A stretch of 64,000 bases of DNA from Tangfeifania diversioriginum (GTDB lineage Bacteria > Bacteroidota > Bacteroidia > Bacteroidales > Prolixibacteraceae): contig CAMCBW010000013.1 of the NCBI GenBank assembly GCA_945873105.1, positions 1 through 64,000 of the forward strand, given 5' to 3'. Positions 1-64,000 of this stretch are shown here, piece by piece. Both the position numbers and the translations under genes were made by a program. Below the pieces are notes generated by a model. That model saw nothing but the letters and a program-made list of their open reading frames with translations, searched no databases and was not told the origin of the DNA. Every line of letters starts with the position of its first letter. The stretch's first letter is position 1.

Positions 1-1010
1 GATGCATTCGGTGTGACGGTTAATGATTGTAGTTTACTTGTTGGCGTACTGCACCCTCCTGTTATTGTATAAACAATATTACAGGTTCCTGCTCCCACTG
101 CTGTGACTACGCCTGTAGATGCGTTTACCGTAGCAACTGCAGTATTATCGCTGCTCCATGCTCCGGTTCCCAAGCCCCCAAGGACAACTCCAGTCGCACT
201 ATAGGTCGCTGTACCCCCAATGCACAAGGGTGAAGTACCAATTAAAGAACCTATTGAAGCATTCTGAGTAACTGTTAATAATTGTTGTTTACTTGTTGGT
301 GCACTGCACCCTCCTGTTATTGTATAAATAATGTTACAGGTTCCTGCTCCTACCGCAGTGACTACTCCTGTATTTGAATTAACTGTGGCTACAGATGTAT
401 TATCGCAACTCCATGCACCCGCTCCCAAGCCCCCTAAAACTACACCAGTCGCACTATAGGTCGCAGTTCCTGTAACGCACAAAGGAGAAGTACCCGTAAC
501 AGAGCCAATAGATACATTCGGCGTAACAGTTATGGTCTGTTGTTTACTCGTAGGGGTACTACAACCACCTGTTATGGTATAAATAATATTACAGCTGCCA
601 GCTCCGACTGCTGTGACAGACCCAGTGGACGAATTTACTGTTGCTACGGCAGTATTATCACTGCTCCATAATCCTGTACCACCGCCAAGTACAACCCCAG
701 ATGCGGCATAGGTAGCAGAACCACCAATACATAATGGAGAATTACCAGTGACAGAAACAATAGAAGCATTCGGTGTTACGGTTAACAATTGCTGCTCGCT
801 TACTGTTCCACCAAGGCCATCTGTAATAGTAAAAATAATATTGCAAGTTCCTGCATCTAATGCTGTAACTGACCCTGTAATCGAGTTAACTATAGCCACA
901 GCTGTATTATCACTGCTCCAAGCCCCGGTACTCCCAACATCAATTACTTTACCATTGGCTGAATACAAAACATTATCACCAATACACAAAGGAGTGGTTC
1001 CAGTTACGCT
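1..1010 (-). repeat. Tandem in-frame coding repeats, period 252-255 bp (84-85 aa), about 4 units visible
   Basis: Equivalent positions recur at 51, 306 and 561 (255 bp steps); the next unit is offset 252 bp. Confidence 0.85.
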
Positions 1011-1184
1011 TGTTATCGTGTTAGTAGGAGAAACGAATGAAATCCCAGAAAAACCAACAGAGCCTGCATCCGTTGTGGCTCCCTCTGTTAAACCCGAAGA
1101 TAAAAGTAAAGCAATGATAACTAGATATTTACCAACCGGCAAAACTCCGCGTAAGGCATTCTTTACAACTTTGCTCACAACCAT
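1..1184 (-). CDS. Partial repeat-containing surface/secreted protein with tandem Ig-like (Big_2-type) repeats; C-terminus lies beyond the window start
   Basis: The reverse strand is open from an ATG at 1184 to the window edge. It reads MVVSKVVKNALRGVLPVGKYLVIIALLLSSGLTEG... followed by repeats such as ITGTSPLCIGGTATYSATGVVLGGLGTGAWSSDNTAVATVNSSTGVVTAVGAGTCNIIYTITGGCSTPTSKQQ. The ORF track misses it because the stop is outside the window. Confidence 0.85.
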   Translation of the reverse strand, partial: MVVSKVVKNALRGVLPVGKYLVIIALLLSSGLTEGATTDAGSVGFSGISFVSPTNTITSVTGTTPLCIGDNVLYSANGKVIDVGSTGAWSSDNTAVAIVNSITGSVTALDAGTCNIIFTITDGLGGTVSEQQLLTVTPNASIVSVTGNSPLCIGGSATYAASGVVLGGGTGLWSSDNTAVATVNSSTGSVTAVGAGSCNIIYTITGGCSTPTSKQQTITVTPNVSIGSVTGTSPLCVTGTATYSATGVVLGGLGAGAWSCDNTSVATVNSNTGVVTAVGAGTCNIIYTITGGCSAPTSKQQLLTVTQNASIGSLIGTSPLCIGGTATYSATGVVLGGLGTGAWSSDNTAVATVNASTGVVTAVGAGTCNIVYTITGGCSTPTSKLQSLTVTPNA

Positions 1185-1641
1185 ATATGTTGTATAATCT
1201 TTATAGTTTGAATGCAAATCTCCAAATCAGCTCAAAAAAAGCCGGTCTCAGGGAGCCTGCACTATTTACTTAATACACTAATCATCCAAAATGTTACCCA
1301 CCCGTTCCAACAAAATCTCCTGATAATAGCCCATAACAATTGAACATTTTTCCAATATACCCTTTGAAAACCTTTCCAAATTCTCCAAAAAAGAGTCTTT
1401 CCTGATGATTTATTTTCCTGACTATTTAGAAGTTGGGTTCAATTCCCGAAATATACATAAAAAAACATTCCTTCTGTTAACAACCTGTTGAAAACTTGTT
1501 CAAATCTAAACAAAAAACTAATAAATTCAATTATTTCAGAAAACAATAACTATCAAGATTGATTTTTAATAACGGTCATCTACCTGCCAAAATAACCATC
1601 AAATTCCACCAATTTTCTCCTATATTTGATCAAAAAAAGAT

Positions 1642-2193
1642 TTGGCCATCAACAAAACCATATTGGGAATCGATCCCGGAACCAACATCATGGGTTACGG
1701 TGTAATCCGCATCCATGACAACAAGGTAAACATCGTGGCAATTGGCGTGGTGAAAACCTCCGGATTCAATGGACATTACGAAAAGCTCAGCCACATTTTC
1801 AACCGGACACTCTACCTTGTGGATGAATACAAACCGGATGAAACAGCCCTCGAAGCCCCCTTCTTTGGCAAAAATATCCAGTCGATGCTCAAACTGGGCC
1901 GTGCGCAGGGTGTTGCCATGGCAGCCTCACTCTACCGCGGAGTGCCCATTTTCGAATATGCCCCCCTTCGTATCAAACAGGCCATTACCGGCAACGGCGC
2001 CTCCTCCAAGGAACAGGTCGCCTATTTCCTCAAACAGATGTTTGGCATGACCATCATGCCCTCCGACCTGGATGCCACCGACGGACTGGCAGCAGCCGTT
2101 TGCCACTACCTGCAGATGAAAAATCCCGTCAGTGAAAAGGGATCGAAGAATTGGGAGGATTTTGTGAAGAAAAATCCCGATCGCGTAAAATAA
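1642..2193 (+). CDS. ruvC: Crossover junction endodeoxyribonuclease RuvC (TTG start)
   Basis: ILGIDPGTNIMGYGVI N-terminus, EAPFFGKNIQS, DATDGLAAAVCH catalytic motifs. Confidence 0.95.
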   Translation: MAINKTILGIDPGTNIMGYGVIRIHDNKVNIVAIGVVKTSGFNGHYEKLSHIFNRTLYLVDEYKPDETALEAPFFGKNIQSMLKLGRAQGVAMAASLYRGVPIFEYAPLRIKQAITGNGASSKEQVAYFLKQMFGMTIMPSDLDATDGLAAAVCHYLQMKNPVSEKGSKNWEDFVKKNPDRVK

Positions 2194-2463
2194 GAAACGG
2201 GGAAACGGAGAAGAATGACTGGGGGACTTAGGGACTTGGGGACGGGGGGAGTGGAACTCCGGTGGAGGAATGACGGAAAATGACGGAGAGACGGAGGGAC
2301 GGAAGAAATGAAACGGAGAAACGGGGAAACGGAGAAACGAAGAGACGGAAAATGACGGAGAGACGGAAAATGACGGAGAGACTGAAATGACGGAGAGACT
2401 GAAATGACGGAGACTGAGGGACTGGGACTTTTGATTGACTAGGGGATGTCTTGAACTCCGGTA

Positions 2464-2630
2464 TTCTTTGACCACGATATTGAATTTGTTTAAATCCTTC
2501 CCCGGAGGGGAAATATATTTGTAGCCCTGGGTAAAGCGACGAAGGAGCGACACCCCGGGTAAAGAAAGGACGGGAGTTCACCGTCCGCGGTAGCATTTTG
2601 AAGAAAGCAATACGACGGGATCGGACGGAA
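2464..2630. repeat. Dispersed hairpin-rich intergenic repeat, copy 1
   Basis: tgtagccctgggtaaagcgacgaaggagcgacaccccgggtaaag...gagttcaccgtccgcggtagcatttt...tcggacgga; near-identical copy at 17018-17190. Confidence 0.85.
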
Positions 2631-2928
2631 GGAACGAATAAATGAAGAGGAGACGAGTCGGGAGAAACAGGGAAACGGGGAGACGAAGGGAGTGGAACTC
2701 CGGCGGAGGAATGACGGGAAATGACGGAGAGACGGAGAGACGGAAGAAATGAAACGGGGAAACGAGGAAACGGGGAAACGAGGAGACGAAGGGAGTTTAG
2801 CGTGTGAAATTGGAACCAAAAACCTTAAAATTGAGATCTCCCAGTCCCTTAGTCTCCCAGTCCCTAAGTCCCTTAGTCTATCAGTCCCTTAGTCTATCGG
2901 TCTTTGTCTGTAAATGATAAATTTGCGG

Positions 2929-3321
2929 TTAGAATGCATCAGCGATCAGCTTCGCGGTAGCCGCAAACTCTTCGGGGGAGAATTGCAGTTTTGGACGTGA
3001 AAAATCAATGTCCCGCTCACTGTTCAGTGGAATCAAATGGATATGGGCATGGGGGACTTCCAATCCCAAAACCGCCACCCCTACCCGATTGCAGGGAATC
3101 ACTTTCCCCATGGCATTTGCTACATCCCTGGCAAATAACATCAATCCGGCATAATTGGCTTCATCCAGGTCGAAGAGATAATCCACCTCCTTCTTGGGTA
3201 CCACCAAAACATGTCCTTTCACAAGCGGGAAGATGTCGAGAAAGGCCAGATAATCCTCCCGCTCTGCCACCTTGTAGCATGGAATCTCCCCGGCAACTAT
3301 TTTGGAAAAGATGGAAGACAT
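2929..3321 (-). CDS. HIT family protein (histidine triad)
   Basis: IFSKIVAGEIPCYKVAE..., VPHAHIHLIPL histidine triad motif. Confidence 0.95.
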   Translation of the reverse strand: MSSIFSKIVAGEIPCYKVAEREDYLAFLDIFPLVKGHVLVVPKKEVDYLFDLDEANYAGLMLFARDVANAMGKVIPCNRVGVAVLGLEVPHAHIHLIPLNSERDIDFSRPKLQFSPEEFAATAKLIADAF

Positions 3322-3368
3322 CGGTAAAGAGTTATGAGTGATGAGTTATAAGTTATGAGTTAGAACTA

Positions 3369-3848
3369 TCAGTTGCTGAGTTCGATGTTGATGATCTCAA
3401 AAGGAATGACGCCGGATGGAACCTGAATATCCACAACATCGCCAATCTTTTTACCAAGAAGTCCCTTGGCAATAGGAGTACTTACACTGATTTTGGCCAT
3501 CTTCAGATCGGACTCATGATCTGATACAATGGTATATACCATCACGGCATTGTTCTTTATATTCTTAATGGTCACTTTGTTCATGATCTGTACCACATCC
3601 GTATCAATCTTGGATTGGTCAATGATCCGGGCATGGGCTATCTGATCCTGCAGAACGGCAATCTTGGCCTCCAGCATGCCTTGTGCATCCTTTGCCGCAT
3701 CATATTCAGCGTTCTCAGAAATATCTCCTTTTTCGATAGCTTCTCCAATCAGCTTGGAGATGGCAGGCCTTTCAATGTTAAGCATCCGGTCCAGATCTGC
3801 TTTCAGCTTTTTCAACCCCTCTGCGGAGATATAAGTAACTTTGGTCAT
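3369..3848 (-). CDS. greA: Transcription elongation factor GreA
   Basis: MTKVTYISAEGLKKLKADLD..., EAIEKGDISENAEYDAAKDAQG. Confidence 0.95.
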   Translation of the reverse strand: MTKVTYISAEGLKKLKADLDRMLNIERPAISKLIGEAIEKGDISENAEYDAAKDAQGMLEAKIAVLQDQIAHARIIDQSKIDTDVVQIMNKVTIKNIKNNAVMVYTIVSDHESDLKMAKISVSTPIAKGLLGKKIGDVVDIQVPSGVIPFEIINIELSN

Positions 3849-3877
3849 TCTTATGTTCTATTTTCGATATTAACCAT

Positions 3878-3914
3878 AAAAAAACAGAAGAACTCCAATC
3901 CTCGGAGCTCTTCT
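3878..3914 (-). terminator. Hairpin plus U-tract in the greA 5' leader (putative attenuator)
   Basis: On the minus strand: AGAAGAGCTCC-GAGGATT-GGAGTTCTTCT followed by GTTTTTTTATGG, about 30 nt upstream of the greA ATG. Confidence 0.6.
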
Positions 3915-3930
3915 ACATTTCTATATCTCA

Positions 3931-3963
3931 CAAATGTAAAAATATTCTTTTTCCTTTTGCAAA
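3931..3963 (-). promoter_or_regulatory. Bacteroidota-type promoter for greA (TTTG...TAnnTTTG)
   Basis: On the minus strand TACATTTG (3938-3931), with TTTG (3963-3960) 21 nt upstream. Confidence 0.5.
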
Positions 3964-4084
3964 TTTAACTGCAATTTTTTTCAATAACGGCAAATTATTT
4001 TCTTTTGGGACCAGGCAGTTGATAGTTTCATAACAAGGTGGTTAACATTGCCGAATGAATCTTCCTTTTCACTATTTTTGCAAC

Positions 4085-4564
4085 ATGATGAAAAACAATT
4101 GCACCAAAAGAACTATTTGGAACAAGGTTTGCCTGGCAATCCTCCTCCTGACCATTTCCGGGAGCTTTTCTGCTTGTTCAGACGATCAAAGCAACTTTGT
4201 TCCTTACGTAAAGGTGAACAAATACATCTCTCTCGTCAATTACAACAATTTAATGATACCTGGCAATTCCATGACTTTCCCGACAGATGGATATGCAGGA
4301 CTGATCGTCATTTGTATCAGCGACCAGCAGTACCTGGCATTCGATGCCTGCTGCCCGCTGGAGGGGTTGAAAAGCAGTATCGTGGAGACAAATCCCGGAC
4401 AGACAGGAATCGTGGCCAGCAGCAATCCAACCGCTACCTGCAAAACATGTGGTTCCCAATACATTCTCTTCAATGGCGGCTACCCGGTAAAGGGCCCCTC
4501 TACCCGGAACCTTCAGCAATACGCAGTGACGGTGCTGGATAACAGGTTGTGGATACACAACTAA
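4085..4564 (+). CDS. Rieske-like fold lipoprotein with altered ligand motifs
   Basis: Lipobox-like LTISGSFSAC; AFDACCPLEG and CKTCGSQYILFNGGYPVKGPSTRNLQQY. Start set at the MMKNN methionine. Confidence 0.75.
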   Translation: MMKNNCTKRTIWNKVCLAILLLTISGSFSACSDDQSNFVPYVKVNKYISLVNYNNLMIPGNSMTFPTDGYAGLIVICISDQQYLAFDACCPLEGLKSSIVETNPGQTGIVASSNPTATCKTCGSQYILFNGGYPVKGPSTRNLQQYAVTVLDNRLWIHN

Positions 4565-4737
4565 AGGTTAAAAGGATAAAGGTTAAAGGTTAAAGGTTAA
4601 AGGGTTTTGATGAATGAAAATTTTATTCCTTGAACATAAAAAAGACGCTACAAAATAACCTTGCAGCGTCTTTTACTTTATCCTTTAACCTTTATTCCTT
4701 TAACCTTTATCCTTTATCCTTTATCCTTTAACCTTTC
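4564..4737. repeat. Inverted arms built from GGTTAAA/GGATAAA heptads flanking a terminator
   Basis: Left arm 4564-4606 (aaaggttaaaaggataaaggttaaagg...), right arm 4676-4737 (tatcctttaaccttta...). Confidence 0.85.
4637..4674. terminator. Bidirectional intrinsic terminator
   Basis: AAAAAAGACGCTacaaaataaccttgcAGCGTCTTTT between convergent genes. Confidence 0.8.
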
Positions 4738-4738
4738 A

Positions 4739-6136
4739 TTAGTACCGGTAATGCTCGGCTTTGTAAGGTCCCTCCTTGGCAATGCCCAGGTATTCGGCCT
4801 GTTCAGTAGTCAAGGTCGTCAGCTTCACCCCAATCTGGGCAAGGTGCAATCTTGCCACCTCTTCATCCAGGTATTTTGGCAGCCGGTAAACCCCAATTTC
4901 ATAGTTGTTCTTCCAGAGGTCAAGCTGCGCCAGTGTCTGGTTGGTGAAGGAGTTGCTCATGACGAACGAAGGATGCCCGGTGGCACAGCCAAGGTTCACC
5001 AGCCGACCTTCTGCAAGCAGGAAGATCGCATGACCATCCGGATATAAATATTTGTCAACCTGTGGTTTGATGTTGATCTTTTGAATTCCGGGCCACTTCT
5101 CCAGCCGGCTTACCTGAATCTCGTTGTCAAAATGGCCGATGTTGCAAACAATGGCCTGGTCAGGCATGGCCGCCAAATGCTCTGCAGTAATGACATCCTT
5201 GTTTCCGGTAGTGGTGACAAAAATATTGCACTGTGATACCACATCTTCAATGGTAGCCACCTGAAATCCCTCCATGGCTGCCTGCAACGCACAGATCGGA
5301 TCGATCTCCGTGACAATCACCCTGGCTCCATACGTGCGCATGGAGTGGGCACAACCTTTGCCTACATCCCCGTACCCGCAAACCAGCACCACTTTGCCGG
5401 CAATCATCACATCAGTAGCCCGCTTGATACCATCGGCCAACGATTCACGGCATCCGTACAAGTTGTCAAATTTTGACTTGGTTACAGAGTCGTTGACATT
5501 GATGGCCGGAAACATCAGCTCTCCCCGTTCCAGCATCTGGTAGAGACGGTGAACGCCGGTAGTGGTCTCCTCTGAAACCCCCTTGATCTCTTTGATGGCA
5601 TTGCTCCAGCGGTTGGGAGAAGTCTTCAGGATATGCTTGAGTATTTTGTACAGCTCCTTCTCGTCTGCCCCTTCTACCTCCTTGTCCAAAAGGGAAGGAT
5701 CTTTCTCTGCAGCATGACCAATGTGAACCATCATGGTGGCATCGCCGCCATCATCCACAATCAGCTGCGGACCGGTGCCATTGCCGAAATCAAGCGCCCG
5801 CTCCGTACACCACCAGTACTCCTCAAGGCTCTCCCCTTTCCAGGCAAAGACCGGAATTCCGGCAGCCGCAATCGCAGCTGCAGCATGATCCTGGGTAGAG
5901 AAAATATTGCAGGAGGCCCAGCGGACATTCGCACCCAAAGTCGAAAGCGTCTCAATCAATACTGCTGTCTGGATGGTCATGTGGAGGGAACCCATGATCC
6001 GGACCCCTTTCAGTGGCTTTTCGACACCATATTTTGCACGGAGTGCCATCAATCCGGGCATCTCCTTTTCTGCAATCTCAATCTCCTTGCGGCCAAAGGC
6101 GGCCAATTCAATATCCTTTACTTTGTAATCGTTCAT
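4739..6136 (-). CDS. ahcY: Adenosylhomocysteinase
   Basis: [58 protein letters not shown]-terminal KAEHYRY. Confidence 0.97.
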
Positions 6137-6206
6137 AAATGTTTTGATTTCAATCTACAAGTGGTTGATCTAATACGATCTAAATTAAAATAAGTTTTGT
6201 ATAAAA

Positions 6207-6305
6207 GATAATGTCGTATTACTTTTTGCGGTCTTAGCGTGCTTTGCGCGACAACATCTGGTAAATTGCTCAAGACTCAAAAATATATGCTACGACATTT
6301 AATTG
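6207..6305. repeat. ~100 bp dispersed element with terminal inverted repeats, copy A
   Basis: gataatgtcgtatta...gcgtgctttgcgcga...ctacgacatttaattg; aligns with the reverse complement of 38960-39060. Confidence 0.75.
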
Positions 6306-7267
6306 TTCTTATTACTAAGGTTTGCAAAGATAGACAATGTTCTGACTTTATCTTTGATCAACTGCTCTTTCAGTTGGCTGAGGCTCTCAAATTTCTCTTC
6401 ATCCCGGATACGCTCCACGAAACTGATGGAAATATCAGCATCGTAAATATCCAGGTCAAAATCGAAAATATGAACCTCGATGCTCCTGTGATCCACATTC
6501 GAGTTGACAGTTGGACGGGTTCCCACATTGAGCATTCCCCGGTACTGTACTCCTGCAATTTTGACAAAAACAGCATATACCCCATCCGTTGGCACCAGTT
6601 TGTGACGGTCGTCCGGTAAAATATTTGCGGTAGGAAAGCCAAGCTGACGACCAAGCCGCTTCCCTTTTACAACTTTACCTTTTAACAGGTAGGAGGAACC
6701 CAGAAAATGGTTGGCCCGACGAATGTCACCGGCCTCCAAAGCCTGCCTGATTTTGGTTGAACTTACCGCCACATTTTCCACCAAAAGGGGATTCAGTTGC
6801 TCCACCTCGAAGTCAAATTCCCGCCCCAGCAATTGCAAGGAGTGAAAATCACCCTGACGATCGTGTCCGAATTTGTGATCATACCCGGTTACAAGTTTGC
6901 ACAGATGCATTTGACCTACCAGAATATCCCTGACAAAATCAGCATACGACAAGGCGGCAAACTCGCGGGTAAAAGGATAGATGACCAGGTGATCCAATCC
7001 AAGCTCTTCCAGCAAAACCGCCTTCTCCTCCAGGGTGGTCAACAACCGGATCGAATCATCGTTGGGGGTTACCACCATCCGCGGATGCGGGGAAAAGGTA
7101 AAAACGACAGATTCTCCTCCCGTCATCCCGCTGATACGCTGAAGTTCGGCAATGACCTCCCGGTGCCCGAGGTGAACTCCGTCAAATGTACCAATGGTGA
7201 CCACCGGTCTCTCTACCCTGAAATTGTCTAATCCGTAATGTAGCTTCACCTGAAAAATAAAGGACAA
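6299..7267 (-). CDS. ribF: Bifunctional riboflavin kinase/FAD synthetase
   Basis: VVTIGTFDGVHLGHREVI, GFPTANI, GMLNVGTRPT motifs. Confidence 0.96.
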   Translation of the reverse strand: MSFIFQVKLHYGLDNFRVERPVVTIGTFDGVHLGHREVIAELQRISGMTGGESVVFTFSPHPRMVVTPNDDSIRLLTTLEEKAVLLEELGLDHLVIYPFTREFAALSYADFVRDILVGQMHLCKLVTGYDHKFGHDRQGDFHSLQLLGREFDFEVEQLNPLLVENVAVSSTKIRQALEAGDIRRANHFLGSSYLLKGKVVKGKRLGRQLGFPTANILPDDRHKLVPTDGVYAVFVKIAGVQYRGMLNVGTRPTVNSNVDHRSIEVHIFDFDLDIYDADISISFVERIRDEEKFESLSQLKEQLIKDKVRTLSIFANLSNKNN

Positions 7268-7325
7268 AAATAATCAAAAATAGCCTCCCTACAATTTGTG
7301 GGTCACATACACTGTTAACAGAACA

Positions 7326-7413
7326 AATTACGAAACGAAGTTCAGCGAAGCTAATTACGAATTACGGAATTACGTTTTGTAATTCGTATTTCCGTAATTC
7401 GTAATTCGTAATC
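7326..7413. repeat. AATTACG-word inverted repeat island including the GAAACGAAGTTCAGCGAAGCTAA word
   Basis: attacgaattacggaattacg / aattcgtatttccgtaattcgtaattcgtaat; the 23-mer is shared with 38924 and 39112. Confidence 0.8.
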
Positions 7414-7518
7414 CATTTTATTGGCTACAAATTTTTATTTTTGTTGCTTCTTCGTTTCCTGCCGGGAAGTTAAAGATGAAAATACCGGCATTCATCACCA
7501 TTTATACAAAGAGACAAA

Positions 7519-8661
7519 ATGAACCGTATCCTTCTCTTGCTGGCAATCGTACTGCTGACCGCATCCTGCGGCAAAAAAAATAACTATACCATTTCCGGAA
7601 AGATTGAAGGAGGAGCCGGTAAAACCATCTACCTGAACAAACTGCTTTCCACCTCCCTGACAACGGTCGACTCGGTAAAAATGGACCAATCGGGCGCCTT
7701 TCAATTGGAAGGGAAAGTAAGTGAACCAACTTTTTTCCTGCTTCAACTTACCGGGAACAATTTCGCAACCCTGTTGGTCGATTCGACCGAGAAGGTAACC
7801 ATTACCGGATCCTACCAACTGTTTGCCAAAGATTATACGGTGAAGGGCTCCGATAACTCGGACAAGGTTCGTGACCTTACTTTCAGGTTTGCAGCTGCCA
7901 AATCCAAATCCGACTCCCTGCGTTTGTTGTATCAAAAACACCAGAACGATGCTGGTTATACCATAGATCTGGAGCGCTGGAACAGGGAATACACCAGGGT
8001 GGTTTCAGATTACACCACTTACCTCAACGATTTTGTCAAGAGAAATCCCTTCTCCATGGCCAGTGTTTATGCCCTTTACCAAAAATGGGGGGAGAATGAC
8101 TTTGTAGCCAATGATTTTCAGGCAATGAAATCTGCCGCCTCCGCATTGTATGCCATTTATCCGAAGAGCGATCAAGTCAAGGCACTATACAACAATACTT
8201 TAACCATTATTAAACAGCAAAAAAATGCCAAGCTGTCAGACCTGATAAGCCAGTCGGCGGTGAACTCTCCGAATCTCAAGCTTCCGGATACCTCCGGAAT
8301 CGAACGTGACCTTTGGTCGCTTCATGGGAAAGTAGTTCTCCTGCACTTCTGGTCTTCCAAAGACCGCACCTCCCGCATCCAAAACCAGGTTCTGGTGGAG
8401 CTTTATGCCAAATACAAACATCGGGGTTTTGAAATCTACATGGTCAGCGTCGATGAGGACAAAAGCAGCTGGCTGTCTGCCATTGCGGAAGACCAGCTTA
8501 CCTGGATCAATGTCGGAGACATGAAAGGGAGTATCAAAGCATTGATGAACTACAACATCCGCAGCATCCCGGCCAACTACCTGCTGGACAAGGAGGGCAA
8601 AATCGCAGCAAAAAATCTAAAAGGCCCGGAACTTGACAAAGCACTTTCGAAGATTCTATAA
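7519..8661 (+). CDS. DUF4369/thioredoxin-like fold lipoprotein, TlpA-type but lacking CxxC
   Basis: Lipobox LLTASCG; YTISGKIEGGAGKTIYLNK (DUF4369-like); thioredoxin-like VVLLHFWSSKDRTSRIQ... and SIPANYLLDKEGKI. Confidence 0.85.
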   Translation: MNRILLLLAIVLLTASCGKKNNYTISGKIEGGAGKTIYLNKLLSTSLTTVDSVKMDQSGAFQLEGKVSEPTFFLLQLTGNNFATLLVDSTEKVTITGSYQLFAKDYTVKGSDNSDKVRDLTFRFAAAKSKSDSLRLLYQKHQNDAGYTIDLERWNREYTRVVSDYTTYLNDFVKRNPFSMASVYALYQKWGENDFVANDFQAMKSAASALYAIYPKSDQVKALYNNTLTIIKQQKNAKLSDLISQSAVNSPNLKLPDTSGIERDLWSLHGKVVLLHFWSSKDRTSRIQNQVLVELYAKYKHRGFEIYMVSVDEDKSSWLSAIAEDQLTWINVGDMKGSIKALMNYNIRSIPANYLLDKEGKIAAKNLKGPELDKALSKIL

Positions 8662-8680
8662 CTTTTAAAAAGTTATTGAC

Positions 8681-8688
8681 TATCTTTG
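8681..8688 (+). promoter_or_regulatory. TAnnTTTG -7 box upstream of the lpxH-like gene
   Basis: tatctttg about 40 nt upstream of the coding region. Confidence 0.4.
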
Positions 8689-8720
8689 CGCGAAATTTCC
8701 TGGCAAGCGATTGTCACTAA

Positions 8721-9509
8721 AATTTTACGGTTATCGGAAATAAAATCTATTTCATATCGGACCTTCACCTTGGTGCTCAGGCGCTCAAGGATAACAGGGA
8801 GCGCGAATTGCTTTTCGTAGATTGGTTGCAATCGGTCAAATCGGATGCCTCCATGCTGGTTATTTTGGGTGACTATTTCGATTTCTGGTTCGAATACAAG
8901 AAGGTTGTGCCGAAAGGTTTTGTCCGGTCACTGGGAGCATTGGCATCCATTTGCGACAGTGGTATTCCGGTTCATTTCTTCACAGGAAACCACGACATCT
9001 GGGCTTTCGATTACCTGTCGGAAGAGGTGGGAATGCAAGTGCACCACGACAACCTCTCCATCGAACTTATGGGCAAAAAGTTCTTCTTGTCGCACGGGGA
9101 TGATCTCGGGAAAAAGGATTTTGGCTATCAATTGATCAAGACCTTCTTCCACAACCGGATCGCCCAGTGGGCATTTGCCAAGATCCATCCGGATCTCTCT
9201 TTTCGCTTGGCCCATTATTGGTCAAAAAAGAGCCGTCTCTCCTACAAGCATGGAGACCGTCCGTTTAAAACCATCGAAGCAGAAGAGCAGTATCTTTATG
9301 CCATTGGCGCAGAAGCAAAGGAACATTTTGATTACTATATCTTTGGTCACCGTCACATTGTATTGAATGAGCAAATTGCTGAAAACAGCAGGCTGGTCAT
9401 TTTGGGTGACTGGATCAGAAAATTCAGCTATGGGGTATTCGATGGTCACAAATTTACCATCGAGACCATGGCTAAAAACAAATTACAAGAATTTAGTATA
9501 ACAATTTAA
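8721..9509 (+). CDS. lpxH: UDP-2,3-diacylglucosamine diphosphatase-like metallophosphoesterase (start uncertain)
   Basis: The open frame from 8721 encodes NFTVIGNKIYFISDLHLGAQALKDNREREL before the called TTG at 8808; GDYFDFW, GNHDIW and GHRH motifs follow. Confidence 0.85.
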   Translation, partial: NFTVIGNKIYFISDLHLGAQALKDNRERELLFVDWLQSVKSDASMLVILGDYFDFWFEYKKVVPKGFVRSLGALASICDSGIPVHFFTGNHDIWAFDYLSEEVGMQVHHDNLSIELMGKKFFLSHGDDLGKKDFGYQLIKTFFHNRIAQWAFAKIHPDLSFRLAHYWSKKSRLSYKHGDRPFKTIEAEEQYLYAIGAEAKEHFDYYIFGHRHIVLNEQIAENSRLVILGDWIRKFSYGVFDGHKFTIETMAKNKLQEFSITI

Positions 9510-9511
9510 TT

Positions 9512-10591
9512 ATGGGTAAAAAGCTTTATACCGTTATCGCAGGGACAGGGTCCTTCATTCCACCAACAGTTATTCCAAACAGCTATTTTTTGGATGCAGA
9601 ATTTTATGATCCGGCCACAGGAGAAAAATTCGCAACTTCGAACGAAGAGATTATCCGAAAATTCCACGAAATCACCAACATCGAAGAGCGCAGGTATGCC
9701 GAACCGGACCAGTCGACCAGCCATCTTGGAACATTTGCAGCAGAAGATGCCATCGTCTCTTCCGGATATGACCGTGAGACACTTGATTTCATCATCTGTG
9801 CCCACAATTTCGGAGATATATATCCGGGAACCTACCGCTCTGAAATGATTCCAGCAATGGCCAACCGGATCAAACTGGGACTGGGCATCAAAAACACCAA
9901 CGTATTTACCCACGATGTAGCTGCCGGATGCCCGGGATGGACCACTGCCATGATCATTGCGGATGCCTACATCAAAAGCGGACTGTTCAAACGAGGATTG
10001 GTCATTGGTTCAGATGTCAATTCACGCGTTTCCGATCCTTACGACCGCGACCGCATGATTTTCTCCGACGGTGCCGGAGCTGCCATCGTTGAAGCCGTAG
10101 AAAGTGAGACCCCTATCGGGATCCTTGCACAAGCCAGCAGATCTGACAATGATCCGGTCATGTTAAAAATGGCTGTCTCCTTGAACCCCAACTACAAAGG
10201 AACTGAAGTAAATATCAGGATGGCCGGTCACAAAGTATATGCCTATGCACTAAGTGCCGTACCAGGCGTAGTGAAGGCCAGCCTGGACAAAGCCGGCCTG
10301 CATTTGACAGACATCAAGAAGGTACTGATCCACCAGGCCAATGAAAAAATGGATGAAGCAATTCTTCAAAGGGTCTTCAAATTGTATGGAATCAAGGAGT
10401 TTAACCTGGATGTGATGCCAATGACCATCCGCACCCTTGGCAACTCTTCCACAGCCACGGTGCCAACTTTGCTGGACCTTGTGCTGAAAAACAAGATGGA
10501 AGACCATGCCATCGAATCTGGCGACCACATCGTCCTGACCTCTGTCGGTGCAGGAATGGTAATCAATTCAATAGTCTACAAATTTCCCTGA
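9512..10591 (+). CDS. 3-oxoacyl-ACP synthase III family protein (KAS III-like)
   Basis: VAAGCPGWTTAM active-site Cys, LIHQANEKMDEAI, LGNSSTATVPTLLD. Confidence 0.92.
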   Translation: MGKKLYTVIAGTGSFIPPTVIPNSYFLDAEFYDPATGEKFATSNEEIIRKFHEITNIEERRYAEPDQSTSHLGTFAAEDAIVSSGYDRETLDFIICAHNFGDIYPGTYRSEMIPAMANRIKLGLGIKNTNVFTHDVAAGCPGWTTAMIIADAYIKSGLFKRGLVIGSDVNSRVSDPYDRDRMIFSDGAGAAIVEAVESETPIGILAQASRSDNDPVMLKMAVSLNPNYKGTEVNIRMAGHKVYAYALSAVPGVVKASLDKAGLHLTDIKKVLIHQANEKMDEAILQRVFKLYGIKEFNLDVMPMTIRTLGNSSTATVPTLLDLVLKNKMEDHAIESGDHIVLTSVGAGMVINSIVYKFP

Positions 10592-10609
10592 GAAATAAAG
10601 CATATCTGG

Positions 10610-10643
10610 AAAGCGCAACCGTCCCGAATGGTTGCGCTTTTTT
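10610..10643 (+). terminator. Intrinsic terminator
   Basis: AAAGCGCAACCgtcccgaatGGTTGCGCTTTTTT just after the KAS III gene. Confidence 0.85.
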
Positions 10644-10652
10644 ACCTAATAG

Positions 10653-10809
10653 CGAGGCCACAAAGACACAAAGGCACTAAGGTTCACAAAGAAGAGCTGA
10701 ATAGGAAAACCTGAATAGAACATGTCTAAAGATGTTCATCGGTGATAGTAAACAGTCAATATTTGTAAAACTTAGTGTACCTTAGTGCCTTTGTGTCTTT
10801 GTGGCCTCG
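10653..10809. repeat. 35 bp inverted repeat (34/35 match) with an 87 nt spacer
   Basis: 10653-10687 cgaggccacaaagacacaaaggcactaaggttcac versus the reverse complement of 10775-10809. Confidence 0.92.
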
Positions 10810-10848
10810 TTTTGTTTTCTTTCAGCTGCAACAAAAAACATATACTCA

Positions 10849-12243
10849 ATGGAATTCATCTATCCAATATTGGCCTTCCTTGCCGGTGGCATCCTCATTT
10901 TTCTCTGGCAACAGCGCCGTTTGAATGACGAACGTATTGCCCAGGCGATTAAACTCAATGAAACCGAGAAACATGGTCTCGCCCAAATAGCCGAAGCCGA
11001 AAAAATCCGCTCGCTGGCAGAACAGCAACTCTCCTCCCTTTCCAGGGACTTTGCCGGGCTGAAAACTGAACTATCGGCCGAAAGGCAAAAAAACGAGGAG
11101 TCTATCAAGTTGTTGACCACCTCCCGCGCTGATCTGGAACATGCCAAAAAACAGCTGACCGACAAAGCAGCTGAGTTGGAGCAAATCCAGAAGCGGCTCA
11201 CCGTGGAATTCGAAAATGTAGCCCACAAAATTCTGAAAGAACACTCGGCAGAGTTTACGACCCTGAACCAGAAAAATATCGGAGAGATCCTTTCCCCTCT
11301 CAAAGAGAAAATTACGACCTTTGAGAAGAAGGTGGAGGAGTCGTATGAAAAATCCCTCCGGGACCAGACCGACCTGAAGGCTGAATTAAAGAAACTGCAG
11401 GATCTCAACCAAAAAATTGGCAATGACGCCCAAAATTTGACAAATGCCCTCAAGGGCGACGTAAAGAAACAGGGCAATTGGGGAGAAGTTGTGCTGGAAC
11501 GGGTATTGGAACGATCCGGCCTGACACTCGGTCGCGAATACGAACGCGAGGTCCTGGATGAGAACAGCGATGGCAAGCAGATCCGGCCGGATGTGATCAT
11601 TCATCTTCCTGACAAGAAACACCTGATTGTAGACTCCAAGGTCTCCTTGATTGCCTATGAAAGGTTGGTCAATGAACAGGCCGATGAACTTCGGATTCAA
11701 CACCTGGCCGATCACCTCAAATCGCTCCGGTCCCACATCAAAATGCTCTCAGACAAACATTATCCGACGGCCAAAAATCTGAACAGTCCGGATTTTGTCC
11801 TGCTCTTCCTGCCCATAGAATCCTCCTTCAGTATCGCCATCCAGGAGGATCAGGAGTTGTTCAACTACGCCTGGGACAACAAGGTAGTGATCGTTAGTCC
11901 CTCCACTTTACTCGCCTCCCTGCGCACCATCGCCTCCATTTGGAAGCAGGAGAACCAAACCAAAAATGCCCTGGAAATTGCCTCTCTTGGAGCTTCCCTC
12001 TACGACAAGTTTGTCAATTTTGTGCAGGATCTTGAAAAGGTCGGTAAGGGAATTGAGACAGCCCAGTCCAATTATGCCAACGCCATGGGCAAACTGCATA
12101 CCGGGAAAGGAAACCTGGTTCGTACTTCTGAAAAATTGAAGGAGCTGGGAATCAAGACCCAAAAATCCTTGCCCGATCATCTAATCGAGGATGATCAACC
12201 AAAAGAGTTACCCGGAGAGGGTTCAGATTTGTTCAAAGAGTAA
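10849..12243 (+). CDS. rmuC: DNA recombination protein RmuC
   Basis: N-terminal TM plus coiled coil, KQGNWGEVVLERVLERSGL, RPDVIIHLPDKKHLIVDSKVSL, FLPIESSF. The upstream ATG at 10801 lies in the inverted repeat, so MEFIYP is preferred. Confidence 0.94.
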   Translation: MEFIYPILAFLAGGILIFLWQQRRLNDERIAQAIKLNETEKHGLAQIAEAEKIRSLAEQQLSSLSRDFAGLKTELSAERQKNEESIKLLTTSRADLEHAKKQLTDKAAELEQIQKRLTVEFENVAHKILKEHSAEFTTLNQKNIGEILSPLKEKITTFEKKVEESYEKSLRDQTDLKAELKKLQDLNQKIGNDAQNLTNALKGDVKKQGNWGEVVLERVLERSGLTLGREYEREVLDENSDGKQIRPDVIIHLPDKKHLIVDSKVSLIAYERLVNEQADELRIQHLADHLKSLRSHIKMLSDKHYPTAKNLNSPDFVLLFLPIESSFSIAIQEDQELFNYAWDNKVVIVSPSTLLASLRTIASIWKQENQTKNALEIASLGASLYDKFVNFVQDLEKVGKGIETAQSNYANAMGKLHTGKGNLVRTSEKLKELGIKTQKSLPDHLIEDDQPKELPGEGSDLFKE

Positions 12244-13221
12244 CAGATGGCTTGCCGCAAGGGCCAGTGCGAAAAGGAAAAATAGGAATTCACGCCAAAA
12301 TCCGCGTTTCCCAGACATAAAAAAAGTGGTGATCAGAAAGGATACCGGTACCGTTGATACGGCGATGATACCCAATCCTGTAGAGGTAAAAAGAAAAACA
12401 GAAGGGAGGGTCAACCCGAGCATCCAGTAAAGTATGAGGAAGTATTTTCGTGTGCTCATCTTCCTGATATTGACAGAGTTGACCAGATTTATGCTGCCAA
12501 AGACAGAAAGAAGGAATACAAATACGGTTACGACCAGAAAACCGATATTGAAAATAAAATTGTTGTTTACAGATTTTACCCCCAGAACAATGGTCGCCAA
12601 AATGGTCTGATCCGATCCAGAGACAAATAGAAATGCCCAGAGAAGAAACCAGGGTAAAGTAATACCAATCAGCGGAATAACCAACAATCTCCAATTGTCA
12701 CTCTTCTGCAATACAAAAATAGAGATCCAGATCAATGGCAACAAGGTGACCACCGGAAGGTAAAACAGCGAGCCGATGGAGAGCAGGAAGGAGGCATTGA
12801 ATGTGGAGGAGATCTCATTCTTCCGGTGGTAGGTCGAGAAAACAAAATAGACGGACAACAGAACGAAAAATGTAGCCGGATAAGCCGGGTGAAATGTTTG
12901 AAGCGCCGGAAAAGAAGATACGATACTTACATAAAGAATTCCCGGAAGGAAGGTTCTGTGTTGTAAAAACTGAAATTCATAACTCAACAGAGATAGAATC
13001 AAGGCATTGATTAAAACAAGGACAAAACCAGTTACCACCGGCCAAATGGTACTCCCGGTAAAGAATTTGGCAAAAAATGTGTAAAGCGGCATCATCCCTT
13101 CCCCTGGCACAATGATTAGCGACACAGGTTCGCTTAGCGACTCCATCCAGAAAAGGAGGGCCACCAGCGGAATGAGTATGGCGCTGTAAACACTTTTGCT
13201 GTTGAAGAGCCTCAAAAACAT
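12223..13221 (-). CDS. Multi-TM membrane protein, Bacteroidota-type hypothetical
   Basis: 333-codon ORF with many hydrophobic segments; overlaps the rmuC 3' end by 21 bp tail to tail. Confidence 0.75.
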   Translation of the reverse strand: MFLRLFNSKSVYSAILIPLVALLFWMESLSEPVSLIIVPGEGMMPLYTFFAKFFTGSTIWPVVTGFVLVLINALILSLLSYEFQFLQHRTFLPGILYVSIVSSFPALQTFHPAYPATFFVLLSVYFVFSTYHRKNEISSTFNASFLLSIGSLFYLPVVTLLPLIWISIFVLQKSDNWRLLVIPLIGITLPWFLLWAFLFVSGSDQTILATIVLGVKSVNNNFIFNIGFLVVTVFVFLLSVFGSINLVNSVNIRKMSTRKYFLILYWMLGLTLPSVFLFTSTGLGIIAVSTVPVSFLITTFFMSGKRGFWREFLFFLFALALAASHLLLFEQI

Positions 13222-13227
13222 GGATAT

Positions 13228-14508
13228 CTATTTTAAATCAAATCCCAAATCACTGCGGAAGTACATCTTCTCGAAAGAGATGCGTTCAATATTCCTGTAA
13301 CTTTTGGACAGTGCCTCCTCCATGGAGTTGCCTATCGAACTTACAGCCAGGACCCTCCCCCCATTGGTAAGAATCTCCTCCCCTGCCAGACGGGTTCCTG
13401 CATGAAATACGACACTCTCTTCCACCAATTCAAGGTTGCTGATTACATGTCCCTTTTCGAAACTGCCGGGATAACCACCTGCCACCACAACTACCGTGAC
13501 AGCAGTCCGGGGATCGGTGACCAGGTTCTTTTCATCCAGATTTCCCTGTGCAACCCCCTCAAACAGATCGACCAAATCGGATTGAATTCGCATCATGACA
13601 GCCTCTGTCTCAGGATCTCCCATTCTGACATTGTATTCAATCAGGTAAGGTTCACCCTGGCAGTTCATCAATCCAAGGAAGAGGAATCCCTTGAAGGCTA
13701 TACCCTCCTTTCGCAATCCATTCACAGTTGGAAGAACCATCCGCTCCTCCACCTTTTTCATAAATTGCTCCGTAACAAAAGGCACCGGAGAAATGGCTCC
13801 CATTCCACCGGTATTCAGTCCGGTATCACCCTCTCCGATCCGCTTGTAATCCTTTGCCTCCGGCAATATTTTGTAGTGGGTGCCATCTGTCAGCACAAAT
13901 ACCGAACACTCCACCCCCGATAAAAACTCCTCGATGACTACGGTGGAACTGGCACTTCCGAAGAGGCCATCCAGCATCTCCTTCAACGACTGAATGGCTT
14001 CAGGAAGGTTGTCAATGATCAGGACTCCCTTTCCGGCCGCCAGACCATCCGCCTTCAAAACATAGGGTGCCTGAAGGGTTTTAAGAAAGGAAATCCCCTC
14101 CTCAAAGTTACCTGCATGAACGGTAAAATATCTGGCGGTGGGTATGTTGTGGCGAAGCATAAACTCCTTGGCGAACTCCTTGCTTCCTTCCAAACGAGCG
14201 CCATAACTGTCGGGACCAATCACAGGAATCTCTTTCAACAACTCATCTGCCAGGAAGAAATCGTGGATCCCTGCAACCAGGGGTATCTCCGGTCCGACGA
14301 TGACCATCTCAATGTGGTTTTGGAGTACGGCAATCTTGATGGCCTCAAAATCAGTCGTATCGATTGCCAGATTATGACCCAGCCCGGCAGTCCCAGCATT
14401 GCCCGGAGCAATGAAGAGTTGATTCAGTTTACTGCTCTGTCTTAGCTTCCAGGCAAAAGCATGCTCCCTCCCACCCGATCCAATGATTAAAATATTCATA
14501 ATTTTCAC
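13228..14508 (-). CDS. purD: Phosphoribosylamine--glycine ligase
   Basis: MNILIIGSGGREHAFAWKL, YVLKADGLAAGKGVLI, YNVRMGDPETEAVM. Confidence 0.97.
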   Translation of the reverse strand: MKIMNILIIGSGGREHAFAWKLRQSSKLNQLFIAPGNAGTAGLGHNLAIDTTDFEAIKIAVLQNHIEMVIVGPEIPLVAGIHDFFLADELLKEIPVIGPDSYGARLEGSKEFAKEFMLRHNIPTARYFTVHAGNFEEGISFLKTLQAPYVLKADGLAAGKGVLIIDNLPEAIQSLKEMLDGLFGSASSTVVIEEFLSGVECSVFVLTDGTHYKILPEAKDYKRIGEGDTGLNTGGMGAISPVPFVTEQFMKKVEERMVLPTVNGLRKEGIAFKGFLFLGLMNCQGEPYLIEYNVRMGDPETEAVMMRIQSDLVDLFEGVAQGNLDEKNLVTDPRTAVTVVVVAGGYPGSFEKGHVISNLELVEESVVFHAGTRLAGEEILTNGGRVLAVSSIGNSMEEALSKSYRNIERISFEKMYFRSDLGFDLK

Positions 14509-14596
14509 AATGTTGGTACAAAATAAACAAGAATTTCCTTTAAATGGGTGCGCGGGATACCTTTCTGAAAATTTATCTTAAATTTGATAGGTAAAA

Positions 14597-14714
14597 AAAG
14601 TGCCTAAAGTGCGCTAAAGTGCCTAGAGTGCCTAAAGTTATGGACTCCTTGCAACAACACAAATCAAGCATTAAGTAAAGTACTCTAGGCACTTTAGCGC
14701 ACTTTAGGCACTTT
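14597..14714. repeat. 32 bp perfect inverted repeat built from AGTGCCTAA-like words, 54 nt spacer
   Basis: 14597-14628 aaagtgcctaaagtgcgctaaagtgcctagag equals the reverse complement of 14683-14714. Confidence 0.95.
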
Positions 14715-14731
14715 AGTCACTTCTGAATTAT

Positions 14732-15652
14732 ATGACCAAACAATCAATCGTCGTGGTGGGTAGCTCGAACACCGACATGGTGATCAAAACGTCGAGGCTG
14801 CCTCTTCCGGGAGAGACTATCCTGGGAGGTGATTTTCTGATGAACCCAGGCGGGAAAGGAGCCAATCAGGCAGTTGCTGCCGCAAGGCTCAACGGCAATG
14901 TCACACTGGTCGCCAAGACCGGCAACGACATTTTTGGATCCCAGGCAAACATCCTCTTCGGGGAAGAGGGGCTCCACACCGAATTTCTTTTTACAGATCC
15001 AACCTCCCCTTCCGGCATCGCGCTGATCACGGTAGATGACCATGCCGAAAACTGCATCGTCGTAGCACCGGGAGCCAATGCCAAACTTACCGGGAAAGAG
15101 ATCGAATTGGCCAGATCGGCTATTCTTTCGGCAGAAATTCTTTTGATGCAGTTGGAAATTCCCCTGGATTCCGTTTGCCATGCCGCAGAAATAGCCTTCA
15201 AAGCCGGAAAGAGGGTCATTCTCAATCCTGCCCCTGCTCAACCACTGCCCGACACCCTGTTGAAAATGCTTTACCTGATCACGCCCAACGAAACGGAATT
15301 GGAACTATTGTCAGGATTGCCGGTAAACAATACGGAAACGGCCGAAATTGCAGCCAGGCACCTCCTGAACAAAGGCGTAAGCGTGGTGGTGGTAACCATG
15401 GGAAGCCTGGGAGCCCTGCTGGTCACGCCAACATCTTGCCAACTAATTCCCTCCTTTCCCGTCAAAGCCATGGATACTACCGCTGCCGGTGACTGCTTCA
15501 ACGGGGCACTGGCCGTCGCTATCGCGGAAGGTACCGACCTCGAAAGTGCCATTCTTTTTGCCAACAAAGCCGCCTCCATCTCGGTAACCCGGATGGGCGC
15601 ACAGGCCTCTTCCCCCTACCGGGAAGAGGTCGATGCATTAATGGATAGTTAA
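14732..15652 (+). CDS. rbsK: Ribokinase
   Basis: VVGSSNTDMVIKTSRLPLPGETI, NPGGKGANQAVAAARL, DTTAAGDCFNGALAV (PfkB family). Confidence 0.93.
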   Translation: MTKQSIVVVGSSNTDMVIKTSRLPLPGETILGGDFLMNPGGKGANQAVAAARLNGNVTLVAKTGNDIFGSQANILFGEEGLHTEFLFTDPTSPSGIALITVDDHAENCIVVAPGANAKLTGKEIELARSAILSAEILLMQLEIPLDSVCHAAEIAFKAGKRVILNPAPAQPLPDTLLKMLYLITPNETELELLSGLPVNNTETAEIAARHLLNKGVSVVVVTMGSLGALLVTPTSCQLIPSFPVKAMDTTAAGDCFNGALAVAIAEGTDLESAILFANKAASISVTRMGAQASSPYREEVDALMDS

Positions 15653-15777
15653 TTTACCTTCCAATATTGTCTCTAATTATGCTGCAAATCTCAGCGGATT
15701 GCTTCACATCGTTTGCAATGAAAGCTCTACAAACGGACGAACGAAGTGAGCTAATGCTGGACAGAATCAAAGTTTCT

Positions 15778-16782
15778 ATGAAAAATTCACCTGTCTTCCT
15801 GCTACTAATCTGTGTCTGGTTCTTTGGATCTTGCACCGCTCAGCCCAAACCTGAACCCACCGGCCCTATCAGGATCATCCTCGATACCGATATCGGCCCT
15901 GATTACGACGATGTGGGGGCTGTTGCCGTACTTCATGCCCTGGCCGATAGCGGCAAAGCCGAAATTCTGGGAATCCTCTCCTGCAACAAGGATTCACTGG
16001 TGGTCCCCACCATCGAAGTTTTGAACCACTATTTTGGGAGACCGGCTATCCCGGTAGGCGCTCCGAAAACAAAAGGGGTTACCATCGGTGCCTCCCAACA
16101 CTGGCCCGACTCGCTGGTTGCCCGCTTTCCCCACAACACCAGCTCTACTGCGGCTGCCCCGGATGCGGTCACCCAGTACCGGAAGATTCTGGCCACCCAG
16201 CCAGACGGTTCTGTGACGATGGTCACCGTTGGTTTCCTGACCAATCTCAGCAACCTGCTGCAGTCTCCGGCAGATGAGATCAGTCCGTCAACCGGCACAG
16301 AGCTGGTCGCCAGGAAAGTCAGCAAGCTGGTCGCCATGGCAGGCTGGTTTCCACAAGGAAGGGAATTCAATGTCTACATGGATTCAACCGCCTCAAAATA
16401 CTGTTTGGAAAACTGGCCAACGCCCATCCTGTTCACAGGCTTCGAGATTGGAAAAGAGGTGAAAACCGGGTTGAAACTGGTAGGGAGTCCCATTCAAAAC
16501 AGTCCGGTGAAGGAGGCTTTCCGGATCGCCATGAAAGGATCCAAAGAGGACCAATACGGACGAATGAGCTGGGACCAGACAGCAGTAATCATAGCACTTT
16601 ACGGATCAGAGCCCTTTTTCACTACCGTGAAAGGGACCATCCGGGTCAACCCGGACGGCAGCAATCGCTTTGACGAGAACCCGTCAGGAAAGCACCTGTA
16701 TGTAAAGATGAAAATGAGTCCTGACAGTCTGGCTGGATTTATTGAAAAGAGGATGATGCATTTACCCGTGAAGAAGGACTAA
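15778..16782 (+). CDS. Nucleoside hydrolase (inosine/uridine-preferring type), exported
   Basis: Lipobox-like FGSCTAQ; IRIILDTDIGPDYDDVGAVAVLHAL; start set at MKNSPVF. Confidence 0.9.
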   Translation: MKNSPVFLLLICVWFFGSCTAQPKPEPTGPIRIILDTDIGPDYDDVGAVAVLHALADSGKAEILGILSCNKDSLVVPTIEVLNHYFGRPAIPVGAPKTKGVTIGASQHWPDSLVARFPHNTSSTAAAPDAVTQYRKILATQPDGSVTMVTVGFLTNLSNLLQSPADEISPSTGTELVARKVSKLVAMAGWFPQGREFNVYMDSTASKYCLENWPTPILFTGFEIGKEVKTGLKLVGSPIQNSPVKEAFRIAMKGSKEDQYGRMSWDQTAVIIALYGSEPFFTTVKGTIRVNPDGSNRFDENPSGKHLYVKMKMSPDSLAGFIEKRMMHLPVKKD

Positions 16783-17017
16783 AGAACGAGGAGATGGAAG
16801 GAATGAAACGGAGAGGAAAGACTGGGGGACTTAGGGACTTAGAGGCAGGGGGACGGAAGAAATGAAACGGTGAAACGGAGAAACGGAGAGGAAAATGACG
16901 GATAGACGGTGATGACGGAAAAATGACGGAGGGACGGAGGGACGGAGAAATGAAACAGTGAAACGGAGATTGGAGGGGCGGCCCTGTGTGGCCGTCCATC
17001 ATATATTTCGCCGACAA

Positions 17018-17190
17018 AATTCTTTTTTGACCACCCGGTCGCCACAACTCAAATCTTACCGCGTAGCGGTTACAGTATTGTAGCCAGGGGTAAAGCGACG
17101 AAGGAGCGACACCCCGGGAAATAGAAGGACAGGAGTTCACCGTCCGCGGTAGCATTTTAATAATAGCTATATGAGAGGCTCGGACGGAAA
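17018..17190. repeat. Dispersed hairpin-rich intergenic repeat, copy 2
   Basis: tgtagccaggggtaaagcgacgaaggagcgacaccccggg...gagttcaccgtccgcggtagcatttt...ctcggacgga; matches 2464-2630. Confidence 0.85.
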
Positions 17191-17333
17191 GAGCAAACAA
17201 AGGATGGAGAGACGAGGGGAAGACTAGGATGAGGTGACGACTGGGAAGAGTGTTAAGGTCCAAATCGTCCAACGGGTCCTAAAAGTTTAAAAGTAAATAG
17301 TAAAGATAAAAACCAAATAAACGACCAACTTAT

Positions 17334-18911
17334 ATGAAGCACCTTAACATTTTTGCTTTGGCACTTATTGCAATGTTTGCCTCCTGCAGCCAGCCTGACC
17401 CTACCATCCGGACCATCACCCCGGAGATTTTGAAAGACAAAATTGCCGGAGGATGGGCAGGGAAAATCCTGGGGGTAACCTACGGAGCTCCGACCGAATT
17501 CAGGGCCCTGGGTCGCACCTACGAGGACAGTATTCGCTGGAAACCTGCAGATGCCATCGGTTCCCTCACCCAGGATGATCTCTACGTCCAGCTAACCTTT
17601 CTGATGACCATGGACCAATATGGCATCAACGCACCGGCCAAAAAGTACCAGGAGCTGTTTGCCAAATCGGGGTACATGCTCTGGCATGCCAATGCCCAGG
17701 CACGGAAGAACTACTTCGACAGTATCTTCCCCCCGCGCTCGGGAGCGCCTGAATTCAATTTCCATACCGACGACATCGACTTCCAGATCGAAGCCGATTA
17801 CATCGGATTCATGTCGCCGGGGATGCCCAACAGTGCCACCAAACTGGCCGACAAGATTGGTCACATCATGAACTACGGGGATGGTTATTACGGGGGAGTA
17901 TTTGTTGCGGCCCTCTATACCGAGGCATTTTTTGAAAAGAATATCCTGAAAGTGGTCGAAAAGGCCTTGCTTTCATTGCCAGCAGAATCGGACTATGCGA
18001 AGATTATCCGGGATGTGATCAGACTGAGGAGCGAAAATCCTGCTGACTGGCGCGCTTCCTGGAAGGTACTGGAGGAGAAATGGGGCAAAACCCACATCTG
18101 CACGGCCGGCTCCTCTTTCAACATCGATGCCAAATTAAACGGGGCCTACATCGTGATGGGGCTTTTGTACGGCGAGGGTGATGCCATGAAAACACTGGAA
18201 ATCTCTACCCGCTGTGGGCAGGATTCGGATTGCAACCCCTCCAATGCCCTGGCGGTTTTGGGGGTGATCAACGGATTCAGTCAAATGCCCGAGGCGATGC
18301 AAAAAGCGGTCAGGGAAATTCAGGACGCCCCTTTCATCTTCACCGATTACACCTTCCGGAAAGCCGTCGACCAGACCTACCAATATGCCATCGGACAAAT
18401 CATGGCAGAGGGGGGAAGTATTGCAGCAGACAAGATTGGCATCAAAATGCAGGTACCCGTGGCAGCCCCTTACGAGGTAAGCTTTCCAAAAATGGTGCTG
18501 AGAGAGCGGATCTCTATTTTTGACGAGAAGCGGTGGAAACTGACAGGCAACTGGCAAAATTACCGTTTGAAAACGGAGGAGGGTAATGCACAGAAATATC
18601 AATCCAAATATGCTACAAACAAAGGAGATGCGCTGGAATTCGAATTCGAGGGAACCGCCATCTCACTCGAAGGAAACTGGAAAAAGGATGGTGGCAAAGC
18701 CGACCTATACATTGACGGAAAGCTGCACTCCACTTTCGACACCTACTTCTTTTACAACAACCAGGAGCAAACACCCATCAACATCTGCCATGCGCTCAAA
18801 CTCTCCCCAGGGAAGCATACCCTGAAACTGGTAGTCACTGGCGACAAAAAGCCGGAAGCACTCGACAGCAGGATTTATGTGTCCGATGCGCTTATCTTTA
18901 AAGAAGAGTAA
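17334..18911 (+). CDS. ADP-ribosylglycohydrolase family lipoprotein
   Basis: Lipobox MFASCS; DKIAGGWAGKILGVTYG..., STRCGQDSDCNPSNALAVLG; C-terminal beta-sandwich-like region. Confidence 0.88.
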   Translation: MKHLNIFALALIAMFASCSQPDPTIRTITPEILKDKIAGGWAGKILGVTYGAPTEFRALGRTYEDSIRWKPADAIGSLTQDDLYVQLTFLMTMDQYGINAPAKKYQELFAKSGYMLWHANAQARKNYFDSIFPPRSGAPEFNFHTDDIDFQIEADYIGFMSPGMPNSATKLADKIGHIMNYGDGYYGGVFVAALYTEAFFEKNILKVVEKALLSLPAESDYAKIIRDVIRLRSENPADWRASWKVLEEKWGKTHICTAGSSFNIDAKLNGAYIVMGLLYGEGDAMKTLEISTRCGQDSDCNPSNALAVLGVINGFSQMPEAMQKAVREIQDAPFIFTDYTFRKAVDQTYQYAIGQIMAEGGSIAADKIGIKMQVPVAAPYEVSFPKMVLRERISIFDEKRWKLTGNWQNYRLKTEEGNAQKYQSKYATNKGDALEFEFEGTAISLEGNWKKDGGKADLYIDGKLHSTFDTYFFYNNQEQTPINICHALKLSPGKHTLKLVVTGDKKPEALDSRIYVSDALIFKEE

Positions 18912-18917
18912 AATTAA

Positions 18918-19105
18918 ATATGGAAATTGGGAAATGTGGAAATTGGGAAATGTGGAAATTGGGAAATGTGGAAATTGGGAAATGTGGAAATGTGGAAATG
19001 TGGAAATGTGAAAATTTAGCCGCATTTGAGATAAAGATTGAATATTGAGTACAATCTTGCACTCCGTCAATTTTCACATTTCCACATTTCCCAATTTTCA
19101 CATTA
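18918..19105. repeat. 8 nt-word tandem array (GGAAATTGGGAAATGT) with an inverted partner arm
   Basis: Left array 18918-19012; right arm 19068-19105 (caattttcacatttccacatttcccaattttcacatt). Confidence 0.9.
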
Positions 19106-19140
19106 CATAACCTCATTTATTATAACTAAACATCAATACT

Positions 19141-20139
19141 ATGTACATCGTCGAAAGTTACACCCTCGCCGTCGTCCTCACCATTGTCACCATGCTTTGC
19201 TGGGGCTCCTGGGCAAATACCCAGAAACTGGCAGCCAAATCCTGGCGATTTGAACTCTTTTACTGGGATTATGTAATTGGCATCGTACTGATGGCACTTG
19301 TTTTTGCCCTTACGCTGGGAAGTACCGGCGATCAGGGGCGCGACTTCTTTACCGACCTCCAGCAGGCCGATCCGGCGAATCTCTGGAAAGCCATGCTGGG
19401 AGGGATCGTTTTCAATGCGGCCAACATTCTGGTAGCAGCTGCCATTTCGATCGCAGGCATGTCGGTTGCCTTCCCGGTAGGGATTGGCATTGCCCTTGTG
19501 TTGGGCGTAATCGTCAATTACATCGCGACACCACAAGGAAATGTCGTTTGGCTATTTGCAGGAGTCGGACTCGTTACGGCAGCCATTGTGGCGGATGCTC
19601 TGGCTTACCGCAAGATGGCCTCACAGACCAGGAAAATACCCACCAAGGGGATACTGCTTTCACTGGCCGGAGGGGTAATGATGGCGCTCTTCTACAGGTT
19701 TGTCGCCAGCTCCATGGCCACCGACTTTGTGCATCCGGAAGCAGGATTCTTGACCCCTTACACTGCCACCCTCCTTTTCTCGCTGGGAGTATTGCTAAGT
19801 AACCTCCTGTTCAACACCCTGCTAATGAAACGGCCTTTTGAAGGAGTACCCGTTACCTTCTCCCAATATTTCAAAGGAGGAGCAAAAGAGCACCTTACCG
19901 GAATTTTCGGTGGAATGATCTGGTGCATCGGCATGTCATTGAGTATAATCGCCGCAGGGAAAGCCGGATTTCCTGTCTCCTATGGCCTGGGGCAGGGTGC
20001 GACCCTGGTAGCTGCCCTTTGGGGGGTCTTTATCTGGAAGGAGTTCAAGGGATCGAAAGGCACTTCCGGTTTGCTGACAGCCATGTTCCTATTGTTTGTG
20101 GTCGGCATCGGAATGATAATTTACGCTGGCAGCCACTAA
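19141..20139 (+). CDS. GRP/DMT-family sugar or nucleoside permease, multi-TM
   Basis: Ten-TM-like hydrophobic pattern, MLCWGSWANTQKLAAKSWRFELFYWDYVIG; last gene of the rbsK cluster. Confidence 0.8.
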   Translation: MYIVESYTLAVVLTIVTMLCWGSWANTQKLAAKSWRFELFYWDYVIGIVLMALVFALTLGSTGDQGRDFFTDLQQADPANLWKAMLGGIVFNAANILVAAAISIAGMSVAFPVGIGIALVLGVIVNYIATPQGNVVWLFAGVGLVTAAIVADALAYRKMASQTRKIPTKGILLSLAGGVMMALFYRFVASSMATDFVHPEAGFLTPYTATLLFSLGVLLSNLLFNTLLMKRPFEGVPVTFSQYFKGGAKEHLTGIFGGMIWCIGMSLSIIAAGKAGFPVSYGLGQGATLVAALWGVFIWKEFKGSKGTSGLLTAMFLLFVVGIGMIIYAGSH

Positions 20140-20140
20140 A

Positions 20141-20303
20141 GAAGGATAAAGGTTAAAGGATAAAGGTTAAAGGATAAAGTGTGGGACTCCGAAATTTTGT
20201 CTTCTCAAACCAAATTGGAAAGGCAAAAATAAGCATTCACTTACAATGATTGATGCGTCCTCACTTTATCCTTTATCCTTTCTACTTTCTACTTTATCCT
20301 TCT
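20141..20303. repeat. GGATAAA/GGTTAAA heptad inverted island
   Basis: Left gaaggataaaggttaaaggataaaggttaaaggataaag; right ctttatcctttatcctttctactttctactttatccttc. Confidence 0.85.
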
Positions 20304-20310
20304 TTTTGGC

Positions 20311-20349
20311 AAAAAAAAGAGGGAACCCGATGGATTCCCTCTTTTTTTT
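20311..20349. terminator. Bidirectional intrinsic terminator
   Basis: AAAAAAAAGAGGGAAcccgatggaTTCCCTCTTTTTTTT. Confidence 0.85.
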
Positions 20350-20367
20350 GTTCGAAACTTGCTTTAT

Positions 20368-20559
20368 TTAAGCTTGTTTTACGTTTACAGCAATAAGACC
20401 TTTTCTTCCGTCTTGTAATTCGAAAGTTACCTGGTCGTTCTCTTTGATTTGATCGATTAAGCCAGTTACGTGTACAAAGTACTCATTTTGAGACTCATCG
20501 TCTTTGATAAACCCAAATCCTTTTGTTACATTAAAGAATTTGACAATTCCTTTACTCAT
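20368..20559 (-). CDS. Cold-shock domain protein
   Basis: MSKGIVKFFNVTKGFGFIKDDESQNEYFVHVTGL. Confidence 0.95.
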   Translation of the reverse strand: MSKGIVKFFNVTKGFGFIKDDESQNEYFVHVTGLIDQIKENDQVTFELQDGRKGLIAVNVKQA

Positions 20560-20612
20560 TTGTTATTATAATTTTAATTCGTGTCAAAGGTAATATTATT
20601 TATTACAATCTG

Positions 20613-21836
20613 TTAACTTGCCTGTAATCGCAGTGTACTGATTTTTTCAATTTTTTCTGTGGCAAATTCAGGCGTGATCACCATGCTGGTTCCACCCTCC
20701 GATGGCATGTCAAACATGGCATCAATCATGATGGTTTCGCAAATCGATCGCAAGCCCCGTGCCCCCAGTTTAAACTCAATGGCTTTGTCAACAATTACGT
20801 CAAGGGTCTCCTCCTTGAACTCTAGTTTGATGCCGTCCATCTCGAACAGTTTGTGGTACTGCTTGATGATCGAATTTTTTGGCTCTGTCAAGATCCTTCG
20901 GAGGGAGTCCCTGTCAAGTGGAACCAGGTAGGTCAGCACCGGCAAACGACCAACGATCTCAGGAATCAGGCCGAAAGCACGCAAATCCTGCGGGGAGACA
21001 TACTGAAGCAGGTGGTCCCTGTCGATTTTCCCGTGTTCCGCGATGGCCTTGTATCCAACCACCTTGGTATTTAATCTCAGGCCGATCTTCCGCTCTATTC
21101 CTTCAAAAGCACCCCCACATACGAAGAGGATATTTTTGGTATCTACCGGAATCATCTTCTGTTCAGGATGCTTCCTACCGCCTTGTGGCGGAACATTTAC
21201 CACAGCCCCCTCCAGTAACTTCAGCAAACCTTGCTGCACCCCTTCCCCGGATACATCACGGGTAATGGAAGGATTGTCACCTTTACGGGCGATCTTGTCT
21301 ATTTCATCAATAAAGACAATGCCCCGCTCGGCCGCTTCCACATTGTAATCCGCTGCCTGCAGCAACCGGGTAAGCAGACTCTCAATGTCTTCTCCTACAT
21401 AACCTGCCTCTGTCAAAACTGTAGCATCCACAATGGTAAAAGGAACATGGAGCATGCGGGCGATGGTTTTGGCAAGCAGTGTCTTGCCTGTCCCGGTAGG
21501 ACCGACCAGAATGATGTTTGATTTTTCAATTTCAGTGCCATCTTCGGTCACTTTCTGGTTCAACCTTTTGTAGTGGTTGTATACTGCCACGGAAAGAATC
21601 CGTTTGGCATCATCCTGCCCAATCACATATTGATCCAGAAATGCCTTGATCTCCCTGGGTTTTTTTAACTCTACACCCTTGAGGTCGAAGCCAACATTTT
21701 TTTTGAACTCCTCTTCCACGATCGAATGGGCCTGTTCAATGCAGTTCTCACAGATATGGCCTTCCATACCAGCAATGAGCAGTTGAACATCCTTCTTCTC
21801 CCGTCCGCAAAACGAACACCTGTCGACTTTCTTCAT
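20613..21836 (-). CDS. clpX: ATP-dependent Clp protease ATP-binding subunit ClpX
   Basis: N-terminal zinc finger [12 protein letters not shown]...[34 protein letters not shown]. Confidence 0.98.
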
Positions 21837-21873
21837 TTCCCTTTAATTATTTTGAACAGCAGGCTATCTCGGC

Positions 21874-22554
21874 CTATTTTTTCTGACGAACCAATATCTC
21901 GTCAATCATGCCATATGCTTTGGCCTCTTCAGCGGTCATCCAATAGTCCCTGTCTGAATCTTTTTCTACCTTTTCTACCGTCTGTCCGGAGTGAAAGGCG
22001 ATGATCTCGTACAACTCACGTTTCAGTTTAGAGATCTCCCTGGCCGTAATCTCGATATCGGAAGCCTGACCCTGGGCGCCGCCCATGGGTTGGTGAATCA
22101 TGATCCTTGAGTGTTTCAAGGCAGATCTTTTCCCCTTGGTACCGGCTGTCATCAGGACCGCAGCCATGGAGGCGGCCATTCCGGTACAGATGGTGGCAAT
22201 GTTGCAGTTGATGTACTGCATCGTATCGTAGATGCCCAATCCGGCATGCACAGACCCGCCGGGTGAATTGAAATAGATCTGGATATCCTTCCCCGGGTCG
22301 GAGGATTCAAGGAAAAGCAGCTGTGCCTGAATGATGTTGGCCACATAATCATCGATGGGAATGCCCAGGAAGATGATCCGGTCCATCATCAAACGGGAGA
22401 AAACATCCATCTGTGCAATGTTCATCTGACGCTCTTCGATGATGGTAGGGGAAATATAACTGGCGTGGATCGATTCAAATTTATGCAGGGATAAACTACT
22501 GATACCCATCTGCTTGGTCGCAAATTTGCGAAATTCATCACTTTTTAGACTCAT
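21874..22554 (-). CDS. clpP: ATP-dependent Clp protease proteolytic subunit ClpP
   Basis: GMAASMAAVLMTAGTKGKRSALKHSRIMIHQPMGGAQGQASDIEI. Confidence 0.98.
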   Translation of the reverse strand: MSLKSDEFRKFATKQMGISSLSLHKFESIHASYISPTIIEERQMNIAQMDVFSRLMMDRIIFLGIPIDDYVANIIQAQLLFLESSDPGKDIQIYFNSPGGSVHAGLGIYDTMQYINCNIATICTGMAASMAAVLMTAGTKGKRSALKHSRIMIHQPMGGAQGQASDIEITAREISKLKRELYEIIAFHSGQTVEKVEKDSDRDYWMTAEEAKAYGMIDEILVRQKK

Positions 22555-22695
22555 GACAAAATGATTTTAAAATGAGAAACTTTGTAAAAATCGAACCCCT
22601 TACTTTTGTTGCAAAGCAAAAGGTTCGATCCACAAAGTTACTAAAATACCCCTTTCAATAGATCAACTTTGGGGTAAACTACCTTATTTAGAAGG

Positions 22696-24051
22696 CTATT
22701 TTTCAAAAAGATCGTCAAACTCTTTCTGCGTAACCGGTTTCAGCGCCAGTTCCCCATTGGCTTTGATAAAATCCAGCACCATGGTTTCCGACTTCTTTTC
22801 GATCAGGCGGTGACGCTCCTCTTCGTTTTTCAAGATCGACTTGGCATAATTGTCAAGATACTCCTCCGGCACATTGAACATTCCATACTGACGGAACTGC
22901 ATCAGGGCAGTCTCTTTGGCCAGAGCCACGACATCTGCCTCGCCAACCTGGATCTGGTTGTCTTTTGCCAGACGATTCTTGATCAGTGTCCACTCCAGAT
23001 CCTTCACAAAATGGGGAAACTCCTCCTCTACCTGCTCCTTTGTAATTTTCTCGTTGGAGTAAACCAGCCACCTTTTCAAAAACTCCTCCGGCAACTTCAT
23101 GCCCACATAGTTGACCATTGCCTCTTTGGTATCCAAAAGGAAACGATATTCAGAGGAATAACCCAAATTGGATTTCAGATCTTCTGCGATCTTCTCCCTG
23201 AACTGCTCAATGGTGGTAACATCTGTCACTCCTCCGAGTGATTTCTGGAACATCTCTTCGTTCAGCTCGGCAGGCACGAAAGTATTGACTTTGGCAACGG
23301 TCAGTTCAAAATCCCCGCTAAGGGCAGCTGCCTGTTCATCATTGATCTTGAGGGTCTGCTTCAGGTAATGGTCGTTGTCGAAACCTTTTTTCGGGTTAAA
23401 CTTCACGATATCACCCGCCTTCTTGCCCAAAAGTGCAGCCCTGATTTTTTTGTCCTTGACCATTTGGATAGAGACCTGAGCCTCCTCAACGGCGATACCC
23501 CCTTCAAGGAGATTGCCCTTTTCGTCCAGCTGTTTCAGGCTACCGACCAGGTTATCCTTCTCTTCCGCATCGGTTGCATCCACATAACTTCCAAATCGGT
23601 TTTGGAATGCCTCCACCTGGTTGGTGATCATTGCCTCATCGATGACAATTTCGTAGTAAGGCAATTTGCCCAATTTCTTGAAGTCAATGTCAATGACCGG
23701 TGAAAGACCAAGGTCAAAAACAAACTCAAAATTCTCGTCCTTGTTAAAATCGATTGGCTTTTGTTCGGTTTCATTGGGGAGGGGTTCTCCCAATATCTGA
23801 AGTTTCTCTTCGTTGAGGTATCTGTTCAACTCATTGCTGAGCATTTTGTTGATCTCTTCCGCAAGCACAGCCTTACCGTACATCTTCTTGATCAATCCTG
23901 CCGGAACCATGCCTTTGCGAAAACCCGGCATATTGGCTTTCTTGCGGTAATCTTTCAGCGTTTCGTTTACTGTAGCTTCGTAATCACTCTTCTCAATGGT
24001 GAGTTTGACCACAGCGTTCAACTCATCGGTGTTTGTTCTGGAAATTTGCAT
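22696..24051 (-). CDS. tig: Trigger factor
   Basis: KKANMPGFRKGMVPAGLIKKMYGKAVLAEEIN; location next to clpPX. Confidence 0.96.
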   Translation of the reverse strand: MQISRTNTDELNAVVKLTIEKSDYEATVNETLKDYRKKANMPGFRKGMVPAGLIKKMYGKAVLAEEINKMLSNELNRYLNEEKLQILGEPLPNETEQKPIDFNKDENFEFVFDLGLSPVIDIDFKKLGKLPYYEIVIDEAMITNQVEAFQNRFGSYVDATDAEEKDNLVGSLKQLDEKGNLLEGGIAVEEAQVSIQMVKDKKIRAALLGKKAGDIVKFNPKKGFDNDHYLKQTLKINDEQAAALSGDFELTVAKVNTFVPAELNEEMFQKSLGGVTDVTTIEQFREKIAEDLKSNLGYSSEYRFLLDTKEAMVNYVGMKLPEEFLKRWLVYSNEKITKEQVEEEFPHFVKDLEWTLIKNRLAKDNQIQVGEADVVALAKETALMQFRQYGMFNVPEEYLDNYAKSILKNEEERHRLIEKKSETMVLDFIKANGELALKPVTQKEFDDLFEK

Positions 24052-24158
24052 TGAATTGTTTTTTTAGCTAACAAAAGAATTAGTTAACATATTGATTGTT
24101 CAAAATTTAATGTAGAATCTTTTCACCCCAATCGGATGAACCGATGCTCTATACATCT

Positions 24159-24196
24159 AAAAAACCGCCTTTACTTCCGGCATAGAAGAGGCGGTT
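24159..24196 (-). terminator. Intrinsic terminator downstream of tRNA-Leu
   Basis: Minus strand AACCGCCTcttctatgccggaagtaAAGGCGGTTTTTTAG. Confidence 0.8.
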
Positions 24197-24206
24197 AATT
24201 ATTTCG

Positions 24207-24288
24207 TGCGGACGAAGGGACTCGAACCCCCACGCCTCTCGGCACCAGATCCTAAGTCTGGCACGGCTACCAATTACGCCACGTCCGC
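24207..24288 (-). tRNA. tRNA-Leu (anticodon TAG)
   Basis: GCGGACGTGGCGTAATTGGTAGCCGTGCCAGACTTAGGATCTGGTGCCGAGAGGCGTGGGGGTTCGAGTCCCTTCGTCCGCA; 7 bp acceptor stem, CTTAGGA anticodon loop, GTTCGAGTC T-arm; CCA not encoded. Confidence 0.95.
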
Positions 24289-24392
24289 ATTTTTCGAGCT
24301 GCAAATATACGATTATTTTTAATTCAGCCTATACCACAACATTTGTGAATTGTTTTAAATGTTCGAGGGGTTTGAAAAAAATTAATTCAAGG

Positions 24393-24412
24393 AGACGTTG
24401 CATGCAACGTCT
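24393..24412. repeat. Perfect 20 bp palindrome AGACGTTGCATGCAACGTCT
   Basis: Self reverse-complementary; intergenic. Confidence 0.9.
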
Positions 24413-24511
24413 GTACTGGCTCTTTATTCATCATCTCCCTCATTCCCGTCTCTCCGTCCTTTAGTCCCAAAGTCCCCCAGTCTAACAGTCCCTAAGTCCA
24501 GCAGTCCCTCC

Positions 24512-25288
24512 TCACGCGTCCCCGCTCAACTCTTCGATCTCTTCAGCCTTTGCCTTCCGGACGGGGCGTCTCAGTTCAAAATTCTGTCCAAGGTAGAGTC
24601 GGCGTACCTCTGGATCTGCCGCCAAATCTTCGGCTGTTCCACTGTTCAATATCCGTCCGTCGTAAAGGAGATATGATCTGTCGGTGATAGAGAGGGTTTC
24701 ATGAACATTGTGGTCGGTAATCAGAATCCCAATATTTTTTTCTTTCAGCTTGAAGACAATTTGTTGAATATCCTCCACGGCAATCGGGTCCACCCCGGCA
24801 AAAGGCTCATCCAGCAAGATAAAGGCAGGACTGATGGCCAGACACCTGGCAATCTCTGTCCTTCGCCGCTCACCACCCGACAATTGGATGCCCAGACTCT
24901 TGCGAATGTGCTGCAAGCCAAATTCTGTGAGCAAAGATTCCAGCTTCTCGTGCTGAAACTCTTTGGATTCATCCGTCATCTCCAGGATGGATTTGATGTT
25001 GTCCTCCACACTCATTTGGCGGAAGACAGAAGCCTCCTGTGCCAGGTAGCCAATTCCCAGCTTGGCTCTTTTGTAAACGGGGAAGGAGGTAATCTCCTTG
25101 TCATCCAGATAAATATTACCCCCATCGGCTTTGATCAGCCCAACAATCATGTAGAAGGAGGTAGTTTTCCCTGCCCCATTTGGTCCCAAAAGTCCGACGA
25201 TCTCCCCCTGCTGCAATTCGATCGAAACACCCTTTACAACCGTCCGGTTACGGTACTTCTTGACAATATTTTCTGCTCTTAGCTTCAT
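24512..25288 (-). CDS. lptB: LPS export ABC transporter ATP-binding protein LptB
   Basis: [52 protein letters not shown]. Confidence 0.96.
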
Positions 25289-25320
25289 GGCTGCAAATTC
25301 AATATTTGTATTTCTATCCT

Positions 25321-25437
25321 CAAGTGCCTAGAGTATTTAAAGTGCCTAGAGTGCCTAAAATACTTGCGCCTTATTCCAGAATCTCCAGAGTTCCCAACTT
25401 TAGGCATTTTAGGCACTTTAGTTCACTTTAGGCACTA
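25321..25437. repeat. AGTGCCTAGAGTGCCTAAA-word inverted island
   Basis: Left 25321-25361 caagtgcctagagtatttaaagtgcctagagtgcctaaaa; right 25397-25437 ctttaggcattttaggcactttagttcactttaggcac. Confidence 0.85.
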
Positions 25438-25441
25438 TGCT

Positions 25442-26308
25442 TCAGGCTTCCAAAAGGTCAACGCTCTTCTGTCGCTTCTCCACCATTCTGGCCATCAAAA
25501 TCCCCAACTCATACAACAAGGCAAGAGGGCCGGTTACCAGCAACATGCTAAAGGCATCGGGAGGAGTGATAATCGCAGCAAGGCTCAGTAGGACAATAAA
25601 GGCATGCTTGCGGTAAGTCCGGAAGAAGGATGTCCCGGCCAAACCAACCTTGGCCAGGAAAAACATGACGATTGGAAGTTCAAAAACAATGGCACTTCCC
25701 AATACAATGGTAGTGACGGAACTTATGTAGGAGGTAAGGTTGATCTGGTTGAGCACCTCCGAACTTACCTGGTAGCTTCCAAAAAAATGGGTGGTAAGCG
25801 GCACGATGAGGTAATAACCGAATCCTACGCCAATCAGAAAGAGAAAGGTGCTGTAAAAAACGGCAGAGGTAACATGCTTCCGTTCATTTTCATAGAGTGC
25901 CGGGCGAACAAACCGCCAAAACTCCCACAAGATGTAGGGAATTGAGATAATGATACCCCCCACAATCGCCAGGTTCAGGTGGATGCTAAACTGCCCCGAC
26001 AGGTCGATGTTGATAAGCTGGAAGGGTTTGGTATTGATGGCAATATCGGGTGAGTTCAACTGGACTGCCAGCCAGGCAAAAAAACGGTTGGTAATAAAAT
26101 CAGGATTTTTGGGAGCCAGTATCACATCATCAAATATGAACTGCCTGTTCAGGAAAACGATCACTCCGAAAAAAAGCACTGCTGCCGAAGCCCGCACAAG
26201 ATGCCACCTCAGCTCTTCCAGGTGTTGCAGGAAGGACATCTCATTGTTCGGGGAAGTTACTCCTTTTACCTTCTTGGAAAAAATTGACTTTTTTTCTTTC
26301 TCTGCCAT
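25442..26308 (-). CDS. tatC: Twin-arginine translocase subunit TatC
   Basis: MSFLQHLEELRWHLVRASAAVLFF, WEFWRFVRPALYENERK, FELPIVMFFLAKVG. Confidence 0.95.
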   Translation of the reverse strand: MAEKEKKSIFSKKVKGVTSPNNEMSFLQHLEELRWHLVRASAAVLFFGVIVFLNRQFIFDDVILAPKNPDFITNRFFAWLAVQLNSPDIAINTKPFQLINIDLSGQFSIHLNLAIVGGIIISIPYILWEFWRFVRPALYENERKHVTSAVFYSTFLFLIGVGFGYYLIVPLTTHFFGSYQVSSEVLNQINLTSYISSVTTIVLGSAIVFELPIVMFFLAKVGLAGTSFFRTYRKHAFIVLLSLAAIITPPDAFSMLLVTGPLALLYELGILMARMVEKRQKSVDLLEA

Positions 26309-26558
26309 GAAAAATCAGCGTAATTGGTAACAAATTCAGCCGCAAATATACAATTCTTTAAACATATGAAGGTTGCCTGACGAAGCAAAGAAGATCAGAA
26401 AGTATCAACTTCTTGGGTGCTCCTCCAGTGTATGCCGCCAAGGATACTGTTTTTTGAAACGAATGTTAAATTTTACTGATAATGATTAATTGGTTTGTTT
26501 GCAGGACAATATTTTATAACTTAGTATTTTTATAAAAATAAGGTATTCCAATAATTAA

Positions 26559-28745
26559 ATGATAATTGACAAAAATATTACCCTGACATCTGAACTACAA
26601 AAATATTTCGGATTTGACCGCTTCAAGGGTCAGCAGGAAGAGGTCATCAAAAGTGTTCTTGCGCAACACGACACTTTTGTTCTGATGCCTACCGGCGGGG
26701 GAAAATCCTTGTGTTACCAACTACCTGCATTGCTGCAGGAAGGCACTGCCATCGTCATCTCACCGCTGATTGCACTCATGAAAAATCAAGTGGATGCGAT
26801 CCGAAGTTTTAGTGTGCACGATGGCATCGCGCACTTCCTCAATTCCAGCCTGACCAAGTCCGCCATTCAGAAGGTCAAGGAAGATATTGGCAAAGGCCAA
26901 ACCAAATTGCTTTATGTGGCACCTGAATCTTTGACGAAACAGGAGAACATTGACTTTTTGAAAACCATCAAAATTTCTTTCTACGCGATTGATGAGGCGC
27001 ACTGTATCTCTGAATGGGGACATGATTTCCGCCCCGAATACAGAAGAATCAGACCTATTGTCAATGAGATAGGTCAGGCTCCCATCATTGCACTGACGGC
27101 GACAGCAACCCCAAAAGTACAGAGCGACATCCAGAAGAATCTTGGAATGCTCAACGCCAACGTCTTTAAATCCTCTTTCAATCGTCCCAATCTTTTCTAT
27201 GAGATAAAACCCAAAGTAAAAGCCAAAGATCAGATCATTCGTCTGTTCCGAACCAATCCCGGGAAATCAGCCATCATCTATTGTCTGAGCCGAAAGAAAG
27301 TGGAGGAGATCACTGAACTGCTTCAGGTCAATGGCATCAAAGCCTTGGCTTACCATGCAGGGATGGATTCCACCACGCGCTCCAACAACCAGGACAAATT
27401 TCTGATGGAGGAGGTGGATGTCATTGTAGCCACCATCGCCTTCGGGATGGGTATCGACAAACCGGATGTAAGATTTGTTGTACATTATGATATTCCCAAA
27501 TCGCTGGAAGGATTTTACCAGGAGACTGGTCGTGCGGGCCGTGACGGCGGGGATGGACGATGCATTACCTTCTACAGCTACAAGGATATCCAAAAACTGG
27601 AGAAATTTATGCAGGGGAAACCTGTCGCGGAACAGGAGATCGGGAAACAACTCCTGCTCGATACTGTGGCTTTTGCCGAATCTTCCCTTTGCCGCAGAAC
27701 CATTCTGCTGCACTACTTTGGGGAGAGATACATTACCGAAAATTGCGAGCATTGCGACAACTGCCTGAACCCAAAGGAACTGATAGAGGGGAAAGAGATG
27801 GTAACCCTTGCACTGCAAGCTGTACTCGATGTCAAGGAGCAATGCAAAAGCGAACACCTGGTCAATATCCTCACTGGGAACGAAACGGCCCAGGTAAAAT
27901 CATTTCTTCACAACCAGCTGGAGATTTTTGGAGAGGGTGATGAGCACAAGGACAAATTGTGGAATGCCGTCTACCGGCAAAGCATCATTGCCGGATTTCT
28001 TACCAAGGACATCGAAAATTACGGAGTGCTGAAGATGACCAGCAAAGGAAGGGCCTACCTGGATAACCCCCAACCCTTTACCATCGTTAAAAACCACGAT
28101 TACGAGGCAGAAGAGGATTCAGAAGAGGTTCCTCAAACCGGTGGAGCCGCCGGCGATCCGGAGCTCTTCTCAATGCTGAAGGATTTACGCAAAAAAGTGG
28201 CTGTCAAAAACAATCTGCCGCCATTTGTCATCTTTCAGGATCCCTCCCTGGCTGACATGTCGATTCAATATCCTACCACCCTCGACGAACTGCAGAACAT
28301 TATCGGGGTAGGTCAGGGAAAGGCCCAGCGGTATGGAAAACCATTCATCGAACTGATAAAAAAACATGTCGAAGAGAATGGGATCGAGCGTGCCCAGGAT
28401 TTTGTCGTCCGCTCTGTCGCCAACAAATCCAAGAACAAGGTTCACATCATTCAAAATATCGATCGCAAATTGCCGCTTGACGAGATTGCTGCAGGCAAAG
28501 ATATGGACATGGATACGTTGCTGACAGAGATCGAAGCCATTGTCAATTCCGGCACAAAGATCAACCTCGACTACTACATCTACGATATCATGGACGAGGA
28601 GCAGGTAGATGACATCTTCAACTATTTCAAGGATGACGCAGAGTCTGATTCCATGGAAGAGGCCATTGCCGAGCTGGGGGATGACTACGAAGTAGCTGAA
28701 ATCAGGCTGATCAGGATCAAGTTTTTGGCTGAGATGGGGAATTAG
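26559..28745 (+). CDS. recQ: ATP-dependent DNA helicase RecQ
   Basis: FRGQQEEVI-like FKGQQEEVI, LMPTGGGKSLCYQLPAL, IDEAHCISEWGHDFRPEYR, Cys zinc-binding cluster, HRDC-like region. Confidence 0.97.
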   Translation: MIIDKNITLTSELQKYFGFDRFKGQQEEVIKSVLAQHDTFVLMPTGGGKSLCYQLPALLQEGTAIVISPLIALMKNQVDAIRSFSVHDGIAHFLNSSLTKSAIQKVKEDIGKGQTKLLYVAPESLTKQENIDFLKTIKISFYAIDEAHCISEWGHDFRPEYRRIRPIVNEIGQAPIIALTATATPKVQSDIQKNLGMLNANVFKSSFNRPNLFYEIKPKVKAKDQIIRLFRTNPGKSAIIYCLSRKKVEEITELLQVNGIKALAYHAGMDSTTRSNNQDKFLMEEVDVIVATIAFGMGIDKPDVRFVVHYDIPKSLEGFYQETGRAGRDGGDGRCITFYSYKDIQKLEKFMQGKPVAEQEIGKQLLLDTVAFAESSLCRRTILLHYFGERYITENCEHCDNCLNPKELIEGKEMVTLALQAVLDVKEQCKSEHLVNILTGNETAQVKSFLHNQLEIFGEGDEHKDKLWNAVYRQSIIAGFLTKDIENYGVLKMTSKGRAYLDNPQPFTIVKNHDYEAEEDSEEVPQTGGAAGDPELFSMLKDLRKKVAVKNNLPPFVIFQDPSLADMSIQYPTTLDELQNIIGVGQGKAQRYGKPFIELIKKHVEENGIERAQDFVVRSVANKSKNKVHIIQNIDRKLPLDEIAAGKDMDMDTLLTEIEAIVNSGTKINLDYYIYDIMDEEQVDDIFNYFKDDAESDSMEEAIAELGDDYEVAEIRLIRIKFLAEMGN

Positions 28746-28883
28746 GCAGAGGGCATGGTGCAGAGAGCAGAGAGCAGAGGGCAGAGAGCATAGAGCAGGG
28801 GGACTTGCTGAATAAACTTCGAGCAGTGGAACCGCTGATTACACCAGAGAAGTAGGGAGAACCTTGGTTAATCCATTCCCGGG

Positions 28884-31800
28884 TTAGGTTGTGGGGAAGT
28901 CGAGGTAGAAGGTGGTTCCTGCTGCATCGCTGCGAAAGCTGATCTCTGCTTTGTAGTTTTCAAGAATACTCTTTGTAATGGCCAGTCCAAGTCCCATTCC
29001 CCCGCTTTTGGTGGTAAAACTTGGTTCAAAGAGGCGGTCCCGGTCTGCTTCCGGAATTCCGCTTCCATTGTCGCTGACAGCAATCCGTAACATTTTACCG
29101 TTGACTTCAACACTTACCAGGATCGTTCCCCGTGACCGGTTCTGAATGGCCTGCGTTGCATTCCGAACGATGTTCACGAGTGCCCTGCGCAGCTGATCCC
29201 TGTCACCCGACACAAATACCACCGGCAGTTCGGGATAGCTAACCTTCAGATCATACCCTTCCGGGGCATCAAAGAGGGTTGCAATTTCCCTGACAAGTCC
29301 AACCATCTCCACCGGTTCAATGTGCGTGGAGGGCATTCTGGCAAAATCGGAAAAGGCAGAGGCAATGGCTGACAAGGCATCAATCTGTGCCACCAGCATC
29401 CGGGTTACCCGGTTAAAATAGTCATCAAAATTGGGGGATCCCTCCTCCTTTACCTTCTGCAGGTATTGAACATTCAATTTCATTGGGGTAAGAGGGTTGT
29501 TGATCTCATGTGCGACCTGTCTTGCCATCTCCTTCCATGCAGACTCCCGCTCCGATCTGGCCAGCAAGGCTGCACTGTCGGCCAATTCAGCCACCTTCTT
29601 GTTGTAGGCTTCCACCAACCTCCCAATCTCATCGGCTCCCTGGTACTCGATCCGTGCATTTTGCTTTCCCAGGGCGATCCCCTTCAGCTTCTGTTCAATC
29701 TGAAGCAAGGGTACCGTTAGTTTGGTACTGATGGCCAGGGCGATCATCATGGTCAACAAAACAACCAGGATGTATAGGTTGATAAATGCAACGATAAACC
29801 CAGTCACCTGCCTGGTAAATTCATCCTGCCGGTTAAAATAGGGCAGGTTAACATATCCTGTCAACTCCTCCTTCTGGTTAATCAAGGGGGCATAAACGGA
29901 GAAAAATTCCATCTTGCCCAGGTTTTCGTTGTGCAGAAAAGTGGCACTGCCCTGAACACTCATGGCCCGAAATGCCTGTGGATTCATCCTTCCGGAGGTC
30001 AGACCCCTGTCAAAGATTTCATTGCGCGAAGAGGCAGCCAAATTGCCCTCCAAATCGTACAAGTTGATGTCGCTCCAGGTAATGTCTGAAATTTCGGAAA
30101 GCTGATCCCCGAGATAGGTGTGAAGAGAGTCCAGCTTATTGGCGTGGCCAATTCTCAGCCCAAGCTCCAGGGAGATGGCCCTTACCTTTTGATCAAGGCT
30201 CTCTTTCATCGACCGCTGAAACTCCTGGTAGTTGTACTGAACCAGACCTCCGCCTACCAGGAAAAGCAAGACCAGCAAGGTAGAGACCAGGGTAAGCTGT
30301 ATTTTCCCCCTGAGTTCCAACCGGCCCCGGGGAAGAAGCTTGACCCGCTGGTTCCCCTGGATCCACAAAATCCCTATCAGGTAAATGATCAGGAACAGGG
30401 CTGGGAAACCCCTCCCCTTGTCTACCAATGAGGTTAGGGGATAACTGATTACCACAAAATTGGCCTCGCTTCTTTTGTACACGCAATGGGAAAAACCGCC
30501 CTTTTCATAAAAAGTGAACTCCTCTGACCTATGCTCCTCCGGCAAAATGACGGTATTGTAGAGGTAGCTTCCTCCCCTGTCTACCAGCTTGTTGTCGTAA
30601 TACTTGGCATAACTGTAGCCCTCCTCCCTGTTTCGTCTGGCAGCCTGTTGATCCAGCAACAGCTGTGGATAGCCCTTTCCTTCTGGTACTATTTTGGAAT
30701 TCAGCTCAATGTATACCACCAATGGCCGTTTTGCCTGAAAATCAAATAGCTGCAACTGACCAAGGTAGGAGATTCTACCATTGAGTTTGTCCATAAAATA
30801 AAAGTCGGAACCGGGAAGTGCCACCCCATTGGAGAGGGTGAGCTTTTGAAAAAATTCCAAGCAGGGGAACTGTTTCCGCTCATCCGGAAGATAGACGCTG
30901 TCGGTTGCGGTACAGACAGTAAACTGCAGGAGGTAATTGTTCCAGAAACCCGTAAAGTACTGTTGCCTCAGGTAAGATTCCAGCTTCCTGTAGGGTGGCA
31001 AAAGATAGGATTGAATCACTGAATCCCTGGTAACCTTGGATTTAAACTCAGTGAGAAATATCTCAGCGGCAGGATCCCTCTCAGAGGCCAAAGTGACAGC
31101 CATCACCTGTTGAATGGATGTTTTCCTTCTCGCCTCTTCCCTCTGCGCTGTTATATTGAGTCCGAACGCCATCACCAGGCCAAAAACCAGCAAGGTGGTT
31201 CGCTTGTATTTCAGCAGCAGCTCAAGACTGGTAAGATCGAGGAGTAGTAGCACAACAAGATAGGCAACAGAAATTGCAGGTGCGAAACTGAGATCCGATA
31301 CGAAGGCGATGAACCACCAAAATCCCAAAAATATCGCTCCCGGCACAAAAAAACCAACATATTTTTTTCCCTCCTGAACCACGCACCTTACCCTGACCAG
31401 CAGAACCCCCAATCCAACGATTTGCAAGGCAATGCATCCGGTTGCCAAAATATTGGGAACCGACAATGAAAAGTTCTTGTACAGTTCGAGGGAGAGGTCA
31501 GAGTTTTTTAAAAGCAAAAGGACCAGGGAGGTGGATAGGACAAAATAAGCAGTTGCCACTCCAAAAAAGAAGAGGGTACCCACAAGGAAGCCCCTGACAA
31601 TATGCTCCTTTCTAAACAAACCAAAAAATGACTGTGCCAACAGAAACAGGAAAACGGATAAGAGGAGATAATCTCCCAGTGACGAGAGTACACTGCCCCA
31701 GGCGAAGTGAAAGGGAGTAAATAGTTTTGCACTGTAAACCTCTTCCGGTAGCTTGAGGAAATTGAGCAACAGGTAAAAAGCAGCTGCGAACAAGGTGACA

Positions 31801-32537
31801 AGTCCAAATTTGATCCGGGAATTCAGCCTCAAACTGGAAATCCATCGAACAAAATGGCTCTGAAGAAAAACCACAAACACCAGGAGGAAGAGAAAAGGGA
31901 GAATAAACTCATTGGAATCCAGACTTCCCCTGTTCCTGTAATGTATTCCAAAATGGAATTTCCCCTCCTGACAGAAGACCTGAATATTTCCAGGGAGCTG
32001 CACCGTTGCCACTTCACACTGGTCGGACAATTTAAAATCCTCCTGGAAAGTGGACTGCACATACTTATTTTGATAAGGGAAATCCCGCTTTATCAGCATG
32101 TATCCCGTAATAGTAAATCGATCTGCCTGACGGGTAAAAAGATAAAACCAACCGGTCGCCATCTTTTTTAGAATCCCCTCTGCCTTGACTGTCTCCGCCT
32201 TGTTGTCAAATGCCACCAGCGATGAACTCCAATAGACCAGGGTGTCATTGGCAGAAACCGTGTAAAAAAGTCCGTGGGGCTCCTCTTCCAACCGTTCAGT
32301 CTCTTTCCAAAGATCCTGCACCTTTGTTCCCGATGAGAGCAATTGCGCCATCCACTCCATCTCTCCCTTCAACCGTTTTTCCTTCTCTTCAAACACCCTG
32401 AAAATCCTCCTCCCTTCAGCTGCCTGATCCGGTCCGGCATAAAACAGCGAACTCCAGCCAAACGACAAGGCCAGGGCCAACAGCGCAAAGATCAGCAGGT
32501 GGAATCTTCGAAAAAGGGTATTTGACTGTTTAGGCAT
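28884..32537 (-). CDS. Large multi-TM sensor histidine kinase (NtrY-like)
   Basis: HAMP-like region, WKEMARQVAHEINNPLTPMKLNVQYL H-box, ISVSDNGSGIP-type N/G boxes and GGMGLGLAITKSILENY. Confidence 0.9.
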   Translation of the reverse strand: MPKQSNTLFRRFHLLIFALLALALSFGWSSLFYAGPDQAAEGRRIFRVFEEKEKRLKGEMEWMAQLLSSGTKVQDLWKETERLEEEPHGLFYTVSANDTLVYWSSSLVAFDNKAETVKAEGILKKMATGWFYLFTRQADRFTITGYMLIKRDFPYQNKYVQSTFQEDFKLSDQCEVATVQLPGNIQVFCQEGKFHFGIHYRNRGSLDSNEFILPFLFLLVFVVFLQSHFVRWISSLRLNSRIKFGLVTLFAAAFYLLLNFLKLPEEVYSAKLFTPFHFAWGSVLSSLGDYLLLSVFLFLLAQSFFGLFRKEHIVRGFLVGTLFFFGVATAYFVLSTSLVLLLLKNSDLSLELYKNFSLSVPNILATGCIALQIVGLGVLLVRVRCVVQEGKKYVGFFVPGAIFLGFWWFIAFVSDLSFAPAISVAYLVVLLLLDLTSLELLLKYKRTTLLVFGLVMAFGLNITAQREEARRKTSIQQVMAVTLASERDPAAEIFLTEFKSKVTRDSVIQSYLLPPYRKLESYLRQQYFTGFWNNYLLQFTVCTATDSVYLPDERKQFPCLEFFQKLTLSNGVALPGSDFYFMDKLNGRISYLGQLQLFDFQAKRPLVVYIELNSKIVPEGKGYPQLLLDQQAARRNREEGYSYAKYYDNKLVDRGGSYLYNTVILPEEHRSEEFTFYEKGGFSHCVYKRSEANFVVISYPLTSLVDKGRGFPALFLIIYLIGILWIQGNQRVKLLPRGRLELRGKIQLTLVSTLLVLLFLVGGGLVQYNYQEFQRSMKESLDQKVRAISLELGLRIGHANKLDSLHTYLGDQLSEISDITWSDINLYDLEGNLAASSRNEIFDRGLTSGRMNPQAFRAMSVQGSATFLHNENLGKMEFFSVYAPLINQKEELTGYVNLPYFNRQDEFTRQVTGFIVAFINLYILVVLLTMMIALAISTKLTVPLLQIEQKLKGIALGKQNARIEYQGADEIGRLVEAYNKKVAELADSAALLARSERESAWKEMARQVAHEINNPLTPMKLNVQYLQKVKEEGSPNFDDYFNRVTRMLVAQIDALSAIASAFSDFARMPSTHIEPVEMVGLVREIATLFDAPEGYDLKVSYPELPVVFVSGDRDQLRRALVNIVRNATQAIQNRSRGTILVSVEVNGKMLRIAVSDNGSGIPEADRDRLFEPSFTTKSGGMGLGLAITKSILENYKAEISFRSDAAGTTFYLDFPTT

Positions 32538-33003
32538 GGTGGTAGGGTTCTCCCCTGATAATGGTCATTGCACGGTACAATTGTTCGATAAATAGCAGGC
32601 GCACCAACTGATGCGGAAAGGTCAGCCGGGAAAGTGACAGCTTGCTGTCGGCTCTTTTGTAGACGGCCTCCGAGAACCCATAGGGGCCACCTACCGCAAA
32701 AACAAGCTGCCGTGTTCCGGCCACCATCTTTTTCTCAATCCAGGCAGCCAGGCCGGTGGAAGAAAATTCAACACCTGCCACATCCAGCAGCACCAACTCA
32801 TCCGCAGTTGAAACCTGGTCCAGAATAGCCTTCCCCTCCCGCTCCATTTGCTGCTCCGCCGAAAGGTGCCGGCTGTTCCGAATGTCAGGAATTACCCTGA
32901 TCTCAAAAGGAAGGTAATGGATCAACCGCTTTTGGTAATCCGCCACCCCCTCCTGAAGGTAATTTTTATCAGTCGAACCAACCAGCAGGAAAATTATCTT
33001 CAT
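32530..33003 (-). CDS. rlmH: 23S rRNA (pseudouridine-1915-N3)-methyltransferase RlmH
   Basis: MKIIFLLVGSTDKNYLQEGVADYQKRL, FAVGGPYGF, EQLYRAMTIIRGEPYHH. Confidence 0.96.
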   Translation of the reverse strand: MKIIFLLVGSTDKNYLQEGVADYQKRLIHYLPFEIRVIPDIRNSRHLSAEQQMEREGKAILDQVSTADELVLLDVAGVEFSSTGLAAWIEKKMVAGTRQLVFAVGGPYGFSEAVYKRADSKLSLSRLTFPHQLVRLLFIEQLYRAMTIIRGEPYHHA

Positions 33004-33145
33004 ATCATCCAGATTGACAGAGAAGCTACAAAGTAATGTTATTTTTGCTTATAGTAAAAAATCAGGCATTAAATTTGCAGGGTTTGGCTATATTTGACAG
33101 TCTGATAGATTCTTTAAGCGTTCTAACAGTTCAATGCATTTTACA

Positions 33146-33535
33146 ATGAAAAAAATTCTTTTGGCACTCACCGCCATTTTAATACTTTCAGGGTTCTCCA
33201 AAGAAGGCTTTGGGCAAATCCCACCGCAGATTGCTGCCGGACTTAAAACAGGTAACGCAAAGCAGGTAGCCACCTATTTCAACGAAACCGTAGAGTTGGT
33301 GATTCTTGACAAGGAGAATGTCTGCTCAAAGGACCAGGGCGAGATGATACTCGGCGATTTTTTCAAAAAGAACAAACCTTCCGATTTTAAAATCACCTTT
33401 CAGGGGGGAACCGATTCCCTCTATGGAATTGGCAAGATGCAAACAAGCGGGGCCAATTTCCGCATCTATTTTATGCTGAAGTCATTTGCCAACAAACCAT
33501 TGATCATACAACTCAGAATAGAGAAAGATTCGTAA
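33146..33535 (+). CDS. DUF4783-like exported protein
   Basis: Signal peptide; IAAGLKTGNAKQVATYFNETVELVILDKENVCSKDQGEMIL. Confidence 0.8.
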   Translation: MKKILLALTAILILSGFSKEGFGQIPPQIAAGLKTGNAKQVATYFNETVELVILDKENVCSKDQGEMILGDFFKKNKPSDFKITFQGGTDSLYGIGKMQTSGANFRIYFMLKSFANKPLIIQLRIEKDS

Positions 33536-33546
33536 ATTCATCTTGC

Positions 33547-34530
33547 ATGCCAACTGTATTCCAAATAGTTAGGGAGTGGGGAATCAAACAGCTCGATCTC
33601 ATCGTTCACAAGGCAAAAAGAATCACCCTACCTTTTTTTGACCGGGTTCCACTTTACGATGTAGCACTTTTTTTCTGGAAAGGCATCGTGGATGGAGCCA
33701 TTACTACCCGTGCATCTGCGATTGCCTTCAATTTCATCCTGGCAGTCTTCCCAACCATCATCTTCCTTTTCACCCTGATTCCCTACATCCCCATCGATAA
33801 TTTCCAGCCACAATTGATGGATTTGTTGCAACGCGTCGTTCCCGACACTGCTTACCTGGCCATCGAGAGTACTATCCAGGATATTGTTACACAACCCAGG
33901 GGCAGCCTGCTTTCTGTTGGCTTCTTTGCGGCATTTATCTTTTCCACCAATGGGTTGGTATCGGTCATCGTTGCCTTCAACAATACCATCCATGCGATAG
34001 AAACACGAAATATAGTAAGCCTTTACCTGACCGCCTTCGGATTATCCATCATCCTGACCACCCTCACGACCATGAGCGTGGCATTGATAACGGTTAGTCA
34101 GCGTGTTCTGGATTTCTTGAAAGCCAACATGGTCATTCGGGATGATTTTCTGCTCTACATGCTGATAGGGGGAAAATGGCTGGTCATTCTGCTACTTTTC
34201 TTTTTTGCTTTCGCTTTCCTATTTTACTATGCACCCGCCCGTAAGACGAAATTCAGGTTTATTTCTGCAGGGGGCACCCTTGCTACCATCCTCTCCATCC
34301 TGATTTCCGTTGGCTTCTCCTTCTACATCAACAATTTCGGCAAATACAACACCCTCTATGGCTCCATCGGCACACTGATTGTGGTAATGCTCTGGTTCTA
34401 TTTTATGGCGCTGATACTTTTAATCGGGTTCGAGCTAAATGTAAGTATCTGGAGTGCACATAACAAAGCTGATATAGAAAATGGGTTGGTGATACCTCCT
34501 TCACAGGGCACGAAGAGAACGTCGAATTAG
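33547..34530 (+). CDS. YihY/virulence factor BrkB family membrane protein
   Basis: TTRASAIAFNFILAVFPTIIFLFTLIPYIP, YAPARKTKFRFISAGG, YGSIGTLIVVMLWFYFMALILLIGFELN. Confidence 0.9.
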   Translation: MPTVFQIVREWGIKQLDLIVHKAKRITLPFFDRVPLYDVALFFWKGIVDGAITTRASAIAFNFILAVFPTIIFLFTLIPYIPIDNFQPQLMDLLQRVVPDTAYLAIESTIQDIVTQPRGSLLSVGFFAAFIFSTNGLVSVIVAFNNTIHAIETRNIVSLYLTAFGLSIILTTLTTMSVALITVSQRVLDFLKANMVIRDDFLLYMLIGGKWLVILLLFFFAFAFLFYYAPARKTKFRFISAGGTLATILSILISVGFSFYINNFGKYNTLYGSIGTLIVVMLWFYFMALILLIGFELNVSIWSAHNKADIENGLVIPPSQGTKRTSN

Positions 34531-34661
34531 GAAACAGGCAGGAAAACCCGGAGACAGCATTCCTGGATGATGAAACGACCTGATACCAGAGAATACTACA
34601 CAGCCTCCTCCATGCAAGATAATTGAAGAGGCTGCTTGTAAAGAATTTTAATTACGAATGA

Positions 34662-36800
34662 TTAGTCGCTGTACTTATAGGTAATGGTAAATTGAACGTT
34701 GTCACCTGATGACCAGAAATTACGTATAGCTCCGCTAAATTCAATTACTCCATCCATACCTGGCGCAGGGCCGCCTGTATCGGTCAGGGACATTTTGACA
34801 GGTAAGTCAATGGTAGTTGTAGCCGTGTTGGCTGAAGTGCTCGCGGGCAGGTTCCTTTGCACGCTTGGCGCAGTAAATCCAAGGGCATCTTCGTTGGATT
34901 GCTGCCAGTCATGGTACCACGATGAAGTGGAACTGATGTTGTTCACAAAAATTTGACAACCATCAAAGGAGGCATTACCACCTGAAGAGGTTTTCACTAA
35001 TTTGAAAGTGATAGCCTGATTCATGAAAGTTTTTCCCTCGACAATTTCCAGATTGCCGGATGGTGGAGTCAACCAACTAATTTCTGCTGTATGGGTAATG
35101 GTTCCGCTTGTCCGTGTTGCGGTCATTCTGTTGCTGAAGTGCTGAATTTTCGGATTTCCGGTAGTTGTGGCAGCAGGTAACAAGGTCAGGGTAGTACCTC
35201 CCAGAGAGACTGCAATGGGAACTTTCTTCAAATCAATGACGAAATTACCCATGTTTAAACCCTTGTTGGTCGGTTCAGTCCAATTGATTGTAACGGCATT
35301 CTGGACCGAATCATTGTTGGCAAAAACCTTTAAAATAGATGTACCGGGAAATACCCTTGGGAGTGCAAAGACACCGTCTTTCCCGGTTTTCGGACTTTCA
35401 AAGGTACGGTATTCTTTGTTGTAATCCTGATAAACCACTTGTGCTTTTGCTCCTTCAACCGGTATACCTGCTTTATCGACGATTTTCCCCTGGCCATTGT
35501 AAGACCATCCAAATGGTTCCATCATTGGCGACAAATTGAACTTGTAGGAATTCCCTTTGGAATCCAGGTAGCTTTGAATGAACGTCCTGGTCTCATTCAC
35601 ATCTCTTGGACCCTTGGCAAGAATGGCTATTACATCCTGGGTGGACGCGTTCACTACAGGTACTTTCGTTTGACCCCAGGCCTTGTCAAAGCAATAAATC
35701 AAATCGGTTTTACGTTGCAGTGCAACCAGCATAGCGGTGCTGTAACCTTCGCTTCCCGGGTAATCTATATCCTTGGGAAAGGCATTGTTGGTCATATCGG
35801 CAAAATTGTTCAGCTTTTTTACACTGGAAAAATCATAACCCATATCCACTGCGCCGGTGATCAGGTATTCCGAAAAATAGGCATAATCCTCCAGAGTTCC
35901 TGCATTCCTGCCGTTGTTGTCGCCAGGATCATGAGATATCTGACAACCAATCCAGTCGCTTGGAAATTTGCCGTATATTTCCATGTACTTGTCGTAACCC
36001 AAAAGCACATGGCAGATGTAATGCCCAACCTCATGGGCGATTGTACGCAATTCAACCGTTGACAATTTAAAATAGAAATTGCAATTACGGAAAATCGAGC
36101 TGTTGCCGGCCAGATAGGAACTTCCATCCCCCGACAGGCTGACGTTGTATTTGTAGTTGCCGTTGATCCTGGCTCTTGCAGTTGTCGCCAGATCCGAAGG
36201 CATTGCGTTGATCCAGGTATCAATAACCTGGCCGACAGTTGTTTTTATTAGTGCATATTTTTCTGCATCCGTCGAATTCTTGGTAATACTTTCAAAGGCA
36301 TACATATTTTTAGCTGCTGCCTTCAGGGTTGAATTGGGTGAATTAAGCGTATAAACCAACTGGTCAGTTGTCTCAGTATAATCGCTCACTTGCCACCAGC
36401 CTGTCTGCAAGTTTTTCCCATTGATGGAGGCTTTCGTCATCGATCCGTAAAAGTAAAGAATACCGATCTCGTTAGTGGTATTGGGGGCAAGGAGTTGAAT
36501 AGTTGTTGATCCGGTGAAATTGACAGTAAATTTCTTCGCCGTCACGCCAAGTGCAGGGGCCTCCGTCAGCGCAGCAACTGTCAATTTACCGCTTCCTCCT
36601 TGAGGAAATTGAAAACTCAGGCCTGTAATCTCATCTTTTACAATCGTTGATGACGTGGAATTAATACTGTATTCTTTTGAGGTTCCAGTTGTTACGGTAA
36701 CAGATGGAGTATCAATTGTACTATCCGAATCGTTTTCTGGTTTACACTGAGGGAAGGCTAAAAATACCAGAACGAGAAACAACAAGCTGTATTCCTTCAT
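34662..36800 (-). CDS. Putative zinc metallopeptidase lipoprotein with carboxypeptidase-regulatory-like domain
   Basis: Lipobox FLAFPQC; ELRTIAHEVGHYICHVLLGYDK (HExxH); GKIVDKAGIPVEGAKAQVVYQDY...GVFALPRVFPG. Confidence 0.7.
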   Translation of the reverse strand: MKEYSLLFLVLVFLAFPQCKPENDSDSTIDTPSVTVTTGTSKEYSINSTSSTIVKDEITGLSFQFPQGGSGKLTVAALTEAPALGVTAKKFTVNFTGSTTIQLLAPNTTNEIGILYFYGSMTKASINGKNLQTGWWQVSDYTETTDQLVYTLNSPNSTLKAAAKNMYAFESITKNSTDAEKYALIKTTVGQVIDTWINAMPSDLATTARARINGNYKYNVSLSGDGSSYLAGNSSIFRNCNFYFKLSTVELRTIAHEVGHYICHVLLGYDKYMEIYGKFPSDWIGCQISHDPGDNNGRNAGTLEDYAYFSEYLITGAVDMGYDFSSVKKLNNFADMTNNAFPKDIDYPGSEGYSTAMLVALQRKTDLIYCFDKAWGQTKVPVVNASTQDVIAILAKGPRDVNETRTFIQSYLDSKGNSYKFNLSPMMEPFGWSYNGQGKIVDKAGIPVEGAKAQVVYQDYNKEYRTFESPKTGKDGVFALPRVFPGTSILKVFANNDSVQNAVTINWTEPTNKGLNMGNFVIDLKKVPIAVSLGGTTLTLLPAATTTGNPKIQHFSNRMTATRTSGTITHTAEISWLTPPSGNLEIVEGKTFMNQAITFKLVKTSSGGNASFDGCQIFVNNISSTSSWYHDWQQSNEDALGFTAPSVQRNLPASTSANTATTTIDLPVKMSLTDTGGPAPGMDGVIEFSGAIRNFWSSGDNVQFTITYKYSD

Positions 36801-36962
36801 GATAGATCAGTTAAAAAGTCGGAAAAAGAAAATTCAGAATTGAAATTTCAAATAAAATTATTTAAATTAATAAAATCAAAAAATAGCCCAAAGGGGTTAT
36901 TTTCTAGAAAGTCATTAAAGTTGCCTGGGTCGCTAAATTAACGGATGAAACTGTCGGGGTGA

Positions 36963-38069
36963 CTATAGTGATGGAGTTAGTTTATTCCTGTAATAGATCC
37001 GCATCTGGCTGTCGTCCAATTTCTCCTCCCTGTCCAAAACCCAATCCGTTTCAGGGGCTTTGACGCCTGCACCAAATCTGGCATTACCTATATAAATCCG
37101 GGCCTCATCCCACAATCCCTCCCGAAGGTAGGATTCCAGGAGTGACTTTCCACCCTCCACCAACAGCGACTGAATTCCCCTCTCCACAAGGATACGGTTG
37201 ATCTCCGTCAGCATACCTTCTTTAAATTGGAGGGCAATGTACTCCAGATTAGGCTTTGAGGCGGTGCTGGATTCAGTAAAGACAAGGGTCTCGGTAGATT
37301 GATCCAGCAAGGCGGATGTTGCCGGCAGAATTCCCCTGCGATCCAGCACCATCCGCAAGGGATGATTGCCGCTCCACTCACGGACCGTCAAGGAGGGATT
37401 GTCTTTCAAGGCGGTATTGGTCCCCACCAGGATCGCAGCTTCGTCCGACCGCATCTTGTGCACGGCAATCCTGGATAGGTCGTTCGTGATCCAGGTAGGT
37501 TGACCGAATTCTGTTTCCAAACGATCCCTGTCAATGAAACCATCTTCCGTCTGGGCCCATTTCAGGATAATGTAAGGCCTTCTTTCCCGGTGAAAGGTAA
37601 GAAAGCGGCGGTTCATCCGGTTGCACTCCTCCTCCAGCATCCCGGTCTCAACCAGACAACCAGCAAGTTTCAGCCGCGCTATTCCCCTGCCCGATACCTT
37701 TTCGTTGGGATCCATGCTGCCAATGACGATTTTAGGGATCTTCATCTGTACCACCAAATCTGCACAAGGGGGTGTCTTGCCAAAATGGGAACAGGGTTCC
37801 AGGGTCACATACATCGTTGACTCACAGAGCAAATCCAGATTCCTGACAGAACTGATGGCATTCACCTCCGCATGAGCTTCCCCATATTTGTGGTGGTAAC
37901 CCTCCCCGATAATGGTCCCCTGATGTACGATCACACAACCTACCATCGGGTTGGGAGCGACCTGCCCCATCCCGAGCTTGGCCAGCTCGATGGCCCTGGC
38001 CATAAATTTTTCTTCTGCAGGAAAAGCCGTATTACTAAAGCAATTGCCTATTTTTGTAGCATCTACCAT
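36963..38069 (-). CDS. ribD: Bifunctional riboflavin deaminase/reductase RibD
   Basis: MARAIELAKLGMGQVAPNPMVGCVIV, GEAHAEVNAI, VTLEPCSHFGKTPPCADL. Start uncertain: 38090, 38069 or 38003. Confidence 0.95.
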   Translation of the reverse strand: MVDATKIGNCFSNTAFPAEEKFMARAIELAKLGMGQVAPNPMVGCVIVHQGTIIGEGYHHKYGEAHAEVNAISSVRNLDLLCESTMYVTLEPCSHFGKTPPCADLVVQMKIPKIVIGSMDPNEKVSGRGIARLKLAGCLVETGMLEEECNRMNRRFLTFHRERRPYIILKWAQTEDGFIDRDRLETEFGQPTWITNDLSRIAVHKMRSDEAAILVGTNTALKDNPSLTVREWSGNHPLRMVLDRRGILPATSALLDQSTETLVFTESSTASKPNLEYIALQFKEGMLTEINRILVERGIQSLLVEGGKSLLESYLREGLWDEARIYIGNARFGAGVKAPETDWVLDREEKLDDSQMRIYYRNKLTPSL

Positions 38070-38919
38070 GTTAAAGACAAAAAATACCATCCGGAAGAAA
38101 CTCTCTCCCCTTTACGCTGGGGAAGAGGTGGAGAGTCTTTCCAGGATCATCCTGGAGCATGTTACCAGCTTAACCCCGCTTCAGTTGCACCTCAACCAGT
38201 CCGACCCTCTTCCGGAACCAAAGATAATGCAAATCATGGAGATCCTGAACCGTCTCCTAACCCATGAGCCCATTCAGTACATTCTCGGGGAGACAGAATT
38301 CTATGGTCTAAAATTCAAGGTGGCACCGGGAGTTTTGATCCCTAGGGCGGAGACCGAAGAGCTGGTCGACTGGATCATCGGCGATCAGAAAGTGAAATGC
38401 AAAAGCCTCCTTGACATCGGGACCGGAAGCGGATGCATCCCCATTGCCATCGACAAGCACACCGATGTGGAAAGAATAGAGGGTTGGGATATCTCGGAAG
38501 CAGCGCTGGTCATAGCCCGGGGCAATGGTCAAATGAACAGTTCAAAGGTTCAGTTTTCCCGGCAGGATATTTTCAACCCTACCGGGATCGCTGAACTTTC
38601 AAAATGGGAGGTGATTGTCAGCAATCCCCCCTATGTTCTGGTGGAAGAGGCTGCCCGGATGCAAAGGAATGTGATTGATTTTGAACCCCATCTTGCCCTC
38701 TTTGTCCCCGACAGCGACCCCTTGCTTTTCTACCGCACGATTGCTCAGTTCGCTGCCGCCCATCTACACCTTCACGGTAGTTTGTACTTCGAAATCAACG
38801 AAAGAATGGGCGAACCAATGGAAAGGTTGTTGCTAGAATATGGATTCGAGGATATTCTTACCAGGAAAGACCTTCAGGGCAAAGAGCGGATGATCAGGGC
38901 CAGGAAAATTAAAAATTAA
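38068..38919 (+). CDS. prmC: Peptide chain release factor N5-glutamine methyltransferase PrmC
   Basis: LIPRAETEELVDWII, LLDIGTGSGCIPIAI, VSNPPYV. Start set at MLKTKN. Confidence 0.95.
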   Translation: MLKTKNTIRKKLSPLYAGEEVESLSRIILEHVTSLTPLQLHLNQSDPLPEPKIMQIMEILNRLLTHEPIQYILGETEFYGLKFKVAPGVLIPRAETEELVDWIIGDQKVKCKSLLDIGTGSGCIPIAIDKHTDVERIEGWDISEAALVIARGNGQMNSSKVQFSRQDIFNPTGIAELSKWEVIVSNPPYVLVEEAARMQRNVIDFEPHLALFVPDSDPLLFYRTIAQFAAAHLHLHGSLYFEINERMGEPMERLLLEYGFEDILTRKDLQGKERMIRARKIKN

Positions 38920-38923
38920 AAAT

Positions 38924-39137
38924 CACGAAACGAAGTTCAGCAAAGCTAAGTTAGAAAAACGATTAAATGTCGCAGTTTCAAATTTTCCAATTTTGGGCTA
39001 TTTGCCTTTTGTTTCGCGCAAAGCCCGCCAAGTTCGCAAAGAAAGGAATACGACATTATCATTTGTGAATTAGTTAATTACGTAAAATACCGACTAAAAG
39101 CCAATTCGTAATTAGCTTTGCTGAACTTCGTTTCGTA
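38924..39137. repeat. Inverted arms (ACGAAACGAAGTTCAGCAAAGCTAA) flanking element copy B
   Basis: 38924-38949 and the reverse complement at 39112-39137; the same word also occurs at 7330-7354. Confidence 0.88.
38960..39060. repeat. ~100 bp dispersed element with terminal inverted repeats, copy B
   Basis: cgattaaatgtcgcag...gcgcaaagcccgccaagttcgcaaagaaaggaatacgacattatc. Confidence 0.75.
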
Positions 39138-39141
39138 ATTC

Positions 39142-40812
39142 TCAAAATGGAAACTCCCCCTCCTTCAAGCCACTCTTCGCCTTTTCGGTCCTGGGTTTTT
39201 CTGCGGCCAGGTGAATTGGATTGCCATTGACATAGATTGCCTTGAAAGGGGTGGTCGGACAGGCATACTCGCAAGCGCCGCATCCGACACATATTTTCTG
39301 GTCTATCTCCGGAATAAACAACTTGCCATAGGGTACCATGTGTACGGCTTTCGTCGGACAGTGCTCTGAACAGGCTCCACAATCTGTTTTCTCCGTCTCT
39401 ACAATGCAATTCTTCTTTTCAAAATGAACCTGCCCAACCTGAAGCAGGTGTTTTGCCTCCATGGTGATCGGCGCGATCGCACCGGTTGGACACACCTCAC
39501 TGCAGAGGGTACAATCAAATTCACACAAACCCTTGTGGTAATCCATGTGGGGCTGCATCATCCCGATCAGTCCATACTGGAGGAAGGAGGGTTGAAGCAC
39601 CTTGGTAGGACAGGCGGAAACACACAATGAACAACCGGTACAAATTTTATTGAACCGCTCAATGGACCGGGATCCCGGCGGTGATACGGCAGAGGTTTTA
39701 TTTTCGGGCAGGGTGCTCTCCCCTTTAGGCTTCGGCACGACAAGTTTAGGCTTTTTATCCCCCTGGATCGAATCTGCAGACTTAAAACCATACAACGCTG
39801 CGACGCCAACCGCGGCACTTACCAGGAAACTACGTTTGGAGAGATCCGCTTTGCGCTTCACATTTTTTGCCCCGGATTTTGGTTCCAACCCTTCAGGCAT
39901 AAGATAAGGCGCACCCAAAAAAGGTTTGTATGCCATTGCCTGCTCTGAACAAACAGTCAGGCAATTGCAGCATGCCACACAGCGGCTGTAGTCGATCATT
40001 TGACTCTTTGTCTCGATGCATTCTGCCTTGCAAACCCTGGCGCACCGTCCACAATGGGTGCACTGGCTCTGGTTGATAACGATCTTAAAAATGGCAAACC
40101 TGGAGATGAACCCTAAAAATGTACCAACCGGACAGACCGTGTTGCAATATAGCCTTCCCCTGTGGTAGGCCATCCAGCCTATACCTCCCAAAAAAATGGT
40201 GGTAACCACCAGGATCGCAGGATGCAGCGGAACCAGATCATAACGGTAAAGCCAGTTGTAAATATCGGCCTTGGCAAATCCTGCGGCAAATAGATTGTTG
40301 ACAAGGACAGCCACAGGTTTGAAAACAAAGGTGGCAATTCGGCCAAAAAGGCTGTAGGGATCCAGCAGGGTGACCAGCGTGATACTGCCAAAGAACAAAG
40401 GAATGACGACAAGGGCTAACAAGGAGTAGCGACCGATGGTCCAGGCCTGGTGGTATTTGTATCGCCGTTTTTTGTTGCGCCTCCCCGAAATCCAGGAGAC
40501 TAGATCCTGCAAAATACCCAACGGACAGAGCGCCGCACAGTAAACCCGCCCATAAATAACCGTAAGCAGCAATACGATGATCAATCCAACTGCGGAAATG
40601 CCCGGAAGGGTGATCGTCTTTAACAAGGAGGGCACAAATTGTAAGGAGAGACTCCATTGGTAAAACTCAGCGGAAAAGCTTTTTCTGAAATCAATGAAAA
40701 TCGCAGCCAGTAAAACCAGGAAGAAAATTGAGAGCGCAACCCTCAATCGCTTCAGCAAAAGAAAATTCATTTTTTTAAATCTTGTATTTCCAGGTAGCTC
40801 TGAAACCTCCAT
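39142..40812 (-). CDS. Membrane-bound polyferredoxin (NapH-like TM part fused to multi-cluster 4Fe-4S part)
   Basis: CALCPLGILQDLVSWI, CTHCGRCARVCKAECIE, CVACCNCLTVC, CTGCSLCVSACPTKVL, CVGCGACEYACP. Confidence 0.92.
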   Translation of the reverse strand: MEVSELPGNTRFKKMNFLLLKRLRVALSIFFLVLLAAIFIDFRKSFSAEFYQWSLSLQFVPSLLKTITLPGISAVGLIIVLLLTVIYGRVYCAALCPLGILQDLVSWISGRRNKKRRYKYHQAWTIGRYSLLALVVIPLFFGSITLVTLLDPYSLFGRIATFVFKPVAVLVNNLFAAGFAKADIYNWLYRYDLVPLHPAILVVTTIFLGGIGWMAYHRGRLYCNTVCPVGTFLGFISRFAIFKIVINQSQCTHCGRCARVCKAECIETKSQMIDYSRCVACCNCLTVCSEQAMAYKPFLGAPYLMPEGLEPKSGAKNVKRKADLSKRSFLVSAAVGVAALYGFKSADSIQGDKKPKLVVPKPKGESTLPENKTSAVSPPGSRSIERFNKICTGCSLCVSACPTKVLQPSFLQYGLIGMMQPHMDYHKGLCEFDCTLCSEVCPTGAIAPITMEAKHLLQVGQVHFEKKNCIVETEKTDCGACSEHCPTKAVHMVPYGKLFIPEIDQKICVGCGACEYACPTTPFKAIYVNGNPIHLAAEKPRTEKAKSGLKEGEFPF

Positions 40813-40855
40813 TCACCAATACGCTGAGGGACATGGCATGTTTCGGGCCGTTTCA

Positions 40856-41770
40856 TCACAAGTTGATCCGATTGATGTTGAGTTTGGAAAGATCCATCTC
40901 TCCCAAACCCGCGGCACTAGCCAGCTGGATATGGTTGATATCTGCCGGTTCCTTACCGAAAAATTTGGTCGCTGCTGCATCTGCAGCCACAATATCTTTG
41001 GAAAGTATCAGGCTCTTCATGGTTACCACATCGTCCAGCGAAACCCCCATCGGACCGTTTTGCTTCATCACATAATAGGCATCCACAATGTTCAGGTCAG
41101 GTTTTTTGTACTGCAGAAAATCGGCAATGCATTGGTGAAGGTCGTTCTTGTGCCAGAAACCCCTGTCCCAAACACATCCCATCATATTTTTCATCGAGAT
41201 GGAGAGCTTGGAAGAGCTATGGTTCTTCAATATTGGCACATTGAGAAATACATCACAGTTCAGAAGCAACTCATGAATTTTCATCTCTTTCAATTTGGAA
41301 CTGCCAGCTATTTCGACTTGCTTGTAATACCGCTCGCTGTCACCCGGGACCATTTTTCCCCCTGCTGCTACGACAGCAGCCTCTATCCCTGAGTTTTTGT
41401 AACACTTGGTCCACTCGTGACAGGTATGGTCAAAGACGAAGACCTCTTTGGCCCCTGCCTTCAAACAATGTTCCACAATCCGTTTCACCAGGAGTGGATG
41501 GGTATTGGCCCCCCGTTCAGGAACCCGGTCCCAGCCAATATTGGGCTTTATCACCACCTTCTGTCCAGGTTTAACAAATTTGGACATGCCACCCAAGGCT
41601 TCAATCCCCCTGTCAAACATTACATCAGGTTCTCCGCCACGAACAGCTATCAGATCGTAGGGCAAAGCGGCATTGCCGGCCAATAGATTATCGATACCTC
41701 CAAAGGTTATTGCAGCACCGGTGGCAATTCCTGCTCCAATGCCTGAAGTAATAAACTGTCTGCGTTCCAT
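40856..41770 (-). CDS. DUF362 domain-containing protein with Tat-type signal
   Basis: MERRQFITSGIGAGIATGAA; VVIKPNIGWDR, VFDHTCHEW, VPILKNHSSSKLSISMKNMMG. Confidence 0.88.
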   Translation of the reverse strand: MERRQFITSGIGAGIATGAAITFGGIDNLLAGNAALPYDLIAVRGGEPDVMFDRGIEALGGMSKFVKPGQKVVIKPNIGWDRVPERGANTHPLLVKRIVEHCLKAGAKEVFVFDHTCHEWTKCYKNSGIEAAVVAAGGKMVPGDSERYYKQVEIAGSSKLKEMKIHELLLNCDVFLNVPILKNHSSSKLSISMKNMMGCVWDRGFWHKNDLHQCIADFLQYKKPDLNIVDAYYVMKQNGPMGVSLDDVVTMKSLILSKDIVAADAAATKFFGKEPADINHIQLASAAGLGEMDLSKLNINRINL

Positions 41771-41817
41771 CTGTTCTTAGAAATTTGGCTCTTTATAGAG
41801 ATCCAAATTTAAAAAAA

Positions 41818-43647
41818 TTACAAATGGTCTGTTACGACACAGGTAAACCTTTTCTTATGGATTTTCCCGGATGGATGAAAGAAAGAAAAATTCAAAAGGT
41901 AAATACCCAATTCAACTACTTGACAATCATCACCCAAACCGTCCCAAACCAAAACATCAGAACTTCCGGTCGTCAGGTTATTGGCAAGGTTCCTGACAAC
42001 TCTTCCGGCACAATTCAGAATCGTTATATTTAAAATCCATCCTGGTTCACCCAAAAAGAGGTTTATATTCAGCTGATCATTGATTTGATCCCCATTCGGA
42101 GAGAAAATTACGGGATCAATTTTAACCATCTGCCGGGTAGAGTCTAAAACAGTCCCGGACGAATTTTTATACCCTGGCGTAGCAAAGCCCGCACTTTTGG
42201 CGGCAGAGTGCCAATTCTCCTTTCGGGCTGCCGGGAGATCAAAGCTTACTCTTTCCAGGGAAATCCCCTCCTTTTCTGAAATAAGCGGATCATGCATGTG
42301 GTCGTTGTAACTCATTTCATCCAGAACCTCCTGGCGCTTACCGAGCAATACCACCATACCCGACTCGTCAGACAGGGAGGGAAATTTCTCAGCTTCCAGC
42401 AAAGCGTACTGCCACGATGAAGGATAAAACCGCACCACTCCTGCCCTGCTTCTGGTAACCGCCAAATAAGCGCCAGCCTCCAAAAAATCCTGATTCAGGG
42501 CAATGGAAGAGATCTGCTTCAATCCCATCAGCTCATCCCGGGTAGCCAAACTAAGATCAGAAAGATCAACCTTGTGTGCACAATTGTTGTAGATCTCCAC
42601 AAAATCGAAACCTTGCGGATAGGGATTAAAAAGCACTTCACTGATCAAAAGATCCGACCTTTCAGGAAGATAGTAACCATACTTAAGCAAATAATCGGCC
42701 ATGCCATTTCCACACTCATCCTTCACCCCTTGAAGGACCATCGAATAGTTGACCCCGCTGATGACTGAAAGCGGCTGAAACCAGATTTTAAGTATCTGGT
42801 TGCCCTGCTCCAGCTTGACTGAATCAACCTCGATGCCATCAGGAATCTCCTTCAACAGCTCATTGACAGCAACAGGAATGGATACCCTTTCATTGAATTG
42901 AATCTCCAGGGGTAAATCTATTTTGTAGGTTGTGGAAACAACTTGCGGAGGAAGATGGTCGGGATTGGACGCAAAGATACTGTTCACAGCACCCGGAGTT
43001 CCACCCTTGGGAGAGAGGGTGGTCGCCCAGTTGACAGCCTGGCCACACATACGGACTGGATCAATCCGCTCCAGGGAAAAGCCGCCCTCCCCAAAGCCTT
43101 TGGTATGCATCCCTGGAAGGTAGGCTACCTGGTCCACCAGCCGCTTCCCTGAATCGTACAAGGAGAGTACCATCCCGGAATTGGTCACACCGAATCCCGA
43201 AATCTCAATGGTCTTGCCAAACAACTCCAGCTCCTTTGCGCCGCCTGGTGCCACTACCAGTAAAAACCCACCTGGTAAAACAGTAAGATCCGGAAAAGTT
43301 TTTTGCTTGCTGCCCAACTCCAGGATCCAGTTTTTCAGGTTTACCGGCGAACTTCCGCAATTGAACAACTCGAGGTATTCCCGCTCCGGCAAACCTGCCA
43401 CAGGGGTCGGATCTGCCATTATCTCATTAATAACCAATATATTATCTGATAATTGGAAAAAACTTGACCCGACCAAACCATCCTGAAATGGTAAAATGAA
43501 CGGGCGGGATGAAACCTGTCGGATGAATAGATCCTGTGCTTCTTCAGGGGGCCCGCCTCTGCCATTTATCCTGCTACGGCCGCTTTTGCTTTCGATTAAA
43601 CCAAAAGAAAGCAGTAAAAAAATAAATATGTAATTAAATATCCCCAT
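41818..43647 (-). CDS. Exported lamin-tail-domain protein with C-terminal gliding/T9SS-associated-like domain
   Basis: ILVINEIMADPTPVAGLPEREYLELFN (LTD); VIFSPNGDQINDQLNINLFL...NITILNCAGRVV near the C-terminus. Confidence 0.8.
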   Translation of the reverse strand: MGIFNYIFIFLLLSFGLIESKSGRSRINGRGGPPEEAQDLFIRQVSSRPFILPFQDGLVGSSFFQLSDNILVINEIMADPTPVAGLPEREYLELFNCGSSPVNLKNWILELGSKQKTFPDLTVLPGGFLLVVAPGGAKELELFGKTIEISGFGVTNSGMVLSLYDSGKRLVDQVAYLPGMHTKGFGEGGFSLERIDPVRMCGQAVNWATTLSPKGGTPGAVNSIFASNPDHLPPQVVSTTYKIDLPLEIQFNERVSIPVAVNELLKEIPDGIEVDSVKLEQGNQILKIWFQPLSVISGVNYSMVLQGVKDECGNGMADYLLKYGYYLPERSDLLISEVLFNPYPQGFDFVEIYNNCAHKVDLSDLSLATRDELMGLKQISSIALNQDFLEAGAYLAVTRSRAGVVRFYPSSWQYALLEAEKFPSLSDESGMVVLLGKRQEVLDEMSYNDHMHDPLISEKEGISLERVSFDLPAARKENWHSAAKSAGFATPGYKNSSGTVLDSTRQMVKIDPVIFSPNGDQINDQLNINLFLGEPGWILNITILNCAGRVVRNLANNLTTGSSDVLVWDGLGDDCQVVELGIYLLNFSFFHPSGKIHKKRFTCVVTDHL

Positions 43648-43848
43648 TTTTTTGAAAATAATAAGAATATTCTATAATTTTGTCGCCGGTTGGTTGCCGT
43701 CTTTTTCTGTTTTGCGTTCACTTCCTATAAAGTTAAACCATTTCAGGAACAAAAACGAAGAAAAAGGATTCAATTGTCAGAGAGCCTTAAACTTGAAACG
43801 TTGAACCTTGAAAATAAAAGAAAGTCAAAATTTTAAAATGAAATAGTC

Positions 43849-44859
43849 ATGAGGGTAGCGATTGTTGGAACAAGTGGAGCCGTAGGTCAGGAGTTTTTAA
43901 GAGTATTGGCAGAACGTAAATTCCCATTGGATGAGTTGGTCCTTTTTGGTTCGGCGCGCAGCTGTGGAACCACCTACGAATTCATGGGTAAAACACTCAC
44001 GGTAAAAGAGTTGCAGCACAACGACGATTTCAGGGGAATCGACATTGCACTGGTCTCCGCCGGAGCAGGTATCTCAAAGGATTATGCCGAAACGATCACC
44101 AAATTTGGGACTGTAATGATCGACAACTCCAGCGCTTTCAGAATGGAGGAGGATATTCCGCTGGTGGTTCCCGAAGTCAATGCTGTCGATGCCAAAAACA
44201 TGCCCCGCCGCATCATTGCCAATCCAAACTGCACCACGATTCAAATGGTGGTGGCTTTGAAACCGATTGAAGCGATTTCCCACATCAAAAAGGTGCACAT
44301 CTCCACCTACCAGAGTGCCAGTGGCGCAGGAGCCTCCGGCATGGACGAACTTCAGGCACAAACCTTACAGATTGCCAACAATGAGGAGCCAACCGTAAAG
44401 AAATTTGCTTTCCAGATCGTACAGAACCTGATTCCCCACATCGATGTATTCCTCGACAATGACTACACCAAGGAGGAGATGAAGATGTTCCACGAGACGC
44501 GCAAAATCATGCACTCCGATATCCTGGTAAGTGCCACAGCCGTTAGGGTACCGGTAATGCGTGCCCACTCGGAAGCAATTTGGGTCGAGACAGAAAATGA
44601 GATCTCCCTCGAACAGGCTCGTGCTGCTTTTGAAAATGCGGAGGGAGTAATCGTCATTGACAATCCGGCCGAGAAACAATACCCTATGCCACTCTTTCTG
44701 GCCGGCCGCGATGAAGTATTTGTAGGAAGAATCCGCAAAGACCTGACCACGCCCAATGGACTTGCCTTCTGGACTGTCTCCGATCAAATCAAAAAGGGAG
44801 CCGCACTCAATGCTGTTCAGATAGCGGAGTATCTTGTAAAAGAAGGAGTTGTGAAATAA
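43849..44859 (+). CDS. asd: Aspartate-semialdehyde dehydrogenase
   Basis: [46 protein letters not shown]. Confidence 0.97.
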
Positions 44860-44863
44860 TTTT

Positions 44864-44906
44864 TTTTTACACCTGACAGGTCTTCAAGACCTGTCAGGTG
44901 TAAAAA
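44864..44906. terminator. Long perfect palindrome acting as bidirectional terminator
   Basis: tttttACACCTGACAGGTCTTcAAGACCTGTCAGGTGTaaaaaa between convergent asd and hflX. Confidence 0.85.
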
Positions 44907-44909
44907 ATA

Positions 44910-46118
44910 TTAATCCTCAAAATTCGGGAACAAGAAATCGTTGAACGGAAATCTTGTCACGTGGATCTTCTTTACCTCTTCGTACAAAACCCGTTTGAAA
45001 TTTGGAATATTTAACCGCTGTTTGGCAGAGATAAAAATGGCGTTTCCACTCTCCTTGGCCATCCAGGAACTCATCCACTCCTCCAGGCTTTTGTTCTCCC
45101 TGGTCGAGGGGGTCAGGTCGTCCTCTTCCTTCTCCACATGGGTGAAGGCATCAATCTTGTTGAAGAGGTAGATCATTGGTTTGTCCGTAGCACCAATATC
45201 TGCCAGTGTCTTGTTCACCACCTCAATCTGATCCTCAAATCCCGGATGCGCAATATCCACCACATGAATCAGGATATCGGATTCGCGGGTTTCGTCAAGT
45301 GTTGATTTGAATGATTCTACCAGGTGGTGGGGCAATTTTCGGATAAATCCAACCGTATCGGTCAACAGAAAGGGAAGGTTTCCCACCACAACCTTGCGCA
45401 CGGTGGTATCCAGTGTCGCAAAAAGCTTGTCTTCCGCAAATACCTCAGATTTACTGATCATGTTCATGATGGTCGACTTGCCAACATTGGTGTAGCCTAC
45501 CAGGGCCACCCTCACCATATTGCCCCGGTTTTTCCGTTGCACACTCATCTGCTTGTCAATTTTGGCAAGATCACTCTTGAGCAGCGAAATTTTATCCAGG
45601 ATGATTCGTTTGTCTGTCTCGATTTGCGACTCACCAGGTCCGCGCATACCAATTCCCCCCTGCTGGCGTTCGAGGTGGGTCCACATGCGGGTCAGGCGGG
45701 GCAGCAGATACTGGTACTGGGCCAGTTCAACCTGTGTCTTGGCATGGGCGGTTTGGGCCCGCTTGGCAAAAATATCGAGGATGAGGTTGGTACGGTCAAG
45801 GATCTTGCAAGAGATCACCTTTTCGATGTTCCGAAGCTGGGTAGCCGAGAGTTCATCGTCAAAAATGACAGAATCAATCTCGTGAACCGTCACAAAATCA
45901 AGTATCTCCTGCAACTTTCCCGAGCCAACAAAGGTAGCAGGATGGGGATTCACCAGCCTTTGTGTAAATCTTTCGTAGATCTCTGCACCGGCAGTCTCTG
46001 CGAGAAATTCCAACTCATCGAGGTACTCTTGCACCACCTTTTCATCCTGTTTCCCGTAAATCAATCCGACCAGGATCACCTTCTCCTTCTTGATGGAGGT
46101 ATCGTGTAACTTTGCCAT
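44910..46118 (-). CDS. hflX: GTPase HflX
   Basis: RMWTHLERQQGGIGMRGPGESQIETDKRII, VGYTNVGKSTIMNMI. Start set at MAKLHDTS. Confidence 0.95.
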   Translation of the reverse strand: MAKLHDTSIKKEKVILVGLIYGKQDEKVVQEYLDELEFLAETAGAEIYERFTQRLVNPHPATFVGSGKLQEILDFVTVHEIDSVIFDDELSATQLRNIEKVISCKILDRTNLILDIFAKRAQTAHAKTQVELAQYQYLLPRLTRMWTHLERQQGGIGMRGPGESQIETDKRIILDKISLLKSDLAKIDKQMSVQRKNRGNMVRVALVGYTNVGKSTIMNMISKSEVFAEDKLFATLDTTVRKVVVGNLPFLLTDTVGFIRKLPHHLVESFKSTLDETRESDILIHVVDIAHPGFEDQIEVVNKTLADIGATDKPMIYLFNKIDAFTHVEKEEDDLTPSTRENKSLEEWMSSWMAKESGNAIFISAKQRLNIPNFKRVLYEEVKKIHVTRFPFNDFLFPNFED

Positions 46119-46314
46119 GGGACAAAAATACACAAAAAAAGTGCTGCTGCCAGTAACTGGCATTCGCAATGCACCAGATCAATCGTCCATGCAGTTGTAA
46201 CATAAAAACATTGGTCTCTTTACCATGATTGTGAAAAATGTTTGATAAACTTGTAAGCAAACATTGTAAAAGGGAACAGGCCAGGATGACCGTTTCCTTG
46301 TAAAAAAACAGACC

Positions 46315-47295
46315 ATGGAATACATCAGATTTGGCAATACAGGAATGAAGGTCTCGAGGATCTGTCTTGGGACCATGACTTATGGGAAACCATCCGAGCG
46401 ATGGCCCTGGGCATTGGAAGAAGAAGAGAGCAGGCCATTCATCAAAAAAGCGCTGGAGCTTGGGATCAATTTTTTTGATACCGCAGACATGTACTCCTAT
46501 GGGAACAGTGAAGAGATCGTTGGCAAGGCCTTGAGCGACTTCGCCAGGAGAGATGAAGTGGTGATTGCCACAAAGGTCTACAACCCTATGAGCAAGGATC
46601 CAAACGATGCAGGTCTCTCCCGGAAGCACATCATGAGCTCCATCGACAAAAGCCTCAAACGACTAAAAACTGATTATGTTGATCTCTATCAGACCCATCG
46701 CTGGGATTATGACACCCCTATCGAAGAGACCATGGAGGCACTGCACGATGTGGTGAAGGCAGGCAAAGCCCGTTACATTGGTGCCTCCTCCATGTTCAGC
46801 TGGCAATTTGCCAAGGCATTGTTCACCTCCGATCTTCATGGCTGGACCCGCTTTGTCTCCATGCAACCCCATTATAACCTCATCTACCGGGAAGAGGAAC
46901 GGGAGATGATTCCCCTGTGCATCGACCAGAAAATAGCGGTGATCCCCTGGTCTCCGCTGGCTCGTGGTCTCCTGACGGGAAACAGAACCATGGAAAGAAA
47001 TGAGACCATGCGCGCCAAAACTGATGGGTTCGGGAAAATGCGTTACAATACTGACAGCGATTTCGAGCTGGTAAAACGTTTGAATGAAGTGGCAGCCGCA
47101 CGGGAACTTCCAGCTTCGGTAGTTGCACTGGCATGGATCATGGGAAAACCGGGTATCACCTCTCCCATCATTGGAGCAAGCAAACCGGGGCATCTGGAAG
47201 ATGCTGCCACAGCCATTTCGGTGAAATTAACCACAGATGAGGTAAAACAACTTGAAGAGCTCTACCAGCCGCATCCCATTCTGGGACATAGTTAA
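46315..47295 (+). CDS. Aldo/keto reductase
   Basis: NTGMKVSRICLGTMTYG, FFDTADMYSYGNSEEIVGKAL, DLYQTHRWD. Confidence 0.94.
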   Translation: MEYIRFGNTGMKVSRICLGTMTYGKPSERWPWALEEEESRPFIKKALELGINFFDTADMYSYGNSEEIVGKALSDFARRDEVVIATKVYNPMSKDPNDAGLSRKHIMSSIDKSLKRLKTDYVDLYQTHRWDYDTPIEETMEALHDVVKAGKARYIGASSMFSWQFAKALFTSDLHGWTRFVSMQPHYNLIYREEEREMIPLCIDQKIAVIPWSPLARGLLTGNRTMERNETMRAKTDGFGKMRYNTDSDFELVKRLNEVAAARELPASVVALAWIMGKPGITSPIIGASKPGHLEDAATAISVKLTTDEVKQLEELYQPHPILGHS

Positions 47296-47349
47296 CAGAC
47301 TCATATTCAGACAAATTTATAATTGTTTCAGGTATAACCATCCAGACTG

Positions 47350-47616
47350 ATGAGCACCGAAAAATCCACCAGTGTTGTATTGGCAGATACCCAATACCTC
47401 ACCCTTGAAGCACTTCAATCGCTCATTGGCTGGGAAACTGGTTATTTGGTGAACAGGCTGGAAATGATCAAACGTGCCACCAATGTCTACGACAACAAAA
47501 CTTTGATTCTGCATCCTGCCTCCACCATTTATTGCGATTTCAGCCAGGAACGACGCCTCGAACTGCAAATCAGGGAGGAAACCATTCGCCTCTCCCTCGG
47601 CATAGAAGATGTATAA
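47350..47616 (+). CDS. Small protein resembling a truncated response-regulator receiver N-terminus
   Basis: VVLADTQYLTLEALQSLIG resembles beta1-alpha1 of LuxR/NarL-type receivers; 88 aa only. Confidence 0.5.
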   Translation: MSTEKSTSVVLADTQYLTLEALQSLIGWETGYLVNRLEMIKRATNVYDNKTLILHPASTIYCDFSQERRLELQIREETIRLSLGIEDV

Positions 47617-47786
47617 GACATCAAAAGCGATATTCTCCAGGCATTGAGTGATTAACCAACTGCCGGCCTTCCTTCTCCGCGAAACTTTTTTAATTTAAAT
47701 TCGTTCTAAATAAATCTGTGCCAAAGGAAAAATCCCTTTGACTGGCCGCTCCATTCAAATGCCAGTTAATACCAAATCGCTATCCC

Positions 47787-49370
47787 ATGACAAGTGAAGA
47801 CAGATTAAACGAAGCCGGCAAGAAAAAGATGGGAGTGAGTCCCCAGCGCTATTCCATAGAGCTATTCGATGATTTGGGCAAAAGAAACGAAGAGTTGTCT
47901 CTGCTGTTGGAAGAAAAAACTATCCAGCTCGAAAGAAAAAACAGGAAACTTACCATTGAGGCATCACTGGAAAAGGTTAGGTCAAGGGCCATGTCCATGC
48001 AAAAATCAGAAGAGCTGGCCGAATTGGTAGGCGTTGTTTTTGAAGAACTTACCAGACTTCATTTTCTGCTCGACCGATGTATCATCATGATTTATGACCC
48101 CAAAACGAACGGGTCCACCTGGTGGATGGCCAATCCGGAACCAGGGGCAGTGCCTGTTGGGTTGTATGTAAAATACCACGAACACAAGCCTTACCAGGAG
48201 TATCTAAAAGGATGGTCGGGCCGCACTTTAAAATGGGAATATTGCCTGGAGGGGATCTCCAAGAAAGAGTGGGACAATTTTATCTTCCATGAAACAGATC
48301 TCGCCCATTTGCCCGACTTTGTGAAAGAAGGAATGAGTTCACTTGACCGCATCTTCTTAAATGCATCCTTTAACAATTTCGGCAGTTTAACTGCCTCCAC
48401 CCTAAACCCGCTGCCCACAGAACAGTTTGAAATTCTTCTGCGTTTTGCAAAGGTGTTTGATCTCACCTACACCCGATTCAACGACTTGAAACTGGCGGAA
48501 GAACTGGCAAAACAGGCCAAGCAGGATTTGATTAAGCTAAAGGAAGAAAAGGAAAAAACGGAAGAAGCCTTAGCTGTATTAAAATCCACCCAAACCCAAC
48601 TCATCCAATCCGAAAAGATGGCCTCCCTTGGCGAGCTCACTGCCGGTATTGCCCATGAAATTCAGAATCCCCTCAACTTCGTCAACAATTTCTCCGAAAT
48701 CAACAAAGAGTTAATTCAGGAGATGCTGGAAGAGGCTGAAAAAGGGAACCTCGCGGAAGTGAGAAACATTGCCGGCAATATAGCTGACAACGAGCAAAAA
48801 ATCAACCACCACGGCAAACGCGCCGATTCCATTGTCAAAGGGATGCTGCAGCATAGCCGGAGCAGCAACGGGATCAAAGAATCCACGGATATCAATGCCC
48901 TGGCTGATGAATATTTACGACTTGCATACCACGGTCTATGCGCAAAAGACAAGTCATTCAATTCGACCCTGGAAACCGATTTTGATGAAAGCATAGGCAA
49001 AATCAGCGTCATTCCGCAGGATATTAGCCGGGTAATCCTCAATTTAATCACCAACGCATTTTATGCGGTGCAGTCAGAGACAAGGCATGCCTTGTCTCTA
49101 AAATATGAACCTACCGTTTCGGTGACAACCAAAAAGATGGGCAATCAAGTATTGATTTCAGTCAAAGACAATGGCCCCGGCATTCCGGAAGAGATCAGGG
49201 AGAAGATTTTCCAACCCTTTTTTACCACCAAACCTACTGGTGAAGGAACTGGATTGGGTCTCTCTATAAGCTATGAAATTATCACCAAAGGGCACGGGGG
49301 AGAGCTAATAGTTGAAACCACAGAGGGAGAGGGTTCTGAATTTACCATTCTGCTACCAAATAACGCTTAA
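47787..49370 (+). CDS. Cytoplasmic sensor histidine kinase
   Basis: [84 protein letters not shown]. Confidence 0.95.
49076..49099. repeat. Perfect 24 bp palindrome AGAGACAAGGCATGCCTTGTCTCT inside the kinase CDS
   Basis: Self reverse-complementary; encodes ETRHALSL within the HATPase domain. Confidence 0.92.
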
Positions 49371-49749
49371 AAAACTATGTCTAGTTGTTGACGACGAAAG
49401 AGATATCCAAACGCTGTTTGAACGGCGTTTCAGAAAGGAAATTAGAAATAGCGAATTGGTATTTGCCTTTGCATTTTCAGGAGAAGAGGCGCTGAACTAC
49501 CTGACGAACCATGAACACGAAGCCGTATTGATCCTCTCAGACATCAATATGCCCGGCATGAGCGGACTCCAGCTGTTGAAGCATATCAAGGAGAAATACG
49601 AGAAACCTCCACCCGTTGTGATGATGATTACTGCCTATGGTGACAATGAAAATCACCAAATGGCCATGAAGCTTGGGGCAGATGATTTTCTTACGAAACC
49701 GGTTGATTTTGAATCTTTGAAGGAGAAAATAAAATCAAAATTAGCCTGA
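49312..49749 (+). CDS. Response regulator, receiver domain only (start uncertain)
   Basis: LVVDDERDIQTLF, LILSDINMPGMSGLQLLK, MITAYGD, DFLTKPVDF. No ATG near the expected start; a TTG at 49312 overlaps the kinase by 59 bp. Confidence 0.9.
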   Translation: MKPQRERVLNLPFCYQITLKKLCLVVDDERDIQTLFERRFRKEIRNSELVFAFAFSGEEALNYLTNHEHEAVLILSDINMPGMSGLQLLKHIKEKYEKPPPVVMMITAYGDNENHQMAMKLGADDFLTKPVDFESLKEKIKSKLA

Positions 49750-49752
49750 TCC

Positions 49753-50712
49753 TCAGGTAGTGTATTTGAACAAAGGATTCCCAGTCAGCGCCTTGGCCTT
49801 GATGGCATTGATCTCCTCTTTGCCGAGCGGCGTCAATTTGTCCCTGAGATTCAGGGCAATCCTGAAAAGTTCATCCTCACCCGGAGGTATCGCAGCCGTA
49901 ACCGGATGGGACAATGTAAACCGCAATCCCATCAGGATATCCTCCTCTGTTACATAGGGTTCATACCAGGCCTTGGGATACCTGGAACGATCGGCTCCCT
50001 TGGCCCAGGGGCCTTTGGCCATTGCCTTGAGCGCCAGAATCCCCATCTTTTTCTCCTGGGCCACCTTCATCACTTGCGGGCCAAAGTTTCCGGCATGCCA
50101 GGTCGTCAGGTTGAATGGAAAGAGAATAGTTTCAAAATCGAATCCGTTCATCAGCGCCAATGCTGCCTCCACCGAATGGGCAGAGAAACCGATGTGCCTG
50201 ATCTTTCCCTCCTTCTTCGCCTCCAGAAAGGTTTCCAGTGCCCCACCCTTCCCCAGGATCGTATCTACATCCTTCATCGTGGTAACGGCATGAAGCTGAT
50301 AGAGGTCAAAATGATCGGTGCGCATGTTGACAAGCGACTGCTCCAGCTCCTTTCTTGCTTCCTCCTTTGTTCGCCTGGTCGTCTTGCAGGCCAAAAAAAC
50401 ATCCTTGCGGTACGGTTCAAGCGCTGGCCCCAATTTCACCTCTGCATTGCCATAGGAGGGAGCCACGTCAAAATAGTTGACACCTGCCTCAATGGCCACC
50501 CTCACTGAGGAAGCCGCCGCTTCAGGAGTTGCATCCTTGACAACAATACCTCCAAACCCGATCACCGAAAGCATCGCCCCGGTTTGGCCCAACGATCGTT
50601 TTTCAAGTTTACCGGGAGTAGCTTCCCGGTTCAGAAAAGAGAGATCAGCAGGGAACATGCCAATGACAGGCGTCATGCAAGCGGTGGTTCTGAGAAAGTC
50701 GCGGCGTTTCAT
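49753..50712 (-). CDS. Aldo/keto reductase with Tat-type signal
   Basis: MKRRDFLRTTACMTPVIGMF; IEAGVNYFDVAPSYGNAEVKLGPAL. Start set at MKRRDF. Confidence 0.92.
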   Translation of the reverse strand: MKRRDFLRTTACMTPVIGMFPADLSFLNREATPGKLEKRSLGQTGAMLSVIGFGGIVVKDATPEAAASSVRVAIEAGVNYFDVAPSYGNAEVKLGPALEPYRKDVFLACKTTRRTKEEARKELEQSLVNMRTDHFDLYQLHAVTTMKDVDTILGKGGALETFLEAKKEGKIRHIGFSAHSVEAALALMNGFDFETILFPFNLTTWHAGNFGPQVMKVAQEKKMGILALKAMAKGPWAKGADRSRYPKAWYEPYVTEEDILMGLRFTLSHPVTAAIPPGEDELFRIALNLRDKLTPLGKEEINAIKAKALTGNPLFKYTT

Positions 50713-50821
50713 ATCGTTTGCTTTTAGTGGGACAGACTTTAAAGTTAGTAAAAGTTTTGCGAAAATGAGCCAGGAGGATTCATTCACTTGAACAAAAAAT
50801 ACAGTTAACAATCGTCGCCCA

Positions 50822-50847
50822 CAAAAAAAGGAGGCAAAAACCTCCTT
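50822..50847 (-). terminator. Intrinsic terminator
   Basis: Minus strand AAGGAGGtttttgCCTCCTTTTTTTGTG. Confidence 0.75.
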
Positions 50848-50872
50848 AAAATCAACCTAAGCACTCCTTGAA

Positions 50873-51058
50873 TTAAATCAAGCCCAATTGCTTCAGTTCT
50901 GTAACAGTGAGTGGCGCTCCGACCTCAATGACCGTCATTTTTCTGACGCCGGCCTGATGGGTAAAATGTTGGTGCCTGTTGTTGGATTGAATACCGACGG
51001 TTACAGCAATACCGATAAAGAAAAAAGTTAATCCCAGTAAAAATGTCTTTGCTTTCAT
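50873..51058 (-). CDS. Small single-TM hypothetical protein (61 aa)
   Basis: MKAKTFLLGLTFFFIGIAVTVGIQ TM segment; followed by a terminator. Confidence 0.6.
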   Translation of the reverse strand: MKAKTFLLGLTFFFIGIAVTVGIQSNNRHQHFTHQAGVRKMTVIEVGAPLTVTELKQLGLI

Positions 51059-51370
51059 AATTTTTATTTTTTAAATGTTTGTTTTTTTAAATTGTACTCA
51101 AACATACCTCTTGCGCTATCGGCATGAAAATAGAATATACGTAAGGACCTATTTCATAGACGAATTGCCATTTTTTATCGAAAGTTGGGAGTGGATCTAA
51201 GTACAAGGGACTGATTGATTACAACAAAAAATCCCGCAGGATGGCTGAAAAACAAGACATATCCAGTATACTTAGATTAAAAATTGACCCAGAATGAAAT
51301 TCTTCTTTGCTACCTTTAACCGGAAGTTGGATACATTGCCAGGGTGACGAAAAGTCCTGTCAAATAAATG

Positions 51371-51766
51371 ATGAAAAAGATGACAGCACTCAAGGAAAAA
51401 AACGCCATTGAAAGATCCAGGGAGCATCTCGCCAATGAAAGGACCTTTCTTGCCTGGGTAAGAACGAGCATTGCACTGATGGGATTTGGATTTGTCATTG
51501 TGAAATTCTCCCTGTTTTTAAAAGAACTTTCTTTGCTCCTGGAGACCCGGGGGGTGCCATCCAAAGGATATTCGTCCATTGTTGGAGTCATTATGGTGGC
51601 CATAGGCGTAATAATCATCCTTCTCGCTTTCCTGCAATACAAAAAAAATGACAACCAGATAAAAAATAACTATTTCGCCCCCTCCTCCAAGCTGGCACTT
51701 TTGGTGACCTTCATACTGATAATTGGTGGCATCTTTTTGATTTTTTACCTTTTGTCGACCATTTAA
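51371..51766 (+). CDS. DUF202/YidH-like membrane protein
   Basis: REHLANERTFLAWVRTSIALMGFGFVIVKF; three hydrophobic segments. Confidence 0.88.
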   Translation: MKKMTALKEKNAIERSREHLANERTFLAWVRTSIALMGFGFVIVKFSLFLKELSLLLETRGVPSKGYSSIVGVIMVAIGVIIILLAFLQYKKNDNQIKNNYFAPSSKLALLVTFILIIGGIFLIFYLLSTI

Positions 51767-51860
51767 TCACTTTCATGGACAGAGCTGTTTTGGCTCGATC
51801 TTATCATCAAGCTACCACTATCAAAATCTATATTATCCGAAATCCAAACAAAGAACCACC

Positions 51861-52436
51861 ATGGAAAAACAACCAGTAAGAGCTGAGGCCTATGCACTAT
51901 TGGCCGAATACAACCAGCAGGATAGCCTGATCCGTCATGGTCTGGCGGTGGAGGCAGTGATGCGCCATTTCGCTGAAAAAGCAGGGGAAGATGTCGAAAA
52001 ATGGGGCGTCATCGGATTGTGCCACGACCTCGATTATGACCAATATCCGGAACAACATTGCACCATGACACGCAAAATACTGGAAGAACATCAGTGGCCC
52101 GAAAGTTACATCAGGGCCATCGTCAGCCACGGCTGGGGAATCTGCTCCGAGGTCGAACCAGTGGAATACCTGGAGAAAGTGCTCTTTGCAACAGACGAAC
52201 TAACGGGACTGATCACCGCCTGTGTATACGTGCGTCCCTCCAAAAGCATCCTCGACCTCACCACCAAATCGGTGATGAAGAAGTGGAATACCCGCGCCTT
52301 TGCCGCCGGTGCCAACCGCGATGTGATTGCCAGGGGAGCAGATATGCTCGGAATGAGCATTGAACAGCTCATCGATGAAACCATCGAGGCCATGCAAAAA
52401 TCAGCAGAGTCTATCGGACTAAAGGGAAATCTATAA
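51861..52436 (+). CDS. HD domain-containing protein
   Basis: IRHGLAVEAVMRHFAEK, VIGLCHDLDYDQYPEQH, IVSHGWG. Confidence 0.88.
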   Translation: MEKQPVRAEAYALLAEYNQQDSLIRHGLAVEAVMRHFAEKAGEDVEKWGVIGLCHDLDYDQYPEQHCTMTRKILEEHQWPESYIRAIVSHGWGICSEVEPVEYLEKVLFATDELTGLITACVYVRPSKSILDLTTKSVMKKWNTRAFAAGANRDVIARGADMLGMSIEQLIDETIEAMQKSAESIGLKGNL

Positions 52437-52489
52437 TTTTTCTATTTTAGCAGAAACAAAGTTCCCCGATAACCAACTATACAATTCCC

Positions 52490-53734
52490 ATGCAAATCCA
52501 CAGACCTTTAAGATTAGGCCTTCTTTTCCTTCTGCTCAATTTCACCAATGTAATCCAGGCTCAAAACTGGCCCTGCTGGCGCGGCCCAAATGGAGACGGA
52601 ACCAGTATGGAGACCAAACTGCCCACCCAATGGGATGCCACCACCAACATCTTGTGGAAAACTGCAATCCCAGGGATTGGATATTCGTCACCGATAATCT
52701 GGGCCGACAAGTTGTTCACCCTAACTGCCATCCCCGAAACCCAGGAGAAGGTTCTCTTGTGTTACAACAGTCAAAATGGCCAGCTGTTGTGGCAGCAAAC
52801 AGTGGTCAAAGGCCCGTTTGAAGCCAAGCACAACGACAACAGCCATGCTTCCGGGACTCCTGCCACCGATGGAAATTTGATCTATGTGGCTCTGCTGGAT
52901 GGAGAGGAGGTGGTGGTGGCAGCCTACGACTATAGCGGCAAACAGGTCTGGGTGCAACATCCGGGTACCTTTTACAGTCCACATGGATTCAGTTGTTCTC
53001 CGGCGCTTTACAAAGACAAGGTGATTGTCAACTGCGCCAGCAAAGGTGACTCGTTTGTGGCTGCTTTAAACCGGACAGATGGACAAACCGTCTGGAAAAT
53101 CAAACAAGACAAGCCTGCCCACAGTTTTAGCACCCCTATTTTCAGGGAGATGGCCGGGAAGATGCAGATGATTCTCGGGGGCAACAAGGAGATCTCCTCC
53201 TTCAATCCGGAGGATGGTTCAAGGTACTGGTTCGTCAACGGCCCCTCCGAGGACTTCTGCTCCAGCCCTGTCTACAACGAGAAATCAGGATTGGTGCTGG
53301 TGAGCAGTGCCTGGCCGGTAAGAAATCTATTGGCGATCAAACCGGATGGACAGGGCGACGCTTCCACTACCCATGTCGTTTGGCAATCCACCAAGGGAGC
53401 CTTTTACGTACCCTCCCCCGTCTGTTCAGAGGAATTCCTATTCTCAACCATGACCAATGGACAGGTGCACTGCATCGAAGTAGCCACGGGAACCATCAAG
53501 TGGGTAGAACCGATGGGCAAGCAATATGCCTCGCCGGTACTGGCCAGCGGTCTGGTTTACATGCCAAATGACGAAGGTGTGGTAACGGTAATCCAAGCTG
53601 GTCCGGAATTCAAACCCCTTTCAAAGAATGCCATCGGGGAGAAGATGTTTGCCTCACCGGCCATCAGCAACGGGAAAATATTCCTGAGGGGGGTAAAAAA
53701 CCTCTATTGCATTGGAGCTACAAAGTCTGAATAA
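52490..53734 (+). CDS. PQQ-binding-like beta-propeller repeat protein, exported
   Basis: NWPCWRGPNGDGTS, GQLLWQQTV, DGSRYWFVNGPSEDFCSSPVYN; propeller repeats. Confidence 0.88.
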   Translation: MQIHRPLRLGLLFLLLNFTNVIQAQNWPCWRGPNGDGTSMETKLPTQWDATTNILWKTAIPGIGYSSPIIWADKLFTLTAIPETQEKVLLCYNSQNGQLLWQQTVVKGPFEAKHNDNSHASGTPATDGNLIYVALLDGEEVVVAAYDYSGKQVWVQHPGTFYSPHGFSCSPALYKDKVIVNCASKGDSFVAALNRTDGQTVWKIKQDKPAHSFSTPIFREMAGKMQMILGGNKEISSFNPEDGSRYWFVNGPSEDFCSSPVYNEKSGLVLVSSAWPVRNLLAIKPDGQGDASTTHVVWQSTKGAFYVPSPVCSEEFLFSTMTNGQVHCIEVATGTIKWVEPMGKQYASPVLASGLVYMPNDEGVVTVIQAGPEFKPLSKNAIGEKMFASPAISNGKIFLRGVKNLYCIGATKSE

Positions 53735-54989
53735 AATTGCACCTATCCCTGTAAATTTTACCAACTTGATCCATGCGCTCAGTGAGTTCAGTCCTGGCCC
53801 TGGGGTAATCATTCCCAATCTCCATCAGTCTGTCTGCCAGCTGCTTTCCACTGGTTTGTTCTATTTCAAAAATGGATTTGTCAAAACCCAAATCGTAGTA
53901 CATTTGCCCCTTTATCGTATCTTCGGGCTGGCGCAAATAGAGAAACGGGGTGCCGTTGGCGGCGGCAATGATTGGGGAGTGACATTCAAAACTAAGCACC
54001 GTATGCGCCTTTTCATACACTGAGGCAGCCTCATCCGGCAGCCAGTAACCACGCTTGACCACAAATGGCTTCACATCATCAGGCAAAGGATGGATGAGCA
54101 ACTCGTCCATGATGTCAACTTCGTAGGTCATTTCCGGGCAGACCAGCACCTTGTTCCCGGTTTCCCTCACCCACGCAATCATCGCCTCCCGCAATTTGGC
54201 ATGATCCAACTCCTTGTATTTTAAATTGGTCTCCTCCACTTGCCGTATCTTTTCCTGCGTCCAGCTGGATCTGCCATACTTGTGGTAAGGGGTATATCGA
54301 AGTCTCGGAATGGCGCAGATAAATCTCCGCTCCTGAAGCCCGTTCTCCTTTAAAAAGTCTTGCGCCTTCTTCCTGTTGTGGATTTGTAGGTAAAAAGTGG
54401 CATCCGGTGCAAACTGGACATGACTACCGGCTATCCCTGCTTTCGCCAGATGGTCTATCGACAAAGTTTCCCGTGTAAAAATAAACGCTGCCTTCTTCAG
54501 GATGCCGGTATGGTAGGCTCCGGGATCCTGCAGCGTCGCACCAAAAACGCCAAAAGGCTTGGTCGTTAACTTCATCCAGCATGCCAGGTGATCGGCTCCC
54601 ACCAACGAGGGACCCGATCCATGGATCATCAGATCAGCCTTGCTGATCGCTTCGAGGAGCTCCGGACTCTCCACATGGTGGGACTGATCAACAGTTCCGT
54701 AGAGCACCTTGATCCTGGGAAAATTGCTTTCAAGCAGTTGCCTGACCTCCGGAGTAGCGTTGCTCTTCTTCCAAAGCAGGATGTTGGATTCGGGCATAAA
54801 AGTCTCCAGCACCTGCAACAAACCGGGCGTATGGGCAATATCCCCGATGTTCACATCCTGCCAGCCCGAAACCAGGAGTATCGTTGGGTTGCGTCCGAGA
54901 TTCATCCCCGACAAGGTGCTTTTCAGCAACAAACCGGCAGAAAGAAATGTTGTCTGCTTTAAGAAACTCCGTCTTGTTGAATTCTCCAT
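53718..54989 (-). CDS. Polysaccharide pyruvyl transferase family protein with Tat-type signal
   Basis: MENSTRRSFLKQTTFLSAGLLLKS; ILLVSGWQDVNIGDIAHTPGLLQVLE; HSPIIAAANGTPFLYL. Confidence 0.82.
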   Translation of the reverse strand: MENSTRRSFLKQTTFLSAGLLLKSTLSGMNLGRNPTILLVSGWQDVNIGDIAHTPGLLQVLETFMPESNILLWKKSNATPEVRQLLESNFPRIKVLYGTVDQSHHVESPELLEAISKADLMIHGSGPSLVGADHLACWMKLTTKPFGVFGATLQDPGAYHTGILKKAAFIFTRETLSIDHLAKAGIAGSHVQFAPDATFYLQIHNRKKAQDFLKENGLQERRFICAIPRLRYTPYHKYGRSSWTQEKIRQVEETNLKYKELDHAKLREAMIAWVRETGNKVLVCPEMTYEVDIMDELLIHPLPDDVKPFVVKRGYWLPDEAASVYEKAHTVLSFECHSPIIAAANGTPFLYLRQPEDTIKGQMYYDLGFDKSIFEIEQTSGKQLADRLMEIGNDYPRARTELTERMDQVGKIYRDRCNFIQTL

Positions 54990-55001
54990 GATCTGTTGGT
55001 A

Positions 55002-55817
55002 TTAATCACCCATGATTGCCCTCTTGATGGCTTTGGTTACCGGACCAATTTTCCCATCCGAGATCATTTTTGCATCTACCCGGATGATGGGCAGGACTCC
55101 TTTCGTGGTGCTGGTGATAAATACCTCATCTGCCGCAAGAAGCTCATCCAGTTTAAAATCACTTACCTGGATGCGAAAACCCTCCAGTGCAAGGATCCTT
55201 CGCCTGGTGACTCCCTCCAGCATTTTCGTTTTGGGGGTAAACACACATTGATCCTTCACAAAATAGACATTGCTTCTTGAACACTCCCGCACCCAGTTCC
55301 GGTCGGTGTACAATAGTTCGGCAGCACCGGTTTCCACCAGCTTTTGGGACAAACTGACCGACCGGATGTAGTTGATGGTCTTTGCTCCGGCCATTTCACG
55401 CTGGTATTTGCAGGTGATCAGCGTCCCGCCACTCTTCCAGGCCTCCGGCCATTTCACCTCATAGGGTTTGTTGATGATGATCAGGGATGCTTTGCCCGGA
55501 GAGAGGGTGAAATCATCGGGTGAGAGACCTCCGGTCAGCATGATCTTGACAGACGAATTCCGGATATTGTTCTTAGCCACCAATTTTGTGACAAGTGCCG
55601 ACAACTCCTCTTTCGTATAGGCAAGATCCAGTTTCATCAATTCCGCCGAACGGATAAAGCGGTCCATGTGAAAAGAGAGATAGGGAGCGACGCCATCCCT
55701 TACCAGGAAAAAATCAAAAATTCCATATCCCCTTTGAACAATCAAATCAGACACATGGACGCTGGTTTGGTCAAACGGAATAAACGCTCCGTTCATACAG
55801 GTATAAATATTTTCCAT
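55002..55817 (-). CDS. Aminotransferase class IV (BCAT/ADC-lyase-like)
   Basis: GYGIFDFFLVRDG, TINYIRSVSLSQKLVETGAAELLYTDRNWVRECSRSNVYFVKD. Confidence 0.9.
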   Translation of the reverse strand: MENIYTCMNGAFIPFDQTSVHVSDLIVQRGYGIFDFFLVRDGVAPYLSFHMDRFIRSAELMKLDLAYTKEELSALVTKLVAKNNIRNSSVKIMLTGGLSPDDFTLSPGKASLIIINKPYEVKWPEAWKSGGTLITCKYQREMAGAKTINYIRSVSLSQKLVETGAAELLYTDRNWVRECSRSNVYFVKDQCVFTPKTKMLEGVTRRRILALEGFRIQVSDFKLDELLAADEVFITSTTKGVLPIIRVDAKMISDGKIGPVTKAIKRAIMGD

Positions 55818-55974
55818 AGATCAATATTTCAGAATTCCATCAAATATAATCGTTTCGGTGGTCTAAAGGAAAATGGACCACGCTGTTTTTATCCTTGCCC
55901 CCGGCGTACTTTACTTTGCGCAACAGGTGGTTAACAAGAGAAATTAGCTACAAACCACCGCCTTGGATCCTTCC

Positions 55975-56418
55975 TTACAATCCTCCAAATATAGATACGA
56001 TCGTCCTATGAAATTTATGGATGGAAGTAACCGGAGGGGCATACATTAAGATACACTTCTTGCTTACAACCTGCAGTCCAAGCCTGTCGGCTGTTTGTTG
56101 TACCTCCTTCGACCAGGCACCCTGCTGCAGCCAAACCTTCGTCAAGCCGATCTGAACCGCCTCCTCCAATACCGCAGAAACGCCAGCAGGAGGAATACAA
56201 ACCAACAGGGCCTCCACCTTTCCCTCCAAACCCTTCAGGCTGGGATAGCACTTAACACCGTCTATCTCCTGCACCTCCGGATGAACCGGAAAAACCTCAT
56301 ACCCCCGCTTGATCAACTCCTTACCGACAATATTCCCAAATTTCTTACCGGAACGGGAGAAGCCTATCACCCCAATGCTTTTGGATTGGACAAAGCGCTC
56401 TATCTGTGGACTCATCAC
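55975..56418 (-). CDS. CoA-binding domain protein
   Basis: KSIGVIGFSRSGKKFGNIVGKELIKRGYEVFPVHPE; KVWLQQGAWS. Confidence 0.9.
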   Translation of the reverse strand: MMSPQIERFVQSKSIGVIGFSRSGKKFGNIVGKELIKRGYEVFPVHPEVQEIDGVKCYPSLKGLEGKVEALLVCIPPAGVSAVLEEAVQIGLTKVWLQQGAWSKEVQQTADRLGLQVVSKKCILMYAPPVTSIHKFHRTIVSIFGGL

Positions 56419-56591
56419 TTGGTGCTTAATGTTTGTATAAAAATACAGTTTTTAGGGAAACAGTGTGTGTTTAATCCAAAAGCCGCTAAATTTTACCGCC
56501 GGGAGTATTCCGTTACTTCAATGTGTAACAATTGTACCACCTTGCATACTTATTTGTAACTTTGAATGCTAAAACCCTAAAAATCTTCACC

Positions 56592-57149
56592 ATGATCTGG
56601 ATCATTCTTGTAGTTATCGCAGCTGTTGTTTTTTGGCTGATTGGCATATACAACAGCCTGGTAAGACTCCGCAATACGAGGCAAAATGCCTTTGCCGATA
56701 TTGATGTTCAGCTGAAGCAACGACACGATCTCATTCCGCAACTCGTTGAAACTGTCAAAGGCTATGCCACCCACGAAAAGGAGCTGCTGTTCAAAATCAC
56801 CCAAGCCAGGACCGCCGCGATGGGTGCCACCTCCATTGATGAAAAGATCCAAACCGAGACAGCCCTGTCCAATGCCCTGCAGGGATTGAAAATATCGGTT
56901 GAAGCCTATCCTGACCTGAAGGCCAACCAGAATTTCCTGCAACTGCAGGAGGAGCTGAGCGACATCGAGAACAAACTGGCCGCCGCCCGCAGGTACTTCA
57001 ATGCCGCCACCACCGAATACAATACCAGCACCGAGACCTTCCCGAACAACATGATTGCAGGCAATTTCGGATTCCACCGCGAAACCCTCTTCGACCTCGG
57101 ACAGGATCGGGCTACCCTGGAACAACCTCCCAAAATCAGCTTTAGCTAA
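56592..57149 (+). CDS. LemA family protein
   Basis: IYNSLVRLRNTRQNAFADIDVQLKQRHDLIPQLVETVKGYATHEKEL. Confidence 0.95.
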   Translation: MIWIILVVIAAVVFWLIGIYNSLVRLRNTRQNAFADIDVQLKQRHDLIPQLVETVKGYATHEKELLFKITQARTAAMGATSIDEKIQTETALSNALQGLKISVEAYPDLKANQNFLQLQEELSDIENKLAAARRYFNAATTEYNTSTETFPNNMIAGNFGFHRETLFDLGQDRATLEQPPKISFS

Positions 57150-57163
57150 AATGTTTTTTTTTA

Positions 57164-57281
57164 AATCCCGTTAGGGATTACAGGTGGGTAGAAAACCGGA
57201 CAAGAGAGAAATATCGTCCCATCCGGGACGAAATATTTAATCCATCAGCCATTTCTACCCACCTTAAGTGCCTACGGCACT
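57164..57281. repeat. Multi-hairpin structured element, copy 1
   Basis: AATCCC/GGGATT hairpin; 13 bp stem AGGTGGGTAGAAA (57182-57194)/TTTCTACCCACCT (57252-57264); TCGTCCC/GGGACGA inner hairpin; AGTGCC/GGCACT tail hairpin. Confidence 0.88.
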
Positions 57282-57337
57282 GTAAAAGCCAATATTTGAG
57301 TGTTGTATTTAACCATGAATCGTATAAAAAGTAGTCC

Positions 57338-58264
57338 ATGACCTATGTCGGCATCCAGACACAAATCAGGCGGAACAACTTCAACAGCATCCTCCTGATG
57401 ATCGCATTCCCGGTCGTTTTGCTGGGGATGGTCTACTCCTTCCTCTTTTTCACCCAAAGAGAGACAGAGGCACAGGTGGTGAATGAAACCTTCGTCAGTA
57501 TCGTGCCATTTGTGATCATCGCTACCACCATCTGGTTCCTGATTGCCTGGCTGATGCACAACTCCCTGATCAGGATGGCCACCGGATCGAAACCCCTGGA
57601 AAGGATGACCAACAAACGGGTTTACAACCTGGTCGAAAACCTTTGCATCTCAAAGGGGATGAAAATGCCGAAAATTTACCTCATCGAGGACGACTCACTC
57701 AACGCCTTTGCCAGTGGCATCAGTGAAAGCAGTTTTTCTGTGACCCTTTCCCGGGGCATCATCAACAAACTGGAGGATGACGAGCTCGAAGGAGTAATCG
57801 CCCACGAACTCTCCCACATCCGCAACCGGGATGTCAGACTGATGGTCGTCTCGATCATCTTCGTCGGCATCTTTGCCTTTATCGCCGAAGCATCCTTGAG
57901 AAGCCTGAGATTCGGTGCCATGTCTAGAGGGAAAAAGGATACAGGGGCAGCCATTCTGGTGGCCATCGTCATATCCGCCATTTGCTACCTGATCGCACTC
58001 TTGCTCCGCTTCGGGATCTCCCGGTCACGGGAATACATGGCCGATGCCGGAGCCGCCGAAATGACCAGGAAACCCTACGCCCTGGCCAACGCCCTGCGGA
58101 AAATAAGCCGGGATCCGCTCATCGAAGCGGTCGAAAACCGCGATGTTGCCCAGTTATTCATCGAAAACCCGCAACCGGAGGAGAAAAAATTCTCCCTTGG
58201 CAACCTCTTTGCCACCCATCCGCCCATCCAGAAAAGAATTGAACTGCTGGACCAGTTCGCATGA
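57338..58264 (+). CDS. M48 family metallopeptidase (HtpX-like)
   Basis: GVIAHELSHIRNRDVRLM HExxH motif; TM segments; FATHPPIQKRIELL. Confidence 0.94.
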   Translation: MTYVGIQTQIRRNNFNSILLMIAFPVVLLGMVYSFLFFTQRETEAQVVNETFVSIVPFVIIATTIWFLIAWLMHNSLIRMATGSKPLERMTNKRVYNLVENLCISKGMKMPKIYLIEDDSLNAFASGISESSFSVTLSRGIINKLEDDELEGVIAHELSHIRNRDVRLMVVSIIFVGIFAFIAEASLRSLRFGAMSRGKKDTGAAILVAIVISAICYLIALLLRFGISRSREYMADAGAAEMTRKPYALANALRKISRDPLIEAVENRDVAQLFIENPQPEEKKFSLGNLFATHPPIQKRIELLDQFA

Positions 58265-58365
58265 AGAAAAATTTCTGAATCAGGATTAAAGGATTAAAGG
58301 ATTTACAGGATTGGGTATTGTTGAAAATTTACGATTACATACAACTCAAAATCATTGATCAAATA

Positions 58366-59547
58366 ATGAAGAATTTTTACTTGCTGCTTATTTGCCTGAT
58401 CTGTTTGTCCAATGTTTCGATTGGTAAATCTTACAAGGTATCGACCCCGGAAGCGTTTCAGAATGCCGCAGCAAAGGCAAGAACAGGGGACCAAATCATC
58501 ATTGCCAACGGCAGCTACATTGGCTGGGCAATTACTGCCGAAATCCAGGGGACCACCGACCATCCGGTAATTATACGGGCAGAAACAACCGGGAAGGTCG
58601 TCTTTACTGGAGATGTAACCAAACCGGTTTTTCTGTTGACAGGAAGTTATACTGAAATTTCGGGGCTCCACTTTTCGGGATGCATTGTCTCCAAAGCGGC
58701 GGGCAAGAGCGGGGTTTTGATAGAGCTTAAGGAGAGCCTCCACAGCCGGATAACTGATTGCACCTTTACCAACAATGCCGTAAAAGTGCAGTATATGCCA
58801 TTGGTTGTTATCTCCGGAAAGGGGGAATACAACAGGGTGGATCATTGCACATTCACCGGCAACATTGATAACCAGGAACTACAGGTGAAGATCACCAAAG
58901 AGACAGTTCCGCTCAACACAACCATCGACCACAACCTTTTCAACGACAAGCCCAAGGTATCCTGGAAAGGCACCAATGGCGGTGAGTGCGTCCAGGTTGG
59001 ACAGGATCCGATAATGCTCGGAACACAAAGTTCACATACCATCGTTCGAGACAACCGGTTTATCCACTGCAACGGCGAGGCGGAAGTGATCAGCAACAAG
59101 AGTTCTTCCAACAAATACCTCCACAACTATTTCGAAGATTGCCGTGGTGAGCTGGTCATGCGGGGCGGTCATGATTGTCTGGTCGATAGCAACACCGTCA
59201 AGGGTGGTTCCGGTGGTATCCGGATCAATGGCTCCGGCCATACCGTTACCAACAATACGCTGATCGGACTACCAACGGCTATCAGATTGATGTATGGAAT
59301 GTCCAAAGGAAAATCCGAAATTGGTTTTTATGTGGCTGCCGGCGACATCACGATCAAAAACAACTTCATCAACAAATGCACAACTGGCATTCTTATTGGC
59401 GACAGCAAAAACGCCGACTGGACCGGAAAATTCGACACCAACAGGTACCCTTCACGCACCATGCAGGATGTAGCCCCCTACAACAACACCATGGAAGGGA
59501 ACACCATCACGGAGACGGAGAAACCTTTAGTGCAAAACGAACAATAG
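58366..59547 (+). CDS. Polysaccharide lyase family 6-like (chondroitinase-B/alginate lyase type)
   Basis: FQNAAAKARTGDQIIIANGSYIGW; parallel beta-helix repeats; NEAEVISNKSS-like GEAEVISNKSSSNKYLHNYFEDCRGELVMRGGHDCLV. Confidence 0.88.
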   Translation: MKNFYLLLICLICLSNVSIGKSYKVSTPEAFQNAAAKARTGDQIIIANGSYIGWAITAEIQGTTDHPVIIRAETTGKVVFTGDVTKPVFLLTGSYTEISGLHFSGCIVSKAAGKSGVLIELKESLHSRITDCTFTNNAVKVQYMPLVVISGKGEYNRVDHCTFTGNIDNQELQVKITKETVPLNTTIDHNLFNDKPKVSWKGTNGGECVQVGQDPIMLGTQSSHTIVRDNRFIHCNGEAEVISNKSSSNKYLHNYFEDCRGELVMRGGHDCLVDSNTVKGGSGGIRINGSGHTVTNNTLIGLPTAIRLMYGMSKGKSEIGFYVAAGDITIKNNFINKCTTGILIGDSKNADWTGKFDTNRYPSRTMQDVAPYNNTMEGNTITETEKPLVQNEQ

Positions 59548-59616
59548 CATGACTCCAATACGGAACATTTAAACCTGCTTTTCGTTGAAACATATGTTCT
59601 CACAAAACTCATTAAA

Positions 59617-61044
59617 ATGAACTGGAAAACATACCTATCAGCGATACTTGTCGTGCTTGCCATCGTATTTCTCTTTGGCTTTGCACCAAAAGAGGCCAGC
59701 CCGGAATCGCATGTAGCTCCTGAACCATCAACAGCAGCCGCCAATTACCAGAAATATTGCGCCGGCTGCCATGGCGAAAAGCTTGAAAAATTTGCCGCAA
59801 AATCCTGGATGGACGAAAAGGGAACCGGCTCGGCAGTGAACTCCATCAAGAATGGAATTGCCGATATGGGAATGCCCTCCTTTCAAAAAACTTTTACCAG
59901 CGAAGAGATCGAGGCACTGGCAGCCTACGTCAAGAAAGGAATTCCAGCCGATCGGACCAGCTTGAAAGCTGCCACCAAATCAGGTGAAATCGTGGAGTCT
60001 GAATCCCAAAAATTTGTCGTCGATACAGTCGTTACCGGCTTAAACGTTCCGTGGGGACTGGCCTTCCTTCCCAACGGGGATCTCCTGATCACCGAACGGT
60101 CGGGCTCCCTGTACCGTTTCTCCAAGGGGAAATTGTCTGCTCCAATTGAGGGTTTGCCCAAGCTAGTTGCCAAGGGACAGGGCGGATTGATGGACATTTG
60201 CCTCCATCCCGACTACGGGAAGAATGGCTGGATCTATATCTCCTTCTCCTCCCCCAATGCTCAAAGCACAAAAGTCATCGCCAATACGGCCATCCTTCGC
60301 GCCAAACTTCAGGGCAACAAACTGGTCGACCAACAGGTGATCTTCAAGGGAACCCCTGAAACCGACAAGTCGCACCACTTTGGCAGTAAACTGGCCTTCG
60401 ACCGGCAGGGCCATCTCTACTTCGGCATCGGCGACCGCGGACAACATTTCGATTTCCCGCAAAAACTCGACAATACCAACGGCAAGATCCACCGGATCAA
60501 CGATGATGGTTCAATACCCACCGACAACCCATTTGCCGGCAAACAGGGAGCCATTGCCTCCATCTACAGCTACGGCCACAGGAATCCGCAGGGAACCTGC
60601 ATCCATCCCGTAACCGGCGAACTCTGGGTGACCGAACACGGTCCCCGCGGCGGTGATGAACTGAACCAGGTGCAACCGGGCCTTAACTATGGCTGGCCGG
60701 TCATCTGTTACGGCATCAACTACGATGGCACCATTCTCACCGAACTGACCGAGAAAGAGGGGATGGAACAACCGGTATCCTACTGGCTTCCCTCCATCGC
60801 CCCTTGCGGCATGACCTTCCTCCCCGGCGACAAATACAAGAAGTGGCGCAACAACCTCTTCGTGGGATCCCTGCGCTTCCAATACCTCGAAAGATTGGTC
60901 ATCAACGGCCATTCAGTTCAGCACCGCGAGAAACTGCTGGAGGGCATCGGCCGGGTACGCAATGTGGTGGTTAGTCCGGAAGGATACCTCTATGTCGCCG
61001 TCGAGAACCCGGGTAAAATTGTGAAGCTGATTCCAATCGACTAA
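59617..61044 (+). CDS. PQQ-dependent sugar dehydrogenase with N-terminal cytochrome c domain
   Basis: YQKYCAGCHGEKLEKF (CxxCH); LNVPWGLAFLPNGDLLITERSG; VTEHGPRGGDELNQVQPGLNYGWP. Confidence 0.93.
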   Translation: MNWKTYLSAILVVLAIVFLFGFAPKEASPESHVAPEPSTAAANYQKYCAGCHGEKLEKFAAKSWMDEKGTGSAVNSIKNGIADMGMPSFQKTFTSEEIEALAAYVKKGIPADRTSLKAATKSGEIVESESQKFVVDTVVTGLNVPWGLAFLPNGDLLITERSGSLYRFSKGKLSAPIEGLPKLVAKGQGGLMDICLHPDYGKNGWIYISFSSPNAQSTKVIANTAILRAKLQGNKLVDQQVIFKGTPETDKSHHFGSKLAFDRQGHLYFGIGDRGQHFDFPQKLDNTNGKIHRINDDGSIPTDNPFAGKQGAIASIYSYGHRNPQGTCIHPVTGELWVTEHGPRGGDELNQVQPGLNYGWPVICYGINYDGTILTELTEKEGMEQPVSYWLPSIAPCGMTFLPGDKYKKWRNNLFVGSLRFQYLERLVINGHSVQHREKLLEGIGRVRNVVVSPEGYLYVAVENPGKIVKLIPID

Positions 61045-61284
61045 GCAAGAAGCTGTTCTAAATTCTTACATAACTTGTCCCGATACTTCTGTAGAACGGA
61101 AATCGCTTGCGATTTTCCACCTCTGTGAACTCCGGTGTTTTCTGCCAAAGAATTATAATAGCGGAAATATTTAAATGCCTCAATGTTTCGAAAAAAAGAC
61201 ATTTATACTCTGTGTTATAAATTTCACTAATCAATAAGATATACAGCATAGTTACATGACTCACTCATTCGACACAATCTCAAA

Positions 61285-63369
61285 ATGAACCACTGTTGGG
61301 GGTTTCAGATGGTCACAAAAAGTGTCTCAATCAGGGCGCTTTTCATCGCGCTTTCACTCCTGGTTTTACAGGCAAATCTTTCGGGACAGGAAAACGCAAA
61401 TCCCCTGCCGGGAAGGTCAGATACCACCATTGTGCTGGGGGAAATTGCGGTGGAAGCGATCAAAATCAGTACCCCCCTGCGGAATGTACCCGGGAGTATC
61501 TCTGTCGTGACCGGAAAAGGCACTACCATCGGGGATGCCACCAATCTCGCCACCACGATCAACGCCCTGCCGGGAGTCGCCATGCAAGCCGGGAACTATG
61601 CCACCAGCAGGATTGTCATCCGGGGCATGGGCAGCCGAACCCCATACAACACCAACCGGATCAAGTCCTACCTGAATGAGATCCCATTGACCGGCTCCGA
61701 TGGGGTATCTACCCCAGAAGAGATCGACCTTCACAGCCTGCAACGCATCGAGGTGGTGAAGGGTCCGGCAGCTGCCCTCTTCGGTCCCGGACTGGGGGGC
61801 AGCCTCAACCTCTATACCCCGGATTACAACCAATACAAGCTGAAGGCAAACGCACAATATGGCTCCTGGAATACATTGCAGGCCCATCTTTCAGCCTCAA
61901 CACAAGGGGAAACTTTGAGTGCCTGGGGAAGTGTGAGCCACCTTCAATCGGATGGATTCAGGGAGAATGGATCCTACCAAAGAACCGCCGTAATGTCTAC
62001 TGCACAGTGGAAGCGGAAAGGCTGGACAGTTGATGCATTGATCCTGCTGACCAGCCTGAATGCAGGCATTCCCAGCTCTTTGGGGAAGACCCTGTTTGAG
62101 GAGAGGCCCGAAGCTGCGGCTCCCACCTGGAAAGCGGTAAAGGGATACAAGGAGTCGGAGAAGATCCGGGCAGGCATCACGGTAGCCACCAAAATCAATA
62201 CCCGGCTCGACAACCTCTTTACCGTTTTTGGCATTGGCAACGACAGCTACGAACGACGCCCCTTCAACAACCTTGACGACAACTCCCTGGGATATGGCTT
62301 CCGGAACAAATTGAGTTACCGCACTGCAAAAACGGAATGGATTGCAGGCGGTGAATTTGTGGCGGATCGCTACGATTGGCGACTGGACAAGGAGGAGCAA
62401 CTCCTGAACAAGAACAGTGAACGACGGAATCATTTCAACCTTTACGGCATGGTCTACTTCCGGCCCAATGGGAAACTCAACCTCACCCTCGCATCGGCAG
62501 TCGGGCAGACCAGCTACCGGCTCACCGATCACTTCGCCGCCAACGGGGATCAATCCGGCCAACGCAAATTCCCGCTCATCTTCTCTCCCCGGATTGGGAT
62601 CAACTATGCCATCAATGCGGAAGTAGCGCTTTATGGCTCTGCCGGACACGGCTACTCCCTTCCCTCCCCTGAGGAGACACTGTTGCCCGGCGGCGATGTC
62701 AATCCCAACCTGAAACCGGAGCAGGGAATGCAATACGAAACAGGCATCCGGCTGAACCTTTTCCACCAAACAGCCTGGCTTGATGGAACCCTCTACTGGA
62801 TTGAACTGAACAATTTACTGGTTACCAAAAGGGTGTCGGAGGATATTTTCACCGGCATCAATGCAGGCAAGACAAGGCACCAGGGATTTGAACTGTCCTT
62901 CCGGAACAGCTTCTTCCACTTCAGCCACTTCCCGGGCAAACTTGGTTCAATGCTGAGCTATTCCCTGTCCGTCAACAAGTTCATCGAGTTTACAGACGAT
63001 GGAAACAACTTCGATGGCAAGAACCTTCCGGGGATACCGAACCAAACGATACAGCACCAATTTGTCTGGAATCCAATGGAGCGTATCGAAGTTACAACCC
63101 AGCTCTACCTTGCCGGGGAACAGTACCTGGATGACCTGAATGCCGAAAAATACGAAGGCTACCTGCTGGCAAACCTCAGGCTATCGGCGGAAATCCTCAA
63201 AAGTACCACCACTGCACTGAAGGCCTTTGCAGGCATCAACAACCTGACAGACACCCATTATGCCTCCATGCTGATGGTCAATGCCAAAGGCTTTGGTGGC
63301 AGCGAACCGCGCTATTATTATCCTGGTTCGCCCAGGAATTTCTTTTTGGGAATACAATATAGCTTCTGA
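61285..63369 (+). CDS. TonB-dependent receptor
   Basis: Plug domain RNVPGSISVVTG...RIVIRGMGSRTPYNTNRIK; VVKGPAAALFGPGLGGSLNLYT; C-terminal aromatic strand NFFLGIQYSF. Confidence 0.93.
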   Translation: MNHCWGFQMVTKSVSIRALFIALSLLVLQANLSGQENANPLPGRSDTTIVLGEIAVEAIKISTPLRNVPGSISVVTGKGTTIGDATNLATTINALPGVAMQAGNYATSRIVIRGMGSRTPYNTNRIKSYLNEIPLTGSDGVSTPEEIDLHSLQRIEVVKGPAAALFGPGLGGSLNLYTPDYNQYKLKANAQYGSWNTLQAHLSASTQGETLSAWGSVSHLQSDGFRENGSYQRTAVMSTAQWKRKGWTVDALILLTSLNAGIPSSLGKTLFEERPEAAAPTWKAVKGYKESEKIRAGITVATKINTRLDNLFTVFGIGNDSYERRPFNNLDDNSLGYGFRNKLSYRTAKTEWIAGGEFVADRYDWRLDKEEQLLNKNSERRNHFNLYGMVYFRPNGKLNLTLASAVGQTSYRLTDHFAANGDQSGQRKFPLIFSPRIGINYAINAEVALYGSAGHGYSLPSPEETLLPGGDVNPNLKPEQGMQYETGIRLNLFHQTAWLDGTLYWIELNNLLVTKRVSEDIFTGINAGKTRHQGFELSFRNSFFHFSHFPGKLGSMLSYSLSVNKFIEFTDDGNNFDGKNLPGIPNQTIQHQFVWNPMERIEVTTQLYLAGEQYLDDLNAEKYEGYLLANLRLSAEILKSTTTALKAFAGINNLTDTHYASMLMVNAKGFGGSEPRYYYPGSPRNFFLGIQYSF

Positions 63370-63393
63370 AATGCTGATTAAATCTAATTTTAT

Positions 63394-63513
63394 AATCCCG
63401 TTAGGGATTTTATGTGGGTAGAATATAGATGAATTGTGTTTATCTCGTCCCGTACGGGACGAAATGGACTTTCAATCAAATGCTTTCTACCCACATATTA
63501 TACCTCCGGTATA
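63394..63513. repeat. Multi-hairpin structured element, copy 2
   Basis: AATCCC/GGGATT; TATGTGGGTAGAA/TTCTACCCACATA; TCGTCCC/GGGACGA; TATACC/GGTATA. Confidence 0.88.
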
Positions 63514-63662
63514 TTGATTTTCAAAGTTTAAACAGCTTCTAACTTAATTTCAATAAATTGGCATTTAGAAAACAACCCTCAATATTAATGTAGTCTATAC
63601 AAGGTATCACACAGATTTCCAGTTATATAATTTCTTTTTCCGTCCAATAAAAACTCAACACC

Positions 63663-64000
63663 ATGCGAATACTGATTGCCCTGGCGCTCCTATTGATGTT
63701 CAAAATAGCAGGTGCCCAAAATTCAGAACCCTATTTCCTCTCCAACCCTTCGCTCACCCCGGACGGTCAAACCCTGCTCTTCAGCTTTGAAGGAGATCTA
63801 TGGAAAGCACCGTTGAAAGAGGGCACCGCGACAAGATTAACCGCCATGCAAGGCTATGAGACAGGAGCAAAAGTATCGCCGGATGGCAAATGGATCGCCT
63901 TTACAGGAAGGCAATACAACAACAGTGATCTCTACCTCATGCCCCTCGAAGGTGGCGAGATAAAACAACTGACCTTCCACAGCGCCTCCGATGATGTCAA
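63663..64000 (+). CDS. Partial TolB/tricorn-like beta-propeller protein (S41 peptidase or amidohydrolase type)
   Basis: MRILIALALLLMFKIAGAQNSEPYFLSNPSLTPDGQTLLFSFEGDLWKAPLKEGTATRLTAMQGYETGAKVSPDGKWIAFTG; runs off the window. Confidence 0.8.
   Translation, partial: MRILIALALLLMFKIAGAQNSEPYFLSNPSLTPDGQTLLFSFEGDLWKAPLKEGTATRLTAMQGYETGAKVSPDGKWIAFTGRQYNNSDLYLMPLEGGEIKQLTFHSASDDV

Follow-up and report, generated by a model that had tools for sequence, protein, structure and literature searches.

REPtrons, in which REP, BIME or REPIN repeats accompany a RAYT enzyme (PMC2817692, PMC3116915, PMC6006769, PMC8266576), are the closest described parallel to the element analysed here. Their repeats are intergenic palindromes, dispersed in hundreds of copies and found in inverted pairs, with a short TAG-bearing motif, GT[AG]G, at the 5' foot of the hairpin. 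Every repeat family has a low-copy HUH-Y1 tnpA gene of its own with clustered copies on its flanks, and the enzyme (TnpA_REP, Y..NP motif) belongs to class 2. The IS200/IS605 elements (IS608, ISDra2) have a HUH-Y1 TnpA as well, and their ends bear hairpins (PMC6006769, PMC8266576). In both the IS200/IS605 and the TnpA_REP groups the enzyme binds hairpins of single-stranded DNA, and a short guide motif determines where it cuts (PMC8266576). TnpA_Y1 subclass 1.2 (Quentin et al. 2018, PMC6006769) comprises Bacteroidetes proteins of ~150 aa with a Y1_Tnp domain, YxxxQxxHH and WQ, present in low genomic copy number. According to that work the subclass is without IS properties, and the entry for its REPs in Table 1 is "no" (PMC6006769). 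The REP search behind the table was automatic and looked for the motif at the hairpin's 5' foot; it would overlook the geometry reported below because of this requirement. REPs of subclass 1.2 are undescribed in the literature searched, which included few subscription papers, and a REP/BIME-type partner repeat looks like a previously unreported feature of these transposases.

The window is a 64,000-nucleotide stretch of a Tangfeifania diversioriginum contig (CAMCBW010000013.1) and holds two copies of the element. Like the REPtron repeats, the element is a dispersed intergenic palindrome with inverted pairs and a TAG-bearing motif beside a hairpin, and each of its families likewise goes with a particular low-copy HUH-Y1 tnpA around which copies cluster. 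Unlike in REPtrons, the enzyme is of subclass 1.2 (YxxxQxxHH), RTAG lies 8–10 nt 3' of the hairpin, full cassettes consist of three hairpins and a long stem, and copies are counted in tens. With IS200/IS605 the element shares the HUH-Y1 TnpA, the nearest solved structures and gene-proximal hairpins, whereas a high-copy near-identical tnpA and a defined left or right end are missing and the repeats are solitary or tandem. The genes themselves resemble TnpA_Y1 subclass 1.2 in domain, motifs, protein length, copy number and host phylum but, in contrast to Table 1 of PMC6006769, hairpin-RTAG repeats adjoin most such genes examined here. Many copies also look like TIR MITEs (~170 bp, 16-bp terminal inverted repeats, TNA flanks, non-coding), although the conserved three-hairpin interior exists TIR-free elsewhere. 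GTAG- and CGTC-tagged palindromic repeats (PMC3733652) are similarly dispersed and palindromic and contain the same letters; in the present element CGTC is part of the central hairpin's stem and gives way to other letters in other genera, and GTAG is 3' of the hairpin. Most probably (we would put it at about three in four), the elements in the window are a non-autonomous mobile repeat whose core is cognate to a subclass 1.2 TnpA_Y1 in a REP/BIME-RAYT-like manner and which has been captured in this genus by a TIR MITE.

Architecture and dispersal of the element

The features of the two copies are as follows.

57150..57337, + strand, copy 1 insert, absent in six congeners (lemA and M48-peptidase genes near-adjacent in G001, G002, G004, G005, G006, G007)
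57164..57179, + strand, copy 1 hairpin A (AATCCC-GTTA-GGGATT)
57182..57194, + strand, copy 1 long stem 5' arm AGGTGGGTAGAAA, containing GTAG ~9 nt 3' of hairpin A
57214..57231, + strand, copy 1 central hairpin C (TCGTCCC-ATCC-GGGACGA)
57252..57264, + strand, copy 1 long stem 3' arm TTTCTACCCACCT, with the GTAG motif on the - strand
57267..57281, + strand, copy 1 tail hairpin B (AGTGCC-TAC-GGCACT)
63370..63385, + strand, copy 2 left TIR, degenerate, AATGCTGATTAAATCT, 5 mismatches to the family TIR GAGACTGTTTAAATTT
63394..63409, + strand, copy 2 hairpin A (AATCCC-GTTA-GGGATT)
63411..63423, + strand, copy 2 long stem 5' arm TATGTGGGTAGAA
63445..63462, + strand, copy 2 central hairpin C (TCGTCCC-GTAC-GGGACGA)
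63485..63497, + strand, copy 2 long stem 3' arm TTCTACCCACATA
63499..63513, + strand, copy 2 tail hairpin B (TATACC-TCC-GGTATA)
63524..63539, + strand, copy 2 right TIR AAGTTTAAACAGCTTC, 3 mismatches to the family TIR

The long stem is 13 bp in both window copies; it holds GGGTAG/CTACCC and encloses the central hairpin C. An earlier sequence-only reading had given the positions of the arms of both copies, all of which proved exact on re-check of the sequence. The compensatory changes that it quoted are also genuine, both in the long stem (AGGTGGG/CCCACCT versus ATGTGGG/CCCACAT) and in the tail hairpin (AGTGCC/GGCACT versus TATACC/GGTATA).

The same reading took the element to have two copies, which is wrong. 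A covariance model (R1), built solely from copies in this genome, found further copies both in the host genome and in other Bacteroidota, as had been suggested as a check. The 5.36 Mb draft host genome contains 35 distinct loci at E<1e-6, most of them listed on both strands, the unit being nearly symmetrical; five of the 35 lie at contig ends with one common sequence, so that the true count is perhaps slightly lower. A DNA similarity search returned 37 matches in the host genome, and the exact long-stem pattern gave 37 matches over the two strands (~19 loci) against 0 for the reversed control pattern. All 20 copies checked are intergenic, save for overlaps of ~7 bp with ORF ends in two; they lie between co-oriented (16), convergent (3) or divergent (1) genes. 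The element is a dispersed DNA repeat with about 35 copies per genome and occurs across Bacteroidota.

Insertion, terminal repeats and folding

Copy 1 is flanked by a LemA family gene and an M48 peptidase gene, with 188 bp (57150–57337) from stop codon to ATG. In six congeners the two genes are almost directly adjacent, and copy 1 is therefore a recent insertion. A copy on contig C89 sits within another palindromic repeat, a relative of which in G002 is without the copy. When the flanks of TIR copies from four loci were joined to look for more empty sites, congener synteny was too eroded except at the C89-related site.

The unit probably moves in this genus as a MITE of ~170 bp. Many copies are bounded by 16-bp TIRs (GARACTGTTTAAATTT), mostly with a span of 169–171 bp, and TNA adjoins the TIR ends in many of them; the duplication is a clean TTA in L087, L088 and L098 and merely TNA-like in other copies. 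TIRs were observed only in copies from this genus. Those of copy 2 are present but degenerate, and copy 1 is without a clear TIR. A second MITE family of ~250 bp in the genome carries the same TIR. The PF01609 search of the draft assembly found one broken transposase, from which the GARACTGTTTAAATTT TIR is absent, and no intact DDE enzyme bearing that TIR. Either TnpA or a DDE transposase may have moved the window copies, with the TIRs in favour of the latter for copy 2. DDE-type TIRs, which TnpA would leave unexplained, are present on the most numerous copies in this genome.

The two window copies fold strongly on each strand as compared with shuffles, both as DNA (z = -6.4 to -8.6) and as RNA (z = -5.8 to -8.7); with both strands folding strongly, strand does not separate RNA from DNA. 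In an alignment of 20 copies, all from this genome (A1), 94.4% of the cells are paired and 29 cells show double-sided changes, compared with a shuffled mean of 9.0. The covariation score of the same alignment is 0.126 against 0.055 for shuffled controls, with none of 500 shuffles as high, a difference that relatedness among the copies inflates. The covariation looked for within the genome is therefore found, in that the score lies above the shuffled controls.

This covariation, the strong RNA folding and the location of 16 of 20 copies between co-oriented genes, where they would be transcribed, are what one would expect of a structured RNA, i.e. a cis-regulatory element, mRNA stabiliser or sRNA lying 3' of genes and selected as RNA. 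We nevertheless regard this explanation as very improbable, for either orientation of the unit occurs, its two strands fold equally and the orthologous site of copy 1 is empty. Rfam gave no match at gathering in the region, and the best sub-threshold matches had E >= 0.79; gathering and relaxed E-value searches were both without a credible match, which agrees with the earlier reading, in which no named RNA family was recognised. A terminator reading was dropped: no T-tract follows the tail hairpin, and terminator-like sites are no commoner than chance. The proposal that the fold is selected over the primary sequence is upheld by a plan kept across genera while nearly all stem sequences are replaced, but its RNA version is not. 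The wider evidence points away from a folded RNA, and the unit is a mobile DNA repeat because it is dispersed on both strands, folds equally on both, carries TIRs in many copies, is missing at the orthologous site in six congeners and is co-located with HUH transposase genes. It may have a secondary effect as RNA, as is known for REPs.

TnpA genes and the core beside them

The host genome has six Y1_Tnp (PF01797) genes, all coding for proteins with HUH and YxxxQxxHH motifs; YxxxQxxHH is also present in nearly all of the flanked relatives. The TnpA encoded on contig C17 (154 aa, with DHIH, WQ and YIKDQELHH) agrees with subclass 1.2 in YxxxQxxHH, DH[IV]H, WQ and its short length, the assignment being by sequence motif rather than by the HMM/MCL classes of the authors of PMC6006769. 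The closest solved structures to the C17 protein are IS200/IS605-type transposases. We take the nearest entries to be ISDra2 and IS608-type. Seven copies of the element lie within the first 9.4 kb of contig C17, and its tnpA is immediately flanked by cores on both sides, with TIRs absent. At least four of the other five host TnpA genes adjoin hairpin repeats with a distinct sequence of their own.

In TnpA loci of related genomes, R1 matches adjoin TnpA not only in other genera but also in a different family of the same order. A set of 80 loci, chosen solely for encoding a relative of the C17 TnpA, spans Prolixibacteraceae, Saprospiraceae, Flavobacterium, Algoriphagus, Chitinophagaceae, Spirosoma and others. 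R1 matches at E<1e-3 occur in 34 of these loci, at <=250 bp from the gene in 30. The density of matches per kb falls with distance from 0.98 (0–250 bp) to 0.30 (250–500 bp) and 0.17 (500–750 bp), with zero matches beyond 1250 bp over ~235 kb. R1 likewise gave zero matches on control loci of this genome totalling 70 kb. No R1 match lies inside 500 bp at 49 of the 80 loci, many of which have simpler hairpin-TAG units. Elements are also present in two incomplete genomes (G019 and G022) in which a PF01797 gene was undetected. The core clusters around subclass 1.2 genes throughout the phylum.

It is unlikely that the repeat is just a conventional TIR MITE belonging to a DDE (IS5-like) element, with palindromes that serve the MITE only and a TnpA link that is coincidental or due to MITEs inserting nearby. 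The TIRs, constant length of ~170 bp and TNA flanks of many copies agree with such an origin, as does the TIR common to the second MITE family. However, TIR-free cores stand beside TnpA genes on C17 and in other genera, and the clustering within 250 bp of TnpA extends across Bacteroidota whereas the TIRs are confined to copies from this genus. This explanation is largely refuted for the core; it may be right on how copy 2 moved.

The kinship of the TnpA with IS200/IS605 enzymes, the hairpins in the ends of those elements (PMC6006769, PMC8266576) and the fact that cores may occur on both sides of tnpA suggest another possibility, namely that the cores are ends of true IS200/IS605-type ISs and the solitary copies are what was left behind after ISs were excised or deleted. 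It is rather improbable, since the six host TnpAs are only 26–58% identical in pairs, with no near-identical multi-copy tnpA among them. Moreover, the flanking units are whole symmetrical cassettes rather than left and right ends and are often tandem, as in L199, where seven copies ~161 bp apart directly follow the gene; the subclass as a whole is described as lacking IS properties (PMC6006769).

The preferred reading, a mobile repeat with a core cognate to TnpA, implies the following mechanism. The core consists of two inverted "hairpin – ~9 nt – RTAG" half-units, whose pairing forms the long stem around the central hairpin. By analogy with IS200/IS605 and TnpA_REP, the TnpA would recognise the hairpin on single-stranded DNA and cut near RTAG/CTAY, and in this way mobilise the repeat. 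Selection to stay a TnpA substrate would keep the palindromes and the motif while the spacers drift, with a result that resembles RNA covariation. The core was presumably captured in this genus between 16-bp TIRs with TNA flanks, and many copies, copy 2 included, probably spread in MITE form with the help of a DDE transposase.

Conserved spacing of hairpin and RTAG

The long stem differs in sequence from genome to genome, being ATGTGGGTAGAA/TTCTACCCACAT here, ATGTTTATAGCA/TGCTATAAACAT in G029 and ATGTTGTTAGAA/TTCTAACAATAT in G013, and the hairpins change to match. The plan is constant across genera despite the changed stems. A cross-genus MAFFT alignment (A3) loses register at 3- rather than 4-nt loops; pair counts are therefore limited to A1, and for the comparison across genera the stems of each element were scored separately. 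This scoring selects arms by complementarity and is thus biased; in the long-stem shuffle control, 9–12 of 12 pairs were observed versus mostly 7–8 in shuffled sequences.

The spacing was surveyed independently of R1 in the hairpins that lie up to 450 bp from 109 subclass 1.2 genes. TAG follows the hairpin at 8, 9 and 10 nt in 48, 60 and 126 cases, respectively (234 in total), and at other offsets in ~5–17. At least one such hairpin-TAG unit is present at 87 of the 109 loci and at least two at 66, as compared with 9 and 2 at a distance of 1300–1750 bp; the density is 2.49/kb near the genes versus 0.13/kb far away. On the TnpA tree the distribution of the GGTAG and TATAG variants of the motif requires 3 changes, against a mean of 11.3 and a minimum of 7 for shuffled labels. 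Such tracking of the tree supports a putative enzyme–repeat pairing, and co-inheritance of whole loci would produce the same signal.

We lean slightly towards a broader claim, according to which Bacteroidota would have phylum-wide single-strand systems parallel to RAYT/REP, composed of a subclass 1.2 TnpA_Y1 and hairpin/8–10 nt/RTAG repeats. The repeats would often be built into symmetrical three-hairpin cassettes, with the motif on the opposite side of the hairpin as compared with RAYT/REP, and DDE capture would have taken place in one genus. Neither REPs nor, as a rule, typical IS ends were part of the description of subclass 1.2 TnpA_Y1; a hairpin with RTAG 8–10 nt downstream now provides a precise candidate substrate, whose variants follow the enzyme phylogeny and which makes TnpA activity directly testable. 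If true, REP/RAYT-like systems extend to a separate branch of HUH enzymes, and a single repeat may serve two unrelated transposition chemistries. The same reading would account for a class of structured intergenic Bacteroidota sequences that covariation-based searches could misread as structured RNAs. Some genomes (G019, G022 and G036) have an extra hairpin in the spacer.

Window loci in congeners

The insertion at 57150-57337 of the window parts lemA from the M48 peptidase gene, the two being near-direct neighbours in six congeners. It is possible that this insertion affects co-expression of lemA and the peptidase. The gene downstream of copy 2 of the three-hairpin element is separated from the M48 gene by a few hundred bases on contig C127 of congener G005, where the ~5 kb lying between them in the window (about 58300-63660) therefore appears to be missing.

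Element copies and cassette variants

The element copy at locus L084 (source genome, G000:C89) is nested within a different dispersed palindromic repeat, CTTTTCCAAAG...GTTACGAGCGAAATTC...GGAAAAG; a relative of this repeat in congener G002 (L278, G002:C79:26222-26286) shows no interruption. The cassettes L123 (G022), L130 (G019) and L132 (G036) harbor an extra hairpin within one spacer. No PF01797 gene was detected in the incomplete assemblies of G019 and G022, though elements are present in both.

A second MITE family with the same TIR

Elsewhere in the source genome, beyond the window, there is another MITE family, ~250 bp long (AGACTGTTTAAATTTATAACACAGAG...), which combines the TIR of the element with a different interior. 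Its copies are frequently located at contig ends, and TCA is duplicated at either end in L052 and L064.

Copies of the ~250-bp MITE family
L050-L058 and L062-L079: loci with copies
L052, 1515 to about 1260, minus strand: example copy
L064:1500-1757: example copy

The sole DDE_Tnp_1 match in the source genome (L080, G000:C15:16913-17368) is broken by a stop codon and has no matching TIR.

TnpA relatives and other hairpins

Some close relatives of the HUH transposase TnpA come from assemblies labelled as other phyla (L200, Pirellulaceae; L251, Opitutales; L264, Verrucomicrobia), which may reflect either horizontal transfer or misbinning. At four further TnpA loci of the source genome (L032, L033, L034 and L035) each gene is adjoined by a separate, unrelated hairpin family, and the TnpA locus on C46 provides an example of a tandem GCTCCGGAGGAGC-GATCTGTTTGTAG hairpin.
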